Shown piece after piece: positions 1 through 64,000 of a stretch of 64,000 nt of DNA; positions within the stretch are counted from its first letter, which is position 1; every line of letters starts with the position of its first letter. Source of the DNA: Actinobacteria bacterium IMCC26256 (lineage in GTDB: Bacteria; Actinomycetota; Acidimicrobiia; IMCC26256); contig CP011489.1 of NCBI GenBank assembly GCA_001023575.1, forward strand, positions 1,673,001-1,737,000, written 5' to 3'. The notes beneath the pieces were generated by a model. It saw nothing but the letters and a program-made list of their open reading frames with translations, was not told the origin of the DNA and made no database searches. Made by a program: the position numbers and the translations under genes.

Positions 1-132
1 CATCGCATTGAGTCGCTCGGGGCGATTGAGAGTTATGACAGCGGTTCGGTCCTGTGGGTAATCAAGGGTGACGAGACTCAATTGGAACTCCCAGATCGTT
101 TCTTATTCTCTGCGTATTCTCTGTTGACCTGA
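1..132 (+). CDS. C-terminal end of an unidentified protein (cut by window edge)
   Basis: An open frame runs from base 1 to a TGA at 130-132 with no stop, giving the last 43 residues of a protein that begins outside the window. The tail is mixed hydrophobic and charged and contains no motif I recognise. It lies 56 bp upstream of an acyltransferase on the same strand, so it may belong to the same surface-modification locus, but that is only inference. Confidence 0.5.
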   Translation, partial: HRIESLGAIESYDSGSVLWVIKGDETQLELPDRFLFSAYSLLT

Positions 133-188
133 TTATTGCCCGATTACTGACACCACTAGGCCCTCTCCGTGCGTGAGAATAAGCGACT

Positions 189-2087
189 ATGCCCTCAATG
201 CCAACCGCCGATGAGAGAGCAGCCCCGCGTCGGGGTAGGCCTCGGCTAAAAGTTCCCTATGAGCCTGGCATTGACGGACTGCGGGCGATTGCAGTTACCT
301 CTGTGCTGCTGTACCACTCCGATGTGCCTTGGGTCCCCGGAGGGTTCTTCGGCGTTGAGGTCTTCTTTGTAATCAGCGGGTATCTAATCACCGCATTGCT
401 CGTCGCAGAATGGCGAAATGGGCACCGGATAGCCCTGGGTGCTTTTTACATTCGCAGAGCCAGGCGACTTCTTCCAGCACTTTTCCTCATGCTCGGTGTC
501 GTCGGGCTCTACTCTGTCCTCTTTCTACCGGACGAAGTGCACACGCTGCGCGGAGACACATTCGGTTCAATCGCTTACATTCAGAATTGGTGGCAGATTT
601 TTGCGGGAAGATCGTATTTCGCGGAAGCTGGAAGACCACCGCTACTAAAACATCTTTGGTCGCTAGCGGTCGAGGAGCAGTTTTACTTACTCTGGCCATT
701 AATTTGCGCAGTCCTCTTTAAGTTCTTCGGAGACCGCCCTGCAAGGCTCTTCGCAATAATTGCGGGTGGAGCGCTCTTCTCAACGATATTGATGTGGGTC
801 ATGTTCCCCGGCGATGCGCTCAATGCAAGCCGCGTTTATTACGGCACTGATACTCGAGCCTCGGGCCTACTACTCGGCGCAGCACTCGCAGTTGCTTGGC
901 CACCTTGGCGACTCACGCCAAAGGTCACAGTTGTTGGGCGAGTAGTCCTGAATACGGCGGGCACTGTTGGTCTGGCGATAGTTGGCTGGTATCTATTCGG
1001 CATTTCAGACTCTGCCGCTTGGGTCTATCGAGGCGGATTTCTAATCCTTGGTATTGGAACTCTGCTTGTGATCGCAACGACCGTTCACCCTGGAGCCGAT
1101 ATTCGACGCGTCCTTGGTTTTAAACCTCTCGTGTGGATCGGTCTACGTTCATATTCCTTGTACATCTGGCATTGGCCGATCTATCAGATCACACGCCCGG
1201 ATCTCGATGTCCCGTTACACGGTTACGCACTGCTCGGGTTGCGCCTTACCCTGACAATGATCCTCGCCGAGTTGTCGTTCCGTTTTGTTGAGACCCCGAT
1301 TCGTAAGGGAGCACTCTCTCGAACCTGGCACTCACTGCGCGACAGCACCTCAGATCATCGTGCAGTCCTTATTCAACGAACAACAGCGATTGTTACAACT
1401 TCTTTGGTCGTGTTGGTCGTAGTTGGAGTTGGGTTCGCAGGGGCGCAGGAGCCACTGCCGCCTAAGGAGTTCAGAGGCATCACCGGTGTCTCGGGAGTAA
1501 TCGGGGCAACCTCGGTCTCTGGAGTGACGGGTGTACCAGGAGCATCCGGAGTCTCTGGTGCCCAAGGCGTAACCGGTCCGGATGGAGTGCGCTACCCACC
1601 GCTCGATCCAAATGTTCCTAGTCGCCTAGCAGTTGGTGACTCAGTAATGCTTGGGACTGTTGCGGAGTTGGGTCAAGTATTCCCCGGGATACTTGTCAAT
1701 GCAGCCGTGAGTCGACAGACATCGACACTCGCCGACATTGTTGAGCAGATTCACGCAACGGGGGCTGGGCGTGACCTCACAATCATTCATACTGGAACAA
1801 ATGGCGACATGAACCCGACAAGGTTCGGGCAGATGCTTGCATCGCTTGCAAACGTTCGGTGCGTGGTGGTACTAAATCTTAAAGTACCTAGGCGATGGGA
1901 ATCGAGCAATAACGCGATCATCGCTGACGTCACTCCAAGATTTCCAAACACGACCCTCATTGACTGGAATGGAACCGGTAACGCACATGGGGATTGGTTC
2001 TACAACGATGGATTTCACCTAAGGCCAGCCGGTCGAGCCGCATACGCCGCTCTCATTGCACAGGTTGCACCTACCTGTGCGCGCTAA
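189..2087 (+). CDS. Acyltransferase-3 family membrane protein with C-terminal SGNH domain (OafA/YrhL type)
   Basis: Probably O-acetylates a cell-surface glycan. The N-terminal acyltransferase-3 domain covers roughly residues 25-370 with about ten membrane segments; His43 in YHSD and the FFVISGYLIT motif (59-68) are typical of the family. A Gly-Xaa-Yaa-like linker (about 429-464) leads to an extracellular SGNH-hydrolase domain with GDSV near 482, a TGTNGD block near 534 and DGFH near 607, giving the Ser, Asn and Asp/His positions. The layout matches known AT3-SGNH fusions such as OafA. The linker, rich in GVSG and GASG steps, is unusual and resembles tails on two other exported proteins in this window. 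The ATG at 189 is the first in frame. Substrate cannot be read from sequence. Confidence 0.93.
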   Translation: MPSMPTADERAAPRRGRPRLKVPYEPGIDGLRAIAVTSVLLYHSDVPWVPGGFFGVEVFFVISGYLITALLVAEWRNGHRIALGAFYIRRARRLLPALFLMLGVVGLYSVLFLPDEVHTLRGDTFGSIAYIQNWWQIFAGRSYFAEAGRPPLLKHLWSLAVEEQFYLLWPLICAVLFKFFGDRPARLFAIIAGGALFSTILMWVMFPGDALNASRVYYGTDTRASGLLLGAALAVAWPPWRLTPKVTVVGRVVLNTAGTVGLAIVGWYLFGISDSAAWVYRGGFLILGIGTLLVIATTVHPGADIRRVLGFKPLVWIGLRSYSLYIWHWPIYQITRPDLDVPLHGYALLGLRLTLTMILAELSFRFVETPIRKGALSRTWHSLRDSTSDHRAVLIQRTTAIVTTSLVVLVVVGVGFAGAQEPLPPKEFRGITGVSGVIGATSVSGVTGVPGASGVSGAQGVTGPDGVRYPPLDPNVPSRLAVGDSVMLGTVAELGQVFPGILVNAAVSRQTSTLADIVEQIHATGAGRDLTIIHTGTNGDMNPTRFGQMLASLANVRCVVVLNLKVPRRWESSNNAIIADVTPRFPNTTLIDWNGTGNAHGDWFYNDGFHLRPAGRAAYAALIAQVAPTCAR

Positions 2088-2093
2088 TTAGCC

Positions 2094-2702
2094 CTAGATC
2101 TCATCGTGTGCGAAAAGCCCGACCTGACAAGCAACGCCAGTGCCGCCTATTCCGCAGTACCCATTTGGATTCTTTGCTAAGTATTGCTGGTGGTAATCCT
2201 CAGCGAAATAGAACACCGGCGTTGGTCCAGCAATAATCTCAGTTGTTATAGCGCCGTAACCAGCAGCCGTGAGCGGCACTTGATACGCAGAGCGCGAGGC
2301 CTCTGCTAGTTCACGCTGTCTTTCATCGAAACAATAAACACCCGAGCGATACTGCGTACCTCGATCGTTGCCTTGGCGCATTCCCTGCGTTGGGTCGTGA
2401 GACTCCCAGAAGATCGCCAGCAGCGATTCGTACGAAATGATCTTCGAGTCGAAGACAACTTGTACAACCTCGTTATGCCCAGTGCGACCGCTGCAGACCA
2501 ACTCGTAACTTGGGTTCTCAATATCTCCGCCCGCGTACCCGACTGCGGTTACCCACACACCTGGAAGGCTCCAGAAAATTCGCTCGGCCCCCCAGAAGCA
2601 ACCCATACCGAAAATTGCCTTCTCGAACCCATCTGGGAACGGACCGACAGTTGAGTTGCCATTGACGCTGTGGGGCGATGCGTTGATTGTCATACCCGAC
2701 AT
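2094..2702 (-). CDS. msrA: Peptide-methionine (S)-S-oxide reductase MsrA
   Basis: Repairs oxidised methionine (S-sulfoxide form) in proteins, with electrons from thioredoxin. The catalytic motif GCFWG is near residue 35 when translation starts at 2702, and two further cysteines in the C-terminal [10 protein letters not shown] stretch are positioned as resolving cysteines. The family motifs GYAGG and the AEDYHQQYL block are present. I chose the ATG at 2702 because it lies just 4 bp past the stop of the upstream UPF0301 gene, suggesting one transcript; a longer frame to 2741 would overlap that gene, and an ATG at 2693 is also possible. It converges with the acyltransferase, ending 6 bp from its stop. 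Confidence 0.95.
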
Positions 2703-2706
2703 TGTG

Positions 2707-3270
2707 TCAGTTAAGACCTGGATCCTCCGGAAAACCAGCAAAGGCCGCTACCGGCCATCCTTGTCGTGAAAGCACCGACCTCCAGAGCACGTCGGGGTCG
2801 TCGGTCCAAGGATCTGATGGCTCGGCCTCTATAACTATCCATCCGCCGTCTTTGATCTCGGCATCGAGTTGACCGGCAGACCAACCTGCGTATCCAAAAA
2901 ATACACGCAGATCCACAAGTAGTCCGTCTACTAAATCTGGCTGAGTATCTAGGTCAATTGAGACGAGATCCCCCAAAATCGGACTAGCGAAGGCGTCCGC
3001 GTCAACGCATGGATGGTGAAGCCGACCTAGCGCAATAGTCGCATCGCGCTGGACGGGACCCCCGTCGAATACAACTCTCGGTTCGGATCCATGGATACCC
3101 CAGCCTGTAGCGGCCTCGTCGAGGGAGACTCCAAGGGGCCGATTGAGCATTACTCCGAGCGCCCCCTCAGAGGTGTGCTCGAGAATCAAAATCACACTGC
3201 GCCTGAAATTTGGGTCATCGAGGTCGGGCGAGGCAACGAGGAGTTGGCCTTGCAGAGACGGTATCGGCAC
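2707..3270 (-). CDS. UPF0301 / AlgH (YqgE) family protein
   Basis: A 187-residue protein matching the YqgE/AlgH family from its start ([19 protein letters not shown]) through the [10 protein letters not shown] block and the FDGGPV motif. The biochemical function of this family is not established; AlgH was first linked to alginate regulation, and YqgE has been tied to several unrelated phenotypes. The frame begins with GTG at 3270. It precedes msrA by 4 bp and is divergent from PPK2, so the 64-bp gap to 3335 should hold two promoters. Length is normal for the family. Confidence 0.9.
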
Positions 3271-3334
3271 CTAGAAATTCTCCCACGCCCCCAGACCCTC
3301 CAGAACCACGAGAGACCGAAGTAGTTTCCATGGC

Positions 3335-4201
3335 ATGCCTAAAGACAAACCAGTCAAGTCGCCATCAAAGCCTCGTGACAAAAAGTCAGAGAAGTCCGAT
3401 GCTCCCCCCAACGCATCTTCCTACGACGATGAGATCTATCGACTTCAAGTTGAATTAGTGAAGATGCAGGAGTGGGTGCGAGCGACCGGAGCAAGGGTTG
3501 CAGTCATATTTGAGGGACGCGATGCTGCAGGCAAGGGTGGCACCATCGCCCGCATCACGGCGAACCTCAACTCTAGAGTTGTGCGGATAGCAGCGTTACC
3601 GAAGCCAACCGAACGAGAGAAAACGGAGTGGTATTTCCAGCGCTACATAAGCCACTTACCGGCTGGCGGTGAGATTGTGATTTTCGATCGCAGTTGGTAC
3701 AACCGTGCGGGCGTAGAACTTGTTTTTGGTTTCTGCACTACAGAGCAACACAGACAATTCTTGAAGCAGTGCCCAGTCTTCGAGCGCCTTCTAATCGATG
3801 ACGGCATCATCCTTGTGAAGTATTGGTTCTCGGTTAGCGATGACGAACAAGAGAAGCGCTTCCAAGCTCGAATGGATGATCCATTAAAGAGATGGAAACT
3901 AAGCCCCGTTGACCTTCCATCACGTGCGCACTGGGTCGATTACTCGAAGGCCAAGGACACCATGTTTGAGTACACAGATACTGATGCCAATCCTTGGTGG
4001 GTCGTAGAGGGCGATGATAAGAAAAAAGCGCGCATCAACTGCATGACCCACCTCCTATCTCAGGTGCCGTATCACGATGTATTCGAAGAAGAGTTAGTGC
4101 TTCCAAAGCGGCAAAAGAGCGATGGTTACAAGCGCCCGGACGAGTCAAAGCAGAACTTTGTTCCAGATGTCGCAACAAAAATTCTTGATAAGGCCAGATG
4201 A
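3335..4201 (+). CDS. ppk2: Polyphosphate kinase 2 (PPK2 family)
   Basis: PPK2 enzymes move phosphate between polyphosphate and nucleoside mono- or diphosphates. The P-loop GRDAAGKGG lies at about residues 59-69 and the Walker B-like DRSWYNR near 117, followed by the KYWFSV strand and the lid and PLKRWKLSPVD segments seen in one-domain PPK2 proteins. At 288 residues with a lysine-rich N-terminus it resembles class I enzymes, which mainly phosphorylate NDPs; class assignment is tentative. It opens a four-gene run in which each following ATG overlaps the preceding stop as ATGA, so its translation is probably coupled to two hotdog-fold proteins and an acyltransferase. That partnership is not one I know. 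Confidence 0.95.
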   Translation: MPKDKPVKSPSKPRDKKSEKSDAPPNASSYDDEIYRLQVELVKMQEWVRATGARVAVIFEGRDAAGKGGTIARITANLNSRVVRIAALPKPTEREKTEWYFQRYISHLPAGGEIVIFDRSWYNRAGVELVFGFCTTEQHRQFLKQCPVFERLLIDDGIILVKYWFSVSDDEQEKRFQARMDDPLKRWKLSPVDLPSRAHWVDYSKAKDTMFEYTDTDANPWWVVEGDDKKKARINCMTHLLSQVPYHDVFEEELVLPKRQKSDGYKRPDESKQNFVPDVATKILDKAR

Positions 4202-5073
4202 CGCAACTCCCTATCTCATATCCCCCTGCGAAGCACATCCTCAGAAGTCTGCGCTACGAGGTAGAGCATCGCCCTGATTTCACAAGTACTGCTTCAATGG
4301 AGGCTGGCCCCAATCTCCGCACTACCTCTGGGCATGTCGAGATAGGGGCGCTCGCAACCCTCGCCGATGCAACGGCCGGTGGCTTAGCTGCTCTCGCTGC
4401 AAGCCCAGGCTGGATAGCAACCTCCGACCTAACGCTTCACCTTGCTGGAGCAGTAAACGCCGAGCGCGTACTCGCACACGGTCGCGTGCTGCGTCGAGGG
4501 AACTCTAAAATTGTTTTAGCAGTTGATCTTGAATCAGAGGCGGGAGCGTCTCTCGGTATTGCGACTATGAGTTTCTCTGTGCTTCCAAGGCGAGATGGAA
4601 ACCCCATCATGTCTTCATCCTCCGAAGTAACAACCCACTCGTTCTTACCCTCTGATGGTCAACTGGATAACGGTTCAGTAGAGGAGCACATCCACGAAGC
4701 AATCGGAGTCAGAACTATTACAGATGTCATTGGTGGAGTGGAGTCTGACATGACCGAGTATGTAGTCAACACTCTCGGTGCGATGCAGGGAGGGGCAGTC
4801 GCAACGCTAGGAGCAGCATCAGCGTCCTCTGCCCTACAAGCCGCAACACAGAGCAATGAGCTTTTTGAGTGTGTGGACTTAGTTATTACTTACCTATCAC
4901 TAGGCAAGGCCGGCCCAATACGCGCGAGCGCCGTCGTTACTCAAATCAATGGCGACTGGGGTACAGCGCGAGTAGAGATTCGCGACTCCGGATCCGAGAA
5001 CCGCTTGATGGCGGTAGTCGCCGCTACAGCAGTGCGCGTAGAGTCATCGCCGAATACTGACGGATCGCTATGA
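4198..5073 (+). CDS. Double hotdog-fold thioesterase-like protein (first of a tandem pair)
   Basis: The 291-residue protein contains two PaaI-like hotdog units, about residues 10-130 and 150-285. Each has a buried helix region: HVEIGALATLADATAGGLAA in the first and TLGAMQGGAVATLGAA in the second. Hotdog proteins of this kind usually hydrolyse acyl-CoA thioesters or bind acyl groups. The second half keeps a GAMQGGAVATL motif like the HGGxxATL of active PaaI thioesterases, while the first half has diverged, suggesting one catalytic and one structural unit. The ATG overlaps the PPK2 stop, and the next gene starts inside this stop. The following gene has the same architecture, so the two are probably ancient duplicates. 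Substrate unknown. Confidence 0.8.
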   Translation: MTQLPISYPPAKHILRSLRYEVEHRPDFTSTASMEAGPNLRTTSGHVEIGALATLADATAGGLAALAASPGWIATSDLTLHLAGAVNAERVLAHGRVLRRGNSKIVLAVDLESEAGASLGIATMSFSVLPRRDGNPIMSSSSEVTTHSFLPSDGQLDNGSVEEHIHEAIGVRTITDVIGGVESDMTEYVVNTLGAMQGGAVATLGAASASSALQAATQSNELFECVDLVITYLSLGKAGPIRASAVVTQINGDWGTARVEIRDSGSENRLMAVVAATAVRVESSPNTDGSL

Positions 5074-5954
5074 AGCCAGATTTCCATAACCCTCATTTTG
5101 GTCGCTTGGTGGCGCAGTACAGCCGCATCGACATTCTCGAGACGACCCTCCCAGAGGGTCCCGTAACGCTGCGCGGGACAGTTGACATACCTGAGATTTT
5201 CCTCGATGAGCATCGGGTACTTCACTCCGGAATCCTCACGACACTTGCGGACATCATCGGCGGCTTCACTTGTGGACTCGCCGCACTCCCCCTCTGGATT
5301 GTCTCGACCGACCTAAATATCTCAAGGTTTCGGTCCGCTATTAAAGGGCCGCTTGAACTCAACACGCAGATACTCAGAGTCGGGAAATCATCAGCGGTTG
5401 CAGGCGTTACGCTCACAGACACCGGCTCAGAAAACGCGCTAATTGCCAACGCTATGGTCTCATCGGCACTACTTGCACCACCAGATGGGATGCCCGAGAG
5501 AGAGCGTCCATTTAGATTCGCTGCTTCGGACCCGGAGTCACTGCCCGACCTTCGAGTCCTTGAATTCTTCAGAGTCACCGTCGAGGCGCATGACACTGTG
5601 AGCATCGATATCAACGACGATCTGCGTAATCCATGGGGCATTGTTCATGGAGGCACCATCGCAACGCTTGTAGCAGCAACCGCTGAGCATTTTGGCCTCA
5701 GTCTCCCTAGCAGCACCGCAGGGGAATCAAGTACGGAGACCCCTTTCTACGCTCAGGACACAGTTCTGCGATTCCTCCGCCCAGGCAGGGTTGGACCACT
5801 AATTGGCGTAGCTCGACTCGTCGGCGAGCGCATCGACGGTGCATGCGTAGAGGTAACTATTAGGGACTCGGGGTCCGATGACAGAGTGGCAGCAGAGGCG
5901 GTTGTGACCCTCCGGCGCTTTCGTGAGTCGGATCCGCTACGGTCTCAAGCATGA
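5070..5954 (+). CDS. Double hotdog-fold thioesterase-like protein (second of a tandem pair)
   Basis: A 294-residue paralogue of the preceding protein with two hotdog units, about residues 20-135 and 165-285. The first unit has LHSGILTTLADIIGGFT and the second NPWGIVHGGTIATLVAAT, which contains the HGGxxATL signature of PaaI-type acyl-CoA thioesterases. Both halves also share a block reading roughly D-S-G-S-E/D-N/D-R near the C-terminus with the upstream gene. The ATG overlaps the upstream stop as ATGA and its own stop overlaps the PlsC-like gene, so all four genes are likely co-translated. A role in trimming or delivering acyl chains for the acyltransferase is inference from position only. 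Confidence 0.8.
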   Translation: MKPDFHNPHFGRLVAQYSRIDILETTLPEGPVTLRGTVDIPEIFLDEHRVLHSGILTTLADIIGGFTCGLAALPLWIVSTDLNISRFRSAIKGPLELNTQILRVGKSSAVAGVTLTDTGSENALIANAMVSSALLAPPDGMPERERPFRFAASDPESLPDLRVLEFFRVTVEAHDTVSIDINDDLRNPWGIVHGGTIATLVAATAEHFGLSLPSSTAGESSTETPFYAQDTVLRFLRPGRVGPLIGVARLVGERIDGACVEVTIRDSGSDDRVAAEAVVTLRRFRESDPLRSQA

Positions 5955-7351
5955 GAGGGTTAGCCGTGAGAGGGCAGCAAGGTACTCCCCGTCCGAATAT
6001 GCGCGCACGCTTTCTAGTGCGGCTCTGCGAGACAGTTGTTCATGTCTTTATGCGCAGAGTTGATGTAACAGGGCGTTCACATATTCCCCCGGATCGCCCA
6101 ACTATCTTCATCTCAAATCATGCGAACGGATTAGCCGACCCAGTAGTCCTGATAGCGCAACTCGGCACTTTTCCGCGATTCTTAGTAGCCCAGAGCATGT
6201 GGAGAATTCGCGGCCTCAACCTTCTCCTTAAATTTGCAATGTGTGTACCTGTTGCACGACGAGGTGAAGAGCACGAGGGACAAAATAACGAGGCGACAAA
6301 TGCATCCGCTTTCGAGACTTGCCATGACGTCCTTCGAAGCGGTGGGAACGTCTGTATTTTCCCTGAAGGCGGTGTGCACGATAATCCACGTCTTGCATTG
6401 CCATTAAAGACTGGGGCAGCGCGAATTGCACTTGAGGCCCTTGAGTCTGGGGCAGTTGATGATCTAGTGATAGTTCCTCTCGGAATTACATATGAAGAAC
6501 GAGGGCGGTTTCGCTCTCAGGTTGCACTTCAGATCGGTGAAGCGGTTGAGGTAAACAAATTTCTAGGGTCATATTTGCAAGATGGGCCTACTGCAGTTCG
6601 ATCACTAACCGAGACGCTCGGTGAATCTCTTGCGGCGGTTACGCGTAGTCATTCATCTTGGCTTGAGGCCGAGGTCGTGCATGCGGCTGCAGAGATAACC
6701 ATATTGACAAAGAATCCGGACGCAGATGATTCATTTCTCCAGCAGGCCGCTCTTCAGAGAATCATTGGAGATGCAGTTGCTCGCAACGGCGGAGACCAAG
6801 GCCCAGCATTCAAAGGGCTAGAGGCAAGAGTCGATGATCTGCGAGAGCGCCTCAATGCTCTTGGGGCGCACACCCCAGCCGATGTCGTGCATCTTGACCC
6901 TCACAGAGCACGGCGCAGAATCACTCTGCTAGGAGCCACGGCTATTGCTCTTACTCCTGGCGGAATCCTCGGATATGCCCTAAATGCTCTCCCTGCCTCC
7001 GTCTCATTTGGATTAGGGATGCGTGTAAAACACCCTGCTTGGCAAGCAACGGCAAAAGGCGGGAGTGCTCTAGTCACACTCCCTGTTACTTGGGGCGCAG
7101 AGGCATGGCTTGCACATAAACGCTGGGGGCGAATGGGCGCATTAGTCGTTCTGCTTCTCGCTCCAGTGACCGGCCTCTGCGCAATCGCATGGACAGCATC
7201 CTTGGACGAACTGCGCAGGTCCGTTCGAGCATCGGGCTGGGCTAAGCGGCCCGAGGGATTAATTGCTGCACGCCTCAGTCGGGACCGTGTGATAGCCGAG
7301 GTAGAGCGACTTCAAAGCCTCAATGCTTCTGAGCAATTAGGTGCGCGTTAG
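5951..7351 (+). CDS. PlsC-family phospholipid acyltransferase
   Basis: Likely a glycerolipid acyltransferase making membrane phospholipid. Motif I is SNHANGLADP with His57 and Asp63 (an H-X5-D spacing, as in glycerol-3-phosphate-type members reading NHPNxxxDP), and motif III is FPEGGVHDNP near 136. The core covers about residues 25-260. The C-terminal 200 residues carry a charged segment and two or three hydrophobic segments (about 325-420), longer than a minimal PlsC. It is the last gene of the PPK2-hotdog-hotdog operon, overlapping the preceding stop by ATGA. An alternative internal ATG at about 5999 would lose only 16 residues. The acyl donor (CoA or ACP) cannot be judged. Confidence 0.88.
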   Translation: MRGLAVRGQQGTPRPNMRARFLVRLCETVVHVFMRRVDVTGRSHIPPDRPTIFISNHANGLADPVVLIAQLGTFPRFLVAQSMWRIRGLNLLLKFAMCVPVARRGEEHEGQNNEATNASAFETCHDVLRSGGNVCIFPEGGVHDNPRLALPLKTGAARIALEALESGAVDDLVIVPLGITYEERGRFRSQVALQIGEAVEVNKFLGSYLQDGPTAVRSLTETLGESLAAVTRSHSSWLEAEVVHAAAEITILTKNPDADDSFLQQAALQRIIGDAVARNGGDQGPAFKGLEARVDDLRERLNALGAHTPADVVHLDPHRARRRITLLGATAIALTPGGILGYALNALPASVSFGLGMRVKHPAWQATAKGGSALVTLPVTWGAEAWLAHKRWGRMGALVVLLLAPVTGLCAIAWTASLDELRRSVRASGWAKRPEGLIAARLSRDRVIAEVERLQSLNASEQLGAR

Positions 7352-7359
7352 TTCTTTTA

Positions 7360-7743
7360 CTAAACGCTTTGATCGGCTTCTTCAGAGATCTCTTTGGCGA
7401 CTGCAAACTGCGCAACGGCAGAGGCGGCTGCGATGATCCCGAGCAAGCGCGCCCGCAGCGGCAGGCGCGGTGTAAGCAACAGTGCAGCAGCATCTATCGC
7501 ATCGGCCACAGCACTCATTGAGAGCCAGTTCTCTCCACCTTCACGCTCGGAGAGAGCAATCGCTGCACCAGTCCCGAGCACCGCCTCACGAGCACCAAAC
7601 GCGCGGCCAAGGACAGCGGCTCCCTGAGAGTCGTTGCCTGAACCAAAGCCAAGTCTCGAGCCGGTGCGGGGGGCGAGCATCATCACAATTCCGATTCCGA
7701 CACGGGTACGGCAGAGATAAATGGCGCGTTGACGGTTATCCAT
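7360..7743 (-). CDS. Small hypothetical membrane protein
   Basis: A 127-residue hydrophobic protein with three probable membrane segments separated by charged turns. I recognise no characterised family; a block reading GRAFGAREAVLG resembles small actinobacterial membrane proteins annotated as hypothetical. The ATG at 7743 is preferred over the longer frame to 7803 because a purine-rich GGGGAG sits directly before it, with GGAGG slightly further out, and the extension looks non-conserved. It faces the PlsC-like gene with a 9-bp gap and is divergent from an SRPBCC protein. No function proposed. Confidence 0.65.
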   Translation of the reverse strand: MDNRQRAIYLCRTRVGIGIVMMLAPRTGSRLGFGSGNDSQGAAVLGRAFGAREAVLGTGAAIALSEREGGENWLSMSAVADAIDAAALLLTPRLPLRARLLGIIAAASAVAQFAVAKEISEEADQSV

Positions 7744-7848
7744 CTCCCCATCCTCCCACTGCTCACCCGGATACCCCAAATCCCAACCTAAATCTCTCGT
7801 CAATGCATGAGTTGGTCTAATCTTCCCCGACCCGACCTAGGAGAAAAA

Positions 7849-8238
7849 ATGGCAATCGTCCAGCACGAGATCAGCATCAACCGCACCCCAGATGAAGTCT
7901 GGGCAGTACTCGGAGAATTTGGTGGCCTAGATACTTGGATGGATGGCGTCGAGTCATGCGTCGTAAATGGAAAGACTCGCGAGATTGAGATTGCTGGTGG
8001 GATGAAAGTCTCAGAGGATGAGGTTGCGCGCGACGAGGCAAACCGCACTTACTCCTACACAGTAAATGGACACGGCCTCCCCGTCGACAAATGGCTCTCC
8101 ACAGTTGCTGTAGAGGCACAGGGCGATGGGTCGCGCGCAACATGGACGCTCGAGATGGAGCCTGATGACTTCGCCGAGGGAATCGCCGGGATCTATAAAG
8201 GCGCTCTCGACACACTCAAGGCACACGTCGAGGGCTAG
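7849..8238 (+). CDS. SRPBCC / polyketide cyclase-like lipid-binding protein
   Basis: A 129-residue START/SRPBCC-fold protein of the MxlBet-like type: an N-terminal strand with NRTPDEVWAVLGEFGG, a central WMDGVESC, and a C-terminal helix with GIYKGALDTLKAHVEG. These cavity-forming proteins bind hydrophobic ligands or act as cyclases; the ligand here is unknown. AGGAG lies 7 bp before the ATG at 7849, which is why I prefer it to the in-frame ATG at 7807. It stands alone, divergent from the small membrane protein and convergent with the ABC transporter. Another SRPBCC protein lies at 62767 but shows little obvious similarity to it. Confidence 0.85.
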   Translation: MAIVQHEISINRTPDEVWAVLGEFGGLDTWMDGVESCVVNGKTREIEIAGGMKVSEDEVARDEANRTYSYTVNGHGLPVDKWLSTVAVEAQGDGSRATWTLEMEPDDFAEGIAGIYKGALDTLKAHVEG

Positions 8239-8254
8239 TTGCTAGCGATAACGC

Positions 8255-9094
8255 CTACGCGTAACGCGTTACATACCCGCGGCGTCTAAATAACTTAAGC
8301 ATGCTCACGAGATACCAGAACGCGAGCAGGCTAAGAACCAACGCCCCTCCCGCTGCGATGCCTACGTATGACCAGTCCAATGCTTCTCCATCGACAACGC
8401 CCCTGAGAGCGGCGAAGGCATAGGTGGTTGGGAGAGCAAATGCGATTGGGCGCACAGCCGCGGGTAGTGCATCGATTGGGTAGAACACGCCTGATAGCGG
8501 AAGCACTACGAACATCACACCCCATGCGAGAGCCTCTGCACCTGGCCCGTATCTGAGTACTACGCCAATCACAAAAAGCGAGATTGCCCAGCCAACGAGT
8601 AATAGCACTGCGGCGATTGGGACGACTGCGAACCCAAGAGAAGTGATGTTGAAGGAGAAGAATACAAAGCCTCCGATCATCATTAAGCCGACACCGATGA
8701 CGAGCTTCGCCATACCAAAGAGGGCTACACCGCCTACATACTCAATCTCGCGTATCGGAGTAATCATTAGGTTTAGGAGGTTGCGAGACCAGGTCTCCTC
8801 CAAGAATCCCGTGCTTACTGCGATCTGAGATTGATAGACGATATGCCAGAGAATTATCCCTGCAAGAAGATAACCAGCGGCCTGTTTGCCTCCGCTCGCG
8901 TTCCCCGTACCGACAAATGATGCAAGCGAACCAAACATCAACACATCGACTAGTGGCCACAGCGTGACATCGAAGAGTCGATGCGGGCTACGCACGAGAA
9001 CATACGCATGCCTTCTAGAGACAGCGCGCATGCGCAGCCATGAACGTGCTGCCCCCGGTGGAAGTGGAGTCGTTGGGTCGTGTTGGGTCTTCAC
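8255..9094 (-). CDS. ABC-2 type transporter permease
   Basis: Membrane component of an exporter, 279 residues with six predicted hydrophobic segments, typical of the ABC-2 family. The block GEALAWGVMFVVLPLSGVFYPI near residue 190 corresponds to the family signature region before TM5-6. The start is GTG at 9094, overlapping the stop of the ATPase gene by four bases (GTGA), so the two are co-translated. The exported substrate is not evident; members of this group export drugs, lipids or polysaccharide precursors. It ends convergently with the SRPBCC gene. Confidence 0.92.
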   Translation of the reverse strand: MKTQHDPTTPLPPGAARSWLRMRAVSRRHAYVLVRSPHRLFDVTLWPLVDVLMFGSLASFVGTGNASGGKQAAGYLLAGIILWHIVYQSQIAVSTGFLEETWSRNLLNLMITPIREIEYVGGVALFGMAKLVIGVGLMMIGGFVFFSFNITSLGFAVVPIAAVLLLVGWAISLFVIGVVLRYGPGAEALAWGVMFVVLPLSGVFYPIDALPAAVRPIAFALPTTYAFAALRGVVDGEALDWSYVGIAAGGALVLSLLAFWYLVSMLKLFRRRGYVTRYA

Positions 9095-9864
9095 AGGATG
9101 TGGTCCGTGTGCTGGGATGTTGGGAAATCTGAGTGCTGATAATTCTCATCGGCGAGATGGAGGAACACACCCTCTAAATCTTCTCTCCCGAATCGTTCGG
9201 CGATTTCACTTGGAGCGCCATCGGCGACAACGCGCCCCGCTGACAAGAACAGCACACGCTCACAGAGTCGCTCGACCTCGAGCATGTCGTGACTTGTTAC
9301 GAGCAGCGCTGTCCCGTTATCAGCGCAGAGATCGAGTATCCCGCTACGCACACGCCCCGCTACATCAGGGTCGAGCGAGGCCGTGGGTTCGTCCAGCACA
9401 AGGAGGCGTGGCTTATGGAGAACGGCGCGCACGATACCCACCAAAGTGCGCTGCCCTGAGGAGAGTTGTGTTCCTTTCGCCTCACTAAGGTGCTGAATCC
9501 GGAACCGCTCTAACCCCTCCGCTATCGCCTTGGATGGGTCCGGAATTCCATAAATTTCTCCGAACATCGTTAGATACTCACGCACCTTCATCTCCCCTGC
9601 AAGCGGGAGGTATCCGGCAGCGAAGCCAACATTCTCTGCGGCCTTGCTGCGATTTCCTTGCTGAGCAACTCCGCAGATCTCGACCTCGCCCTTATCGGGG
9701 GAGATCGCACCGAGAATCATCAGGAGCGTGGTGGTTTTACCCGCTCCATTTGGGCCGAGTAACGCAACACGCTCCCCTGCCTTGACCTCAATATCTACGC
9801 CGTCAACAGCGATAGCTCGTTTAAATTCTTTTACGAGCCCGCGGGCGCTTAGGACGGTATCCAT
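9091..9864 (-). CDS. ABC transporter ATP-binding protein (partner of 8255-9094)
   Basis: A 257-residue ATPase driving the adjacent ABC-2 permease. It has Walker A GPNGAGKTT at about residues 37-45, a signature loop LSSGQRTLVGI in place of the usual LSGGQ, Walker B LLVLDEPTASLD and the switch histidine in TSHDM. This is the DrrA/NodI-like exporter type. The C-terminal extension past the nucleotide-binding domain is short and ends with a His/Gln-rich tail. The ATG at 9864 is the first in frame; the 79-bp gap to the divergent DUF3817 gene should hold both promoters. Confidence 0.95.
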   Translation of the reverse strand: MDTVLSARGLVKEFKRAIAVDGVDIEVKAGERVALLGPNGAGKTTTLLMILGAISPDKGEVEICGVAQQGNRSKAAENVGFAAGYLPLAGEMKVREYLTMFGEIYGIPDPSKAIAEGLERFRIQHLSEAKGTQLSSGQRTLVGIVRAVLHKPRLLVLDEPTASLDPDVAGRVRSGILDLCADNGTALLVTSHDMLEVERLCERVLFLSAGRVVADGAPSEIAERFGREDLEGVFLHLADENYQHSDFPTSQHTDHIL

Positions 9865-9943
9865 GCCGCGAATGTTGTCACATATGAGGGGCGCTCGGCG
9901 GCCAACACGGGGAGAGCAGAGTTAAGGGCCTACGCTCATAAAC

Positions 9944-10270
9944 ATGCCTGACTTCGCCGATGAGACCTCGACCGAACTTGAGCGCAAAGCCGCTGCTCTA
10001 AAGTGGATAGCGCTGCTAGAGACGATTACATACGTAATCCTCTTCTACTTCTGGATTATCTCGCCGAGTGCATCAGGCAAGGCGATTACCGGCTTCTTCC
10101 ATGGACTCATCTGGATGGCCTTTGTTGCCATGACGTTGATGATCACTCCCGATATTGGGTGGTCATGGGGATTCGCTGCAGCCGGAGTATTAACCGGCCC
10201 CATCGGCGGCCTCCTAGTGTGGCACCGCATCCGTAGCGGCGGCGTCCCATACAAGGGCAAGAACAACTAA
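9944..10270 (+). CDS. DUF3817 integral membrane protein
   Basis: A 108-residue protein with three membrane segments, matching the DUF3817 family of actinobacterial small membrane proteins: an N-terminal LKWIALLETITYVILF, a central FFHGLIWMAFVA with the family histidine, and WHRIRSGGVPYKGKNN at the end. Function is unknown. Its last 40 coding bases (10227-10266) are repeated almost exactly at 10292-10331, and a third diverged copy lies at about 12258-12293. The gene therefore marks the left border of an odd patch of short genes and gene tails. Confidence 0.88.
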   Translation: MPDFADETSTELERKAAALKWIALLETITYVILFYFWIISPSASGKAITGFFHGLIWMAFVAMTLMITPDIGWSWGFAAAGVLTGPIGGLLVWHRIRSGGVPYKGKNN

Positions 10271-10331
10271 CGCCAAGGATGCAGTATTGGCGCATCCGTA
10301 GCGGCGGCGTCCCATACAACGGCAAGAACAA
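10227..10331 (+). repeat. Direct repeat of the DUF3817 3' end (two 40-bp copies)
   Basis: Bases 10227-10266 encode the C-terminal residues of the DUF3817 protein; bases 10292-10331 repeat them with one difference (g to c at the third-last variable codon). The copies are 65 bp apart, so the second is in another frame relative to the first and lies outside the gene. A 36-codon frame starting at 10279 would read through the second copy but is most likely a by-product of the duplication. Confidence 0.9.
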
Positions 10332-10357
10332 ATCGCGAGCGACACAAATCAAGTGGC

Positions 10358-10702
10358 TCAGAGGGAAGTTGCAAGAGTTGCAGCGCTGACTGCGAGCATG
10401 CCGATGGCTGGAAGGGTTCCCTTCAGGCGATCCTTTACTCGGATGTGAGCCCCAACGGCAAGGACAAAGTAGATCGACAAGCCCAACGCGGCAGCAACTC
10501 CGATTTTGTCGACAGTGAGACCGACAATCAATCCAGCCGCTGCTGCGATCTTGATCAGGCCGAGAACAGTGCAGAGGTTGGGCGGACAATGAACTGTTTC
10601 AGCCGCTCTCATCACGCTCGGTAGTTTGAGAAAGTCTCCCATCGCCGATGCGGTACAGAGAACAGCGAGTACCACACTGAGGAAAGAGTTTGCTGAATCC
10701 AT
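10358..10702 (-). CDS. DoxX-like small membrane protein
   Basis: A 114-residue, four-helix membrane protein resembling the DoxX_2-like family: a first helix with a short SAMGDFLKLP, then the LGLIKIAAAAGLIVGL helix with the family lysine, and paired C-terminal helices around an AHIRVKDRLKG loop. DoxX-like proteins are of unsettled function; some support redox or thiol stress responses. It is the only minus-strand gene in the patch between 9.9 and 12.3 kb and is flanked on both sides by fragments of other genes. It starts with ATG at 10702. Confidence 0.8.
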   Translation of the reverse strand: MDSANSFLSVVLAVLCTASAMGDFLKLPSVMRAAETVHCPPNLCTVLGLIKIAAAAGLIVGLTVDKIGVAAALGLSIYFVLAVGAHIRVKDRLKGTLPAIGMLAVSAATLATSL

Positions 10703-10790
10703 TATTGCGAAGAATAACGCATCAGCGATGCTCGCCTTAGTCAGTTGTTTACGAAATCAATTGCTGCATCGTTGGTTGGCCGATTCGTAA

Positions 10791-10985
10791 GGGGTTGCTT
10801 CAACCAATGGCGGCGTGCCTCCCTTTGGTCACAGCACTCAACTACGTGTGTTAGTTGATCCAGATTTGTTGCAGTACGACGAGGTGTGGGCGGCTGCGGG
10901 CACGTCGAACTACGTGTTCGGCGCTGCTCCGGCAGACATTGCGGGTCTTGCCGGTGGAGTGGTCACCTCCCTAAAGCGCTCCTAG
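10791..10985 (+). pseudogene. 3' fragment of a YbaK/aminoacyl-tRNA deacylase gene (copy A)
   Basis: Following an in-frame TAA at 10788-10790, an open frame of 64 codons to a TAG at 10983-10985 encodes the C-terminal half of a YbaK/ProX-type editing domain: the GGVPPFGH motif, a VDPDLL block and DEVWAAAGT. No start codon or N-terminal half is present upstream, so it is a gene remnant. From 10794 it aligns without gaps, over exactly 192 bp, with a second fragment at 11609-11800. The start of the fragment carries a GGTTG-CTT-CAACC inverted repeat. Confidence 0.82.
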
Positions 10986-11017
10986 AAAAGTGCTGACCTG
11001 CGAAATAAAGTAGTGAC

Positions 11018-11413
11018 ATGGCAAATAGCAACGAAACAAGCCGAGTCCTTCACGCCTATGCGAAGGCATGGCTCGCATCGGATCTTGAGAAAGTCTTGGC
11101 CTCGTACCACGAAAACATCGAACTGCATTACATGGGGGAGAGTCCGCTCGCTGGAACTCATCGCGGACTTGATGCCGCATTCGCCGTTCTTGCAAAGGCA
11201 TCAACGAGTACGGCTCGCAAGTTGATCGATGTTGAAGATGTTCTCGTGGGGGATTCTCTTGGTGCTTTGATTGCTGTTGAAGAGCTCGGTGACACCGCCA
11301 AGCGAGTGCGTCGCGTTTTGTTGTACAGAGTGCAAGATGAGAAGTTGCGCGAATGCTGGCTCTTTGATGAAGACCAGCGCTTTATTGACTCCATGTGGTC
11401 TAAGGAAGAATGA
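11018..11413 (+). CDS. SnoaL-like / NTF2-fold protein
   Basis: A 131-residue protein with the NTF2-like pattern: an N-terminal helix VLHAYAKAWLASDLEKVLASYHENIELHY, the GLDAAFAVLAKA helix, and four C-terminal strands ending RECWLFDEDQRFIDSMW. Such proteins are usually small-molecule isomerases, cyclases or binding proteins; no catalytic assignment is possible. The DUF1272 gene follows 4 bp downstream and is probably co-transcribed. The pair sits exactly between the two YbaK gene fragments, as if carried as a unit. Confidence 0.85.
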   Translation: MANSNETSRVLHAYAKAWLASDLEKVLASYHENIELHYMGESPLAGTHRGLDAAFAVLAKASTSTARKLIDVEDVLVGDSLGALIAVEELGDTAKRVRRVLLYRVQDEKLRECWLFDEDQRFIDSMWSKEE

Positions 11414-11417
11414 ACAA

Positions 11418-11594
11418 ATGTTAGAGATGCGCGATGTATGCGAGAAGCGTTCTGCTCACTTAGCGGAATCTGGCGAAGCCGTGATTTGCAGTTTTGAATG
11501 CACCTTTTGTGTGGACTGCGGACAACTAATGGAGCATCGCTGTCCGAACTGCGGAGGAGAACTTGCCAGACGTCCGCGTCGCGTTGCCACCTGA
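11418..11594 (+). CDS. DUF1272 small zinc-ribbon protein
   Basis: A 58-residue protein matching DUF1272: it begins MLEMRDVCEKR, has ICSFECTFCVDCG and ends with RCPNCGGELARRPRR. These cysteine pairs form a predicted zinc ribbon; the function is unknown. The second position of the first Cys pair, usually Cys in members I recall (CxxC), is Arg here, so one metal site may be degraded. The ATG at 11418 follows the SnoaL-like stop by 4 bp. Confidence 0.85.
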   Translation: MLEMRDVCEKRSAHLAESGEAVICSFECTFCVDCGQLMEHRCPNCGGELARRPRRVAT

Positions 11595-11608
11595 CTTCAT
11601 CCCCACAG

Positions 11609-11800
11609 GTTGCCTTAACCAACGACGGCGCGACCCCGTTTGGTCACAGCACGCAGTTGCACGTGTTCGTTAATCCTGGCTTGTTGCAGCACGACGAGGT
11701 GTGCCCTGCTGCTGGAACATGGAACGACAACTGTGGCGTAAACCCGAATGAGATCGTGCGTGTCGCCCGTGGAGTACTCACCGACCTGAAGGGCGCATAA
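11609..11800 (+). pseudogene. 3' fragment of a YbaK/aminoacyl-tRNA deacylase gene (copy B)
   Basis: A 63-codon frame plus TAA matching the C-terminal half of a YbaK domain (TPFGHSTQL, LLQHDEV, AAGT). It aligns codon for codon with copy A (10794-10985), about half the residues being identical, but is more eroded: the usual GGVPP is DGATP and DEVWA is DEVCP. No start or N-terminal half is present. It begins 14 bp after the DUF1272 stop and carries a GGTT-GCCTT-AACC inverted repeat at the same place as copy A. Confidence 0.8.
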
Positions 11801-11841
11801 ATCACCCATTCCGAAGGGATCATTGAAGTTATCCTTCACAC

Positions 11842-12243
11842 ATGACCGATAGACCAGTCCTTCACCTCTCCTTGCCAGTGGATGATCTTCACGCCGCAAG
11901 GGATTTCTACGAAAACACACTCGGGTGTCGTATTGGACGCGAGCGAGAAGATTGGTTCGATGCCTGGTTCTACGGTCTACAGCTAACGCTGCAGTTGAGA
12001 CCGCTTGAAGTAATGACTGTCAGCCAACAAGATGTTCGGCATTTTGGAGTCGTCCTTCCCTCATTGACAGAGTTTGATGAAGTTGTAGAACGTGTTGCGG
12101 TATCCGGGCATCCTTGGATCTCAAAACCTGAGATACATAGCGACGCCGAGTTAAACGGAAAACTTGGAGGTAAACTTGCAGACCCCAGCGGGAATATCAT
12201 CGAAATTAAGTTCTATGCGGATAGCGCTGACTTTCTGAGTTGA
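11842..12243 (+). CDS. VOC-family (glyoxalase/bleomycin-resistance) protein
   Basis: A 133-residue vicinal-oxygen-chelate protein: the N-terminal HLSLPVDDLHAARDFYENTLGCRIG, a central RHFGVVLPSLTEFDEVVERV and a C-terminal LADPSGNIIEIKFY, with His, His and Glu in positions usually used for metal binding. The family includes glyoxalases, dioxygenases and antibiotic-binding proteins; activity here is unknown. Its TGA (12241-12243) is followed directly by the 3'-tail-like element at 12244-12293. Confidence 0.9.
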   Translation: MTDRPVLHLSLPVDDLHAARDFYENTLGCRIGREREDWFDAWFYGLQLTLQLRPLEVMTVSQQDVRHFGVVLPSLTEFDEVVERVAVSGHPWISKPEIHSDAELNGKLGGKLADPSGNIIEIKFYADSADFLS

Positions 12244-12293
12244 GGTTCCTAACCAAAGGCGGCGCCCCAGACAAGCGCAAGAACAACGAACGC
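12244..12293 (+). repeat. Hybrid gene-tail element at the right border of the small-gene patch
   Basis: The left part, GGTTCCTAACCAAAGGCGGCG, resembles the start of the two YbaK fragments (GGTTG..CAACCAA then GGCGGCG). The right part, from GGCGGCG to AACAAC, resembles the DUF3817 tail with only a few differences. All copies share the same reading frame through the Gly-Gly codons. It therefore looks like a recombination product of the two tail types. Confidence 0.6.
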
Positions 12294-12302
12294 TCACTTC
12301 TC

Positions 12303-13334
12303 TCAGTCAGCTGCGTCTGAGACCTTCACTAGAAGTTTTCCTGTGTGCTCACCAGTGAAGAGTCTGTTTAGTGTCGCAGGAGCATTCTCTAAGCCTTCTA
12401 CAACCTCCACTGCATAAACGAGAGAACCGTCAAGCACGAGGGGCAGGAGTGCTCCTATTGCCTCGATAAAGCGGTCTAGGTAATCAAGGAGCAAGAACCC
12501 CTCCATACGTGCGCGCTTGTTCACAAGTTCGAAGGTGTTAAAGACTGGCGGGAGAGATTCAGCGGTGTAATGCGAGATCGCTCCGCATACTGCAACTCGA
12601 GCACCAATTGCGAGGTTCGCTAAGACTGCGTCAAGTATTTCTCCGCCCACGTTGTCAAAATAAACATCAACACCATCCGGGCAGAGTGCTGATACCCGCT
12701 CCTCAACATTCTCAGTCTTGTAATTTATGCAGGCATCGAAACCTAGATCCTCGACTACCCAGCGACACTTCTCATCGGTTCCTGCTATTCCAATAACACG
12801 TGCACCAGCGATGCGCGCCAACTGACCTGCAACTGAACCAACGCCTCCTGCCGCTCCAGAGATTACGAACGTCTCTCCAGCTTCGAGCTTTGCTACATCG
12901 TGCACGCCGAACCAAGCCGTGAGGCCGGTAGATCCAAAAATGCTAAGCACATCGGTTGCGGGCAGCCCCGGAGGGATCACGTTTGCAGCATGCTCGCCAG
13001 CGTCAATTACTGCATAGTCCTGCCAGCCGAGGAGGCCGAGCACTAGATCTCCGATTGCATATAACTCACAGCGAGTATCCACCACAACACCGAGCCCTGC
13101 AGCACGTACAACATCTCCTATCGGCACGGCTGGCATGTAGGAGTCCTCCTCGCGCATCCAGACTCGGTTAGTTGGATCAACCGATAGGTATGCCATGCGA
13201 ACAATCGCCTCGCCCTCTCCAGCCTCGGGGATAGGCCCCTCGACGGTCTTCAGGCAGTAGTCGCCTACCAGGCCATTAGGGCGCTCCGTGAGAACAATTC
13301 GTCGATTAACCAATGAAGACTCTGTATCTGCCAT
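12303..13334 (-). CDS. Zinc-independent NADP-dependent oxidoreductase (MDR superfamily, CurA-like)
   Basis: A 343-residue medium-chain dehydrogenase/reductase like leukotriene B4 dehydrogenase or CurA, reducing C=C double bonds of enones with NADPH. The Rossmann signature SGAAGGVGSVAGQLA lies near residue 160, after the STGLTAWFGV helix, and a YFDNVGGEILDAVL block follows. No structural or catalytic zinc cysteine cluster is seen. I prefer the ATG at 13334 because the family's start block follows it; a longer frame to 13367 exists. It is divergent from the oxygenase gene, the starts lying about 33 bp apart. Confidence 0.92.
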   Translation of the reverse strand: MADTESSLVNRRIVLTERPNGLVGDYCLKTVEGPIPEAGEGEAIVRMAYLSVDPTNRVWMREEDSYMPAVPIGDVVRAAGLGVVVDTRCELYAIGDLVLGLLGWQDYAVIDAGEHAANVIPPGLPATDVLSIFGSTGLTAWFGVHDVAKLEAGETFVISGAAGGVGSVAGQLARIAGARVIGIAGTDEKCRWVVEDLGFDACINYKTENVEERVSALCPDGVDVYFDNVGGEILDAVLANLAIGARVAVCGAISHYTAESLPPVFNTFELVNKRARMEGFLLLDYLDRFIEAIGALLPLVLDGSLVYAVEVVEGLENAPATLNRLFTGEHTGKLLVKVSDAAD

Positions 13335-13367
13335 ACCAAAGAGGTTGCCACATCTAACATCCCCCAT

Positions 13368-14171
13368 GTGAGTCCTGACCCCTCATCACTAGTAGCACTT
13401 GATCGCTACCCGATTCTCGACCTCAGCTCGAGCAGAGCGGCCGAGCTAATTAGTCAGTGCAGATCCGATATACAACGCAATGGCATGGCGGTTCTACCTA
13501 GGTTCGTGCACCACGAGATGCTCCCGGCGATGGCAGCTGAGGCCGAGAAACTAAGCACTGGTTCCTACCATCAAGACCTAGTCGGCACTCCATACCTAGA
13601 GGTTCCCGGCGAGCATTGGCCAATAGATCACCCGCGCCTTGCGTCTGGGCGAAGCGCACTAACAGCTATTCCTTACGACGTATTCCCCGAGAGCTCTGCG
13701 CTCCGTGCTCTCTACGAGTGGGACCCGCTACTCAGGTTTATTCAAGCCGCTCTCGGTCTAGATGCGCTCTACCGCTACGCGGACCCACTCAGCGCTCTCA
13801 ATGTTGCTGCCATGCACGACGGAGACGAGCTGGCTTGGCATTTTGATCAGACCGACTTTGTAGTCTCACTTGCACTTCAGCGACCGCATATTGGCGGCGA
13901 GTTTGTCTGTGCTCCACTCGTCCGCAGCCCAGATAATGAGAACTATGAATTGGTCGCGTCATGCCTCAATGATGACGACGGCGCACCAATAATCGTTGTT
14001 CCGTTTGAGCCTGGGAGCCTCATGCTCTTCGAGGGGCGCAACTCGCTTCATAGAGTCAATAAGATCAGCGGACCGGTTGCTCGCCATGTAGCCCTCCTCG
14101 GATATGACCGTCTCCCTGAGCAGCATGGCAGTGAACTTCTAAAAACAATCCGCTACGGCCGCACGACCTAA
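13368..14171 (+). CDS. 2-oxoglutarate/Fe(II)-dependent oxygenase-like protein
   Basis: A 267-residue protein with a probable double-stranded beta-helix core. WHFDQTDF near residue 160 supplies the His-X-Asp iron ligands, the distal His is in NSLHRV near 227, and an Arg a few residues later (VARHVALLGY) fits the 2-oxoglutarate carboxylate site. It resembles the HalD/ArpA-like set of actinobacterial oxygenases; substrate unknown. The start is GTG at 13368. The SDR gene follows 14 bp later on the same strand and is likely co-transcribed. Confidence 0.78.
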   Translation: MSPDPSSLVALDRYPILDLSSSRAAELISQCRSDIQRNGMAVLPRFVHHEMLPAMAAEAEKLSTGSYHQDLVGTPYLEVPGEHWPIDHPRLASGRSALTAIPYDVFPESSALRALYEWDPLLRFIQAALGLDALYRYADPLSALNVAAMHDGDELAWHFDQTDFVVSLALQRPHIGGEFVCAPLVRSPDNENYELVASCLNDDDGAPIIVVPFEPGSLMLFEGRNSLHRVNKISGPVARHVALLGYDRLPEQHGSELLKTIRYGRTT

Positions 14172-14185
14172 CCAGGGAGATCAGA

Positions 14186-15055
14186 ATGCAAGAACTATCC
14201 AACAAAGTTTCAGTAATTACAGGAGCGGCAAGCGGCATCGGACTTGCTCTGGCCAAGCACGCCGCAGCAGAAGGTATGCGCGTCGTGATGGCCGATATAG
14301 AGGCGCCAGCACTCGCAGACGCCGTTGCCGAGATGCAGGCAACAGGTGCGAACGCCATTGGGGTCGTTACTGACGTTGCGAACGAAGCCTCCATTCAGGC
14401 ACTTGCTGATCGAGCCTTTGAGGAGTTTGGGGCGGTTCACATGCTCTGTAACAACGCTGGTGTCTCAGGCGGGGGTGGCCCTAGCTGGGAGATTCCAGAC
14501 AACGCGTGGCAGTGGACCTTCGGCGTAAACCTCTGGAGCATCGTCTACGCACTACGCGCTTTCATACCGCGCATGATTGAGCAGGGCGAGGGGCACATTG
14601 TCAACACTGCATCCTCTGCAGGTCTCAAGACGCTTCCGTTTGTTGCTCCCTACGCGGCAACAAAACATGCGGTCGTTGCAATTAGCGAGGCGCTCTGCAT
14701 AGAGCTTGGAATGTTCGCACCCGGGCTTGGGGTATCAGTTCTCTGCCCAGGTTGGGTAGATACAAAAATCGCAGACTCTGACCGCAACTGGCCAACACAC
14801 CTCGGGGAGCCGCAGACCCCTCCAGAGGGTGGAGATGATATGAGAGAGATCAGTAGAGGGCTCCTCTCCGCTGGAATCAGCCCATCAGTAGCCGCAGACG
14901 CTGTATTCGCTGCAGTAAACGAAGGTCGCTTCTGGGTCTTCCCCGATGGGATGGGTCCTCGTCTCGCTCATGCACGCATCGACGAGATTGATGGCGGAAC
15001 GCTTCCAGTGATGACCGAGTTGTTCGATGACACTGACTACGGCCGCACTAAATAA
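14186..15055 (+). CDS. Short-chain dehydrogenase/reductase
   Basis: A 289-residue classical SDR with the cofactor motif TGAASGIG (residues about 12-19), an NNAGVSG block near 91, catalytic Ser in NTASSAG and YAATK near 155. An Asp at the end of strand 2 (MADIEAP) favours NAD(H). It has a C-terminal extension beyond the usual 250 residues with a PEGGDD segment. A GGGAGA ribosome site precedes the ATG. Together with the oxygenase and the nearby thioesterase and F420 oxidoreductase it suggests a catabolic neighbourhood; substrate unknown. Confidence 0.93.
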   Translation: MQELSNKVSVITGAASGIGLALAKHAAAEGMRVVMADIEAPALADAVAEMQATGANAIGVVTDVANEASIQALADRAFEEFGAVHMLCNNAGVSGGGGPSWEIPDNAWQWTFGVNLWSIVYALRAFIPRMIEQGEGHIVNTASSAGLKTLPFVAPYAATKHAVVAISEALCIELGMFAPGLGVSVLCPGWVDTKIADSDRNWPTHLGEPQTPPEGGDDMREISRGLLSAGISPSVAADAVFAAVNEGRFWVFPDGMGPRLAHARIDEIDGGTLPVMTELFDDTDYGRTK

Positions 15056-15081
15056 CTAAACAAGACGACCCACCCTCTCTC

Positions 15082-15951
15082 TTAAAAGGCGATCTGACCC
15101 ATCTTCCCGGATTGATAATCCTCGAAAGCCTCGATGATCTCCTCGCGCGTATTCATTACGAACGGGCCATACCTAGCGACCTGTTCGCGAATCGGTAGCC
15201 CTGCAAGTACTAACACGTCTGCAGGTTGAGAGCCGCGCGCAACTATCTCGACTGATTCGCCATCCGGGGCGAGTATCACAAGGTCTGACTCGTCGGCATC
15301 TACTCCCCCAGCGGTAACTGCGCCATGGATTACGTAGACCATTGCGTTCCAGTCATGTGGAAGGTCCCCAGAGAACGAACCATCGGTACCGAGTAATACA
15401 TGCCAATAAGCAATCGGGGTATGGGTCGATACTGCTGGCTCATTTCCATTGAAAGATCCAGCGATGACGCGCACCAATGTTCGTCCGTCATCGACTGTTA
15501 CCTCTGGAATCTTTGAGGCAAGTATCTCTTGATACTGCGGTGGCTTCATCTTCTCGGCGGCAGGGAGATTTACCCAGATTTGGAAACCCTCCATGATGCC
15601 GCCATCGGTCTGTATCTCTTTCGCAGGCATCTCAGAGTGCACGACTCCGGCACCGGCTGTCATCCATTGGACTGCACCTGGCCCGATTCGCCCAGCGTTC
15701 CCGGCTGAGTCTTTATGCTCGAAAGCGCCTTGAAGAATGTAGGAGACCGTCTCGAACCCACGATGCGGATGGTCAGGTGCACCCTGTGCCTCGCCCGGCG
15801 CCCAGTCTTGTGGACCCATATGGTCTAGCAGCAGGAACGGATCAACCATCGAGAGTTGCGAAGTCGGGAATGGACGACGCACCTCAAACCCTGCACCCTC
15901 AGTTGCATGCATTGAGTGGATTAAGTCTGCGCCGGTTCTTGGAGTAGTCAT
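15082..15951 (-). CDS. Pirin family protein
   Basis: A 289-residue bicupin of the pirin family. The N-terminal metal-binding cupin keeps DHPHRGFETVSYILQG (two His), a later His in VVHSEM, and the Glu, giving the typical 3-His/1-Glu site; the second cupin is more degenerate. Bacterial pirins have been reported as quercetinases or as regulators of central metabolism. A strong GAGGAG lies 6 bp before the ATG at 15951. It converges with the SDR gene and is divergent from the thioesterase. Confidence 0.95.
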   Translation of the reverse strand: MTTPRTGADLIHSMHATEGAGFEVRRPFPTSQLSMVDPFLLLDHMGPQDWAPGEAQGAPDHPHRGFETVSYILQGAFEHKDSAGNAGRIGPGAVQWMTAGAGVVHSEMPAKEIQTDGGIMEGFQIWVNLPAAEKMKPPQYQEILASKIPEVTVDDGRTLVRVIAGSFNGNEPAVSTHTPIAYWHVLLGTDGSFSGDLPHDWNAMVYVIHGAVTAGGVDADESDLVILAPDGESVEIVARGSQPADVLVLAGLPIREQVARYGPFVMNTREEIIEAFEDYQSGKMGQIAF

Positions 15952-16058
15952 TAATTTCTCCTCATTTATCTCGCTTCACGGTACCCCGCTCAACATCTGA
16001 GACAAGCAATAGAGAGCGAGAGAAGCCCCAGACAACCTGTGCCGTAGGCTGAGGCGCA

Positions 16059-16880
16059 ATGGATGACATCACGTTTTTTGGCCTACGAGATCACGAAGAC
16101 CCCACCGTCTGGAGTTTCGATGTGGAGCGCAGACTCTGCTCGGGTATTGGAGCGCTCTTCGGGGGGGCAGGCCTTGGAGCTGCAATCACTGCGCTCGAGC
16201 ACTACACGCATCGACCAACTGTCTGGGCGACGGCCCAGTTCTTGGAGTTCGCTCTCCCCCCAGCAGAGTTAGAGATAACTGTTGAGGAGATGGTGCGAGG
16301 GCATCAAGTGAGTCAAGCACGCGCTGTCGGGCGAGTAGATGGCAGAGAGATTTTTACGGTCCAGGCTGCATTGGGTGAGAGAGATGTGCCTTTCTTGGGC
16401 GAGTGGGCGGAGCGCCCAAATGTTCCACCACCTGAAGATTGCGTTGGGCGCGAGATTCCGCCCCACATGCGAGGCACGATTAGCGAGCGAATGGATATGC
16501 GCCTCGCGGATGCTCGCGACTTCTCCGAACTCGATGGCATTGAAGGGTCTGGTCGGTGCTCGCTTTGGGTGCGCCTCCCTGAGTTCTTAGAGATGTCGGC
16601 GGCTGCTCTCGCAATCGTTGGCGACTACGTTCCCTTTGGGATATCGCAGGCACTCGGGCAGCGCGCAGGGGGCAACAGCCTCGACAACACCCTAAGGATC
16701 TGCTCTCGTACTCCAACAGAGTGGATACTCGCAGACGTTAGGATCCACGCAGTCGGGCATGGATTTGGGCATGGATTAGTACACCTCTGGGGGGAGGATG
16801 GAACCCTCTTAGCCTCGGCAAGCCAGTCAGCAATTGTTCGCAAGTTTCGGGAAGACATGATTCAGGAGAAACAGAAATGA
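16059..16880 (+). CDS. Acyl-CoA thioesterase family protein (double hotdog)
   Basis: A 273-residue thioesterase-family protein of the TesB-like double-hotdog type: an N-terminal segment with GGAGLGAAITALEHYT and TVWATAQFLEF, and a C-terminal unit ending GHGFGHGLVHLWGEDGTLLASASQSAIVR. That final strand (ASxxQ) is typical of TesB-like thioesterases. It overlaps the downstream F420 oxidoreductase gene by ATGA, so the two are translationally coupled. It is not similar by eye to the tandem hotdog pair at 4.2-6.0 kb. Confidence 0.85.
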   Translation: MDDITFFGLRDHEDPTVWSFDVERRLCSGIGALFGGAGLGAAITALEHYTHRPTVWATAQFLEFALPPAELEITVEEMVRGHQVSQARAVGRVDGREIFTVQAALGERDVPFLGEWAERPNVPPPEDCVGREIPPHMRGTISERMDMRLADARDFSELDGIEGSGRCSLWVRLPEFLEMSAAALAIVGDYVPFGISQALGQRAGGNSLDNTLRICSRTPTEWILADVRIHAVGHGFGHGLVHLWGEDGTLLASASQSAIVRKFREDMIQEKQK

Positions 16881-17836
16881 TCGAGCAACGCTGGGGAGTA
16901 ACCATCCCTTTAATGGGAGTCACACTCGCCGATCACCGCAAATATATTGAGGAGATTGCTGAGCTTGGTTTTACAGATGTTTGGTCAAGCGAGGCTGGCG
17001 CACACGATGCCTTCACACCACTCGCATTGGCAGCATCATGGACCCCTTCGTTACGACTCGGCAGCGCAGTCATACCTGTTTACACGCGCGGTCCAGCGCT
17101 ACTTGCTCAGTCGATTGCATCGCTATGTGAAGCGGCACCTGGCCGCGTAGCGGTCGGTCTCGGCACCTCATCGAATGTAATCGTCTCACGATGGAACAAC
17201 ATTCCATTCGATAAGCCCTACCAACGCACACGCGACATGATCCGCTTCCTGCGCTCTGCGCTCGCCGGGGAGAAAGTCACCGAAGAGTATGAGACATTTA
17301 AAGTGGATGGCTTCCGCCTCGGCTTGCGAGTCACGCAGCAGCCTCAAATACTCGTTGGGGCACTTCGCCCAGGGATGTTAAAACTTGCCGGCACGGAGGG
17401 TGACGGGGCAATCGTCAACTGGCTCTCTGCCGAAGACGTCAAAGTTGTTGCGCCACTAGTTGGGGTGGATAAAGAGGTTGCGGCGCGTATCTTCGTTATG
17501 CCTAGCGAGGATCGAGCAGCAGTTCGTGCAATGGGTACCCGCCTGATTGCCGAGTACATGAACGTCCCCGTCTACGCAGCGTTCCACGAGTGGATCGGGC
17601 GCGGCGAGGCCTTCCGCGACATGTGGGATGCATGGAAAGCAGGAGACCGCAAGAAGGCAACGGAGTCGATCCCAGATGAGGTACTCGATGCCCTAATCGT
17701 CAACGGATCTCCAGAAGAATGTGCGGAGCACGTAAAGAAATATGCAGCCAACGGGATTACCACCCCAATGCCGATGATGCTCGCCTCCCCCGATGACACC
17801 ATGAAGGTTCTTCGTGCCCTTGCCCCAAGTGCATAA
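16877..17836 (+). CDS. LLM-class F420-dependent oxidoreductase
   Basis: A 319-residue luciferase-like TIM-barrel oxidoreductase. The N-terminal region has ADHRKYIEEIAELGFTDVWSSE, followed by LRLGSAVIPVYTRGP and GRVAVGLGTSSNVIV, the pattern of actinobacterial F420-dependent enzymes; the PQILVGALRPGMLKLAG block supports this. It likely transfers hydride between F420 and an organic substrate, and F420 can be supplied by the cofD-cofE genes at 47.5 kb. The ATG overlaps the thioesterase stop. A TetR regulator follows 46 bp downstream and may control the pair. Confidence 0.93.
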   Translation: MIEQRWGVTIPLMGVTLADHRKYIEEIAELGFTDVWSSEAGAHDAFTPLALAASWTPSLRLGSAVIPVYTRGPALLAQSIASLCEAAPGRVAVGLGTSSNVIVSRWNNIPFDKPYQRTRDMIRFLRSALAGEKVTEEYETFKVDGFRLGLRVTQQPQILVGALRPGMLKLAGTEGDGAIVNWLSAEDVKVVAPLVGVDKEVAARIFVMPSEDRAAVRAMGTRLIAEYMNVPVYAAFHEWIGRGEAFRDMWDAWKAGDRKKATESIPDEVLDALIVNGSPEECAEHVKKYAANGITTPMPMMLASPDDTMKVLRALAPSA

Positions 17837-17882
17837 AGCAGCGCAGATACTTCATCGCTCTAATCGCATAGTCTGACTCCTT

Positions 17883-18515
17883 ATGGCTCCACAGAGACAG
17901 CCCGGTACGACACGTGCATTGATTCTTGCTGCGGCACTCCAGAGATTCGCCGACGAGGGCTTTGCCTCTGCGAGCCTCACTGATATTGCATCCGATGTTG
18001 GGATTAAGCGCCCGAGCTTGCTTCATCACTTCCCCTCGAAGGAAGCACTGTACCGAGAGGTTTTGATCGCCGAACTAGTCGACTGGACCTCGCTCGTGAA
18101 CGTAGCCATCGTCGGTGGAAGTGGCGGATGGGAGAAAGCCGAACGCGTCTTGGTTGCAGCATTCGAGTACTTCGAGGCACACCCTGCGTTTATTCGTCTC
18201 ACAAGACGCGAAGCCCTAGGTAGCGGACCGATGCTCTCCGAAGAACTTGGGGAGGTCCTACGCCCAATGTTCGATAACGCCGTAGATTTTCTAGAGCGCG
18301 AGATGGATGCCGGGCGCTTCCGCCGCTACGACGCTGCACAGTTCTTGCTAACCGGCTACGGCGCAGTCCTCTCGTACCTCTCCGACGCGCCTCTGGCGGC
18401 AAAGCTGCTCGGGATCGATCCGCTATCCCCTGAGGCTCTCGCTGCGCGCCGCAGGCATGTACTCGATCTCCTGCGCGGTGCACTCGACCCTGAGTACCAG
18501 TCACAGGAGAACTAG
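17883..18515 (+). CDS. TetR/AcrR-family transcriptional regulator
   Basis: A 210-residue one-domain regulator: the N-terminal helix-turn-helix (about residues 10-56) reads RALILAAALQRFADEGFASASLTDIASDVGIKRPSLLHHFPSK in pieces, very typical of TetR. The C-terminal ligand-binding domain is all-helical and matches the broad TetR_C group. It follows the thioesterase and F420 oxidoreductase on the same strand and probably represses them or its own promoter. Directly after its TAG a 9-bp unit from the end of the gene is repeated (18516-18530). Confidence 0.95.
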   Translation: MAPQRQPGTTRALILAAALQRFADEGFASASLTDIASDVGIKRPSLLHHFPSKEALYREVLIAELVDWTSLVNVAIVGGSGGWEKAERVLVAAFEYFEAHPAFIRLTRREALGSGPMLSEELGEVLRPMFDNAVDFLEREMDAGRFRRYDAAQFLLTGYGAVLSYLSDAPLAAKLLGIDPLSPEALAARRRHVLDLLRGALDPEYQSQEN

Positions 18516-18530
18516 CAGGAGAAGCAGGAG
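18504..18530 (+). repeat. Short duplication across the TetR stop codon
   Basis: The unit CAGGAGAAC (18504-18512) ends the gene and is followed by TAG, then CAGGAGAAG (18516-18524) and CAGGAG (18525-18530). The last codons have thus been copied to the 3' side of the stop. Confidence 0.75.
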
Positions 18531-18546
18531 CCGAATCAATAGCGCT

Positions 18547-19284
18547 CTAGAACTTCAGGCGCTCCTGCCACTTATCGATTTGGTCGACATCTCCAAAAAT
18601 CTCAATAGATGACGGTACGACTCTCCCGAGAATAAGTAGAAGGAGATCTGAGGCTGTCGCACGCGCTGCAACGTCCCCCTTGTCATGCTCATGCTTAAAC
18701 TCGACGCCCTCAACACCAACAGTGATCAGCCATTCTCCCTCGCAGTCGGTTGCGTGCAGATGAAGGCGCTCACCCACACCCCGAATATCTGTATCGGGTC
18801 GAAAGGCTAGGTTCTCAAGAATTTCATCCAGACCATCGCAGGCTAAGGCTGCATTTATAGGCTCTGGGGACCCAACAGCGCTCTGAACATCCCATCGATG
18901 AACACTAATTTCATGGGCTAGGCGCCGAGACCAAAATAGAGCGTGACTATCAGCACCCCACGACCAGCAGTTATCCGTTGGATCTGCCTCCGCCATCACC
19001 GCCGCCGCTTCACCAGCCTTCTGAACCAACCAATCTCCATAATCGTCGCGCTCTTGGGGTAAGCCGATATCGAGGCTCCTCGGATCAACACGCTCCGGCC
19101 GCTGCTCTACGACTCCACTGCCCCAGACGAATACTGTGCCGATGTGCTTGACGAGCCGCCCCAGATCCCACTCTGGAGTTGCCGGGACCGGCAGTTCGGG
19201 GCCCGCATTCGCAAATACATCGCGAATCGCTGCTGCATCCGCAGTAAATGAATCTATGTACTCAACGTGACTCAAGTTACTCAT
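18547..19284 (-). CDS. Maleylpyruvate isomerase family / DinB-like mycothiol-dependent protein
   Basis: A 245-residue protein of the actinobacterial TIGR03083-type family. The N-terminal DinB-like four-helix domain has EWDLGRLVKHIG and a later RLAHEISVHRWDVQSA, which contain the three His normally binding metal. The C-terminal MDMPI_C-like domain contains LHATDCEGEWLIT and ends with a GDVDQIDKWQERLKF segment. These proteins are thought to use mycothiol; the reaction is unknown. I chose ATG 19284 because the longer frame to 19359 overlaps the SRAP gene. Confidence 0.9.
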   Translation of the reverse strand: MSNLSHVEYIDSFTADAAAIRDVFANAGPELPVPATPEWDLGRLVKHIGTVFVWGSGVVEQRPERVDPRSLDIGLPQERDDYGDWLVQKAGEAAAVMAEADPTDNCWSWGADSHALFWSRRLAHEISVHRWDVQSAVGSPEPINAALACDGLDEILENLAFRPDTDIRGVGERLHLHATDCEGEWLITVGVEGVEFKHEHDKGDVAARATASDLLLLILGRVVPSSIEIFGDVDQIDKWQERLKF

Positions 19285-19315
19285 AGAACCCAACCTTATC
19301 CTTTGGATGCAGGCT

Positions 19316-20038
19316 TCAAAATAATGTCTCAGAAGCCTCTTCGTTGGGGGCCATCGCAAGCATCAAGGTTGAGTCGTTATTGCGCGTGTTGTTCACAGCC
19401 GTACTCACTTCATGCCATGCCACTACATCGTCAGGGGCTGGAGCGAGGAGACTGTCGAGCTGCTCCTGAAGTGTTGATCTATCCAACCATGAAGCCCAGT
19501 TCCTCTCGTCGAGAATCACAGGCATTCGATTGTGTATTGGCTCAATTATGGAGTTCGCTTGGGTGGTAAGAATCGCGCAAGTACGTAACGGAGTATTTGC
19601 CTCACTCTGATCAGATGGATCCAACCACGACTCCCAAATACCGGCGACTGCAATTGGCTGCCCTGTATTCGCGTGGATGAAGACAGGCTGCTTACTTCGC
19701 TTCCCATCGACGGCTCTCCATTCATAGAAACCATCGACTGGAATAATGCATCTGCGCGATGCATATGCACTCTTGAATGAAGGTTTCTCTTTTACCGTCT
19801 CGCTCCGTGCATTGATGAGGCGATCTCCGATTGCCTTGTCTTTAGCCCACCTCGGAACCAATCCCCATCGCAGGCGATCAATTACTCGCTCGCCTGCGGG
19901 GGCGTTGAGTACAACGGTCACCTCTCTGCGCGGCGTTACGTTGTAGTCCGGATCGGCGAGATCGGCTACTGCCTCAAAAGCCCCAAACTGCGCGAGGAGT
20001 AGTGCTGGCGAAGATGCTTGGACGAACCTTCCACACAC
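19316..20038 (-). CDS. SOS response-associated peptidase (SRAP/HMCES, YedK family)
   Basis: A 240-residue SRAP protein. It begins Met-Cys-Gly-Arg-Phe (GTG start), and Cys2 is the residue that forms a thiazolidine link to abasic sites in single-stranded DNA after loss of Met. Other conserved blocks are LRWGLVPRW, NARSETVKEKPSF, CIIPVDGFYEW and the later HNRMPVIL, with the His near the active site. The family shields abasic sites during replication. It lies 10 bp downstream of the DUF3052 gene in the same direction. Length is normal for bacteria. Confidence 0.96.
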   Translation of the reverse strand: MCGRFVQASSPALLLAQFGAFEAVADLADPDYNVTPRREVTVVLNAPAGERVIDRLRWGLVPRWAKDKAIGDRLINARSETVKEKPSFKSAYASRRCIIPVDGFYEWRAVDGKRSKQPVFIHANTGQPIAVAGIWESWLDPSDQSEANTPLRTCAILTTQANSIIEPIHNRMPVILDERNWASWLDRSTLQEQLDSLLAPAPDDVVAWHEVSTAVNNTRNNDSTLMLAMAPNEEASETLF

Positions 20039-20048
20039 GTGACTGAGT

Positions 20049-20471
20049 TTAGGTGCGGTTTGAAGATTGATCCGGGTCTACAAAACGGACACTTGACCAA
20101 TGTCCGTTAATCGCACAGACGCGCCCATCGGAGAGTCCAGCCTCAAGACCAATCTCTTGAACCGGCTCAAAGGTGAGATCGGTTGCTACGCCGGATGTGC
20201 GCTTGGGCCATGCGACCCAGAGACTTCCACCATCAGCAAGGGAGCGTCTAAACCCCGGCATGCGTCGCGCAAGTTCAGCGCGCCGTGTTGCAAAGAAAAC
20301 AATTACATCCGCGCGTCCACGTGCATTTGATCGCACCTCAACGCTCGCGGGGAGCTTCCCTAACTCCCGATGGAATCCAGGCGGGCAGGAGATCAACGCA
20401 ACCACTGCATCATCTTTGATCCCTAATTTTTTCGGGAGAGACGATGTCGATTGACTCTTGGCTTCAGGCAT
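20049..20471 (-). CDS. DUF3052 family protein
   Basis: A 140-residue protein matching DUF3052 (also annotated as YfmB-like small regulator in some genomes). The N-terminal SLPKKLGIKDDAVVALISCPPGF, the central VIVFFATRRAELARRMPGFRRSLADGGSLWVAWPKRTSGVATDLT and the C-terminal EIGLEAGLSDGRVCAINGHWSSVRFV were each used in parts for identification. The function is unknown. It precedes the SRAP gene by 10 bp and may share its transcript. Confidence 0.9.
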   Translation of the reverse strand: MPEAKSQSTSSLPKKLGIKDDAVVALISCPPGFHRELGKLPASVEVRSNARGRADVIVFFATRRAELARRMPGFRRSLADGGSLWVAWPKRTSGVATDLTFEPVQEIGLEAGLSDGRVCAINGHWSSVRFVDPDQSSNRT

Positions 20472-20539
20472 GGGATGTGCATTCCACCTAAATTTCGGGC
20501 CCGCGTCAAATGGAGGATAAATCCCAAGAGACGTATTCG

Positions 20540-21883
20540 CTACTCAGGTGCGCGATAGTTCGTAAACGCGGGCACCAAAATTGCGAGTGCTCCGACGGCA
20601 AGAATGCATATGACTCCCCCTGAGACAACCGAGACTGTTGGCGATGCAAGTGTCGCCACCAAGCCGGCCTCCATATCGCCGAGGCGTGGACCACCCGTTA
20701 CTACCAAAATGTGTATGCCGGAGAGCCTTCCGCGCAGATCATCTGGGACAGACCTCTGAAGAATCGTGTTCCGAAATACCGCAGAGATCACATCAGCCCC
20801 ACCGGCAACGGCTAGACACCCGAGAGCCAAGCCAATACTTGAGCCACTCAAGCCAAATGCCACGATTCCCGCCCCCCAGAGGGCAACAGCGATCAGAACA
20901 GCGCGTCCTTGCCTATTGATCCTGTGGACCCATCCGGAGGTAAGGGCGCCAATCAGGGCCCCTACCGCAACCGCTGAGAAGAGCAACCCAACCAACTCAG
21001 GGCCAGCGTGAAACTGCACCTGCGCAAGAACCGGGAAGAGCGCTCTAGGCATACCAAATACCATTGCTATGAGGTCAACGATGAATGTGGCCTGCAGCAC
21101 CCTGCGCCCCTTGAGGTAACGGAAACCAGCCGTGACTCGCGCCCACCCCTCCTCGTCCTCAATAAAGGACTCGGCCTCGCTCTCAGCGGGTCCTTCCATC
21201 AGCGCCCCCTCGCGACTCGGAGCGGTGGTGCTAGAGGCACTCACCGGCGGATGAGGGCGCATTAGACGCACGCTGATCAATGCAGCTGCGAATGTGACGA
21301 GATCAAGTCCGTATGCGATCCCAAGCCCGAAGCGAGCGATCAATAGTCCTCCGAGCGCAGGCCCAACGATCAAGCAGGTATTCCACATGGCCTGGTTGAG
21401 AGCCAAGGCTGCAGGGAGTTCATCGTGGGGTACAAGATTTGGGGTCATTGCGGATCTAGCGGCCAATGCCAAGCTCCCCGAGCCAGCGACCAAGGCTGCA
21501 GCCAAATAGACGAGCAGAAGCGGAGGCGATCCAATCCAGACCCCGACGAGGAGCAACAGAGCAGCCCCAGCCTCACACCAGTGAGCAATTAGAAGAATGC
21601 TGCGGCGGTCATGGCGATCAACAAGGGGCGCTCCGAATAATGCAGATAGCAGTATCGGGACAAACTGCACCAACCCGATTCCGCCGACGGCAAGCGCCGA
21701 TCCAGTAATCCGATAGACCTGCACGTAGAGGGCCACTACTGCGATGTTGGAGCCGGTCTCCGAGACGAGCTCGCCTAGCCAGAGGAGTCGAAACTCTCGC
21801 CTTCTAAGCGGACGAGTATCGATCATTAAACGAGCGAATCGACCGCGCTCAGGGGTCTCGGATGTCGCATTGTTCTCAGCCAC
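20540..21883 (-). CDS. MFS transporter (MFS_3 / MefE-like exporter)
   Basis: A 447-residue major facilitator with about twelve membrane segments and a central charged loop of roughly 50 residues between TM6 and TM7 (residues about 205-255). The opening FRLLWLGELVSETGSNIAVVAL and the DRHDRRSILL loop between TM2 and TM3 fit the MFS_3 drug-export subfamily. I prefer the GTG at 21883, which has GAGG about 8 bp upstream; TTG 21895 and ATG 21826 are alternatives. Its substrate is unknown. The peroxiredoxin gene is divergent, with about 125 bp between. Confidence 0.9.
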   Translation of the reverse strand: MAENNATSETPERGRFARLMIDTRPLRRREFRLLWLGELVSETGSNIAVVALYVQVYRITGSALAVGGIGLVQFVPILLSALFGAPLVDRHDRRSILLIAHWCEAGAALLLLVGVWIGSPPLLLVYLAAALVAGSGSLALAARSAMTPNLVPHDELPAALALNQAMWNTCLIVGPALGGLLIARFGLGIAYGLDLVTFAAALISVRLMRPHPPVSASSTTAPSREGALMEGPAESEAESFIEDEEGWARVTAGFRYLKGRRVLQATFIVDLIAMVFGMPRALFPVLAQVQFHAGPELVGLLFSAVAVGALIGALTSGWVHRINRQGRAVLIAVALWGAGIVAFGLSGSSIGLALGCLAVAGGADVISAVFRNTILQRSVPDDLRGRLSGIHILVVTGGPRLGDMEAGLVATLASPTVSVVSGGVICILAVGALAILVPAFTNYRAPE

Positions 21884-22007
21884 CCGGCACCTCAATCAAA
21901 ATCCGACCTCTGCGCTGGCATTTAGAGCAGGGCCTCGCTATCCTTGGGCCCAGCAGCGTAACCACGCCGCAAATATGCCGCCTCAAGAAACAGTCTAGGA
22001 GCAACAA

Positions 22008-22643
22008 ATGCCGATCCGTCTAGGTGACGAAGCACCCAATTTTACAGTCGAGACTACCGAGGGAACCATCAATTTCCATGAGTACCTCGGAGACTCTTGG
22101 GGGATCCTCTTCTCTCACCCCAAAGACTTCACCCCAGTCTGCACAACAGAGCTCGGAGCCTTTGCGAACCGCAAGGCTGATTTCGACTCGCGCAATGTGA
22201 AGCTAATCGGCGTGAGCGTAGATGATCTCGCATCTCACAACGCGTGGATCGGTGACATCGCTGAGACGCAAGGTACTGCTCTCAACTACCCGCTTATCGC
22301 AGACCCAGAACGCGTAGTAGCGGGTCTCTACGACATGATCCACCCGAACGCCAATGACACACTCACAGTGCGTTCAGTATTTGTGGTTGGGCCAGACAAG
22401 AAAATCAAACTCACACTGACCTACCCGGCAAGCACTGGTCGCAACATCGACGAGATCATCCGAGTGATCGACTCCCTGCAGTTGACCGCCAAGTTCTCGG
22501 TTGCAACTCCAGTTAACTGGGAAGACGGTGACGACGTAATCATCGGAGCCTCAGTAAGCGACGAGGATGCGAAAGTCAAATTCCCAGGTGGATGGAAGAC
22601 AATCAAGCCTTACCTGCGGGTTCTTCCACAGCCCAACAAGTAA
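22008..22643 (+). CDS. 1-Cys peroxiredoxin (Prx6 type)
   Basis: A 211-residue AhpC/TSA-family peroxidase that detoxifies peroxides. The peroxidatic Cys is in FTPVCTTELGAF near residue 46, and no second cysteine occurs in the sequence, so it is a 1-Cys enzyme that needs an external thiol, possibly mycothiol. The C-terminal domain with WKTIKPYLRVLPQP is typical of Prx6. GGAGCAAC precedes the ATG. The stop is embedded in a short dyad shared with the convergent M23 gene. Confidence 0.95.
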   Translation: MPIRLGDEAPNFTVETTEGTINFHEYLGDSWGILFSHPKDFTPVCTTELGAFANRKADFDSRNVKLIGVSVDDLASHNAWIGDIAETQGTALNYPLIADPERVVAGLYDMIHPNANDTLTVRSVFVVGPDKKIKLTLTYPASTGRNIDEIIRVIDSLQLTAKFSVATPVNWEDGDDVIIGASVSDEDAKVKFPGGWKTIKPYLRVLPQPNK

Positions 22644-22664
22644 TTTCTTCGAATTAAGGAATTA
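22641..22664. terminator. Dyad between convergent peroxiredoxin and M23 genes
   Basis: TAATTTCTT and AAGGAATTA can pair over nine bases (one U-G) around a CGAATT loop. Both convergent stop codons fall inside the stem. It is A/T-rich and lacks a clear U-run, so a bidirectional terminator is possible but weakly supported. Confidence 0.35.
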
Positions 22665-23795
22665 GAGCCATCCGAGAGGGTCGACCGGTACTCCATTTAC
22701 CCTCACCTCGAAATGCAGGTGAGGACCAGTGGCATAACCGGTTGACCCAACGGATGCGATTCGCATGGAGGCGGTTACGGTCTGGCCGACCTGCACATTG
22801 AATGCCGATAAGTGAGCATAGAGAGTTGCAACGCCCCCGCCATGATTAATCAACACCGCGTTTCCGTAGCCGGTCTGGTAGCTAGCACTGACCACTACAC
22901 CTGAAGCAGCGGCTCGCACTGGTGCACCCATCCCAGATGCAAAGTCGACTCCGGAGTGCATTCTTGTATCGCCAAATATCGGATGAACCCGGGTGCCGAA
23001 GGTTGAACTAATCGCCCCATCAGCGGGGCGCACCATACGCCCAGGGCGAGACCCAGTGTTGCGGCCTCTAAGGCTGGCAGCGATTCGGTCAGACTCCGCC
23101 TGAAGAACTGCAAGTTGCCGAGTGAACTCTGCCTTTCGCGAACGTATCTTTGCCAATGACGCCGCCTCTGCTCGCTCCTCCTCAGATGCCGAGGCGGCTG
23201 CAGTTGCCTGCTGTATGCGAAGAGCGGAGACAGCTTGAGTCTCCAGATCTACAACAGAGCGTTCGGCTGAAAGTTCCGCCTCCCTCTCCGAGAGGGCCCG
23301 ACGTGCGCCGGTAAATGTGCGGATCAAGATGTTTGAGTACTCCGAAGATGCAGATAAATACTTCGTACCTACCACCAGATCATGGAAGCCCTTTGCTGCT
23401 CCAGCGAGAGCAGCGAACCCCCCCTCTGATGAGCCACCGCGATACATGCGTGCTGCTGAGCGCTGAAGATCGTCGCGTGCAGATCTAAGCTCTCGACGAT
23501 TCTCTTTAATCTGCAGAGCGAGAGCGTCGATTCGTGCACCTACTTCGCGCCGCTTCGCCACCGCCGCAGACAACTGCGCGTCTACCTCAGCGAGCCGAGC
23601 CTGAGCCGCTTCACGCTTCGCACGAATGGAGGAGAGTTCACGAAGGGCAGCGGACTCCTCGGCCGAAGCATCACCGATATTGCGCAGAAGGCTCTGCTTC
23701 GTAGGGGCTGGGGAAGTAGCCGCTTGCGCTAGCGCAGACCCAGGGGCGATAAGACCGATGGAGCAGACAAGTAACGCCCCTAAGACTCGTTTCAT
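22662..23795 (-). CDS. M23 (LytM) peptidoglycan hydrolase with coiled coil, EnvC-like
   Basis: A 377-residue exported murein hydrolase or hydrolase activator. A signal peptide (about 1-25, ending ALAQA) leads to a long coiled coil (about 40-240) rich in Ala, Glu and Arg, then the LytM domain with HSGVDFAS near 288 and HLHFEV near 362, i.e. both Zn-binding motifs, so it is probably catalytically competent. It follows ftsX by 19 bp, and FtsEX is known to control EnvC-like or RipC-type hydrolases in other bacteria, which fits this arrangement closely. Confidence 0.93.
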   Translation of the reverse strand: MKRVLGALLVCSIGLIAPGSALAQAATSPAPTKQSLLRNIGDASAEESAALRELSSIRAKREAAQARLAEVDAQLSAAVAKRREVGARIDALALQIKENRRELRSARDDLQRSAARMYRGGSSEGGFAALAGAAKGFHDLVVGTKYLSASSEYSNILIRTFTGARRALSEREAELSAERSVVDLETQAVSALRIQQATAAASASEEERAEAASLAKIRSRKAEFTRQLAVLQAESDRIAASLRGRNTGSRPGRMVRPADGAISSTFGTRVHPIFGDTRMHSGVDFASGMGAPVRAAASGVVVSASYQTGYGNAVLINHGGGVATLYAHLSAFNVQVGQTVTASMRIASVGSTGYATGPHLHFEVRVNGVPVDPLGWL

Positions 23796-23814
23796 AGCAA
23801 AAGGCCGATGAGGC

Positions 23815-24699
23815 CTAGGCCTCGATAAAGCGCCGAAGACCGATTATTGCCCCAAGCACACCTATTCCAGCGCCAATCGCAACGAGCATCAAACCGATCG
23901 TGATGGCATCCCCGGTTGTTACGTAGAACCCACGAGAGAAATCAGAGTTGCGAGAGATGGCATTTGTTAAGACGTTCTGAAGCCCAAGCATCGCCATAAA
24001 GGCAACAAGTGCCCCCACGACGCCTTGCACCAATCCCTCGAGCATGAATGGGATACGAACAAACCAGTTGGAGGCTCCAACAAGTTTCATAACCTCAATC
24101 TCGCGCCTACGCGCAAACGTAGCGAGCCTGATCGTATTTACAATTAAGAACAATGATGCAAAGAGCAGCAGGGCGAAGATGACGATAAATGCGGTTCTAA
24201 TCCATGCAGTCGCCGAGAGGAGTTGGCGCACCTGTTTCTCTGCGGTCTTAACCTCGTCTACACCAGGTTGACTCTGGAACCGATCAGCAACCGTCTTGGT
24301 TAACTCAGCTTTGATCGGCGCAACTCGGAATGAGGAAGGCAACGCTGCCGCATCAACGCTGTTGACAAGATCGGGCTGATCTTTGAACAAACGTCGGAAC
24401 TCAGTAAGCGCGTCATCCTTGGTTAGGTACCTAAAATCTCTTACCTCAGGGTCGTTCACTAATTGGCGCTGGACGGCAGCAATCTGAGCATCGGTGGCAT
24501 CTACGTTCATGAATACTTCGAGCTCGACGCCATTCTTCCATCGCTCTGTACCGTGATTTACAAGCGTATTTAGCATCCATGCGCCGCCTAAGACACACAA
24601 CGAAACAGTTACCGTAATTACTCCTGCAATCGTCATCAAGAGGTTCCGCTTAAGCGATACAAGCGTCTCGCGCGCAAAATAAGAGAGTCGAGTGATCAT
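23815..24699 (-). CDS. ftsX: Cell division protein FtsX
   Basis: A 294-residue membrane subunit of the FtsEX complex. There are four membrane segments at about 20-42, 168-195, 212-236 and 266-290, with the large extracellular loop (about 45-165) between the first two. The cytoplasmic RREIEVMKLVGAS motif near 197 is characteristic. FtsEX spans the membrane and switches on a periplasmic or surface peptidoglycan hydrolase during division; the next gene encodes such a hydrolase. The start ATG at 24699 follows the ftsE stop by 8 bp. Confidence 0.96.
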   Translation of the reverse strand: MITRLSYFARETLVSLKRNLLMTIAGVITVTVSLCVLGGAWMLNTLVNHGTERWKNGVELEVFMNVDATDAQIAAVQRQLVNDPEVRDFRYLTKDDALTEFRRLFKDQPDLVNSVDAAALPSSFRVAPIKAELTKTVADRFQSQPGVDEVKTAEKQVRQLLSATAWIRTAFIVIFALLLFASLFLIVNTIRLATFARRREIEVMKLVGASNWFVRIPFMLEGLVQGVVGALVAFMAMLGLQNVLTNAISRNSDFSRGFYVTTGDAITIGLMLVAIGAGIGVLGAIIGLRRFIEA

Positions 24700-24707
24700 C
24701 AGCGGCC

Positions 24708-25394
24708 TCAGGTACCAACGCCGTAGACACCGCGAGCCTGGTCGCGCTCTACACGTCCATGCGAGAGTTCAATTACTCGGCGCCGCATCCGGTCGACCAT
24801 CTGCTGATCATGGGTAGCCATAACAACTGTGGTCCCTGTGCGGTTGATGCTGTCAAGAAGGCGCATGATGCCGTCGGTCGTGTCAGGGTCAAGGTTTCCG
24901 GTGGGCTCATCTGCGAGAAGTATCAAGGGACGATTTACAAATGCTCGAGCTATGGAGACTCTCTGCTGCTCACCACCAGATAACTCAAGGGGAAAACGCT
25001 CCGCCTTCTCTGCCAAGCCTACGAGCTCAAGAATCTGGGGAACCTGTGACCTAATTGCGGATCTAGGCCTCCCTATTACCTCGGCAGCAAACGCGACATT
25101 CTCATAGACAGTCTTTGAGGGGAGCAACTTAAAGTCTTGAAAGATGGTCCCGATATTGCGGCGCAACTGTGGGACCTTCCAAGAACTCAAGGTCGCTATA
25201 TCTCTACCGGCAACAATTATGCGCCCCTCGGAGGCGACCTCATCGCGAAGGAGCAGGCGTAGGAAAGTTGATTTTCCTGAACCAGAGGGTCCCACGAGGA
25301 AGACAAACTCCCCCTTTGGGATGTCTAGGGAGACCTCACGCAGAGCGGAGATCTCGCCTTTGTAGGTCTTAGAGACGTTCTCGAAGCGGATCAT
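24708..25394 (-). CDS. ftsE: Cell division ATP-binding protein FtsE
   Basis: A 228-residue ABC ATPase of the FtsEX complex: Walker [10 protein letters not shown] at about 35-43, Q-loop in [16 protein letters not shown], signature LSGGEQQRV and Walker [15 protein letters not shown]. FtsE interacts with FtsX and drives hydrolase activation at the septum. I chose ATG 25394 since MIRFENVSK is the standard start; a longer frame to 25439 adds fifteen unconserved residues. It lies 110 bp downstream of prfB on the same strand. Confidence 0.96.
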
Positions 25395-25504
25395 GGGAGG
25401 ACCCCAAGTTACCAGCGCGGGAGACCAAATCAGTGGCACTCAAGAGCAAAAAACGCCATTACAAGCCGAATATAAGGGGCTTTGACCCGCCAAATACGTC
25501 CTTG

Positions 25505-26626
25505 CTAGGAGGATGCACCACGCTCGGGCATACCGGCTCTTCGCCACTGGAGAAATGCCTCAACGAATCCCTGAATATCGCCATCCAAGACCGCAGCGAC
25601 GTTTCCGGTCTCATAGGCGGTGCGCAGGTCCTTAACCATTTGGTAGGGAGCTAGCACATAGGAGCGGATCTGACTCCCCCAAGCAACGTCACGCTTCTCC
25701 CCCGAAATGGCGTCGAGTTCACGCCGTCTCTCCTCGCGTTGGCGCTGAGCTAGGCGAGCTCCAAGGATCTCCATAGCGCGCGCCTTGTTCTGAAGTTGGG
25801 AGCGCTCGTTCTGGCAAGAAACAACAACCCCGGTAGGTAGATGCGTAAGGCGCACCGCAGAGTCAGTGACGTTTACGTGCTGCCCTCCTGCGCCGGATGA
25901 CCGGAATGTATCGACACGAAGATCACCTGGTTCTATCTCGGGCACCTCGGCCTCTTCAATCGCCGGGACTACATCGAAAGATGAGAATGCAGTGTGTCGA
26001 CGGGCCTGTCCGTCAAAGGGAGAGATGCGCACCAAGCGATGCACTCCACGCTCGCCAGTGAGCATTGCGTACGCAAACCGGCCTCGAACTGTGAAAGTGG
26101 CTGACGAGATACCGGCCTCATCCCCTAGCGAGACATCATCGATTGAGACTGTAAAACCCTGCCTCTCAGCCCAGCGCGTATACATGCGAAGCATCATCTG
26201 TGCCCAGTCTTGGGCATCTGTACCACCGGCACCAGAGTGCACATCGCAGATCGCATCACGCTCATCATGCTCACCGGTAAATAGCGCTCGCAGCTCGAGC
26301 CGATCCAACTCCTCGCGCAGAGCCAGAGCGCCCTGAGAAATCTCGGGCTCTATTGTCTCGTCGCCTTCTTCTCTCGCTAACTCAGCGAGCGTCTCCAAGT
26401 CACTGACGACTACCTCAAGACGCTCAACAAGATTGATGTCGTCTCGAGTCTGAGCCAGCTCAGTAGTAACGCGGCGTGCTGCATCGGGGTCGTCCCATAG
26501 GTCTGGACGGCTCGCGTCTTCCTCTAGTACCAGGACACGCGCCTCAGCGACTCCGATCTGGAGGTAACCGCGCGCCTCGGCTACGCGTCGAGACAGATCT
26601 GATAATTCATCGGAGAAGTCTCGCAA
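25505..26626 (-). CDS. prfB: Peptide chain release factor 2 (RF2)
   Basis: Terminates translation at UGA and UAA. The anticodon-like tripeptide SPF is visible near residue 204 (VRISPFDG) and the peptidyl-hydrolysis GGQ near 250 (SGAGGQHVNV). The 373-residue frame is continuous, so the +1 programmed frameshift found in many prfB genes is absent here. The start appears to be TTG at 26626: the secA stop TGA lies in the same frame just two codons upstream, and no ATG or GTG is available before the conserved N-terminus. Confidence 0.96.
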   Translation of the reverse strand: MRDFSDELSDLSRRVAEARGYLQIGVAEARVLVLEEDASRPDLWDDPDAARRVTTELAQTRDDINLVERLEVVVSDLETLAELAREEGDETIEPEISQGALALREELDRLELRALFTGEHDERDAICDVHSGAGGTDAQDWAQMMLRMYTRWAERQGFTVSIDDVSLGDEAGISSATFTVRGRFAYAMLTGERGVHRLVRISPFDGQARRHTAFSSFDVVPAIEEAEVPEIEPGDLRVDTFRSSGAGGQHVNVTDSAVRLTHLPTGVVVSCQNERSQLQNKARAMEILGARLAQRQREERRRELDAISGEKRDVAWGSQIRSYVLAPYQMVKDLRTAYETGNVAAVLDGDIQGFVEAFLQWRRAGMPERGASS

Positions 26627-26632
26627 CGCCGA

Positions 26633-29335
26633 TCAAGCCCCGTGGCAGGTCTTGAACTTCTTGCCGCTTCCACACCAGCAGGGCTCGTTGCGCCCTGGCG
26701 CACGCTCAACTTTCACTGGAGCCTGCACCGGTATCTCAGCCTCTGGGGCTGGGCCCATTGCCCCGGTGCCGTCATCGAAGCCGACGGCTGCCGCCGCTAA
26801 TGCCGAGGCACCCTGAACAGGGTCATCCGCTGCGCTATAGGTCAATTCACGTTCTGGTTGTGCAACATCTGACTCCGAGACAACCTCAAGACGGAAAACG
26901 TATTGAACAAAGGTGTCCCTAATCGAGCCCATCATGGCCTCGAACATGTCGTAGCCCTCGCGCTGCCACTCGGCGAGTGGGTCCTGCTGGCCCATAGCCC
27001 GAAGATTGATTCCCTCGCGTAGATAATCCATCTCGTAAAGGTGATCGCGCCAATGCTGGTCAATCACGGAGAGCATTACCCTGCGCTCAATCTCACGCAG
27101 TTGCTCGGTACCGATTGAGTCTTCTTTCGATGTATAAACGCTTAGTGCATCCTCTACAAAAGCTGCTCTAGCAGCGCGTACATCGTGTAATTCTTTAACG
27201 TGATCCGCCGTGATACTCGAGGCATATAGGGCCTGCATCGCAAGGACTAACTCGTCGACATCCCAGTCTTCGGAGTAATTCCCAGTACACAAGAGGTCGA
27301 TGATGGAGTCAACTGCATCATTAATTGCTTTCGCTGTCTCGTCGCGTAGGTCTCCGCCATCAAGAATCTGCTGGCGCCTGCGGTAGATGATCTTGCGCTG
27401 TTCGTTAAGCACTTCGTCATACTTAAGAACGTCTTTACGTATCTCGAAGTTGCGATCCTCAACGGTGCGCTGCGCACGCTCAATCGCCTTTGAGACCATC
27501 TTCGCTTCTAGCGGAACATCATCTGGGAAGGTTCGACCCATGACCCAACTCATCGCACCGGAGGCGAAGAGGCGCATTAGATCATCTTCAAGAGAGAGGT
27601 AAAAACGGCTCTCCCCTGGGTCCCCCTGTCGGCCGGCTCGACCACGCAACTGATCATCAATACGTCGAGATTCATGCCGCTCGGTCCCGAGAACATAAAG
27701 GCCGCCAGCCTCGCGGACCATCGCACCCTCGGCTATGCAGGACGCCTTCGTATCTGCCACAAGTTTGGCGTATTCATCTGGATTCTCGGCCTCGGTGATG
27801 CCCTTAGCGAGCATTTCATGCTCAACAAGGCCTTCTGGGTTACCACCTAGGAGAATGTCGACTCCACGACCGGCCATGTTCGTAGCCACTGTGACCGCAC
27901 CTATACGCCCGGCCTGAGTAACAACATGCGCCTCTCGCTCGTGCTGCTTGGCGTTCAAGACTGCATGGCGGATACCGCGTTTATCCAAGAGCCGGCTCAA
28001 CTTCTCAGACTTCTCGACAGAGATTGTTCCGACAAGAACAGGCTGGCCAAGAGCGTTTCTCTCAGCGATGTCATCGGCAGCAGCAGCGAACTTGGCGTCC
28101 TCTGTCTTGTAAATAAAGTCGGCCTCATCGGCGCGCTTTGGCTCGCGGTTTGTTGGGATGCTCACAACCTCGAGTCCGTAAGTGTGTGCAAATTCACCGG
28201 CCTCGGTTGAGGCGGTACCGGTCATGCCTGCCAACTTCTCATAGAGGCGGAAGTAGTTCTGGAGTGTGACGGTTGCAAGAGTGTGGTTCTCCTCTTTGAT
28301 CCGCACACCTTCCTTGGCCTCCACAGCTTGGTGAAGTCCCTCGCTCCAGCGACGACCCTCGAGGATGCGCCCCGTGAACTCATCGACGATCTTTACCTCA
28401 CCGTCGGCTACCACATAATCAACGTCGCGTTTGAACAACTCTCGAGCGCGCAGCGCTGCCTGCAATTGGTGAACAAAGTTTTGATTTACGTGCTCGTAAA
28501 GATTGTTGACTCCAAGCGCTTCCTCTACGCGAGCAATTCCCTCTTCGGTCGGAACCACTGTCTTCTTAGGCTCATCAACCTCGTAGTCACGATCGCGCGT
28601 TAAACCCTTTACAACACGTGCGAATTGGTAATAGAGAGCCTGGGCGTCATCTGCACGACCGGAGATAATGAGCGGAGTACGCGCCTCGTCAATAAGAATT
28701 GAGTCGACCTCATCAACAATCGCGAAGAAGTGACCCCGCTGAACCTGTCCATCACGAGTGTCGGACATGTTGTCTCGGAGGTAATCGAACCCAAACTCGT
28801 TGTTGGTTCCGTAGGTGATATCTGCCGCATAGGCACGCCGCTTCGCACCGTAGTCATCTACGTCTGCAACAACCATCCCGACCTCAAGGCCGAGAGAGTG
28901 GTGAACCTGACCCATCCATGCGGAGTCACGCTTAATTAGGTAGTCGTTAACGCTCACGACGTGGACTCCATTACCAGCGAGCGCATTTAGATACGAAGGA
29001 AGGGTTGAGACGAGTGTCTTTCCCTCTCCGGTCTTCATCTCGGCGACCCACCCGAAGTGGAGCCCGGCGCCACCCATTACCTGAACATCAAAGTGGCGCT
29101 GCCCTAGAACCCGGCGTGCTGCCTCTCGGACGGTAGCGAAGGCCTCTGGCATCAGATCGTCGAGGTCCTCGCCATTTGCAAGGCGTTGCTTGTAGATCGC
29201 AGTGAGGCCAAGGAGTTCATCGTCGCTGCGTCGCTCCATCTCAGGCTCGAAGGCTGCCACCAGAGGGACGATTGATCTGACCAACTTGAGTTTGCGGCCA
29301 TCGCCGGCATTTAGGAGTTTCTGGAAAAGGCTCAT
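26633..29335 (-). CDS. secA: Protein translocase ATPase SecA
   Basis: A 900-residue motor of the Sec export pathway. Walker A KTGEGKTL is at about 101-108, DEVD-type Walker B near 208, followed by the preprotein cross-linking domain, the second helicase domain with GRAGRQGDPG, and the C-terminal zinc-binding motif CWCGSGKKFKTCH (about 885-898). Length and order are those of a canonical SecA1. It is followed 6 bp later by prfB and preceded by a FlgM-like gene and comF, the gene order also known in Bacillus. Confidence 0.98.
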   Translation of the reverse strand: MSLFQKLLNAGDGRKLKLVRSIVPLVAAFEPEMERRSDDELLGLTAIYKQRLANGEDLDDLMPEAFATVREAARRVLGQRHFDVQVMGGAGLHFGWVAEMKTGEGKTLVSTLPSYLNALAGNGVHVVSVNDYLIKRDSAWMGQVHHSLGLEVGMVVADVDDYGAKRRAYAADITYGTNNEFGFDYLRDNMSDTRDGQVQRGHFFAIVDEVDSILIDEARTPLIISGRADDAQALYYQFARVVKGLTRDRDYEVDEPKKTVVPTEEGIARVEEALGVNNLYEHVNQNFVHQLQAALRARELFKRDVDYVVADGEVKIVDEFTGRILEGRRWSEGLHQAVEAKEGVRIKEENHTLATVTLQNYFRLYEKLAGMTGTASTEAGEFAHTYGLEVVSIPTNREPKRADEADFIYKTEDAKFAAAADDIAERNALGQPVLVGTISVEKSEKLSRLLDKRGIRHAVLNAKQHEREAHVVTQAGRIGAVTVATNMAGRGVDILLGGNPEGLVEHEMLAKGITEAENPDEYAKLVADTKASCIAEGAMVREAGGLYVLGTERHESRRIDDQLRGRAGRQGDPGESRFYLSLEDDLMRLFASGAMSWVMGRTFPDDVPLEAKMVSKAIERAQRTVEDRNFEIRKDVLKYDEVLNEQRKIIYRRRQQILDGGDLRDETAKAINDAVDSIIDLLCTGNYSEDWDVDELVLAMQALYASSITADHVKELHDVRAARAAFVEDALSVYTSKEDSIGTEQLREIERRVMLSVIDQHWRDHLYEMDYLREGINLRAMGQQDPLAEWQREGYDMFEAMMGSIRDTFVQYVFRLEVVSESDVAQPERELTYSAADDPVQGASALAAAAVGFDDGTGAMGPAPEAEIPVQAPVKVERAPGRNEPCWCGSGKKFKTCHGA

Positions 29336-29348
29336 GAAGTTTCAGAGT

Positions 29349-29564
29349 CTAGGGTTCGCGCACGCCTTGGCCTGCTCGGGGCGCCGAGGTTTGGCTCAAA
29401 TCGCATAACCAAGCCATAACCGACTCCACCACGGCCTCAACGGGCGGGTTATAAGAGCCACTTCTGACAGCTTCGGCGAGCTGAGTATGCCGAGAACTGA
29501 GTCCCGATATTGATCGGTGATTTGAGCGAGCGTAGAGAGCGTACCCATTTACTTCGTTAGTCAT
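29349..29564 (-). CDS. FlgM-like anti-sigma factor (probable)
   Basis: A 71-residue protein whose C-terminal half, LAEAVRSGSYNPPVEAVVES followed by VM, fits the FlgM pattern of a helix, Gly-Ser-Tyr turn and second helix that wraps the flagellar sigma factor. The N-terminal half is polar and may be disordered, as in FlgM. AGAGGAG lies 7 bp before the ATG at 29564, supporting that start over the GTG at 29570. In Bacillus flgM also lies between comF and secA, so synteny strengthens the call. No flagellar gene or sigma-28 is seen in the window; it may be a retained remnant or act on another sigma factor. Confidence 0.5.
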   Translation of the reverse strand: MTNEVNGYALYARSNHRSISGLSSRHTQLAEAVRSGSYNPPVEAVVESVMAWLCDLSQTSAPRAGQGVREP

Positions 29565-29607
29565 GCTCACTCCTCTCGCTCAAAATATCGCAGTGCATCT
29601 TTAGCCC

Positions 29608-29637
29608 TGCCAGTTCTTAAATAGTGCCAGTTCTTAA
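29608..29637. promoter_or_regulatory. 13-bp direct repeat upstream of the FlgM-like gene
   Basis: TGCCAGTTCTTAA occurs at 29608-29620 and again at 29625-29637, a 17-bp period. It lies about 45 bp upstream of the FlgM-like start, between that gene and comF. It could be a two-site operator; a simple slipped duplication is equally possible. Confidence 0.4.
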
Positions 29638-29708
29638 GTTCTGCATAGTTCATCGGCATTCTGATGCATGACCTAAAGGCAAGCACATCGATACCTGATC
29701 TCCCAATG

Positions 29709-30377
29709 TCACATCTGACGTGCTGGCCCGCGAGTCTTGCCCCACTCGGTGCGTGCCGCTACGGCTCCCCAAATCTCGCTGGCGCCCGCGTCGCGGAGTG
29801 CCGATGCCGCTGCAGTGAGAGTGCTACCTGTGGTGACGACGTCATCGACCACTATCACTAGACCCTCTACGGGTCTAAGTGAGAGCACCTGAGGCCCGAC
29901 TCGTCGGAGGCCGCGGCCCTTGCCAGTCTGAGGCGAATTATCGAGTCGAATTAGCTTGCGGCTTAGGCCTAACTTCAACTCCCGAGCAACTGCAGCAGCC
30001 AGTAGTTCGGCTTGATCAAATCCGCGACAACGCCTATGCATTTTGGTGGTTGGCGCCCAAGTAATTGTGACAGGATCAAGGAGACGGTGAGACGTACCGC
30101 AATCTCGAGCGGCCAATGCTTCCTTAATTTTCAAGACCACGGGATCAATAAGCCAATAGATCACCACACGCTCGTTGTGGTACTTGAGGCGAGCGGTTGC
30201 CTCACGCGTAACGCCTGTATACGAACGACCTACGAAGAGTCGATCGAGAGAGCGGGGAGGGGGGCAAGACTCTGGAGGCGCCGCGCCCTGCGCGCAGTTG
30301 GTGCAGAGCCAGGAGCCCCGCGATCGGCAGCCTGGGCAGACTGCACCGAAGACTCGAGTTAGGGCCAGATCGAACAT
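29709..30377 (-). CDS. comF: ComF family phosphoribosyltransferase-like protein
   Basis: A 222-residue ComFC-like protein linked to DNA uptake or nucleotide salvage. Two Cys pairs (C14, C17, C25, C28) form the N-terminal zinc finger, and VIVVDDVVTTGSTL (about 173-186) is the PRPP-binding loop. The central HRRCRGFDQAELLA block is the ComF signature. Its ATG at 30377 lies immediately after a strong hairpin (30382-30421) that ends the ahcY region. It may be co-transcribed with the FlgM-like gene 145 bp downstream. Confidence 0.93.
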   Translation of the reverse strand: MFDLALTRVFGAVCPGCRSRGSWLCTNCAQGAAPPESCPPPRSLDRLFVGRSYTGVTREATARLKYHNERVVIYWLIDPVVLKIKEALAARDCGTSHRLLDPVTITWAPTTKMHRRCRGFDQAELLAAAVARELKLGLSRKLIRLDNSPQTGKGRGLRRVGPQVLSLRPVEGLVIVVDDVVTTGSTLTAAASALRDAGASEIWGAVAARTEWGKTRGPARQM

Positions 30378-30381
30378 GTTG

Positions 30382-30421
30382 GCGACGATACCGGGGGCCT
30401 GTGACAGCCCCCGGTCGTCGC
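30382..30421 (-). terminator. Strong hairpin between ahcY and comF
   Basis: The right arm GCCCCCGG then TCGTCGC pairs with GCGACGA and CCGGGGGC on the left, a 15-bp stem with a two-base bulge and an 8-base loop. On the minus strand it follows ahcY and ends 5 bases before the comF ATG. No U-run follows, so it may either terminate ahcY or fold at the comF translation start. Confidence 0.6.
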
Positions 30422-30432
30422 TAACAATGCTT

Positions 30433-30453
30433 TACTAATTTCAGAAATTAGTA
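30433..30453 (-). terminator. Short hairpin at the ahcY stop codon
   Basis: TACTAATTT and AAATTAGTA form a perfect nine-base inverted repeat around CAG, containing the ahcY TAA. It is A/T-rich and adjacent to the stronger hairpin downstream. Confidence 0.45.
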
Positions 30454-31938
30454 GCGATAACGCTCAGGCTTGTAAGGACCCGATACAGGTATGCCTAGGT
30501 AATCAGCCTGGTCCTCTGTGAGAACTGTGAGATGCACTCCAAGTTTCTCGAGGTGGAGTCTTGCGACCTCCTCATCGAGGTGCTTGGGCAGTACGTATAC
30601 CTTGTTCTCATAGAAGTCAGAGTGACCAAAGAGTTCAATCTGCGCAATTACCTGATTGGTAAATGAGTTCGACATTACGAAACTCGGGTGGCCAGTGGCG
30701 CAACCAAGATTCAGAAGGCGACCCTCGGCGAGCACGATTATCGAATGCCCATCAGCGAATACCCACTCGTCGACCTGAGGCTTGATCTCAATACGCTTGA
30801 TCCCTGGGAGCTTCGCAAGGCCAGCCATGTCGATCTCGGTATCAAAGTGACCGATGTTTCCGACAATAGCGTTGTGCTTCATGCTCGCCATGTGAGCAGC
30901 GGTGATGACGTTCATGTTCCCAGTTGCGGTAATGAAAACATCGGCTGTCTCGATCACGTCCTCCATTGTCACTACCTGATAGCCCTCCATCGCTGCCTGC
31001 AGCGCACAGATTGGGTCCACCTCAGTAATTACAACTCGCGCTCCTTGGCCCTTCAATGACTGGGCGGAGCCTTTGCCGACGTCTCCGTAACCAGCAACTA
31101 CACAGACCTTCCCGGCGATCATTACGTCGGTAGCGCGTGCGATTCCGTCAATAAGAGAGTGACGGCATCCGTATAGGTTGTCGAACTTGGACTTTGTAAC
31201 AGAGTCATTTACGTTGATAGCAGGGAAGAGGAGGCGGTTCGTCTCCTCCATCTGATACAGGCGGTGCACTCCGGTAGTTGTCTCCTCGGTTACACCGATC
31301 ATCTCGGCTGCAACTTCGTGCCAACGGTTCGGTGTCTCAACCAAGATCTTTGCAAGCAACCCAAGGATCACTGCAAATTCTTCGTTGTCAGCGGTAGAAG
31401 GATCCGGAACTACGCCGGCCTTCTCAAACTCGACGCCTTTGTGAATTAGAAGGGTTGCATCTCCGCCGTCATCGAGAAGCATGTTGGGTCCGGCGCCCTC
31501 ACCCCATGAGAGTGCTCGGTCTGTGCACCACCAGTACTCCTCGAGGCTCTCGCCCTTCCATGCGAATACTGGAACACCGATTGGCTTCTCAGGAGAGCCA
31601 CCGCGCCCGACTGCAATGGCGGCTGCGGCGTGGTCCTGGGTAGAGAAGATGTTGCAGGAAGCCCATCGAACCTCTGCACCAAGGTCTACGAGGGTCTCGA
31701 TTAGGACTGCGGTCTGAATCGTCATGTGGAGTGAACCGGTAATGCGTGCACCCTTAAGTGGCTGCGACTCTGCGTAACGAGCACGCAGAGAGACAAGGCC
31801 AGGCATCTCGTGCTCGGCGAGGTCAATCTCTTTGCGGCCGAATACAGCGAGGCTCAGGTCTGCAACCCTGAAGTCTTCAGGAGAGAGAACACGAGCAGTT
31901 CTGTTTGTTGCAGCATTTGTTTCTTTAATGGCTGTCAT
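30448..31938 (-). CDS. ahcY: Adenosylhomocysteinase
   Basis: Splits S-adenosylhomocysteine into adenosine and homocysteine in the methyl cycle, with tightly bound NAD. Visible are the NAD site [20 protein letters not shown] near 281, the catalytic SxxD-type region in [24 protein letters not shown] and the C-terminal KPERYRY that reaches the neighbouring subunit. The 496-residue length includes the internal insertion typical of actinobacterial enzymes. GGAG lies 6 bp before the ATG at 31938. The 180-bp upstream gap holds a stem-loop but no riboswitch I could confirm. Confidence 0.97.
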
Positions 31939-32063
31939 TTCGTCTCCATGTTGAAGGGCGCTACTTCATCTATCAAGAATCTATTTACAGGTATCAATAC
32001 AACTAACAGTAAAAATACGAGCAAATAGGTTAGAGAGAGACGGGTTCGCGCTACTCGGATGGA

Positions 32064-32105
32064 GTCGGCCCAGATCACCGGGTGACAGCCGCTTTTGGGC
32101 CCGAC
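32064..32105 (-). terminator. Stem-loop after the PGI/PMI gene, upstream of ahcY
   Basis: GTCGGCCC (32064-32071) pairs with GGGCCCGAC (32097-32105) with one bulged base, and TCACCCGGTGA inside the loop is itself a dyad. On the minus strand it begins 14 bases after the PGI/PMI stop and lies about 130 bases before ahcY, so it fits an intergenic terminator; no U-run follows. Confidence 0.4.
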
Positions 32106-32118
32106 CAGAACCGTGATA

Positions 32119-33171
32119 CTACTGCGCCGTGGAGCCCAGTATTCCCTTCAAGGTCGCAATCGCCTCTATAGGGCCTGGGTCAACTCCGGCGTTCATCGCC
32201 ATATAGACAGATACCCAATCCCCTAGGTACATAAGGTCGAGCAGCTGTGCAAGGCGACTGTTGCCGCTAGCGCGCACCTCGAGCACCTGGTGCACGGCCT
32301 CGCTAACTATGTCGCGCGTCACTTCTATTCGCTGGGAGAGGCGATCGTGCTCGAACTCATGGCGCAGTTCGATCATCGAGATGACCTGCCGGGTGACGTC
32401 TCCGTGCTGCCCCCATGCGCATATCTCATTGTGATCGAGCTCGGGGTACGCAGCCCAGAAGGCAGGTGCCTTTGCGTTCTCATTGATGTCGCATTTCCAT
32501 CTCATAGCAGCTACAGAACCAATAGCCCCACCGCCATATATGACAGGGAAGGTTCCGCCGATATTGCGCGCTAGTTCTCTTGCAATATTCTCTGGAGCTG
32601 CAACCTCCGGAGCGCAAGCGTCACGGCGAACTCCAAGTTGGTCGCGCGCTGAGATCAGGTCGTCATCCACATTTGTGAGCAATCCAATTGCTCCGAGCGT
32701 GCTGAGTATCGGTGCCACTAGGGCACCGATTGCAGCACGCGGCATAAAACCAGATGGGCAAGAGAGGTGAAGCGCGCCCGACTCTTTGGCCATACGGACG
32801 AGTTCGCCTCCACTCGACACCACTACGACTCTTGCCCCTGCTGCGATTGCACCGCGCGTCATGGCCACGGTCTCCTCTGTCTCTCCTGAGTAGGAAACAG
32901 CGAAAACTAGGGTTCGCTCGCCAATGTAGGCAGGCGTTCGGATTTGCTTATGGACTAACACGGGGAGCGAGAGTTCGTTGCTACCTACGGAGGCAAGAAC
33001 ATCGCCCGAGATACCACTCCCACCCATACCAAGCACAGCGATGCTCGTCAGGTCAACGGGCGCAGGAAGCGAGGCGCCTCGAAGTGCGTCGCGAGCGGCT
33101 ACGTGCGCATCTGCGATCTGCTCAGGCAGTCCGCGCACAGCCTCCAAGAAATTGAGCGAATCGAGCCCCAC
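32119..33171 (-). CDS. Bifunctional phosphoglucose/phosphomannose isomerase
   Basis: A 350-residue SIS-fold isomerase of the PGI/PMI type, converting fructose-6-phosphate to glucose- or mannose-6-phosphate. The SIS domain has GMGGSGISGDVLAS near 49 and VFAVSYSGETEETV near 112, and a WKCDINENAKAPAFWA block carries the family's catalytic Glu/Asn region, with HNEICAW further on. It starts with GTG at 33171, 5 bp from the Trm112 stop. With phosphomannomutase and the sugar nucleotidyltransferase, it can feed GDP-mannose-type precursors. Confidence 0.93.
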   Translation of the reverse strand: MGLDSLNFLEAVRGLPEQIADAHVAARDALRGASLPAPVDLTSIAVLGMGGSGISGDVLASVGSNELSLPVLVHKQIRTPAYIGERTLVFAVSYSGETEETVAMTRGAIAAGARVVVVSSGGELVRMAKESGALHLSCPSGFMPRAAIGALVAPILSTLGAIGLLTNVDDDLISARDQLGVRRDACAPEVAAPENIARELARNIGGTFPVIYGGGAIGSVAAMRWKCDINENAKAPAFWAAYPELDHNEICAWGQHGDVTRQVISMIELRHEFEHDRLSQRIEVTRDIVSEAVHQVLEVRASGNSRLAQLLDLMYLGDWVSVYMAMNAGVDPGPIEAIATLKGILGSTAQ

Positions 33172-33176
33172 TATTT

Positions 33177-33413
33177 TCAGGCTCCAAATGTTGGGCTAAT
33201 ACCCTCAGACTCGGCCTTGGCAAAGAGGCGAGCAAGCTCAGAGTCGCTAATCGTCTCGCTCTCCTCTACAAGCATGATGGGGATGTCCTCGCGCACCGTG
33301 TATCTCCTGCTGAGACGAGGATTAATGAGCGAAGACTCATCCGCGAAGTAAAGAAGCGGACCTTTATCCTCAGGGCAGGCGAGAATCTCTAGTAATTGTG
33401 GGTCTAGTGCCAT
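33177..33413 (-). CDS. Trm112 family small protein
   Basis: A 78-residue Trm112-like protein: LLEILACPEDKGPLLY at about 7-22, then a SRRYTVREDIPIMLVEE strand-loop typical of the family. Eukaryotic Trm112 activates methyltransferases; bacterial homologues are unassigned. The usual second zinc cysteine (CPxCK) is replaced here by Asp (CPEDK), so metal binding is doubtful. It lies between the phosphomannomutase and isomerase genes on the same strand, a common actinobacterial order. Confidence 0.88.
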   Translation of the reverse strand: MALDPQLLEILACPEDKGPLLYFADESSLINPRLSRRYTVREDIPIMLVEESETISDSELARLFAKAESEGISPTFGA

Positions 33414-33497
33414 CGTATTGCTCCTCGAGTATTGGTTTCTGTGGGTAAAACTACCTCGGCTCAGTAAGGCCTGTGCCCTCTTCGCTTCGTTTTATAA

Positions 33498-34862
33498 CTA
33501 GGTCTGCTCTCGGATTATGGCCAAGACCTGACCTGTGCGCTCTTCGCAGGCCGAGTCATCGGCAGCCTCAAGGTTGAGACGCAGTAAAGGCTCCGTATTA
33601 CTTGCGCGCAGATTGAACCACCAGTCGCCGAGGTCAACGGTAAGCCCGTCGAGACGATCTTGTTTGGCATCCACAAACTGTTCGGCAAATAATTCAGAGA
33701 CACGTTCGATAACAGCCTTTGGATCCGGGACAGTTGAGTTGATCTCCCCTGAGGCTGCGTATCTCTCGAATGGAGTGCGGAGCTCAGAGAGAGGCGCATT
33801 TGCCCGACTGAGTTCCTCAAGGATCACTACTGCAGCGATTAGCCCAGAGTCGGCGCGCCAGTTATCTCGGAAGTAATAGTGACCCGAGTGCTCTCCACCA
33901 AATATTGCGCCAGTCTCAGACATAACTTGCTTGATAAATGAATGCCCGACGCGCGACCTAATTGGCTCGCAGCCCATCTCTGTCACAATCTCTGCAACAG
34001 ATTTGGAGCAGATGAGGTTGTGTACGACCTTCTCGCCTGGGCCCGAGGCCTGAAGTATCGACTTTGCAACCATCGCGGTGGTCAGAGATCCGGAGACTGG
34101 GTTGGCGTTGTTATCCACGACAAATACGCGATCTGCATCACCATCGAAAGCGAGTCCGATATCGGCTCCGTGTTTCAGCACTGCTCGCTGGAGGTCTACA
34201 AGATTCTCTGGCTGAATTGGGTCCGCAGGATGATTCGGAAAGGTTCCGTCCAGCTCCACGTAAAGAATTGTTAGATCAAACGGCAGTTTCTCAAATACGG
34301 CCGGTACAACTAGGCCGCCCATTCCGTTTGCGGTATCTGCAACTACTACCAGCGGGCGCAGTTTCTCAGGCTCTTGGATAAACGATCGAACGTGATCGGC
34401 AAACTCATCTAGTAGCCCGCGCTGCGAGACTGTTCCCGGCTCTTCTGCGCGCTCTACGAGTCCTCCCGCAACCGCTTCTTTAATTTGAACAAGCCCTGTA
34501 TCTTCACCAATAGGACCCGCTGAGGCTCGACACATCTTGATGCCGTTGTACTGCGCGGGGTTGTGACTCGCCGTAAATTGTGCGGCCGGAGCATCAAGGA
34601 GTCCCGAGGCGAAATAAACCATGTCAGTAGAGGCGAGCCCGATGTCAACAACATCCGCGCCTGCAAGGATTGCTCCTTCAATAAATGCGCGGCTCAACGG
34701 AATTGAAGACGGGCGCATATCGTGGCCAACTACAACTGTCGAGGCGCCGGTAAATGCCACGAATGCATTCCCTATGCGATGAGCAATAGCCTCATCAATC
34801 TCCGTCGGATAAACACCGCGGACGTCGTAGGCCTTAAAGATTGTGTCAAGCGAATCCGGCAC
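33498..34862 (-). CDS. manB: Phosphomannomutase/phosphoglucomutase
   Basis: A 454-residue alpha-D-phosphohexomutase interconverting hexose 6- and 1-phosphates. The phosphoserine is Ser99 in TASHNP, the metal loop is DGDADR near 241, the sugar-specificity loop is GGEHSGHYYF near 318, and the C-terminal RASNTEPLLRLNLE binds phosphate. It starts with GTG at 34862. It supplies mannose- or glucose-1-phosphate to nucleotidyltransferases such as that at 49.8-50.8 kb. A small hairpin (CCGCCC-ctgt-GGGCGG, 34883-34898) lies in its upstream region. Confidence 0.95.
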   Translation of the reverse strand: MPDSLDTIFKAYDVRGVYPTEIDEAIAHRIGNAFVAFTGASTVVVGHDMRPSSIPLSRAFIEGAILAGADVVDIGLASTDMVYFASGLLDAPAAQFTASHNPAQYNGIKMCRASAGPIGEDTGLVQIKEAVAGGLVERAEEPGTVSQRGLLDEFADHVRSFIQEPEKLRPLVVVADTANGMGGLVVPAVFEKLPFDLTILYVELDGTFPNHPADPIQPENLVDLQRAVLKHGADIGLAFDGDADRVFVVDNNANPVSGSLTTAMVAKSILQASGPGEKVVHNLICSKSVAEIVTEMGCEPIRSRVGHSFIKQVMSETGAIFGGEHSGHYYFRDNWRADSGLIAAVVILEELSRANAPLSELRTPFERYAASGEINSTVPDPKAVIERVSELFAEQFVDAKQDRLDGLTVDLGDWWFNLRASNTEPLLRLNLEAADDSACEERTGQVLAIIREQT

Positions 34863-34969
34863 TGGGGGCCTCTGGTCCTCAACCGCCCCTGTGGGCGGGA
34901 CGTTGGATACTAATCGGGGAAGCGCTAACCGCTCATTGGGTGCGCCATATTGGGGCTAACTAAGGGTTG

Positions 34970-37840
34970 TCACCCTCCGTCAAAAATTAGAGCGAGCGCC
35001 TCGGACCTCGCCCTAATCTCAGGATCTAAGCCTTCAATCCGAAGAATTCTCTCAAGGGCAGCCGCCAGAGCCACACCTGCATCTGCCCTAGGGCCGCGCC
35101 GCGAGCGTGAGAGGAGAGAGGCCTCTGACGAATAGCCAGCGGTGCGAAGAGCCGAGACAAGAGCGAGCACGTCGTCAACCTCCTCTCCCCCATGCAGAAA
35201 TGGGTCATACATCTCCGGTGCATCTGCCGCTGGTTCTATTTCTCCGTATGCATCCATCGAATCTGGCTCCTCAAGCACGGGCCAGCGTCGAGCAATTAGC
35301 ACTACGCCAGCAATGCCCAAGAGGCTCAGAAGAAATCCGATCCACTCTGGACCTGAACGCGCGTAGGAGAGTGTCACATCCTTTGAAGTCGGGATCACAA
35401 CCATGAAGTTCGGCGTAGTGCGATAAGGGCCATCAGCACCGCTGGCTCTCCAGTTCGGGTAATACGACTCGCGAACTATGACAGGCACCCCAACACGCGA
35501 GACGTGGAACGAGATTGAATGATCAGTCCGCTTAAGTTTTGTTACCTCAACTTTTGGTAATGCCTTGCGCTCCAATAAACGAGCGACAACCGGGTCTTCT
35601 TCACGCACCCAGGACTCAGGGCCATCTACCACTAACGGCCGGTCAAGGGCACTCGGTTCGTTGAACCAGCCAACGCTCATGCACTCCCAAGCCTCAAGCC
35701 GTGGTGAACGGATCCCCTCTACTCGCTCACGGTCAAAGCAGTCACTCTGCTTAGCAGCGTGAGCCTCAGTGACAACTGGCTCGGCACTCAACCCCTCGAC
35801 GAGTCGGCTTCCAGAGACGCGATAAATACTCCATCCTTTTGGATCCTGGCCGTCGGTGTCTTTTGTTGTTCCTATGAGAGTCAATCGCTCATCGGCCGCT
35901 GCTGCAGCGAGCGCTGCATCCGAGTAGGCGAGGTAATAATCCTCCCCCATCACCTGCATCCATCGCACGCCGAGACTGAAGTCTTCAATGTGGCGGTAAT
36001 CAAGCCCTCGAACTGGGTTAGATGCGTTGGATGGGCCAGAGATAGGGCTCACACCCATGAAGTGGTACGGAGTTGTCGCAGCGGACTCAAAGTAGAGGCC
36101 CTCTACGGATTGGATGCGACCTTTGGTGAAGTACGGGAGCAACTCAAGCGCAAGCGGAGTCCCGTAATTATCGAGCGAACCACCGCCCTCCCATACAGCG
36201 CGCCCGGCAGGGAGGGTCTTCATCTCATTGATGAGGGCCTCGAACTCTGGCCATGCCTTTGCGCGCGTTGCATCGGCGCGCGTGTCCTCGTACCCCGAGA
36301 AATTCCACTCGGCCCAAAAATCAAGAAAACCGCGCGTACTAAAAGCGCGCGCGAGTGTAAATACCGAGATGGCTATTAGAACCGACGACATGACAACCGC
36401 TGTCACAAACTTCGCGTCCTGATGTGAAGGAACGAACCTCGGGGCAGCCTCCGCTAACGCTCTTACTCCCTCGCCGACTGCACACGCCGCTAAGAGTCCA
36501 AGCCCGAAGTACCAGAACGGCAGAAAACGAAGGTTCCATATGGCTATTAGAACCGACGACATGACAACCGCTGTCACAAACTTCGCGTCCTGATGTGAAG
36601 GAACGAACCTCGGGGCAGCCTCCGCTAACGCTCTTACTCCCTCGCCGACTGCACACGCCGCTAAGAGTCCAAGCCCGAAGTACCAGAACGGCAGAAAACG
36701 AAGGTTCCATGCGTGGAGCTCTGGCCAGAGTATGAACACAAACCCGAAGATGACTGTGATTACGGTAATTGCGATAGTTGAGCGTCTACGTAGGACGGCT
36801 CCAGAGATAGCACCAATCGCTGCGAGAGAGAGCAGGCACCAAGCGAACGGCGGGAACGGGCCTACCCAAGAGCCTTCACGCGGGAATAGGTACACCCAAT
36901 AATCGGTGAGCTTCTCGTAGCGCATGTTTGCGGTATATCCAAAGGTCGCAAGCAGCGGGAGACTCCAGAAGGCCGTAAGGAGTGCGCCTACCCCACCAAT
37001 TGCTGCGGCTAGCCCGAATGATTTAAGCGGGCGCTTCGCAGTTACCCAGATGACCAAAGCTGCGACGACTGCAAATATTGCAACAACAATGTGACTCATG
37101 ACAGTCGCTGCCAGAAGTAGCGCTGGAATCCATGCACGAGTTCTTCGATCGAGCGCTGATGCAAAGGCCCCAAGAAATACCAATGCGAGAGCGATTGCAA
37201 TTGAGAAAGAGAACTCTCCGGCGAGCGTGCTTCGCAGCGTCCCGCCCATGATGCCTTGATTGAAAGCAATAGTCTGAATATTCGGGCCTGGTCCGCTTGC
37301 ACCTTTAAAGAACAAGAAGAGCACGGTGGCTAGCGAGAAGAGCGTGGGGGTCGGCCGCGGGGCTCGGAGCCCACGCCCGAACGCGTAGGCGGCGGCCGGC
37401 ATCATCACAACACCGATAACAGTTACAAATTTAAAAGCAACGTTATAAGGCAACGCTAGATCTAAGAGCACAACCGCTAATGCAGGGAGCGGAAAATAGA
37501 ACTGCCCGGCAGGGAATCCAGCGAACCAATCAGGCGCCCAACCCGCTACGCGGAATTGACCAAGGAGGTGGTCGCGCAGGTATGCCGGGAACCAGACGTG
37601 GGCACCCATGTCGCCACCAGCGGAAGTCGTTGATTTTAGAAGCAACTCTGGATGGAGCGCCGCGAGGACCGTCAGGCAACTAGCGACGACAACCAATGTC
37701 GAGAGGATGGATCCCCAGTCGCGGGTCTGAGTACTCCTGCTTGAGTCATCAATTGAAGACGCCGCCGAGACACGTCGAGCCCGGGACTCAGGAACGGTAG
37801 GAATTACGGAGTTACTCAAGGGCGGCATTATCTCACTCAT
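34970..37840 (-). CDS. Large multi-pass membrane protein, PTPS-related family, with internal 171-bp duplication
   Basis: A 956-residue membrane protein. The N-terminal GGDMGAHVWFPAYLRDHLLG and GWAPDWFAGFPAGQFYFPLP blocks match the 6-pyruvoyl-tetrahydropterin-synthase-related membrane family, which I believe are glycosyltransferase-like proteins of unknown substrate. About ten membrane segments precede a large extracellular domain and a final membrane segment near 865-885. Residues about 378-434 are repeated exactly at 435-491 because 171 bp are duplicated in tandem, adding a hydrophobic segment and possibly reversing the topology of what follows. It lies in the mannose/envelope neighbourhood. 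Confidence 0.82.
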   Translation of the reverse strand: MSEIMPPLSNSVIPTVPESRARRVSAASSIDDSSRSTQTRDWGSILSTLVVVASCLTVLAALHPELLLKSTTSAGGDMGAHVWFPAYLRDHLLGQFRVAGWAPDWFAGFPAGQFYFPLPALAVVLLDLALPYNVAFKFVTVIGVVMMPAAAYAFGRGLRAPRPTPTLFSLATVLFLFFKGASGPGPNIQTIAFNQGIMGGTLRSTLAGEFSFSIAIALALVFLGAFASALDRRTRAWIPALLLAATVMSHIVVAIFAVVAALVIWVTAKRPLKSFGLAAAIGGVGALLTAFWSLPLLATFGYTANMRYEKLTDYWVYLFPREGSWVGPFPPFAWCLLSLAAIGAISGAVLRRRSTIAITVITVIFGFVFILWPELHAWNLRFLPFWYFGLGLLAACAVGEGVRALAEAAPRFVPSHQDAKFVTAVVMSSVLIAIWNLRFLPFWYFGLGLLAACAVGEGVRALAEAAPRFVPSHQDAKFVTAVVMSSVLIAISVFTLARAFSTRGFLDFWAEWNFSGYEDTRADATRAKAWPEFEALINEMKTLPAGRAVWEGGGSLDNYGTPLALELLPYFTKGRIQSVEGLYFESAATTPYHFMGVSPISGPSNASNPVRGLDYRHIEDFSLGVRWMQVMGEDYYLAYSDAALAAAAADERLTLIGTTKDTDGQDPKGWSIYRVSGSRLVEGLSAEPVVTEAHAAKQSDCFDRERVEGIRSPRLEAWECMSVGWFNEPSALDRPLVVDGPESWVREEDPVVARLLERKALPKVEVTKLKRTDHSISFHVSRVGVPVIVRESYYPNWRASGADGPYRTTPNFMVVIPTSKDVTLSYARSGPEWIGFLLSLLGIAGVVLIARRWPVLEEPDSMDAYGEIEPAADAPEMYDPFLHGGEEVDDVLALVSALRTAGYSSEASLLSRSRRGPRADAGVALAAALERILRIEGLDPEIRARSEALALIFDGG
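36369..36710. repeat. Perfect 171-bp tandem duplication inside the membrane protein gene
   Basis: Bases 36369-36539 and 36540-36710 are identical by direct reading. The unit equals 57 codons, so the frame is kept. The lack of any difference implies a very recent event or an assembly artefact. Confidence 0.95.
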
Positions 37841-37930
37841 TTAAGCCGTGCTGTGCGCGTGAACTCTAAAGGAATACCTAAATGGATAGAGCGCTAGTGA
37901 CCAGAGCATGTGGGTCTAAAACCCCTGGGG

Positions 37931-38104
37931 CTAGACGCGTGCCGGGCGTGCAAGGTCTAAGACTCGCCCGAGTTCAATAGTTGCCTCTCCAGAGGTCCAT
38001 ACCTTGGCGTCGCAACTTCCGCAGCGGTGGAAGGCGAGACTCTCTCCGCCAACAGTCATGCGGATCTCAATTACGTTCTTTTTATTGCAGTTAGTGCAGA
38101 GCAT
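37931..38104 (-). CDS. Small zinc-ribbon protein
   Basis: A 57-residue protein with two Cys pairs (CTNC at residues 3-6 and CGSC at about 28-31) separated by a short strand, giving a single treble-clef or zinc-ribbon fold. AAGGAG lies 7 bp before the ATG at 38104. It ends before the large membrane protein gene, whose start is 90 bp downstream. I cannot assign a family; possible roles are nucleic-acid or protein binding. The spacing and codon pattern support a real gene. Confidence 0.7.
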   Translation of the reverse strand: MLCTNCNKKNVIEIRMTVGGESLAFHRCGSCDAKVWTSGEATIELGRVLDLARPARV

Positions 38105-38308
38105 TTGGTTCTCCTTTTAGGCGATTCGAGTTGTGCTCTATATGAGCAGTTCAGGTATCGGCATCTAGGCCCTAATACCTGTAGTCACCACCTGAAAAAA
38201 TTCTAGAAGCCGTAAAATGGCGCTAAATGGGGACTTTGAGGGGCCCTAAGCCCTAGCTGTGGCACCTATCTGGCCACCAAGGAAGGCCGAACGCTTTCAA
38301 CAGCGTCG
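38105..38308. other. Non-coding stretch between the zinc-ribbon and CPBP genes
   Basis: About 200 bp without a credible frame. It carries an A/T-rich run (about 38190-38230) that could contain the zinc-ribbon promoter and a GGGGCCCTAAGCCC segment with weak dyad symmetry. I see no confirmed RNA. Confidence 0.4.
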
Positions 38309-39067
38309 CTAATTGAGGAGAAGCCCGGCGGCAGTAATCGCGTTGAAACCCATGTGAAGCCAGATTGATCGCGAGAGGTTGCCGCTGCGTGCTGCCTGTA
38401 TCCCAGAGACCACAGAGAGTATGAGCAGAGGCACCACAGCAAGAATGGCCTTCGGATCTAGCAACGGATGAACGACTGCGAATATGACGGAGGTAACAGC
38501 GATCGCCACTGCCGGTCGGTATCGCCGTTGGAGGGAGCGCAGAACAAGCCCTCTGAAGAGCAACTCCTCGGCGATGGGCGCGGCGATAGCGACCGATAGA
38601 GCAGCTGCTAGTGCACCGGCGCCGCTGCTCTTGTCGATGATCGTCACTACGGCCTGAGTCGGCGGTTTACCCATGAAATGAAGGATGGGGTCCAATAAAA
38701 TGGCCGAGCCCACCGAGATTACGGCGCCAACGGGTAGCCACCACCAGTCTCGAATCCGCAGGCGCAGCCCAAAATCTCTACGCAGGGAACCGACGCCCTT
38801 CAAATGGGATACGACGATGATGAAACCAATTATCGCGGCATTCTGAATCAAAGAACTAAATACAAGGTCCCAGATATCGGCAATAGGATCACCACTTGAC
38901 CCACCGCCACCCAAAGCACCTCTAAGAGCAGCGAACGCGGCTCCGGCAAAGAGGGTTACGGCGAGTGCCGCCAACCAGACCCAGATGGCATCGCCTAATC
39001 CCCATCGAACACTCGGTGAGTTGCCTATGCCGGAGGCTGGCTTTGAGTTAGGTGCGATGGCGCTCAT
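38309..39067 (-). CDS. CPBP family intramembrane glutamic endopeptidase (Rce1-like)
   Basis: A 252-residue membrane protease with about seven membrane segments. The motifs are EELLFRG near 165 (Glu-Glu and Arg), a following FAVVHPLLDP with the His, and HMGFNAITA near the end: the CPBP/Abi signature. Eukaryotic relatives cut prenylated proteins; bacterial ones are linked to bacteriocin immunity or unknown tasks. Start at ATG 39067, 108 bp from the divergent ftsH start, with a large palindrome in between. Confidence 0.9.
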   Translation of the reverse strand: MSAIAPNSKPASGIGNSPSVRWGLGDAIWVWLAALAVTLFAGAAFAALRGALGGGGSSGDPIADIWDLVFSSLIQNAAIIGFIIVVSHLKGVGSLRRDFGLRLRIRDWWWLPVGAVISVGSAILLDPILHFMGKPPTQAVVTIIDKSSGAGALAAALSVAIAAPIAEELLFRGLVLRSLQRRYRPAVAIAVTSVIFAVVHPLLDPKAILAVVPLLILSVVSGIQAARSGNLSRSIWLHMGFNAITAAGLLLN

Positions 39068-39076
39068 ATCTCCCTG

Positions 39077-39120
39077 ATCGTAGGCCCGAGGACAATTAAG
39101 TCCCTGTCGGTGCCTACGAT
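39077..39120. promoter_or_regulatory. 44-bp nested palindrome between CPBP and ftsH genes
   Basis: Outer arms ATCGTAGGC (39077-39085) and GCCTACGAT (39112-39120) are perfect inverse repeats. Inside, CCGA/TCGG and GGAC/GTCC continue the symmetry around a central AATTAA, interrupted by a few unpaired bases on the right. It lies in the divergent promoter region, so a repressor operator or a cruciform/RNA hairpin is plausible. Confidence 0.7.
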
Positions 39121-39175
39121 AGGGCTCCAGTCACGAATCCGATGCAGAGCATCATTAATAGCGCGGAGCCCACCC

Positions 39176-41278
39176 ATGGCTATGAAGCCCCCATCTCTAA
39201 GCCGCAAGACCCCTAAATCCGGCGAGAGCGATAAGAAGACCGATAAGAACCAGAACAAAGGCGCAGGCAAGAGCTCCGGCAAGCCATCGTCAACGAAGGC
39301 GCGCCCACGCTGGCTGCCCTTCCTTCTAATCGGCATTGTCATCACTGCGTTCCTCGCTCTCAATCTCGGTGACAGTAATGCCAAGCCGAGTGCAACCATC
39401 ACCTACTCCCAGTTCTCAGACTACGTAGGCCAGGGGCGCATTAAATCTGTCTCCCTTGATCCCGCAACGGGTTCAATGAATGGAGAGTTCACAAAGTCCG
39501 GGAGCGCTAAGCAAGACGGCGCCGAGGTGTTTACAAGCAGTGGACCAAATGATGCGTTCCCCGACTCTGTAGTGCGCGAGATGAAAAAAGAAGGAGTTGA
39601 CTACACCTACAAGCGTGAGTCCTCCAACGCCTTCTTTCAGGCAATTATCTACCTGCTCCCCGTTCTCCTAATTATCGGATTCTTCGTCTGGATGAACCGT
39701 CGCGCTCAAGGACAGATGGGCTCAATGATGAGTATCGGGCGTAGCCGAGCCAAGGTCTACGACTCTGATAATCCGACTACCACCTTCGCTGATGTAGCAG
39801 GGTACGACCCTGTAAAACAAGAGATTTCAGAGGTCGTCGACTTTCTAAAGCACCCAGCTAAATTTACTGAGATTGGGGCGCGCATTCCTCGCGGCGTCCT
39901 ACTTGTCGGCCCTCCCGGAACCGGTAAAACCCTAATAGCGCGTGCAGTGGCCGGCGAGGCTGGTGTTCCATTTATAGCGATCACAGGTTCGGACTTCATG
40001 GAGATGTTTGTCGGTGTAGGTGCAGCGCGCGTTCGCGATCTATTCCAGACAGCGCGCAAGCAAGCCCCTGCCATTATCTTCGTAGACGAGATCGACTCAA
40101 TAGGTCGCAAGCGCGGCGCGGGTGTCGGCGGTGGTCATGACGAGCGCGAGCAGACGCTTAACCAAATGCTTGCTGAGATGGATGGGTTCGAGGCATCCGA
40201 GGGGATTGTCATGATGGCGGCAACCAACCGCCCTGATGTACTTGACCCCGCTCTTCTTCGCCCGGGACGCTTCGATCGCCAGATCATGGTGCCTCTCCCC
40301 ACACTCGGCGAGCGCATCGATATTCTCAAGGTCCACTTCCGCTCCAAGAAAATTTCGAGTGATGTCGATATTGCGGTAGTAGGGAGAGGGACGCCAGGAA
40401 TGTCTGGTGCCGACCTAGCAAATCTTGTCAATGAGGCAGCCCTCTTCGCTGTGCGAAGGGGCGAGAAATCAGTCCATGCAATCGACTTCGAGGATGCTCG
40501 AGACCGAGTGCTCATGGGCCTCAAGCGCCCCACGGTCGTAATGAACGACCTAGAGAAAGAACACACTGCTGTTCATGAGGCAGGGCATGCATTAGCGGCC
40601 TATGTACTCGAGCACGCAGACCCGGTCCATAAGGTGACGATTCTCCCGACGGGTATGGCGCTCGGTATGACACAGCAACTCCCCGAGGAGGAGCGCTACT
40701 CCCACGACAAGAACTTCTTACAAGACATGCTCTGCGTGCTCCTTGGAGGACGCGTAGCCGAGATGAACGTCTATGACAGTCAATCAACAGGCGCCCAGAA
40801 CGACTTGGTTCGAGGTACCGAGATTGCGCGGCGCATGGTGCGCGAGTGGGGAATGTCCGACCGCATCGGGCCTATGGCTTGGGGCGCGCAGGGCGCTGTT
40901 TTCCTCGGCGAAGATCTTGTGCACACGCGCGACTACTCAGACGAGACTGCACGTGTAATTGACGAAGAGGTTGAGACAATTCTGCGTGGGCAAGAGAAGC
41001 GAACCGTTGAGTTGCTAACCAAATTTCGCCCGGGCCTAGATGCGGTCACGAAAGCCCTTCTCCAGCATGAGACTCTTGACGGAATTGAAGTAGAGCGCCT
41101 TGTCGATGAAGCAATGGGTTATCGCGCTGGCGGCCCGCGTCGATCCTTCACAATTGATGGAGAGGTAATCGCACCGGAGCTTGTTGGTGACGCTCTTAAT
41201 AGTGACGCTCTTAATAGTGACGGTGAAGTCACCGCTCCAGTAATTGGGCGTTTTACAGAGGAGCCCGGGAACCTATAA
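39176..41278 (+). CDS. ftsH: ATP-dependent zinc metalloprotease FtsH
   Basis: A membrane-bound AAA+ protease that degrades misfolded and regulatory proteins. Counting from ATG 39176 (700 residues), membrane segments are at about 47-66 and 152-173; Walker A GPPGTGKT is near 245, the pore motif FMEMFVG near 273, Walker B FVDEID near 302 and zinc motif HEAGH near 467. An extended frame back to a GTG at 39110 would start inside the palindrome, and I reject it. The N-terminal region is Lys/Ser-rich and longer than in E. coli. Near the C-terminus a 15-bp unit is duplicated, giving the repeated pentapeptide-like DALNS. Confidence 0.97.
41189..41218 (+). repeat. 15-bp tandem duplication near the FtsH C-terminus
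   Basis: GACGCTCTTAATAGT occurs twice without change at 41189-41203 and 41204-41218, in frame, 60 bp before the stop. It adds five residues to a non-conserved acidic tail. Confidence 0.9.
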
Positions 41279-41324
41279 AGAGCAGTTCCATTTAAGACCT
41301 GTTCTCCTTAAGCGGCTGCAGTAT

Positions 41325-41777
41325 TTACGGTAGCGCCCCTAGCCCTGGGTCTACATCGGCGTTTATGTCGCGCGCACTCGCAACGGCGGCCCATAAGTCT
41401 GTTGCACTAGTCGGCCCAACGAATGCACGCATTACTACCCCCTCAGCATCAGCGATCAATACCATCGGTACTCCACTAATCGCATAGCGATCGTGTAGTT
41501 CTCGCGCCTGGGGGAATGAGAGCTCACAGACGGAGACCTCTCTGGATGCAAGGACCTCAACCTTTGAACGCATCGGTGCGCATCCATCGCAGGACGCTGA
41601 GGTAAAGAGCGCTACGAGCCAAGGCGCATCAGGATTTGGAAAATCTGCCCTGTGAAGTTGGCGCGGCACGGGGTAGGAGTCTGTAACCGGGCTCGGCTGC
41701 GCTCCTCGCTGCGCGACTAATGCGAATACAACTCCACCAACCGCTCCAATAATTGCAATCGCGAGGTAGATCAACAT
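41325..41777 (-). CDS. Membrane-anchored thioredoxin-like protein
   Basis: A 150-residue thioredoxin-fold protein with an N-terminal anchor (about 2-22) and a redox CDGC motif at residues 63-66 (TSASCDGCAPMRSKVE). A cis-Pro follows in ISGVPMVLIADAEG. It probably reduces or forms disulfides outside the membrane. It overlaps the end of the DUF5719 gene by 7 bp and completes the GT2-DUF5719-thioredoxin operon. A role in folding of the exported DUF5719 protein is an inference from position. Confidence 0.88.
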   Translation of the reverse strand: MLIYLAIAIIGAVGGVVFALVAQRGAQPSPVTDSYPVPRQLHRADFPNPDAPWLVALFTSASCDGCAPMRSKVEVLASREVSVCELSFPQARELHDRYAISGVPMVLIADAEGVVMRAFVGPTSATDLWAAVASARDINADVDPGLGALP

Positions 41778-43339
41778 TGAATTACGCCTGAAGTACTACT
41801 CAAAAGTGGTGACGGGCAGAGCGGTAAGCCTCCCGAGAGGAACAATCCTCGCGGCCCCTGTGATACCTCGGAGATCGTTACGAGGCCATTCGCTGATACC
41901 TGCATAACTCCAGATGCTGCGATGCTCTGGCGAGATACTCCTCTTGGTTCGAGTGTGCCTTGCGGCGTCTTCGAACCAGCCGGCGCACCAAGGGTTCTGA
42001 TGCGCCATGTCACACGCTTATTCGATGCATTGAAGATCGCAATCTCTCGAGTGGCGCCTTCAACCAGGCCTGGGGAGGACAAGTACCACGAACTCGTAGC
42101 GAATGGTGACCCTGCATCTGCCGCGATCCCTGAGCCGATTCCGCTCTGGGCGATTAGAGCGGAGGCCGCTATGCCAGCAGATAATTCGCCTTTCCCGGCT
42201 GCGTTACCGCGCATGCTCAAGCTCCACGAGAAGGGAGTGCCCACCGGGACTCTTGAGGAGACATCTGTCACCGAGACACTACGCGGTGGTATCTCAACAT
42301 CAATCGGAGCGAGGGTGACAGCCCCCACAAGCGCTGTATCAATTCGAACATTTACTCTCGTCGCACCAGGGTTGAGGATACTCACAGTCGTAGCTCTCCC
42401 CTCTTGCGCGGTTGCTCCTGAGAACCACCACTTCTTAGCTAGTTCAGGGGCACCCGCCGCCAGAGTGATGCCCTTACGCCCGTCTCTGCCGTCGAGAATC
42501 TGCACCTGCTCGGCGATGACACGCCCTCTGCGTGTAGTCACTCGTGTCGCTACTGAATCTCTGCGAGGAACTAAATCGTGTACCGGAATACTTAGCCGCG
42601 AGGTACCCGGTACCACAACACCTTGAGCCTCCCCTGGCGCCTCCACTCCAGTATTAGTGAAGAAGCTGATATCTACTACAGCGTCTCCAGGGAATGGATT
42701 GAAGAGCGTTAACCACTGCTCGGCTCCTAGAACCGTTGTACCGCCAGCGAAGTACCAAGTATCAGACCCACCGCGTGCGCATGGAGCAACACCGACATCT
42801 CCGGCTCCAGAGACAGAGTGAGTCACGACAACTGGGGCACCACTCGCCTCCACCACTACGCCCGGCTCGGGGTTTGCCAATATCGAGCTGACTGGAATCG
42901 AGCGCACGCTAGGGAGCCCTGACGCTGAGGAGAGAGCACTCCCTGCAGGAGCAAGTTGGAAATCGAGCCTCCCGGTAACGACACCGACGCCAGTCATGAC
43001 GCTCACCTTTATGTAAGCGACAAATGAACTGCTGCCACCTACGTTGGCGATGGTGAGAGTCTCGTCTGCTCTTCCCCCTGGCTGCGATGTTCCACCAGCG
43101 CAGAACCAAGTGGAGCGCGTCTCCTCTGGATCGACCACCGCTTGAGATCTGCTGACCGCAATGCCTGCACTACCGGCGTCGTTGCTTGAAGTCTCAGCAG
43201 GGGCGAGCCACTCGGAGACCCCAACGACTAACGCTAAAAACGCAACCGCGACGACGGCACTGCGCCTACTCCGTCGGCTGCGTTTTGCCAACCGATCTGC
43301 TCTTGCCTCGCTCTTAGGAACTGAATTCTCTCGACTCAT
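41771..43339 (-). CDS. DUF5719 family exported protein
   Basis: A 522-residue protein with a basic N-terminus and a single membrane anchor (about 27-45), followed by a secreted beta-rich part built of repeated modules containing WFCAGG, WYFAGG, WWFSGA and WYLSSP motifs, each preceding a strand-rich segment, so it has four similar sub-domains. DUF5719 is found in actinobacteria beside large glycosyltransferases, as here. Function unknown; carbohydrate binding is only a guess. It starts with ATG at 43339, overlapping the GT2 stop by ATGA. Confidence 0.8.
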   Translation of the reverse strand: MSRENSVPKSEARADRLAKRSRRSRRSAVVAVAFLALVVGVSEWLAPAETSSNDAGSAGIAVSRSQAVVDPEETRSTWFCAGGTSQPGGRADETLTIANVGGSSSFVAYIKVSVMTGVGVVTGRLDFQLAPAGSALSSASGLPSVRSIPVSSILANPEPGVVVEASGAPVVVTHSVSGAGDVGVAPCARGGSDTWYFAGGTTVLGAEQWLTLFNPFPGDAVVDISFFTNTGVEAPGEAQGVVVPGTSRLSIPVHDLVPRRDSVATRVTTRRGRVIAEQVQILDGRDGRKGITLAAGAPELAKKWWFSGATAQEGRATTVSILNPGATRVNVRIDTALVGAVTLAPIDVEIPPRSVSVTDVSSRVPVGTPFSWSLSMRGNAAGKGELSAGIAASALIAQSGIGSGIAADAGSPFATSSWYLSSPGLVEGATREIAIFNASNKRVTWRIRTLGAPAGSKTPQGTLEPRGVSRQSIAASGVMQVSANGLVTISEVSQGPRGLFLSGGLPLCPSPLLSSTSGVIQC

Positions 43340-46300
43340 GTTCCCGGCTCCGTCTCGGTCGAAGATGAATCAGCAGACGGCGTTATAGGTAATGCACTAT
43401 CAATAGAGACAGAACTATCAATAGAGACAGAACTATCAAGCGCGACTTCACTATCAATAGAGACAGCACTATCGAGCACGACAGAAGACCCAAGAACTAG
43501 CGAGTCGCTCGCCACAGCCTCTCGCGGTGGGAGAGTAGATCCCGCTACTCTCCTACGCTGCGTCTTCTTCGGGGCACGCTGCGAGTCAGATCTCCACATG
43601 CGAATTGCTAGCAAGAAAATTGCACCCTGTAGAAGTACTGCAAATATTCGCAGCCAAGCAGCGCTATTCACTATCGAGACAGGGCCTGCCTTAGGGAGCA
43701 CCCAAGAGTTATCCCAGTTTGAATCCCCCTCAGACTTGAGCGATTCACCGTTGCTCTTCGCCTTGATCATCGAGTCTTTGGGGGTAGCGAAACGAACTAT
43801 CCCTGCAGGATTCTTCTTACCGCTCTGCAGAGGTACTACAACATTCGCACCCGCCTCTGTAGTTATGAGAGCCCTAACTGGTTGCCATGGAACTACTTCG
43901 TAGAGCGAGAGACCGGGTGAGGCCTCAAGCCGTAGCAGGTCGAGTTGGTCAGCGAGCGTCGATGTGATGCCATCAGGGGCTGCGATAAATGGGCGCTGAT
44001 CTGGCCCAGGCGTCTCTGGTACCAAGATAAATCTCACGCCAAGCGCTCCGAGTTGGGCTCCAATTCGGTTGCTGCCGCCTCTACGAAGCGTCTCGACTGC
44101 CTGGCGCACTAGTCGTTGTTCACCACGCTCAGGTATGGGAATCAATACACGCGCATCGCTTAATCCATTAGATGTCACTCCGTAGCCAACCGAACCGCTG
44201 CGACCCGGGTCGAGCGGTAGCACAGAGGGGTCTCCAAGCCAGAGGACCCTGAAATCTCCCGCAGAAGAACGCGACTCCATCCACGAGAGCGAGTCGGCCC
44301 AAGACTCGCGAGGCATCCTCCAACGCCCGCCGAGGGTATCCGCGGCGAATGCAAGAGCAGGCAGAAGGAGAGCGAGAGTCGCTAGTACCGCGGAGACTTG
44401 CCTCCAACCAAAACGCCGCCGCCCAACATCGGTCAAGAGCGAAGCCGCCCCTAATCCAACCGCTAGTGCAAGCCCAACTGCAGCCGGCACAAGTAGCCCC
44501 TCTCGAACTGGCATCGGGATCGTCGAGGAGATTTGCTGTGGTATCCAAGCCGCTGCGAAGCCAACGATCATCAACCCCCATGCCCGCACCGCCCACTCAA
44601 ATCGTGGACCCGATGCGATTAAAAGCACCACCAACGCAACTGCGAGCAGAACCCATCCGGCTGCGCCTGCGCCTGCCGGCCCGGTGTGGAATCGGAGAAG
44701 GTCGAGCATCTTGGCGCTACCAGAGTACGAAAACCCGAGTGTTGCTCCATTGTGAAGTCCGATCAACGTGATTGGCCATGGAAGCAATAGCGCAAGTGCG
44801 CCGAGTGTGATCTTTGTTGCAGGGCGCCAACCGAGGGCTACTCCTGCACCACGAGTAAACGGAGCGGCGATTGTAAATGCAGCGGCGATTGCGAGCGGGA
44901 GCGCGATAGCGGGCATCCACCACGCCGAGCAGATAGCGAGCAAAACGCAGAGCGAAACAATGCGTCTGCGCGGACGACTCTCTGCCTCTAATAGGCCACA
45001 GAGGCGCGCAATTCCAAGTACAAGTAACGGTGCGATTGCGTACGCAAGTAGTGGGCCCATGCGCCCCGCTGCGATTGCGTTACGGGGAAGTGGGATAACT
45101 CCATAGGCAACCCCCGTCACGACTGCAGCAATGCCTGGGCCGGCCACCGAGCGACCTAAGCGCCACGCCCCGATAACTCCAACCGGCATCGCAACTACTA
45201 CTAGGAGTGTGCGAGCTAGGCCGGTTGCACCAAAAAAGATCGAACCAATTCCCGATGTAACCAAAAGGAGTGGAGGTTCAAGAGTACGTGCGCCCAAGAG
45301 TGAGTCACGCCAGACAGAGGTAAATGCGCCCCAACCTCCACCGACACTGGGCCAAATTCGCATCTGACCAATTTGAGGAAGAGAACCAAGAAGCAGGTCG
45401 CGTGAACCGATAGCAACAAGCGCTACAAAAATACATACGGCGATGCCAACTGGCTCGCGTACTCGCGCTCCAGCGGTATCGGTAAGCGTGCGGCTTCGCT
45501 CAGTTATGTCTCGCAATCGATCATCTGCGTGGAGGGTTCCGTTTAAGAACCTGCGGACGCGTGAACTCCCATGACTCTGTAGGTATCTGATCTCCCCATC
45601 CGAGACCCTGCGATGTGACTGCGCTGCAAGGCGAGCCGGGCGACCACTACGAATGCCAGTTAGGGCGATCCACCAACCTTTAACAATTGCAGTAGCACGC
45701 CCTCGATGCCCACCAACAAGCGAAAGTGAAGCCTCAATGAGGGATAAACCAATCGCAGCCGGCACCATCCATAGAAGCGAGAGAGCCCCAGCCGAGGTAA
45801 GCATTGCGCGGTGGCGCGCCCCCTCTAACTGTGAAGGATTCGCATCTAGGCAGTCGCGAAAAATGTCGCTAATACTGTGCGTCACTACCGCATCGGGAGC
45901 AACCATCACCCGCGCACCTGCAATGCGCGCGCGCCAACCAAAATCAACGTCCTCAGCCGCGGGAGCAGCATCCGGGTCGAAGCCACCAATCTCCGCGAAG
46001 AGGTCTGAGCGCACAAGCATCGCTACCCCGGAGACAAAGAAGACATCGCGCACAGCATCGTGCTGCTCTTGATCGATCTCGTCGGGCTCGATCTCTGTGT
46101 GCGGAGCACCGAGCCGGTCGACGGTCATCCCTACCTCGAGTAGGTGCGAACGGTCAGAGGAGCGCACTACCTTCGGCCCGACGATTCCCGCATTGGATCG
46201 CACAGCCTCATCAACCATGATTTTGAGGGCATACCTATCGAGCACTGCATCGCCGTGGCAGAAAAGCAAGAACGCTGCACCCTGGACGCTGGCAATAACT

Positions 46301-46650
46301 TCATTGGCTGCAGTAGCAAAACCAGAGGCACTCTCACGGCGCCTAACAAACGCACGAGGTGCAACCTCCGCTATCCGAGGCGTCGGGTCATAGCGAGACC
46401 CGTCGTCAATCACGAGGGTGGTCACGTCGGGGTAATCGAGAGAATCAAGAGCGAGGAGCGTCTCCTCAAGCCACTCCCCTGCATCGCGGATGACAACCAC
46501 AGCAACCACTGGTGGCCTATGCGCTGTCTCCTCTAGGAGGTCCTCAAACCCGTCGGCAAACCAGTGATCGGAGCCACTTATCTCGACTTCACTGCTCGGC
46601 TCATGCCCCTGGTCCGGGCCACCGGGCGTCTCCGGTGCTTCTGAGTCCAC
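43336..46650 (-). CDS. Large GT2 glycosyltransferase with multi-pass membrane domain
   Basis: An 1104-residue protein. The N-terminal GT2 domain (about 45-290) has VVVIRDAGEWLEETL, the nucleotide-binding DDGS at 82-85 and the AEDVDFGWRARI region near 233 corresponding to the ED acceptor motif. A long membrane section with about 12 segments follows, then an exported part with a late anchor near 1015. The C-terminal tail holds five copies of a hexapeptide-coding repeat. It heads the operon with DUF5719 and the thioredoxin gene. It probably builds a surface glycan; sugar and acceptor unknown. GTG start at 46650. Confidence 0.88.
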   Translation of the reverse strand: MDSEAPETPGGPDQGHEPSSEVEISGSDHWFADGFEDLLEETAHRPPVVAVVVIRDAGEWLEETLLALDSLDYPDVTTLVIDDGSRYDPTPRIAEVAPRAFVRRRESASGFATAANEVIASVQGAAFLLFCHGDAVLDRYALKIMVDEAVRSNAGIVGPKVVRSSDRSHLLEVGMTVDRLGAPHTEIEPDEIDQEQHDAVRDVFFVSGVAMLVRSDLFAEIGGFDPDAAPAAEDVDFGWRARIAGARVMVAPDAVVTHSISDIFRDCLDANPSQLEGARHRAMLTSAGALSLLWMVPAAIGLSLIEASLSLVGGHRGRATAIVKGWWIALTGIRSGRPARLAAQSHRRVSDGEIRYLQSHGSSRVRRFLNGTLHADDRLRDITERSRTLTDTAGARVREPVGIAVCIFVALVAIGSRDLLLGSLPQIGQMRIWPSVGGGWGAFTSVWRDSLLGARTLEPPLLLVTSGIGSIFFGATGLARTLLVVVAMPVGVIGAWRLGRSVAGPGIAAVVTGVAYGVIPLPRNAIAAGRMGPLLAYAIAPLLVLGIARLCGLLEAESRPRRRIVSLCVLLAICSAWWMPAIALPLAIAAAFTIAAPFTRGAGVALGWRPATKITLGALALLLPWPITLIGLHNGATLGFSYSGSAKMLDLLRFHTGPAGAGAAGWVLLAVALVVLLIASGPRFEWAVRAWGLMIVGFAAAWIPQQISSTIPMPVREGLLVPAAVGLALAVGLGAASLLTDVGRRRFGWRQVSAVLATLALLLPALAFAADTLGGRWRMPRESWADSLSWMESRSSAGDFRVLWLGDPSVLPLDPGRSGSVGYGVTSNGLSDARVLIPIPERGEQRLVRQAVETLRRGGSNRIGAQLGALGVRFILVPETPGPDQRPFIAAPDGITSTLADQLDLLRLEASPGLSLYEVVPWQPVRALITTEAGANVVVPLQSGKKNPAGIVRFATPKDSMIKAKSNGESLKSEGDSNWDNSWVLPKAGPVSIVNSAAWLRIFAVLLQGAIFLLAIRMWRSDSQRAPKKTQRRRVAGSTLPPREAVASDSLVLGSSVVLDSAVSIDSEVALDSSVSIDSSVSIDSALPITPSADSSSTETEPGT
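43396..43485 (-). repeat. Five 18-bp repeats in the 3' end of the GT2 gene
   Basis: ACTATCAATAGAGACAGA is repeated at 43396, 43414, 43432, 43450 and 43468; two copies are exact, one has a single change and two have several changes. It encodes a hexapeptide repeat of the type S-V-S-I-D-S in the cytoplasmic or exposed C-terminal tail. Confidence 0.92.
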
Positions 46651-46842
46651 CCCCTGAACCTAGCCGGAGGCCTTAACTTGGCAGGCGACGCTAGGAAAAC
46701 CCGCTCGGAGTCGGGGGTTTTCACACTGCTTGCTATTGTTTATCAACTGCGATATCCTGCTCGCACTGCCCGCTTGATCAAACCTCGCCGGCGAAACCCT
46801 AATACCCCTAAATACCAAGTAAAAGACATCAAAGGAGCCAAC

Positions 46843-47355
46843 ATGGCGATCGGACTCAGCAACATAGATCTCTCCAAGCTCGACCCCCGCAAGATCGATC
46901 TCAGTGATATTCACCTAGGCGCTCTCGAGCTCAACAAACTTGACCCTCGCAACCTCGACATCCGCAAGTCCGCCACAGAGGCTGGATACGTAGCGGTTGG
47001 AGCAGGCGTTCTTGGGTTCCAATCCCTCCAGCAGCGCCGCCGCAGTGCACAGGCCAGGTTCACCGAGCAGTCGAGCGCCCTGCGCAGCAAAGCGAGCGAG
47101 GCCAGCTCCTACGTCGTCTCCCAAGTGAGCAGCCCGGGGGCACTCGCTAAATCTGTAACAGGACAGGCTCGAGATGCAGTCACACCTGCCTTCGATGCAG
47201 TCTCTTCTCGTGTCGAGCCAACTCTTGAGCAGATCAAGGGCATTCCTTCTCAGGTTGCTGGCTCGATCCCAGACTCCGTCAAGTCAGTCCCGGCATCAAT
47301 CTCTTCAACCCTCAGTAAAGGTGTCGAGAAAGTACGCGGAACTATCAACATCTAA
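46843..47355 (+). CDS. Hypothetical protein with LDPR/IDLS repeats and helical C-terminus
   Basis: A 170-residue protein of no family I recognise. Residues about 4-45 contain repeated IDLSKLDPRKIDLSDIHL-type units, i.e. a short leucine/isoleucine-rich solenoid-like motif, followed by a hydrophobic EAGYVAVGAGVLGFQSL stretch and a long Ala/Ser/Val-rich amphipathic region resembling phasin or HBHA-like proteins. AAAGGAG lies 5 bp before the ATG at 46843, which rejects the longer frame from 46678. It ends with TINI and is followed by four 17-bp copies of its own 3' end, then two hairpins. Confidence 0.7.
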   Translation: MAIGLSNIDLSKLDPRKIDLSDIHLGALELNKLDPRNLDIRKSATEAGYVAVGAGVLGFQSLQQRRRSAQARFTEQSSALRSKASEASSYVVSQVSSPGALAKSVTGQARDAVTPAFDAVSSRVEPTLEQIKGIPSQVAGSIPDSVKSVPASISSTLSKGVEKVRGTINI

Positions 47356-47407
47356 GAACTCTCAATATTTAAGGACTGTCAACATCTAAGAAAAGTCAAC
47401 ATCTCAG
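47345..47407 (+). repeat. Four 17-bp repeats of the gene's 3' end
   Basis: A 12-base core TCAACATCTAAG starts at 47345, 47362, 47379 and 47396, an exact 17-bp period with small differences. The first copy contains the stop codon of the 46843 gene. Confidence 0.9.
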
Positions 47408-47439
47408 GGCGGTTTAGCCCTTAGATAATTATCTCGAAG

Positions 47440-47469
47440 ACTGCGCCAGACTCCCCCCTCTGACGCAGT
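47440..47469 (+). terminator. Hairpin after the 46843 gene
   Basis: ACTGCGCCAGA and TCTGACGCAGT form an 11-base stem with one mismatch around a CTCCCCCC loop. It lies about 85 bp after the stop. No clear U-run is visible on either side. Confidence 0.6.
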
Positions 47470-47480
47470 TCGAGCAGAAT

Positions 47481-47507
47481 GAGGCCCCTCGTCTAACGGG
47501 GGGTCTC
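47481..47507 (+). terminator. Second hairpin before cofD
   Basis: GAGGCCCC pairs with GGGGGGTCTC with a G-U wobble around a TCGTCTAAC loop, then TCTCTTCG. Possibly a second terminator separating the upstream gene from the F420 operon. Confidence 0.45.
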
Positions 47508-47531
47508 TTCGCGCCGGTTACCCTTGCACCC

Positions 47532-48470
47532 ATGATTGTTGCGCTCGCAGGAGGAGTCGGTGCCGCTCGCTTCTTGCGCGGCCTCGTTCGCGTCGCCCCT
47601 CCAGAAGAGATCACAGTCATCGTCAACACAGCAGACGATGACATCTTTCATGGCTTAAGCGTCTCGCCAGATCTCGACACTGTTACCTATACCCTCGCTG
47701 GAGCAGAGCACCCCGAACAAGGATGGGGTCTCGAGGGCGAGTCCTTCCGCACAATTGGAGCCCTAAGCCGCTTCGGAGTCTCTCCATGGTTCAGGCTCGG
47801 CGACCTTGATATCGCAACACACCTTTTCCGAACGGAGCGCCTACGCGACGGAGCAACACTCAGTGAGGTAACGCGCGAGATAACCGCGTCGTGGGGAATT
47901 ACAACGCTCCTAATCCCTATGACCGATGACGCTGTAGGCACGCGCCTTACGGTGGAGCGCGAGGATGCCAAGACCGAAGTACTTCGAATGCAGGAGTGGT
48001 TTGTCAAAGAGCGCACAGCACCGACCGTTCGAAATGTCGAGTTTGATGGCGCGCAGAATTCGGTACCTGCCCCTGGCGTATTAGATGCCATCTCTGAGGC
48101 CGAGACAATCATCATCTGTCCATCCAATCCGGTTATCTCAATCGGTCCAATTCTGGCTATACCCGGAATACGCGAGGCACTGGTAGCGCGTCGGTCTCGC
48201 GTCGTAGGCGTGAGCCCAATAATTGCTGGTGAGACGGTAAAAGGCCCTGCAGATCGCCTGATGCAGTCGCTTGGCATCGAGGTCTCCTGTGTCGGAGTCG
48301 CTAAGACCTACGCCGAGTACTGCTCCACCCTCATAATCGACGAGCGCGACGCGTCACGATGCGATGATGTTGAGGCCCATGGAGTGCGCGCAGTAGTGGC
48401 GCAGACCCTCATGTCAGACCCCGATGTAGCAGCATCGCTTGCTCGCAGTGTTCTTGAGGCAATGGAGTAA
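47532..48470 (+). CDS. cofD: 2-phospho-L-lactate transferase CofD/FbiA
   Basis: Transfers the phospholactyl (or phosphoenolpyruvyl) group to the flavin Fo to make F420-0. It begins IVALAGGVGAARFLRGL, the family motif, and has NTADDD near 35, SPDLDTVTYTLAG and the CPSNPVISIGPILAIPGIR block near 197. At 312 residues it is of normal length. The stop is followed directly by the cofE ATG (TAAATG). Together with cofE and the nitroreductase it forms the classic F420 operon; Fo synthase is not in the window. Confidence 0.96.
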   Translation: MIVALAGGVGAARFLRGLVRVAPPEEITVIVNTADDDIFHGLSVSPDLDTVTYTLAGAEHPEQGWGLEGESFRTIGALSRFGVSPWFRLGDLDIATHLFRTERLRDGATLSEVTREITASWGITTLLIPMTDDAVGTRLTVEREDAKTEVLRMQEWFVKERTAPTVRNVEFDGAQNSVPAPGVLDAISEAETIIICPSNPVISIGPILAIPGIREALVARRSRVVGVSPIIAGETVKGPADRLMQSLGIEVSCVGVAKTYAEYCSTLIIDERDASRCDDVEAHGVRAVVAQTLMSDPDVAASLARSVLEAME

Positions 48471-49187
48471 ATGCCGATGCAGCCACTATCGATTATTCCG
48501 CTCGCTGGACTCCCCGAGATCAAAGAGGGGGACAACCTTGCCGAATTAATTGCTCGCACGGCATGGGAGTCCGGTACTCCACTGCACGATGGAGACTGCC
48601 TCGTAGTAACTCAGAAGATTGTCTCCAAGTCAGAGGGGCGTTTGGTTGAGCTCGATCACGGTGACCGAGAGGCAAAACGAGCTCTCGTTGAGTCTGAGTC
48701 GGTTCGCATCGTTCGTAGGCGCGGCGATCTAATTATCTCTGAGACCACTCACGGCTTTATCTGCGCAAATGCAGGTATTGATCTCTCAAATGTTGATGAA
48801 GGCGTCGCAGCACTCTTGCCAATTGACTCTGATCGTTCTGCGCGCCGCATTCGAGACGGCCTTAGTGGCGTCGAGAAAATCGATGTCGGGGTAATCATCT
48901 CCGACACCTTTGGGAGAGCATGGCGAAATGGCCTCACCGATGTAGCCATCGGCATTGCCGGCATTGCTGCAATCCTCGACCTCCGCGGAACGCAAGACGG
49001 CAATGGTAGAGAGCTCGAGGTAACTGAGGTTGCCGTCGCAGACGAGATTGCCTCTGCAGCTGAGCTCGTCATGGGTAAAGCAACGGGTGTTGCAGTTGCG
49101 ATCGTGCGCGGGCTCAACCCTGATTTCTTCAGAGAGTCGAGCGTCAAGGAACTTGTGCGTAACCCTCAAGAGGATCTATTTCGTTGA
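48471..49187 (+). CDS. cofE: Coenzyme F420-0:L-glutamate ligase CofE (FbiB N-terminal part)
   Basis: Adds gamma-linked glutamates to F420-0 using GTP. The 238-residue protein has GLPEIKEGDNLAELI near the start, QKIVSKSEGRLVEL near 43, IIVSDTFG-type VIISDTFGRAWRNGLTDVAIG near 142 and the GKATGVAVAIVRGL end. In mycobacteria FbiB carries a nitroreductase domain fused behind this unit; here the fusion is split, and the next gene starts inside the stop. It is immediately adjacent to cofD. Confidence 0.96.
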   Translation: MPMQPLSIIPLAGLPEIKEGDNLAELIARTAWESGTPLHDGDCLVVTQKIVSKSEGRLVELDHGDREAKRALVESESVRIVRRRGDLIISETTHGFICANAGIDLSNVDEGVAALLPIDSDRSARRIRDGLSGVEKIDVGVIISDTFGRAWRNGLTDVAIGIAGIAAILDLRGTQDGNGRELEVTEVAVADEIASAAELVMGKATGVAVAIVRGLNPDFFRESSVKELVRNPQEDLFR

Positions 49188-49792
49188 GCTCGCTCCCCGC
49201 GTTCTTAGAGGCACGACGATCAATACGCTCCTATCTGCCGGAGAGTGTTCCGCGCGACTTAATAGATACCTGGATTGAGGCTGCTTGCATAGCCCCCGCA
49301 CCCCACCACTCGCGGCCTTGGCGCTTTGTCGCTATCGATAGCGATGCAACCAAGGCGGACCTAGCCAACGGGATGGGTGAGCGTTGGCGCCGAGACCTAA
49401 CAGCAGATGGCGTTGATTTAGATCTAATTGACTCCCTTATCGAGAAGTCGTACCGCACAATTACTAGTGCACCGGCATTGGTTCTTGGGTGCCTCACGAA
49501 CGAAGGGTTAGATGCTTATCCAGATGATCAGCGTCGCATCGCCGAGTGGGGTCTTGCACTCCTCTCGTTAGGTGCAGCGGTAGAGAATCTCATGCTTGCG
49601 GCGGCGGACTCAGGGTGGTCATCGTGCTGGGTTGCTGCACCGATGTTCTGCCCAGAGGAGGCTAGAGACTCTCTGAAGCTGCCGAGCGATTGGCTTCCCC
49701 ACGCTTTGGTCACGCTCGGGCGCGCCGACCCAAATTACATAGGTCGCCCGCGACCTGAGGTGCCTCTCGAATCGCTGCGACGCTTCATCTAA
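49184..49792 (+). CDS. Nitroreductase-family protein, FbiB C-terminal-domain-like
   Basis: A 202-residue FMN-dependent nitroreductase-fold protein starting with TTG at 49184, overlapping the cofE stop by TTGA. It has FLEARRSIRSYLPE at the N-terminus, an APAPHHSRPWRFVAI FMN site, and the LGAAVENLMLAAADSGWSSCWVAAP block near 125. In FbiB this domain binds F420/FMN and is thought to reduce dehydro-F420-0, so the gene probably completes F420 maturation as a separate subunit. The alternative is a general nitroreductase, less likely given coupling to cofE. Confidence 0.88.
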   Translation: MSSLPAFLEARRSIRSYLPESVPRDLIDTWIEAACIAPAPHHSRPWRFVAIDSDATKADLANGMGERWRRDLTADGVDLDLIDSLIEKSYRTITSAPALVLGCLTNEGLDAYPDDQRRIAEWGLALLSLGAAVENLMLAAADSGWSSCWVAAPMFCPEEARDSLKLPSDWLPHALVTLGRADPNYIGRPRPEVPLESLRRFI

Positions 49793-49837
49793 GGCCCTCC
49801 TCTGTCATCGAACTTCTCCGAGCAGAAGCGCTCTGCT

Positions 49838-50833
49838 CTAAACGACGGAGAGTTCGCACTCGCCAGTTACTGCGAGGCGTTTTACATCTGCACCAGCTGA
49901 TACCGATGCACCCTCCAAGAGAATTGCGTCTCTAACTGCCGCGTCGGCCCCAACTTTGACTCCCTTGCCAACTACTGAGTTCGCAATTTGGGCTCGCTCT
50001 CCGATTACAGCGCCATCCCCGATTAAGCAGGGAGGCTCTAGTAGCGCATCCGCTGCAATCTCGGGTGAGCCTTGGACCCAGACACCGAGCGAGCGCTCGA
50101 CAGCCCCTGGGGCAGGCGGGAAACCAACGCAGCCGAGTAACACATCGTGCTGGGCTTGTTCATACTTCTCAGGGGTACCGATATCGAGCCAGTAACCTTC
50201 ACTCTGGAGTGCGTAGAGCCTGCCCGTCTCCTCAAGCATGCGAGGGAATGTCTCGCGCTCAACACTCACATTTAAGCGAACTGGGATGCGCTTCAAGACT
50301 GACGGCTCGAGAATATAAGTACCAGCATTGATCCAATCGGTCGGAGCCTGGCCCGCCGGCGGCTTCTCAACGAAGGCGATTACCTCGCCGTCTTCGCGAG
50401 TTGGTACGACACCGAATGCAGAGGGGTCGAGCACACGGGTCAAAGCAATGGATGCCTCAGCCTTACGAGCCGCATGAAACTCCATCATCTCACCGAGGTC
50501 TAAATCAGTTAGAACATCGCCATTGCAGACAATGAATCGCTCCTCGATGCCATCAGCGGCGAAGCGGATTGCTCCAGCTGTACCGAGTGGCTCATCCTCT
50601 ACCGCATAACGCAGATGTATCTCGCCATAACTATCTCCATTGAAGTGACGGATAAAAGCGTCCGGCAAATACCCAATAGAGAGGATCACCTCGGTAACCC
50701 CGTAGCGCCCTAGCCAGTCGAGCTGTCGCTCAATAAAAGCAACGTTCGCAATCGGCAACAGCGGTTTTGGGGTATGGAGAGTCAGCGGCCGGAGCCGTGT
50801 CCCTTCACCCCCGACAAGGACAACAGCCTTCAC
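49838..50833 (-). CDS. Sugar nucleotidyltransferase (mannose-1-phosphate guanylyltransferase-like)
   Basis: A 331-residue nucleotidyltransferase with the signature GGEGTRLRPLT at 8-18, KPLLPIAN, and NGDVLTDLDLGEM near 104. A C-terminal left-handed beta-helix follows (about 240-331, repeats such as GDGAVIGERAQIANSVVG). It resembles GDP-mannose pyrophosphorylase-type enzymes, but glucose- or other NDP-sugar synthesis cannot be excluded. GTG start at 50833 overlaps the upstream gene's TGA. It is the last gene of the polysaccharide operon. Confidence 0.9.
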   Translation of the reverse strand: MKAVVLVGGEGTRLRPLTLHTPKPLLPIANVAFIERQLDWLGRYGVTEVILSIGYLPDAFIRHFNGDSYGEIHLRYAVEDEPLGTAGAIRFAADGIEERFIVCNGDVLTDLDLGEMMEFHAARKAEASIALTRVLDPSAFGVVPTREDGEVIAFVEKPPAGQAPTDWINAGTYILEPSVLKRIPVRLNVSVERETFPRMLEETGRLYALQSEGYWLDIGTPEKYEQAQHDVLLGCVGFPPAPGAVERSLGVWVQGSPEIAADALLEPPCLIGDGAVIGERAQIANSVVGKGVKVGADAAVRDAILLEGASVSAGADVKRLAVTGECELSVV

Positions 50834-51609
50834 GGCGTGGTGGTCGCTCCGCTAGCGCCCGATGCACCAGTCGTACCAGTAGTACCCGTCGCACCAGAGG
50901 CTCCGCTCACACCACTTGAGCCAGACGCCCCTGCACCTGGGGCTGCTCCACCGATGTCACTGATGTTGGCGAGCGCGGCGTCGGCATTCGGCGGCTTAGG
51001 AAGGTCTGCGCCTTTCGGCAAGAAATAGATAGCAACAATCTCGCCGTCATGATACTTATAGTCAGCCGGGCTACCAGAGAGCGGCTTACCACTCCACTCC
51101 TTATTCGGGTAACCGGTAGTCCACTGCACAATGGCCTTCTTGTCGCCGAGAGCACTGCACTTATCTTCATTGGTGTGCTTCACCGAATCCCAGAGCGAGA
51201 GAGCGTTGGTATCCGCGCTCCATCCTCCATACTCAAGGAAAGTTCCTACAACCGCGTTGTTTCCGGACTCACCATTTGCAAATGGGTGGGTATGCATTAT
51301 GCCGTCGCCGTGGGAGTGGATTCCTGCGCGCAGCGTGTCAGAACCGGCCTGATTCTCAAACTCAGGGGCATCGGATAACCATGTTCCACAGATATCTACA
51401 CCTAAGAATGCGTGCCAGTGCTCCCCAACTTTCGGGCTGACGGCAGATGCAGACTTATTGTCCTTAACCGTAAATGCAATTAGTAGCGCTCCAACAACAA
51501 GTATCGCAACAATCGAGAGATTCCAGGTTCTGCTCGACTTCGCACGCTTTGGGCTACGGGCCTTTGAACGTATCTTGGCACGCTTGTATTTTGAGGTTGC
51601 TTTCGTCAT
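50830..51609 (-). CDS. His-rich exported protein with Gly-Ser tail (hypothetical)
   Basis: A 259-residue protein with a very basic N-terminus, one membrane anchor (about 31-48) and an outside domain. That domain has HWH (64-66), a Cys at 74, then HSHGDGIMHTHPF with four His (98-108), and a later Cys near 152, a pattern suggesting a metal site. From about residue 218 a Gly-Ala-Ser-Thr collagen-like tail repeats GASG/GTTG units. I recognise no named family. It lies between a GT2 gene and the nucleotidyltransferase in the envelope operon, overlapping the latter by four bases. Confidence 0.75.
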   Translation of the reverse strand: MTKATSKYKRAKIRSKARSPKRAKSSRTWNLSIVAILVVGALLIAFTVKDNKSASAVSPKVGEHWHAFLGVDICGTWLSDAPEFENQAGSDTLRAGIHSHGDGIMHTHPFANGESGNNAVVGTFLEYGGWSADTNALSLWDSVKHTNEDKCSALGDKKAIVQWTTGYPNKEWSGKPLSGSPADYKYHDGEIVAIYFLPKGADLPKPPNADAALANISDIGGAAPGAGASGSSGVSGASGATGTTGTTGASGASGATTTP

Positions 51610-51616
51610 ATAGGTC

Positions 51617-52510
51617 TTAGGGTACTCGCACCGAGGCCCGCGGATGACGCACTAGCTGGCTGAGCATCGCTACCCCACAGCGAAGGGAGAGCAGCAAGGC
51701 GGTGGGGGCGAGGAGCACCCGCTTGGCACCACTCCATCGCTTATTGGCAAATCGAAATGCCGAGCGATGATGCGCTGCAATCATCCTAAAAGGGGTTCTC
51801 CCTGTGCTGACTCCCTGCACATGTGTCACCTCGGCATTTGGGGCGTACTCGACGCCCCACCCTGCTCCCTTAAGCCGCCAGCAAAGATCGACGTCCTCGA
51901 CATACATGAAGTAAGCCTCATCCCAACCGCCGATCTGGTTGAGAGCCTCTCGCCGAAGCCAAACGGCAGCACCTGATACCCAATCGACACGGCGCGCTAC
52001 TTCAGGGTCGCGCTCAAGCTCGCGGTAGCGACGAGTCGCCTTATTATTTGGCCGTATCGAACCAAATAACGCATGCCCAAGTGCATCAAAATTTGAGGGC
52101 ACGCTTCTAGCTGAAGGGTATATCTCTCCATTTGCCTCTCGAATCTTGGGCCCCAGCGCCCCAAGAGTTGGCTCGGACCCAAACCGATCCATCACGCCTG
52201 CGGCACTGCCAGAAACGAGTATCGCATCAGGATTTATAACCGCCACAATCTCAGCCTTAGTAGCGGCAATGCCGAGATTTGCAGCGCGTGCATAGCCGAG
52301 GTTTGCGCCAGGCCTGATGACGCTCACTTGGGGGAACTCTGCCTCAATTTGAGCAACGGAATCTGCTGGTTTACTAGATACAAAATTATCTACAACGACT
52401 ACCTCTGGAGCTGCCCCGGCAGAGTCATCGCTAAGAAGCGAGCGAACGCAGTCAAGGAGTAGCGGGCCAGAGTCATAAGCAACTACTACCGCTGCCCATT
52501 CTCGTGTCAC
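51617..52510 (-). CDS. GT2 glycosyltransferase, WbbL-like rhamnosyltransferase type
   Basis: A 297-residue GT2 protein: VVAYDSGPLLLDCVRSLL, VVDNFVSSKP near 37, GANLGYARAANLGIA near 69, NPDAILV near 92 and the FMYVEDVDLCWRLKGAGW acceptor motif near 196. This order matches WbbL-type rhamnosyl transferases that begin arabinogalactan or O-antigen linkage in actinobacteria. Whether it uses dTDP-rhamnose cannot be read here. The start is GTG at 52510, overlapping the UXS stop by four bases. Confidence 0.92.
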   Translation of the reverse strand: MTREWAAVVVAYDSGPLLLDCVRSLLSDDSAGAAPEVVVVDNFVSSKPADSVAQIEAEFPQVSVIRPGANLGYARAANLGIAATKAEIVAVINPDAILVSGSAAGVMDRFGSEPTLGALGPKIREANGEIYPSARSVPSNFDALGHALFGSIRPNNKATRRYRELERDPEVARRVDWVSGAAVWLRREALNQIGGWDEAYFMYVEDVDLCWRLKGAGWGVEYAPNAEVTHVQGVSTGRTPFRMIAAHHRSAFRFANKRWSGAKRVLLAPTALLLSLRCGVAMLSQLVRHPRASVRVP

Positions 52511-53457
52511 TTAGCCTCCGCCTGAGCTAGTTCTTCGCGATACCACTTGCAGGTGCGCTCTAATGCCTCAGTTAGGTTGATCTCTGGACTCCAACCAAGT
52601 ACAGATTTAGCAAGCGTGATATCGGGTCGCCTACGAACCGGGTCATCCTCTGGGAGGGACTCAAAGACAATTCCAGCGTCAGAACCACAGACATCACGAA
52701 CTTTCTCAGCCAATTCGAGGATCGTGAACTCATTAGGATTACCTATATTCATAGCCCCAATATGGTCTGACTCCATTAATGCTACTAGGCCTCGTACTTC
52801 ATCCTCAACAAAACAGAACGACCGAGTCTGCGTGCCGTCGCCATAAATCGTAAGAGGATTTCCCTCTATCGCCTGAACAAGGAAGTTAGAGACAACGCGC
52901 CCATCAGAGGGTTTCATGCGCGGACCCATCGTGTTGAAGATGCGCGCAATCTTTGTATCGAGCCCGTGATAGCGGTGATAGGCCATTGTTAGTGCCTCTG
53001 AGAATCGCTTCGCTTCGTCGTATACCGAGCGCGGCCCAAGCGTGTTGACATTGCCCCAATAGCCCTCAGTCTGAGGATGCACAAGGGGATCGCCATAGAT
53101 CTCACTCGTTGAGGCCATTAAAAAGCGTGCTTTGTTCTGATGCGCGAGTTCGAGGGCGTGACGCGTACCTATTGAGCCAACATCGAGTGTCTCAAATGGG
53201 AGATTTAAATACTCAGGGGGGCTTGCCGGGCTTGCAAAATGCAGAACACAATCGACCTTGCCCTCAACCGGTATTCCTTGAATCACATCATGCTGCAAGA
53301 AAGTAAATCCATCCCTGCCTTCAAGGCTAGAGATATTTGAGCGGCGACCAGTGAGGAGATTGTCGACTGCTACAACCTCGTAACCACGATTGAGCAGATA
53401 CTCGCATAGGTGTGAACCAAGAAAACCGGATCCACCAGTTACAACCGCTCTAGGCAT
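52507..53457 (-). CDS. NAD-dependent epimerase/dehydratase, UDP-glucuronate decarboxylase type
   Basis: A 316-residue SDR-extended enzyme with the nucleotide motif GGSGFLGSHL (8-17), catalytic Thr/Ser in MASTSEIYG and YDEAK near 143, then RIFNTMGPRM and GDGTQTRSFCFVEDEVRGL, which together are typical of UDP-xylose synthase. It would decarboxylate UDP-glucuronate made by the enzyme from the upstream gene. Its ATG overlaps the UDP-glucose dehydrogenase stop by one base (TAATG). Normal length. Confidence 0.93.
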   Translation of the reverse strand: MPRAVVTGGSGFLGSHLCEYLLNRGYEVVAVDNLLTGRRSNISSLEGRDGFTFLQHDVIQGIPVEGKVDCVLHFASPASPPEYLNLPFETLDVGSIGTRHALELAHQNKARFLMASTSEIYGDPLVHPQTEGYWGNVNTLGPRSVYDEAKRFSEALTMAYHRYHGLDTKIARIFNTMGPRMKPSDGRVVSNFLVQAIEGNPLTIYGDGTQTRSFCFVEDEVRGLVALMESDHIGAMNIGNPNEFTILELAEKVRDVCGSDAGIVFESLPEDDPVRRRPDITLAKSVLGWSPEINLTEALERTCKWYREELAQAEAK

Positions 53458-54749
53458 TAGCGCCCAACACCCTCATATATCCATCCACGTCTGCGGAGAG
53501 CAACTGGATCAAGGATGTTGCGAGTATCTAAGACGACTCGCTTCTCTAACGCCTCGCCGATCTCGTCAAAATTAAGCCATCGAAACTCGTCCCATTCGGT
53601 GAGAACAACCATTAGCGATGCGCCCTTTGCAGCCTCAATAACAGAGTCAACACGCGTCATTGAGTCAATCAAAACGGAGTTAGCAGCAGCCTTGGGGTCG
53701 TATGCGCGTAAGGTCGCTCCCTCCTCAGAGAGCCGGCGAGCAACGTATACCGCCGGCGAGTCGCGAACGTCATCTGAATTGGCTTTGAACGCAAGCCCCA
53801 AAATTGCTACCTCGACTCCGCGCAGATCTCCGCCAACGAGTCGCCTTGCTTTATTGATCATTCGTTCGTGTTGCGCAAAGTTTCCGTCTATTACCCCTTG
53901 AAGCAGAGGGAACTCTGCCCCTGCTGCATGGGCAGCATGCATGAGTGCTGAGGTGTCTTTAGGGAAACAGGATCCGCCATACCCTGGGCCAGGCTGTAGA
54001 AACTCAAAACCGATGCGAGTGTCGTACCCCATTCCGAGCGCGACTTCGCTCACATCGGCGTCGAGGGATTCACAGAGGTTTGCGATCGCGTTCATAAATG
54101 AGATCTTGGTAGCGAGAAATGCATTCGACGCGTACTTAATCATCTCTGCCGAGGCAGGGTCAGTAACAACAATTGGAGCATGTACTCCGGCGTAGAGCTC
54201 GCTCACACGAACAGCAGTTGCAGAGTTGTCGCAACCAACAACAACGCGTGAGGCATGTAGAAAATCTCGCACGGAGGTACCTTCGCGAAGGAACTCAGGA
54301 TTGGATGCAACCCCGATCTCGTCGATAGATCCACCTGCTTCGCCGAGCAGCCGTTGAACTCGACGGGTAGTGCCAACAGGCACAGTCGATTTGTTAATAA
54401 CGACCGAACCGGACCTAAGTGACCCGGCAATCTCAAGCACTACGGCGTCAATAAATGAAAGATCTGCTGAGCCATCCGCTCCTTGAGGGGTCGGGACACA
54501 CAAGAAGATGAACTCTGCATCCGCTACGGCGACGCTCGCCCCTAGGACGAACCTCAGCCTCCCTGACTCAAGACCCTCCGCAACTAGTTCGGAGAGCCCA
54601 TCCTCGTGGATAGGGATCTCTCCACGGTTCAGCGCATCTACCCTCGCAGGGTCGATATCCCCCGCAACTACGGAGTGGCCCAAGTGGGCTAGGCATGCTG
54701 CAGTAGTGATCCCCACATACCCAGCTCCGATAACAGCTACATCACTCAC
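53457..54749 (-). CDS. UDP-glucose 6-dehydrogenase
   Basis: Oxidises UDP-glucose to UDP-glucuronate with two NAD. Rossmann GAGYVG is near the start, then GDIDPARVDALN, CVPTPQGADGSADLSF, KSTVPVGT and the active-site PGPGYGGSCFPKDTSAL with its Cys; the SDDVRDSPA loop is also present. I chose the GTG at 54749, two residues before the first strand; a TTG at 54803 would add eighteen poorly conserved residues. It is the first gene of the five-gene polysaccharide operon and supplies substrate to the next enzyme. Confidence 0.95.
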   Translation of the reverse strand: MSDVAVIGAGYVGITTAACLAHLGHSVVAGDIDPARVDALNRGEIPIHEDGLSELVAEGLESGRLRFVLGASVAVADAEFIFLCVPTPQGADGSADLSFIDAVVLEIAGSLRSGSVVINKSTVPVGTTRRVQRLLGEAGGSIDEIGVASNPEFLREGTSVRDFLHASRVVVGCDNSATAVRVSELYAGVHAPIVVTDPASAEMIKYASNAFLATKISFMNAIANLCESLDADVSEVALGMGYDTRIGFEFLQPGPGYGGSCFPKDTSALMHAAHAAGAEFPLLQGVIDGNFAQHERMINKARRLVGGDLRGVEVAILGLAFKANSDDVRDSPAVYVARRLSEEGATLRAYDPKAAANSVLIDSMTRVDSVIEAAKGASLMVVLTEWDEFRWLNFDEIGEALEKRVVLDTRNILDPVALRRRGWIYEGVGR

Positions 54750-54827
54750 AGGGCGAGAGTCTAAACCCACGGCACCCTTGGCTTGACCAAACCTTGAACG
54801 CAACTCATTTGAACTTCTAATTGCAGA

Positions 54828-54866
54828 GAGCCCCTAACAAGAGCCCCTAACAAGAGCCCCTAACAA
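54828..54866 (-). repeat. Three 13-bp tandem copies across the LCP gene stop
   Basis: GAGCCCCTAACAA occurs three times without change at 54828-54840, 54841-54853 and 54854-54866. The last copy contains the stop of the LCP gene (read on the minus strand), so the gene end has been copied twice into its 3' flank. Confidence 0.95.
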
Positions 54867-56440
54867 GCAGGTGTCGCAGGGGCCCCAGGTTTTGTCGAGC
54901 CACTCGGAGCAGTCGTGCTCGGCGCCGGCTTCGATCCTGAGGAGCCACTAGCCCCGGTCGAACCAGGAGCACGCACCCCGACAAAATCGGGGCCGATTAC
55001 TAACGACACATCTGCATCTATAAGCGACTTATCCTCAATCAGTCTCCCGACCCCGCCTAGGTACGTTGCTACCAAGCGCGCTGCTTCACGTTGCCCACGC
55101 TGGTAGCGGATCTGAGTCTCGCTGACACTCCCTGCATTCCCCATCCCGGATGGAACGAATGAGTACTTCTGCATAGAGGTAAGCGTTGATCCTGCGAGAC
55201 CAGAGGTAGACGAGCCGTTTAATACACGCAGACTTACCTGCGATGGGACAATCTTGATTGGCTTCTCGGTTGAGGTCTTCACCGCTCCCCCAAAGGTGCG
55301 CAGGCGAGCGATTACTCCCTCTGCTGCAGGTTGATCTAGATAAAGAACCTGCTGACCTTGATAATTTGGTCCGCCCTTATTGGGTACGGTGACCATCTCA
55401 ATGCTGCTCGTGTCACTTGGATTTACCTGCCGGAATGTATTGACCAACTGGAATATCTCAGTCTTACCTAGGCTCTCATCAACAGTCAGCTGAGGGATCA
55501 CTGCATTCGCCATGCGATTAGCAGTAAAGGGGTTTCTGCCTGCTTTCTGAGCAGCAACCTGCGCTAGGCGCCGGATAAAACTCTGCTGGCGACCTATGCG
55601 CCCAATATCAGGTATCGCATCTACAGAGTTCCAGCGCTTTGTACTCGCGTCGTAGTACTCAAGATGCCGAGAGCGAACGTAGGCGAGCGCTGCGTTCCCA
55701 TCTAGGGGCACGCAAGCGGGAGCTAGGGCAACATTTAGCCCAGAGAAGGCATCGCGCGCAGGGGCAGGGAAATAAACAGGGACGCTGCCGATCGCATTGA
55801 CAACACCCATGAACGCCTCGAAGTTCAACTCGACATAGTGATTGATGTCGATCTGAAAATTCTGCTCGATCGTGTCGATAACTTTCTGAGGCCCATCGTT
55901 GAACGCGGCGTTGATCTTTGATTTACCGCGCCCGGGTATATCCACGAGAAGATCTCGCGGGAACGAGACAAGCAGGGAGGTCTTCGCCTCAGGGTCAACG
56001 TGGACAACCATGAGAGTGTCAGATCGGGTCCCTCCGGCCTCCGCTGTTGTCCCGAAAGCGTTGGCCTGTGTCTCATTCTCAACGAAGGCTCGAGAGTCGG
56101 AGCCAAGTACCAAGTAGTTACCCGCTTTGCCCGGGCTAGATGGAAGGTCGAGTCCCCTGACGCGTCCGATATCTGCAATCTTGGCGCTCACCGCGATATT
56201 GACTGCGAATACACCGGTAACGACTACACAGAGAGTCACAGCCAATGCTGTTACGTACCTGCGCAGAAATACTTGGCGGGCACGCGGCGATACTCGAGGG
56301 AGGGAGCGACCCTTTCCGCCACCTCGAGGAGAACTAGTCCTCGTGTGGGCGGCGCCTCTGGCGCTTGCTCGGGGATTCCTCTGAGAATCCGCCTTAGCGC
56401 TATCTGAATTTGGGGAAGTCGGTCTATTAGGGGGAGCCAC
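54860..56440 (-). CDS. LCP (LytR-CpsA-Psr) family glycopolymer ligase
   Basis: A 526-residue protein when started at GTG 56440. A basic cytoplasmic region and membrane anchor precede the LCP domain: LVLGSDSRAF, GGTRSDTLMVVHVDPE, LVSFPRDLLVDIPGRGKSKINAAF and ALAYVRSRHLEY, each with Arg/Asp residues used in pyrophosphate binding. LytR_C follows (about 410-500), then a Gly-Ser-Pro-Thr tail ending in Cys. It likely attaches the polysaccharide made by the adjacent operon to peptidoglycan. The longer frame to 56590 overlaps the divergent pabB gene, so the GTG start is preferred; this is tentative. Confidence 0.9.
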   Translation of the reverse strand: MAPPNRPTSPNSDSAKADSQRNPRASARGAAHTRTSSPRGGGKGRSLPRVSPRARQVFLRRYVTALAVTLCVVVTGVFAVNIAVSAKIADIGRVRGLDLPSSPGKAGNYLVLGSDSRAFVENETQANAFGTTAEAGGTRSDTLMVVHVDPEAKTSLLVSFPRDLLVDIPGRGKSKINAAFNDGPQKVIDTIEQNFQIDINHYVELNFEAFMGVVNAIGSVPVYFPAPARDAFSGLNVALAPACVPLDGNAALAYVRSRHLEYYDASTKRWNSVDAIPDIGRIGRQQSFIRRLAQVAAQKAGRNPFTANRMANAVIPQLTVDESLGKTEIFQLVNTFRQVNPSDTSSIEMVTVPNKGGPNYQGQQVLYLDQPAAEGVIARLRTFGGAVKTSTEKPIKIVPSQVSLRVLNGSSTSGLAGSTLTSMQKYSFVPSGMGNAGSVSETQIRYQRGQREAARLVATYLGGVGRLIEDKSLIDADVSLVIGPDFVGVRAPGSTGASGSSGSKPAPSTTAPSGSTKPGAPATPAC

Positions 56441-56529
56441 GATGGCTCTGAGTGTAGTTAAGGAAGGCCGGTATTCCCTCGCGCTCACAGAACTTTGGGG
56501 GACTTCTGACTCCTTTTGGGCGCTGATTC

Positions 56530-57771
56530 GTGCGCTCGGATAACGTCGAAGGCGTGCTCGCCGGTTCAATACTGCGTCTTCTCGACCCATACGAGGACCT
56601 AGCCGTTGTTCGTGACGGCGCGAATACCATTATTGCTATAGATGCTCAAGAGACGCGCCACGTCTCTGGGCCCCAAGCTCTCGATTCTCTGAGTTCACTC
56701 ACAGACGGTTGGTGGGCAGGGGCAATTGCCTACGAGTTGGGGCGCGAGATAGAGAAGCTCGATTCTCCTCGCCCTGCAACGAACCTTCCCGACCTTCTCC
56801 TCACACGCTTCGCAGCACGCCTCACCCTCGCGCCAGATAGAGCACCCAAGATTGAGGGGGAGGGCTTAGGGGTTGCGCTTCTACGACGAGCCCTTGAGAA
56901 CGCTCGACCCGGAGTCGGAGATACCCATCTAGTCGGTGAGTGGAGAAGCAGCCTTGACCGCCATGCATTCGAGGCCGGAGTCGAGGCGATTATCGGGCTC
57001 GAGCAGGCGGGCGAGTGTTACCAGGTAAATCTCACTCGACGACTTACGTGTGATGCCGAGGCAAACGATGTCGAGTTATTCGATGCATTAGATCGAAACA
57101 ATCCTGCCCCACACGCTGCCCTAATTCGAACGGGAAATATCTCCATTGTCTCCGCGTCACCCGAGAGATTCTTAAGCATTGAAGGGCGCAGGGTCGAGAC
57201 ACGCCCCATCAAAGGGACTGCGCGCGATGCAGCCGATCTACTCGAGAGCGCGAAGGATCGCGCTGAGAACATCATGATCGTTGACCTCGCCCGCAATGAC
57301 CTCGGGCGAGTCTGCACGTTTGGATCCGTCTCCGTACCAGTTCTCTGCGCATTAGAGCCGCACCCCGGGCTCCACCACCTAGTAAGTACCGTCACCGGCA
57401 CACTCGCTCCGGGAGGAGATCTAACGCAGTTGCTTCGCGCCACGCTCCCCCCTGCCTCCGTCACCGGTGCACCCAAGCCTCGGGTTCTCTCAGCGATTGA
57501 GGAGTTCGAACCAGTTCCTCGCGGTTATTACTGCGGTGCAGTGGGGTGGATCGACACGGCGAATAATCGAGCCGACCTAGCGGTGGCAATTCGCACATTT
57601 ACAATCGCCTCCGGCGAGACGACTCTCGGCGTAGGGGCCGGGATCACTGTCGGGTCTAATCCTCGAGATGAATGGGAGGAGACTGAGCTAAAGGCTGCTC
57701 GTTTGCTCGCTTCCTCCGTCGGCACCGCGCGGCGATCACGCGTGCGAACAGACTCAATACGAACAGATTGA
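56530..57771 (+). CDS. pabB: Aminodeoxychorismate synthase component I (PabB-like)
   Basis: A 413-residue chorismate-binding enzyme: YQVNLTRRL, SASPERFLSIEG, PIKGTARDA near 227 and ENIMIVDLARNDLGRVC near 248, ending with FEPVPRGYYCGAVGWI and GAGITVGSNP. It makes 4-amino-4-deoxychorismate for folate, supported by the adjacent class-IV transaminase-like lyase gene 7 bp downstream; anthranilate synthase is an alternative. The starting codon is GTG at 56530. A glutaminase partner is not in the window. The last codons are repeated across the stop. Confidence 0.9.
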   Translation: MRSDNVEGVLAGSILRLLDPYEDLAVVRDGANTIIAIDAQETRHVSGPQALDSLSSLTDGWWAGAIAYELGREIEKLDSPRPATNLPDLLLTRFAARLTLAPDRAPKIEGEGLGVALLRRALENARPGVGDTHLVGEWRSSLDRHAFEAGVEAIIGLEQAGECYQVNLTRRLTCDAEANDVELFDALDRNNPAPHAALIRTGNISIVSASPERFLSIEGRRVETRPIKGTARDAADLLESAKDRAENIMIVDLARNDLGRVCTFGSVSVPVLCALEPHPGLHHLVSTVTGTLAPGGDLTQLLRATLPPASVTGAPKPRVLSAIEEFEPVPRGYYCGAVGWIDTANNRADLAVAIRTFTIASGETTLGVGAGITVGSNPRDEWEETELKAARLLASSVGTARRSRVRTDSIRTD

Positions 57772-57774
57772 TTA
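57745..57774 (+). repeat. 15-bp duplication across the PabB stop
   Basis: CGAACAGACTCAATA (57745-57759) is followed by CGAACAGATTGATTA (57760-57774), 12 of 15 bases the same. The second copy contains the stop TGA and ends just before the pabC ATG. Confidence 0.7.
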
Positions 57775-57778
57775 CGCG

Positions 57779-58615
57779 ATGATTCTCTGGCTAAACGGAG
57801 CGATGGTCTCCGATTCTGAGGCGCGCATCGCTCCTTCAGACCATGGCTTCCTCGTGGGCGACGGAGTATTTGAGACTCTCAGGGTCTACTCAGGAGTTCC
57901 TTTTGCATGGGATCGCCATCGACTGCGCCTTGAGCACTCTGCAGCGGCGCTTAACCTCACCCTACCGAGAGATGAGATACTCCGCAGCGCAGCGAATGAT
58001 GTCATCGCGATGAATGCACTACCTGATTGTCGCTTGCGCGTCACTATCACCGGAGGTGAATCCTCCCTCGGCTCTGATCAAAGCTCCTCGGCACCGACCG
58101 CAGTCATCGCAGTAGGCCACTTGACTGAGTGGCCGTTAAAAGCATCGGTAGTGACCGTGCAATGGACTCGCAATGAACGCGGCGCAACTGCCGGGCTCAA
58201 GACGACCTCCTACGCCGAGAATGTGCGTGCACTGGCCTCTGCAAAATCACAGGGTGCCGAAGAGGCGATATTCGCTAATACACGTGGCGAACTATGCGAA
58301 GGCACTGGATCGAACGTCTTTGTCCTGCAAGATGGGGTGCTGTGTACGCCACCATTGAGCAGTGGTTGCCTCGCTGGTGTCACGCGAGCGATCACTATTG
58401 AACTTGCTAACAGAATCGGCATCACGTGCGAGGAGCGAGAGATGCCACTAGCGGCGCTAGCAGGTGCTAGCGAGGCGTTCCTAACATCAAGCACTCGTGA
58501 AATACAGGCGATTGGCAATGTCGACGGAATGAGTCTCGCCTCGGCCCCTGGGCCAATAACGCTTCAATTACAGAGCGCTTGGCGCGAGCTGCTGAGCACA
58601 TCGCTCGAGCCTTAA
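57779..58615 (+). CDS. pabC: Aminodeoxychorismate lyase / class IV aminotransferase
   Basis: A 278-residue fold-type IV PLP enzyme. GDGVFETLRVYSG near 24 is the family opening, the PLP lysine is in GLKTTSYAENV near residue 140, and NTRGELCEGTGSNVFV plus PPLSSGCLAGVTRAI follow. Next to pabB it most likely releases pyruvate to give p-aminobenzoate for folate. Branched-chain or D-amino-acid transaminase activity is an alternative on fold alone. It ends convergently with birA, 3 bp apart. Confidence 0.88.
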   Translation: MILWLNGAMVSDSEARIAPSDHGFLVGDGVFETLRVYSGVPFAWDRHRLRLEHSAAALNLTLPRDEILRSAANDVIAMNALPDCRLRVTITGGESSLGSDQSSSAPTAVIAVGHLTEWPLKASVVTVQWTRNERGATAGLKTTSYAENVRALASAKSQGAEEAIFANTRGELCEGTGSNVFVLQDGVLCTPPLSSGCLAGVTRAITIELANRIGITCEEREMPLAALAGASEAFLTSSTREIQAIGNVDGMSLASAPGPITLQLQSAWRELLSTSLEP

Positions 58616-58618
58616 CGC

Positions 58619-59431
58619 TCAAACCGGCCTGAGGTGCACGACATCCCCCGCAGTAATGCAGCGCAGGGCTCCCCCATCGGTGCGTACCTCGAGACTCCCG
58701 TCATCTGTCACACCCTCAGCAATACCCTCGAATGCCTCACCGGCTAGCTCGATACGCACACGTGTATTCAATGTGCCGAGTCGCTCTCGGTAATCGCTAA
58801 GCACGCTGTTTAAATCATTGAGCAACACGGAGTACCTATCGAGAAACTCATTGAGCAATTCATCACGACTGATATCTCTACCCGAGACGAGATTGCAGGC
58901 TGTGGCAGTCTCAACTAGCTCGGCAGGAAAATCGCTCCACTGCACATTTACCCCGATACCAACCACTACACAGCGCAACGAACCATCCGATATCTCGGAC
59001 TCAGTGAGCATGCCGCAGAGTTTGCGATTCCCTACTAGGGGATCACTGGCCAACAGATCATTTGGCCACTTAAGGATTGGTGCAAAACCGGCGACGGCTT
59101 CAACTGCATCCGCCATTGCAAGCCCTGCTGCCATCGTAAGTAAGTGAACAGAAGCGATAGTGATCTCGGGGGCGATCTCGGGCCGCAGCAATACCGACAT
59201 GAGCAGCGATGCCCCTACCGGCGCCTCCCATGTACGCCCCAACCTTCCGCGGCCTGCGCTCTGGTGATCGGCCACCACGACCGTCCCCGAGGCCTCCCCT
59301 GCTCTGGCCGCATCGAGGAGATATCGATTGGTTGAATCCACCTCAGCGAGTCGAATTATCGGCCCCAGACGTGACTCCCCCGGCGAGGGATTTGGGTTCT
59401 CGGGGGGCGGAGTGGCAGAAGGTTGGTTCAC
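58619..59431 (-). CDS. birA: Biotin--[acetyl-CoA-carboxylase] ligase
   Basis: A 270-residue biotin protein ligase without an N-terminal helix-turn-helix, so a ligase but probably not a repressor. DSTNRYLLDAARAG opens the catalytic domain, the biotinyl-AMP loop is GRGRLGRTW, KWPNDLL is near 126, and GIGVNVQW follows. The C-terminal SH3-like domain ends with the strand before VVHLRP. The start GTG 59431 is preferred to the TTG at 59461. It is divergent from a gene for a biotin-containing carboxylase, its likely substrate. Confidence 0.93.
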   Translation of the reverse strand: MNQPSATPPPENPNPSPGESRLGPIIRLAEVDSTNRYLLDAARAGEASGTVVVADHQSAGRGRLGRTWEAPVGASLLMSVLLRPEIAPEITIASVHLLTMAAGLAMADAVEAVAGFAPILKWPNDLLASDPLVGNRKLCGMLTESEISDGSLRCVVVGIGVNVQWSDFPAELVETATACNLVSGRDISRDELLNEFLDRYSVLLNDLNSVLSDYRERLGTLNTRVRIELAGEAFEGIAEGVTDDGSLEVRTDGGALRCITAGDVVHLRPV

Positions 59432-59482
59432 GCCCCGTAGGATACGACGACCCAAGACCAACTTCCCGGGAGAAACGCAAAA

Positions 59483-61234
59483 GTGCTGAAGAAAATTCTT
59501 ATCGCCAACCGGGGAGAGATCGCCGTACGCGTTATGCGGACCTGCCGAGAGATGGGGATAGCGACTGTTGCCGTCTACTCAGACGTCGACCGTGATGCCT
59601 TTCATGTTCGATATGCAGATGAGGCCTACTCAATCGGTGGACAGACAGCCGCGGAGTCATACCTAAACCAAGATCGCATTATTGAGGTCATTACGCGATC
59701 TGGCGCAGATGGCGTGCACCCTGGTTACGGCTTCTACTCTGAGAATGCAGATTTCGCTCGCGCTGTTACAGCAATGGGTGTTGCATGGATCGGCCCACCG
59801 CCCGAGGCAATCGAAGACATGGGCGACAAAATTAGTGCTCGAAAAGCAGCAGCGCGCGGAGATGTCGAGAGCGTTCCAGGTACAACCAAGCCTGTTCAGA
59901 ATGCGCAAGAGGTAATTGAATTCGGCGAGGCTTACGGATGGCCGATCACGATCAAGGCTGCCTACGGTGGTGGCGGACGCGGAATGAAGGTCGTCAACGC
60001 TCCTGATGAAGCCGCAGAGGCCCTTGAGTCTGCTGGGCGTGAAGCCCTTGCATACTTTGGTCGCAGCGAGGCTTACCTAGAGAAATACCTAACCTCACCT
60101 CGCCACATTGAGATTCAGATCATGGCCGATACACATGGAAATGTGGTCTGGCTCGGCGAGCGCGACTGCTCAGTGCAGCGTCGCCACCAGAAACTTATTG
60201 AAGAGAGCCCGGCAGCAGACCTATCCGAAGAGACGCGCACCGCAATGGGCGAGGCCGCTGTAAAGGTTGCCAAGGCGACGGGTTATGTAAACGCCGGAAC
60301 AATTGAGATGCTCTACCAAGATGGCGAGTTCTACTTCCTTGAGATGAATACTCGCCTCCAGGTCGAGCACTGTGTAACCGAGTTGGTTACATCTCTCGAT
60401 CTAGTCGCTGAGCAGATTCGCATTGCATCCGGCCTGCCCCTCTCGTTTACGCAGGACGAGATTGTGCGCACCGGTCACGCAATTGAGTGCCGCATCAATG
60501 CGGAGAACTCAGCAAAAGGATTCTTGCCTTCACCCGGAACGATCCACGACCTTCATATTCCCTCGGGCCCTGGGGTTCGCTGGGATGGTGGCTACGAGCG
60601 CGGCGATACTGTTAGCCAGTACTACGACAACCTTGTCGGCAAGTTGATCGTCTGGGCACCGGATCGCGATCGTGCACGCCTGCGCATGCTGCGTGCCCTC
60701 TCGGAGTTCGAGATTGACGGACTGCACACAACAATCCCCGCCCAAAAACTTGTTCTAGAGCACCCAGAGTTTGCTGCGAACCAGCACTCCACGCGCTGGC
60801 TTGAGGAGAAGGTAGACCTCAGCGGTTTAACGAGTAGCGCTGGATCAAGTGCGCCTGCTGACGGCGACTCATCGCTGATGGCTCGCGATGTGCCAGTTGA
60901 GGTAGACGGTCGACTCTTCGCTGTAAAGGTCTGGCTCCCAGAGGCTCCGGTCGCTGGCGTATCAGCCAAGAAATCATCCAAGCCCAAGCCTGCAGCAGCG
61001 GGATCGGGTGGCGCTGGTGGGAACGGAACAATTACCGCACCGATGCAGGGGACAATTGTAAAAGTGCTTGTTGAGGTTGGCCAAGAGGTTGCTGCCGGCG
61101 ATTCACTACTCGTGCTTGAGGCGATGAAGATGGAGAATCACATCAACGCAGAGCAGAGTGGAAAAATCAAAGAGCTCCGCGTCGAGGCCGGGAAGACCGT
61201 CAGCGCCGGCGACATACTCATAATCATCGAGTAG
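59483..61234 (+). CDS. Biotin carboxylase/BCCP fusion (acyl-CoA carboxylase alpha subunit)
   Basis: A 583-residue alpha subunit: KKILIANRGEIAVRVMRTCRE opens the biotin carboxylase domain (about 1-445), with GGGGRGMK ATP loop near 165, EMNTRLQVEH near 290. A Pro/Ala-rich linker leads to the biotinyl domain with EAMKMENH near 547, the Lys accepting biotin. It carboxylates biotin for acetyl- or propionyl-CoA carboxylase; the beta subunit is outside the window. GTG start at 59483. The final codons are copied 72 bp downstream. Confidence 0.95.
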   Translation: MLKKILIANRGEIAVRVMRTCREMGIATVAVYSDVDRDAFHVRYADEAYSIGGQTAAESYLNQDRIIEVITRSGADGVHPGYGFYSENADFARAVTAMGVAWIGPPPEAIEDMGDKISARKAAARGDVESVPGTTKPVQNAQEVIEFGEAYGWPITIKAAYGGGGRGMKVVNAPDEAAEALESAGREALAYFGRSEAYLEKYLTSPRHIEIQIMADTHGNVVWLGERDCSVQRRHQKLIEESPAADLSEETRTAMGEAAVKVAKATGYVNAGTIEMLYQDGEFYFLEMNTRLQVEHCVTELVTSLDLVAEQIRIASGLPLSFTQDEIVRTGHAIECRINAENSAKGFLPSPGTIHDLHIPSGPGVRWDGGYERGDTVSQYYDNLVGKLIVWAPDRDRARLRMLRALSEFEIDGLHTTIPAQKLVLEHPEFAANQHSTRWLEEKVDLSGLTSSAGSSAPADGDSSLMARDVPVEVDGRLFAVKVWLPEAPVAGVSAKKSSKPKPAAAGSGGAGGNGTITAPMQGTIVKVLVEVGQEVAAGDSLLVLEAMKMENHINAEQSGKIKELRVEAGKTVSAGDILIIIE

Positions 61235-61295
61235 AGACCGCATCCAAACCAGCCGAAGCTGACAATATTGACGTCAGCGCCGGCGACATACTCAT
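61199..61295 (+). repeat. Displaced copy of the carboxylase 3' end
   Basis: A 23-bp stretch at 61199-61221, coding near the C-terminus, is repeated exactly at 61273-61295 after a 51-bp spacer. The copy also continues to an in-frame TAA in its own frame and is shifted relative to the gene, so it is not a read-through extension. Confidence 0.92.
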
Positions 61296-61325
61296 CATCA
61301 GCAATTAAACGCCGAGTAAACCTCT

Positions 61326-62696
61326 TTAAGAGCAGGCCTCAACGATTGCCTCGGCGAGGGATGGGTGCACCAGAAGACTCTCAACAATGTCCTGAGTGCG
61401 AAGGCCGTTGGTAACTGCAATGGCGAGCACGCTGATTAACTCCGCGGCATTCGCACCAACAATGGATCCTCCCAAGACAACCCCTGTTACCGGGTCGGAG
61501 ATCACCTTCACGAAGCCGCGTGCATCGCCGGAGATTAGTGCCTTTGCATTACCGGCAAACGGCACCTTGGTGACACGAATCTTGCGCCCGACTGCAAATG
61601 CATCTGCCTCTGCGAGCCCTACATCTGCAATCTCAGGCTCGGTAAAGATTGCTGAGGCGGCCTTGTCGTAATCAAGGTGGCGATGCGCAAGAGCATGTAA
61701 ACCCATTGCGTGCTCAGCAATCTTGCGCCCCTGCATCGCAGCGACACTCGAGAGTGGAAGTTTGCCAGCCAAGTCACCGGCTGCGTAGATGTTGGGCGCA
61801 CTTGAGAGGCAGTTGTGGTCGACAGGCACAGTCCCCCACTCCGTTGCGGTGATCCCGGCCTCGGCGAGACCAAGCCCGTCGGAGTTTGGGATCGATCCGA
61901 TCGCAAGCAGCGCATGAGAGCCTCGAACCTTTCGTCCGTCAGCACACTGCACCTCAATGCCGTCAAAATCTGCATTCTCAATCCGCTGAATTGCCTCGGC
62001 TCGCGCTCCCTTATGTAACTCAACGCCGCGAGATACAAATGACTCCTCGAGTACCGCTGCAACCTCAGGGTCTTTACTCGGCAGTACATGCTGGCGCGAT
62101 ACAACAAGGCTTACCCTCGAACCGAATGCCCTAAACATGTGCGCAAACTCAACACCGGTTACACCAGAGCCGATCACAACTAAGTGCTCGGGGATCACAG
62201 GCGGCGGGTATGCCTGGCGCGTGGTGAGAATCCGATCGCCATCAACCGCAGCCCAATCTGGAATCCTCGGGCATGAACCGGTTGAGAGTAACGCTGCATC
62301 AAAGGTCACGCGCTCCTCGATCCCATCATGGGCAAGGATCGCCTCGTTGGGAGAGACCAACCTTCCAACGCCGCTCAGAATTCGCACACCCTGGCTCTCT
62401 AAGAGTTGTTTTACATCGTCGCTCAGGTGAGTCTGGATCGAGAGATTGCGGACTCGAAGCGCCGCAGGGTCAATCCTCCCAGTGGCCTCGAGCCCCATAC
62501 CCTCAGCACGGTCGAGTGCGGCGAGTTCGCCACCTGTAGCGATCATCGCCTTCGACGGGACGCAGTCCCAGAGATGCGCCGCACCACCGAGCACATCACG
62601 CTCGATGATGGTTACGTCAGCACCTAGCCCAGCTGCAGTACTCGCAGCCGTGTGGCCTGCGGGGCCACCACCGATAACTAGGAAGCGAAGTCTCAT
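61326..62696 (-). CDS. LpdA-like NAD(P)H quinone reductase / dihydrolipoyl dehydrogenase homologue
   Basis: A 456-residue flavoprotein with FAD motif GGGPAGHTAA near 8, NAD motif GSGVTGVEFAH near 173, the ATGDLAG-like AAGDLAGKLPL and the C-terminal HPSLAEAIVEA. The usual redox CxxxxC is not complete: the segment reads GGAAHLWDCVPSK, so the first Cys is Ala. This matches Mycobacterium LpdA (Rv3303c), a quinone reductase rather than lipoamide dehydrogenase. The ATG at 62696 is divergent from the SRPBCC gene. Confidence 0.92.
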   Translation of the reverse strand: MRLRFLVIGGGPAGHTAASTAAGLGADVTIIERDVLGGAAHLWDCVPSKAMIATGGELAALDRAEGMGLEATGRIDPAALRVRNLSIQTHLSDDVKQLLESQGVRILSGVGRLVSPNEAILAHDGIEERVTFDAALLSTGSCPRIPDWAAVDGDRILTTRQAYPPPVIPEHLVVIGSGVTGVEFAHMFRAFGSRVSLVVSRQHVLPSKDPEVAAVLEESFVSRGVELHKGARAEAIQRIENADFDGIEVQCADGRKVRGSHALLAIGSIPNSDGLGLAEAGITATEWGTVPVDHNCLSSAPNIYAAGDLAGKLPLSSVAAMQGRKIAEHAMGLHALAHRHLDYDKAASAIFTEPEIADVGLAEADAFAVGRKIRVTKVPFAGNAKALISGDARGFVKVISDPVTGVVLGGSIVGANAAELISVLAIAVTNGLRTQDIVESLLVHPSLAEAIVEACS

Positions 62697-62766
62697 AATC
62701 TGCAGCGTAGAGTCCCGAGACCTGCTCGTTTCATAGAAAAGGTCTAGTTACCATTAAAATCCGGCC

Positions 62767-63207
62767 ATGAGAATCCACCTATGCACAGTAATTAACTGCA
62801 CCCCCGAGGAGACTTGGGCGGCAGTTGAGGACATTTCGACACATATTGAGTGGATGGCCGATGCCGAGTCGATCACTTTTACCTCCGATCAAACAAGTGG
62901 GGTTGGGGCGCAGTTTGAGTGCCTCACCAAGGTTGGGCCGCTGAAGACTGTTGATGTGATGACTGTGACCGCATGGGAGCCCGGCAAACGTATGGGCATT
63001 GAGCATCGCGGGATGGTTACTGGTGGCGGCGACTTCATGCTGAGCGCCGACGAGCGCGGTCGCACCATCTTCTGCTGGGAAGAGACCCTGCACTTCCCTT
63101 GGTGGATGGCTGGAGTAATCGGAGAGTTCTTCGGACGCCCTGTACTTAAGTATGTATGGCGCGCAAATCTCCGCCGCCTCAAAGCTAGAGCTGAGAGACT
63201 CGCCTAA
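62767..63207 (+). CDS. SRPBCC family protein
   Basis: A 146-residue START-fold protein. INCTPEETWAAVEDISTHIEWM is the N-terminal strand-helix, and WWMAGVIGEFFGRPVLKYVWRANLRRLKARAE is the C-terminal helix, both typical of polyketide cyclase/dehydrase-like lipid carriers. Its ligand is unknown. It is on its own, divergent from the LpdA-like gene by 70 bp. It differs from the SRPBCC protein at 7849 in most positions. Confidence 0.85.
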   Translation: MRIHLCTVINCTPEETWAAVEDISTHIEWMADAESITFTSDQTSGVGAQFECLTKVGPLKTVDVMTVTAWEPGKRMGIEHRGMVTGGGDFMLSADERGRTIFCWEETLHFPWWMAGVIGEFFGRPVLKYVWRANLRRLKARAERLA

Positions 63208-63252
63208 CTCTCGTTACTTCAAGCAGCACGTTGAGCCAGTTCACAAGAGCGC

Positions 63253-64000
63253 CTACCCCGTGCGCTTTAGGTCGGGTGGTGCTCGCCAATCCCACCTCGC
63301 ATCCTCCGTCGCACCAATCTCGCCCGCGCTTGCCTCGATCTTGATGAGCCTGTAACCGTCATGTGTTTTTTGGAGATGATGTCGCTTGCAGAGCCTTACG
63401 AGGTTCTCCAAGCTTGCAGCCCCACCCTCAGCGAAGGGTTTGATGTGATCCATCTCTAGACCAAGCGTTACGTCACAGGTTGGTACTTGGCAGACACGAT
63501 CTCGCTCCTCAACCGCTGTTCGAAGTGGTGCAGGGATGTGCCGGCCCATATGCGCAACCGTCTTGATATCTACCCCATCGACAACAAGAAGCTTTAAGAA
63601 TGCCTCGCCCAAATACTCAGTAGCAGCCGTCACTGGTATTGGCCCAACACCAGCGATCTCACATATCTCGCCGTGTTCGGTATGCCCACGCTTAAGTGCA
63701 TCTATGTCGACACGAATATGCATCACAGCGTTAGGGAGGCTCGATTTTGTGCGACTCTCGCCCGACTTATTATTGGTCGCCTTCCCACAGAGCGCCAAGA
63801 GCGCGTCTGCAGAGTAGGCCTCCGGTCTTTCATGCGCACCACTCTTGCGAGCCACCTTAAATATCTCATCCTGTAGTGGTTTGAGTGCTGCCATTACAAG
63901 CGCACCGTTCGCAACAGTCATGCGAGCTCTTAGATTGAACGAACCATCAATATCTGTCCACGATTTTAAGAAACGCGACTTATGAACCTGTCTGTGGCGT
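63253..64000 (-). CDS. DUF222/HNH endonuclease (13E12-repeat type), N-terminus outside window
   Basis: An HNH nuclease domain lies at the C-terminus: C-Q-V-P-T-C then LEMDHIKPFAEGG and LCKRHHLQKTHDGYR. The frame stays open without stop past the internal ATG at 63921 to the window edge, and the extra 26 codons (DIDGSFNLRARMTV among them) fit the DUF222 domain, so the true start is outside. Such genes are multicopy in actinobacteria and some behave as mobile repeats; function unclear. Confidence 0.85.
   Translation of the reverse strand, partial: RHRQVHKSRFLKSWTDIDGSFNLRARMTVANGALVMAALKPLQDEIFKVARKSGAHERPEAYSADALLALCGKATNNKSGESRTKSSLPNAVMHIRVDIDALKRGHTEHGEICEIAGVGPIPVTAATEYLGEAFLKLLVVDGVDIKTVAHMGRHIPAPLRTAVEERDRVCQVPTCDVTLGLEMDHIKPFAEGGAASLENLVRLCKRHHLQKTHDGYRLIKIEASAGEIGATEDARWDWRAPPDLKRTG

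Follow-up and report, generated by a model that had tools for sequence, protein, structure and literature searches.

Arrays of small genes joined by copies of the ybaK 3′ end in Acidimicrobiia

Integrons are the textbook gene cassettes of bacteria, and they depend on a single enzyme and a single type of site. Additive islands of Candidatus Actinomarinales have a tRNA as their anchor and cassettes that end in a partial repeat of it (PMC7771536), and plasmids of Acinetobacter carry Xer-dependent pdif modules (PMC6449649). Here we describe a patch of small genes in the freshwater organism Actinobacteria bacterium IMCC26256. The patch lies in a 64,000-nt stretch (the window; CP011489.1 positions 1,673,001-1,737,000) of a genome of 2.46 Mb in a single contig. 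It proves genuine and exemplifies a gene-cassette array that is widespread and of a type apparently hitherto undescribed; our literature search, among openly accessible journal papers, found no description of arrays built on ybaK tails.

From left to right the patch consists of a DUF3817 gene, a second copy of that gene's tail, a minus-strand DoxX-like gene, YbaK tail A, SnoaL and DUF1272 genes, YbaK tail B, a VOC gene and a hybrid tail. An earlier note, made from the sequence alone, had listed these elements in this order, and we could confirm all of them, including the 3′-end copies, the Pfam domains (DoxX_2, SnoaL_2, DUF1272, Glyoxalase (VOC) and DUF3817) and the GGCGGCG/GGVP core, which is present at every join. 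The features are given below, with motif L as defined further on; G001 and G003 are draft genomes of congeners, and G002 is a more distant congener.

9944..10270, plus strand: anchor gene, DUF3817 membrane protein (Pfam PF12823; syntenic in G001, G003 and G002)
10238-10248, plus strand: core at the DUF3817 3′ end, GGCGGCGTCCC, array entry site
10226..10331, plus strand: 65-bp tandem duplication of the DUF3817 tail, copies 10226-10266 and 10291-10331 (repeat search, 98 % identity)
10332..10791: cassette 1 cargo, DoxX_2-family membrane protein, gene 10358-10702 on the minus strand (Pfam)
10792..10808, plus strand: motif L before tail A, GGGTTGCTTCAACCAAT (L consensus and family-wide pattern search)
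10809..10985, plus strand: YbaK tail A, core and 3′ third of ybaK, open to the stop codon TAG
10986..11606, plus strand: cassette 2 cargo, SnoaL_2 gene 11018-11413 and DUF1272 gene 11418-11594 (Pfam)
11607..11623, plus strand: motif L before tail B, AGGTTGCCTTAACCAAC
11624..11800, plus strand: YbaK tail B, NPN-type (the same tail type precedes the VOC cassette in three other genomes)
11801..12243, plus strand: cassette 3 cargo, VOC/glyoxalase gene 11842-12243 (Pfam)
12242..12257, plus strand: motif L of the last cassette, GAGGTTCCTAACCAAA (from the sequence; overlaps the VOC stop codon; compare locus L031 in G003)
12258..12290, plus strand: hybrid tail, core joined to a DUF3817-type tail, array end (71 % to the DUF3817 tail)
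12303..13367, minus strand: right anchor, zinc-binding quinone-reductase-like gene (Pfam ADH_N_2/ADH_zinc_N; syntenic in G003 and G002)

A 41-nt stretch at the 3′ end of the DUF3817 gene (10226-10266) is present in a second, near-perfect copy (10291-10331) and in a degenerate third one (12246-12286, 71 %), and the DUF3817 tail stands as a direct repeat of the anchor 3′ end at both ends of the array. The extra copy is missing from G001 and G003. We note that in G003 the quinone-reductase 3′ end (L031 6240-6290), when read in reverse, also contains GGCGGCGTC about 65 bp from the DUF3817-type core, which might be why the window has a tandem repeat of 65 bp. Tails A and B are 71 % identical over 192 nt, and a Pfam scan of the G001 tail identifies the C-terminus of the YbaK-like tRNA-editing domain (PF04073 positions 76-122).

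At the same locus the flanks of G001 and G003 are 90-96 % identical to the window at the DNA level and the contents differ. The only cargo in G003 is an amidohydrolase gene (608 residues); behind it AACCAAAGGCGGC leads into a DUF3817-type tail, and this hybrid runs on into the native downstream sequence of DUF3817. G001 has the same amidohydrolase gene, a YbaK tail, the DoxX cassette of the window (95.7 %, L030), a tail that is 93 % identical to tail A, and a further gene. In G002 an unrelated hydrolase gene occupies the locus and tails are absent. Since the contents differ by whole units, the locus varies unit by unit, with its limits at the tails, which supports the earlier proposal of a cassette array or recombination hotspot; gene order is not fixed among the relatives, and none of them has an intact ybaK in place at this locus; the earlier note had named the opposite of these two observations as speaking against it.

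The note had also suggested a search for an intact ybaK and a recombinase. In the whole 2.46-Mb genome the tail queries matched no ybaK besides tails A and B (a very divergent ybaK could escape such queries), and it was a class-wide search with the tail protein that found intact genes, in a family (f20) of the same class but a different order. There, tail-only open frames stand in rows adjoining complete ybaK genes; 142 of the 222 f20 genomes searched had matches, many with several tails on one contig. Eighty stretches were retrieved for comparison. The count of non-terminal tails is 104, spread over 48 genomes (12 genus-level groups, four families), besides 54 intact ybaK genes. A typical array reads intact ybaK, gene, tail, gene, tail; G465 (L123) has five tails behind ybaK at a spacing of 0.7-1 kb, and G096 (L073) provides another example. 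One genome per species was searched, and most are draft metagenome assemblies, which break at repeats; 13 of the 54 intact ybaK genes lie less than 300 bp from a contig end, directly past their stop codon, as expected if assemblies break at arrays.

Some loci depart from this arrangement. In G113 (L077 2494-6374) two complete ybaK genes follow each other in tandem, with genes for an EcoRI-type adenine methylase and for a 503-residue protein without a Pfam match between them, and the second ybaK has a tail of the cassette type. Tails lacking a canonical L occur in two further families (L078 in G276 and L080 in G145), and the cargo of L078 is 82-91 % like cargos of f20 arrays.

All cargos of the window (DoxX-like, SnoaL, DUF1272 and VOC) recur in f20 arrays at 81-91 % DNA identity, in other combinations and behind intact ybaK. 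The DoxX cassette is found in G573 (L150, 91.4 %) and in part in G373 (L072), the SnoaL cassette in L076, L138, L167 and L171 (83-86 %), DUF1272 in L072 (81 % over 109 bp), and the VOC cassette in G280, G441 and G459 (89 % over 457 bp, with the match starting at the tail stop codon); the amidohydrolase gene of the congeners likewise has relatives of 89-92 % in f20 arrays. Cassettes are thus shared across species and orders, and the same cassette may be the first behind intact ybaK in one genome and an interior one in another. Most consist of one gene, and the best frames run forward relative to the tails in 47 of 68 cases and in reverse in 21. Cargo families include acetyltransferases, PNPOx-like proteins, glyoxalase, SnoaL, DinB, TrmO, cation efflux and aminoglycoside acetyltransferase; no integrase was seen among the proteins checked individually in Pfam, nor in a list of 25 families that covers 60 cargos. 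Three arrays share a nucleotidyltransferase-like cargo, probably DUF6036, each time with an adjacent small reading frame (L072 5091-5912, L073 12095-12592 and L074 13082-13573), and by analogy with large integrons the two could be a toxin-antitoxin-like stabilizer. As for carriers, viral contigs contained no relative of the tail or the VOC cassette, and the plasmid matches listed were ordinary YbaK genes at low identity.

Cassettes shared between genomes extend from the tail stop codon to a conserved 16-bp motif, L (GGTTKCCTAAACCAAY), and beyond these sharp limits identity falls to that of ordinary tail divergence. On the left, dozens of pairs have cargo homology that starts at the stop codon of the tail, in many cases with the first base past it; which stop codon is used mostly follows the cargo, and no conservation was seen 3′ of the stop codon. 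On the right, similarity spans L and breaks, at AACCAA, in the spacer of 2-4 nt before YGGCGTGCC; in pairs of homologous cargos L is 88 % identical and the spacer 62 %. The L consensus is present at 85 of the 104 non-terminal tails vs 0.9 % of random positions, and in 221 genomes of the family a search for the exact pattern gave 17 matches, all at such tails (one of them truncated), with no match for the reversed control. The joining of the tails through their core was recognized in the earlier note, which missed this motif, carried upstream of the core by most cassettes. L is more conserved (67 %) than the third codon positions of the tails (58 %) although the adjoining spacer is close to random (31-35 %), and this speaks for L as a functional site. 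Together with TTTGG of the ybaK tail it makes a dyad (CCAA, 14 to 19 nt, TTYGG) at 76 of 99 array sites vs 7 of 54 intact ybaK genes; covariation indicative of a hairpin is weak, the pairs being only slightly above independence. In three genomes a ybaK tail carries the same non-canonical left flank, CGAATCCGACCGCTACGCAATC or close to it, in place of L (L126:1755, L161:1844 and L162:1962; 0-based core positions, oriented strand), and this flank possibly marks a further entry site.

The tails had been described as decayed. They are repeated, as claimed, but 91 of 101 non-terminal tails are open, and their differences are distributed over the codon positions in a ratio of 24:20:56, near that of intact ybaK (21:18:61), which indicates that they have mostly evolved as coding sequence; the tail that ends the first, intact ybaK of an array is functional in that role. 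In closely related pairs of intact ybaK genes with unrelated downstream DNA the body of the gene is more alike (e.g. 94.7 %) than the tail (85.1 %), whereas the single usable pair with a common first cassette reverses this (tail 90 %, body 86 %), and we conclude that intact ybaK exchanges its tail along with the cassette. Within arrays the upstream tail is linked to its cargo (82.5 vs 78.1 %, P=0.001, n=54 pairs, which are non-independent because genomes are shared), more strongly in the 3′ half of the tail and less with distance from the cargo, a gradient that homologous recombination predicts; for the downstream tail ten pairs did not demonstrate linkage. Several tail lineages occur within one array, which implies that tails are imported and are not local copies, and tails are rather homogeneous within the large-genome genera. 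Many pairs have tails about 88 % alike and cargos behind them 96-100 % alike, so that tail and cargo are not simply one travelling unit and conversion between tails must be invoked.

We propose, with a probability of roughly 70 %, that these are integron-like but distinct gene-cassette arrays, exchanged through a gene tail and inserted behind intact ybaK. The repeated unit would comprise L, an unconserved spacer of 2-4 nt, the core (YGGCGTGCC) and, up to the stop codon, the final ~177 bp of ybaK, and a cassette would be a core-tail, usually one small gene, and L. Cassettes would be inserted in succession behind intact ybaK, and each insertion at that position would swap the 3′ third of the gene for the tail of the newcomer, which keeps YbaK in function and moves the older tails further downstream. 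The array of the window would have jumped to another place that has this core, namely where the DUF3817 gene ends. The cassettes would presumably pass through circular intermediates, and the machinery considered below is likewise an inference.

In 15 array genomes of several genera nothing exceeds the 265-bit cut-off of the integron integrase model TIGR02249 (the best match scores 77 bits and falls into two parts on either side of model positions ~183 to 236), and the earlier remark that no integrase was in view extends to the whole genome of the window, where none passes that model. Serine recombinases are absent from 14 of 15 array genomes and Y1/HUH transposases from 14 of 14, and IS110 is present in only two of 14. 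No array contig has an integrase near the array, recombinase matches being on other contigs or far off, and several array genomes have just two tyrosine recombinases, both XerC/XerD-sized. The likely dif, CCATAATnnnCGTTATGTCAA (found with two to three mismatches), is unlike the cassette consensus, and XerCD acting at a dif-like site was accordingly rejected.

The linkage gradient and the lack of a dedicated enzyme favour host homologous recombination between tails, and that this does most of the shuffling, with exchange or entry focused at the L/core junction, is in our estimate an even bet. Homologous recombination alone gives no account of the conserved L or of the sharp break at AACCAA. Against the cassette-array reading as a whole, what precedes the first cassette at the DUF3817 site is a tail of DUF3817 instead of ybaK, and the pairs whose cargos are more alike than their tails require conversion between tails; moreover the assemblies are mostly draft metagenomes and the pairs of the linkage test are not fully independent. 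The conserved L, the break at AACCAA and the entry at DUF3817, which has only the ~8-bp core in common, favour a site-specific step, as do the near-random spacer beside L and the excess of the dyad at array sites over intact ybaK. A recombinase acting in trans (XerC/XerD or an unrecognized enzyme) might then use the L/core dyad, with L-core as the attC-like and the ybaK core as the attI-like site. Given the array contigs without a nearby integrase, the mere pair of XerC/XerD-sized enzymes in several genomes and the dissimilar dif, we regard such a recombinase as a serious but somewhat doubtful candidate. Taken as a whole, gene capture without a dedicated enzyme, in which the 3′ third of ybaK is the mobile joint of a class-wide cassette pool, newcomers bring replacement ends and selection on YbaK keeps the joint intact, is an idea to which we give a little under even odds.

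Other readings fare worse than the cassette array exchanged through the ybaK tail. An ordinary additive flexible island, in which unrelated integrating elements each target the ybaK 3′ end, would have the architecture of the tRNA-anchored cassettes with partial tRNA repeats of Candidatus Actinomarinales (PMC7771536), but a common L closes unrelated cargos, most cassettes have one gene and no integrase was found among the cargo proteins checked, and we consider it unlikely. Duplication of the target tail as a general rule was rejected for the f20 arrays, where tails foreign to the host ybaK lie inside arrays; at DUF3817 it is possible. An integron remnant (CALIN), that is, an attC array minus its integrase, would account for small, mostly single-gene cassettes, mostly in one orientation (47 forward, 21 reverse), with repeated sites and no integrase; it is largely refuted by the nature of the repeat, a coding gene tail, by rightly arranged attC boxes (RYYYAAC and GTTRRRY) at only two of 99 sites and by the lack of an IntI above the cut-off in the 15 array genomes, and is very improbable. 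Slightly less credence still goes to the view that a local ybaK simply decayed or was duplicated in tandem and left passenger genes between its remnants. The position of f20 tails downstream of intact ybaK and the homogeneity of tails in large-genome genera would fit it, but the genome of the window has no other ybaK match, tail lineages are mixed within arrays, 91 of 101 tails are open and the same cargos occur in other positions and orders; for the window itself it is ruled out by the relatives at the same locus.

The comparable array found here in about a dozen genus-level groups shows neither the integron enzyme nor the integron site, which raises the testable question of whether cassette arrays can arise through ordinary recombination. 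The use of a housekeeping-gene end as the joint would explain its upkeep in working order. Motif L plus the ybaK tail also provides a marker with which to recover an actinobacterial cassette pool that includes acetyltransferase, efflux and resistance-like genes.

Of the systems described, the pdif modules (PMC6449649) resemble these arrays in having discrete gene modules between short recombination sites and no recombinase of their own, but the ybaK-tail arrays are chromosomal, their site is unlike the dif of these genomes, no dif-like XerC/XerD site stands at both ends of a module, and the modules include a gene tail. The islands of Candidatus Actinomarinales (PMC7771536) are likewise of Actinomycetota, with variable content at a fixed locus and a fragment of the anchor gene repeated at the ends of inserts, and here too each insert is followed by a direct repeat of an anchor 3′ end, in the form of the ybaK tails and of the DUF3817 tail at both array ends. 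In place of a tRNA anchor and a site-specific integrase in the element we find protein-coding anchors (ybaK and DUF3817), motif L, long arrays of mostly single-gene cargo and a move to a second anchor gene. With integrons the arrays share rows of small, unrelated and mostly same-orientation cassettes, each with a repeated site, which are common to several species and reordered; the cassettes can be exchanged, mostly hold one gene and follow a fixed first site. They differ in lacking intI above the cut-off and attC boxes, in having the first site inside a housekeeping gene, and in a repeated site that is the coding 3′ third of that gene with a 16-bp motif. The array works like integron cassettes and fails the defining features tested, intI and attC, and there is a fair chance that the ybaK-tail array is a kind of its own.
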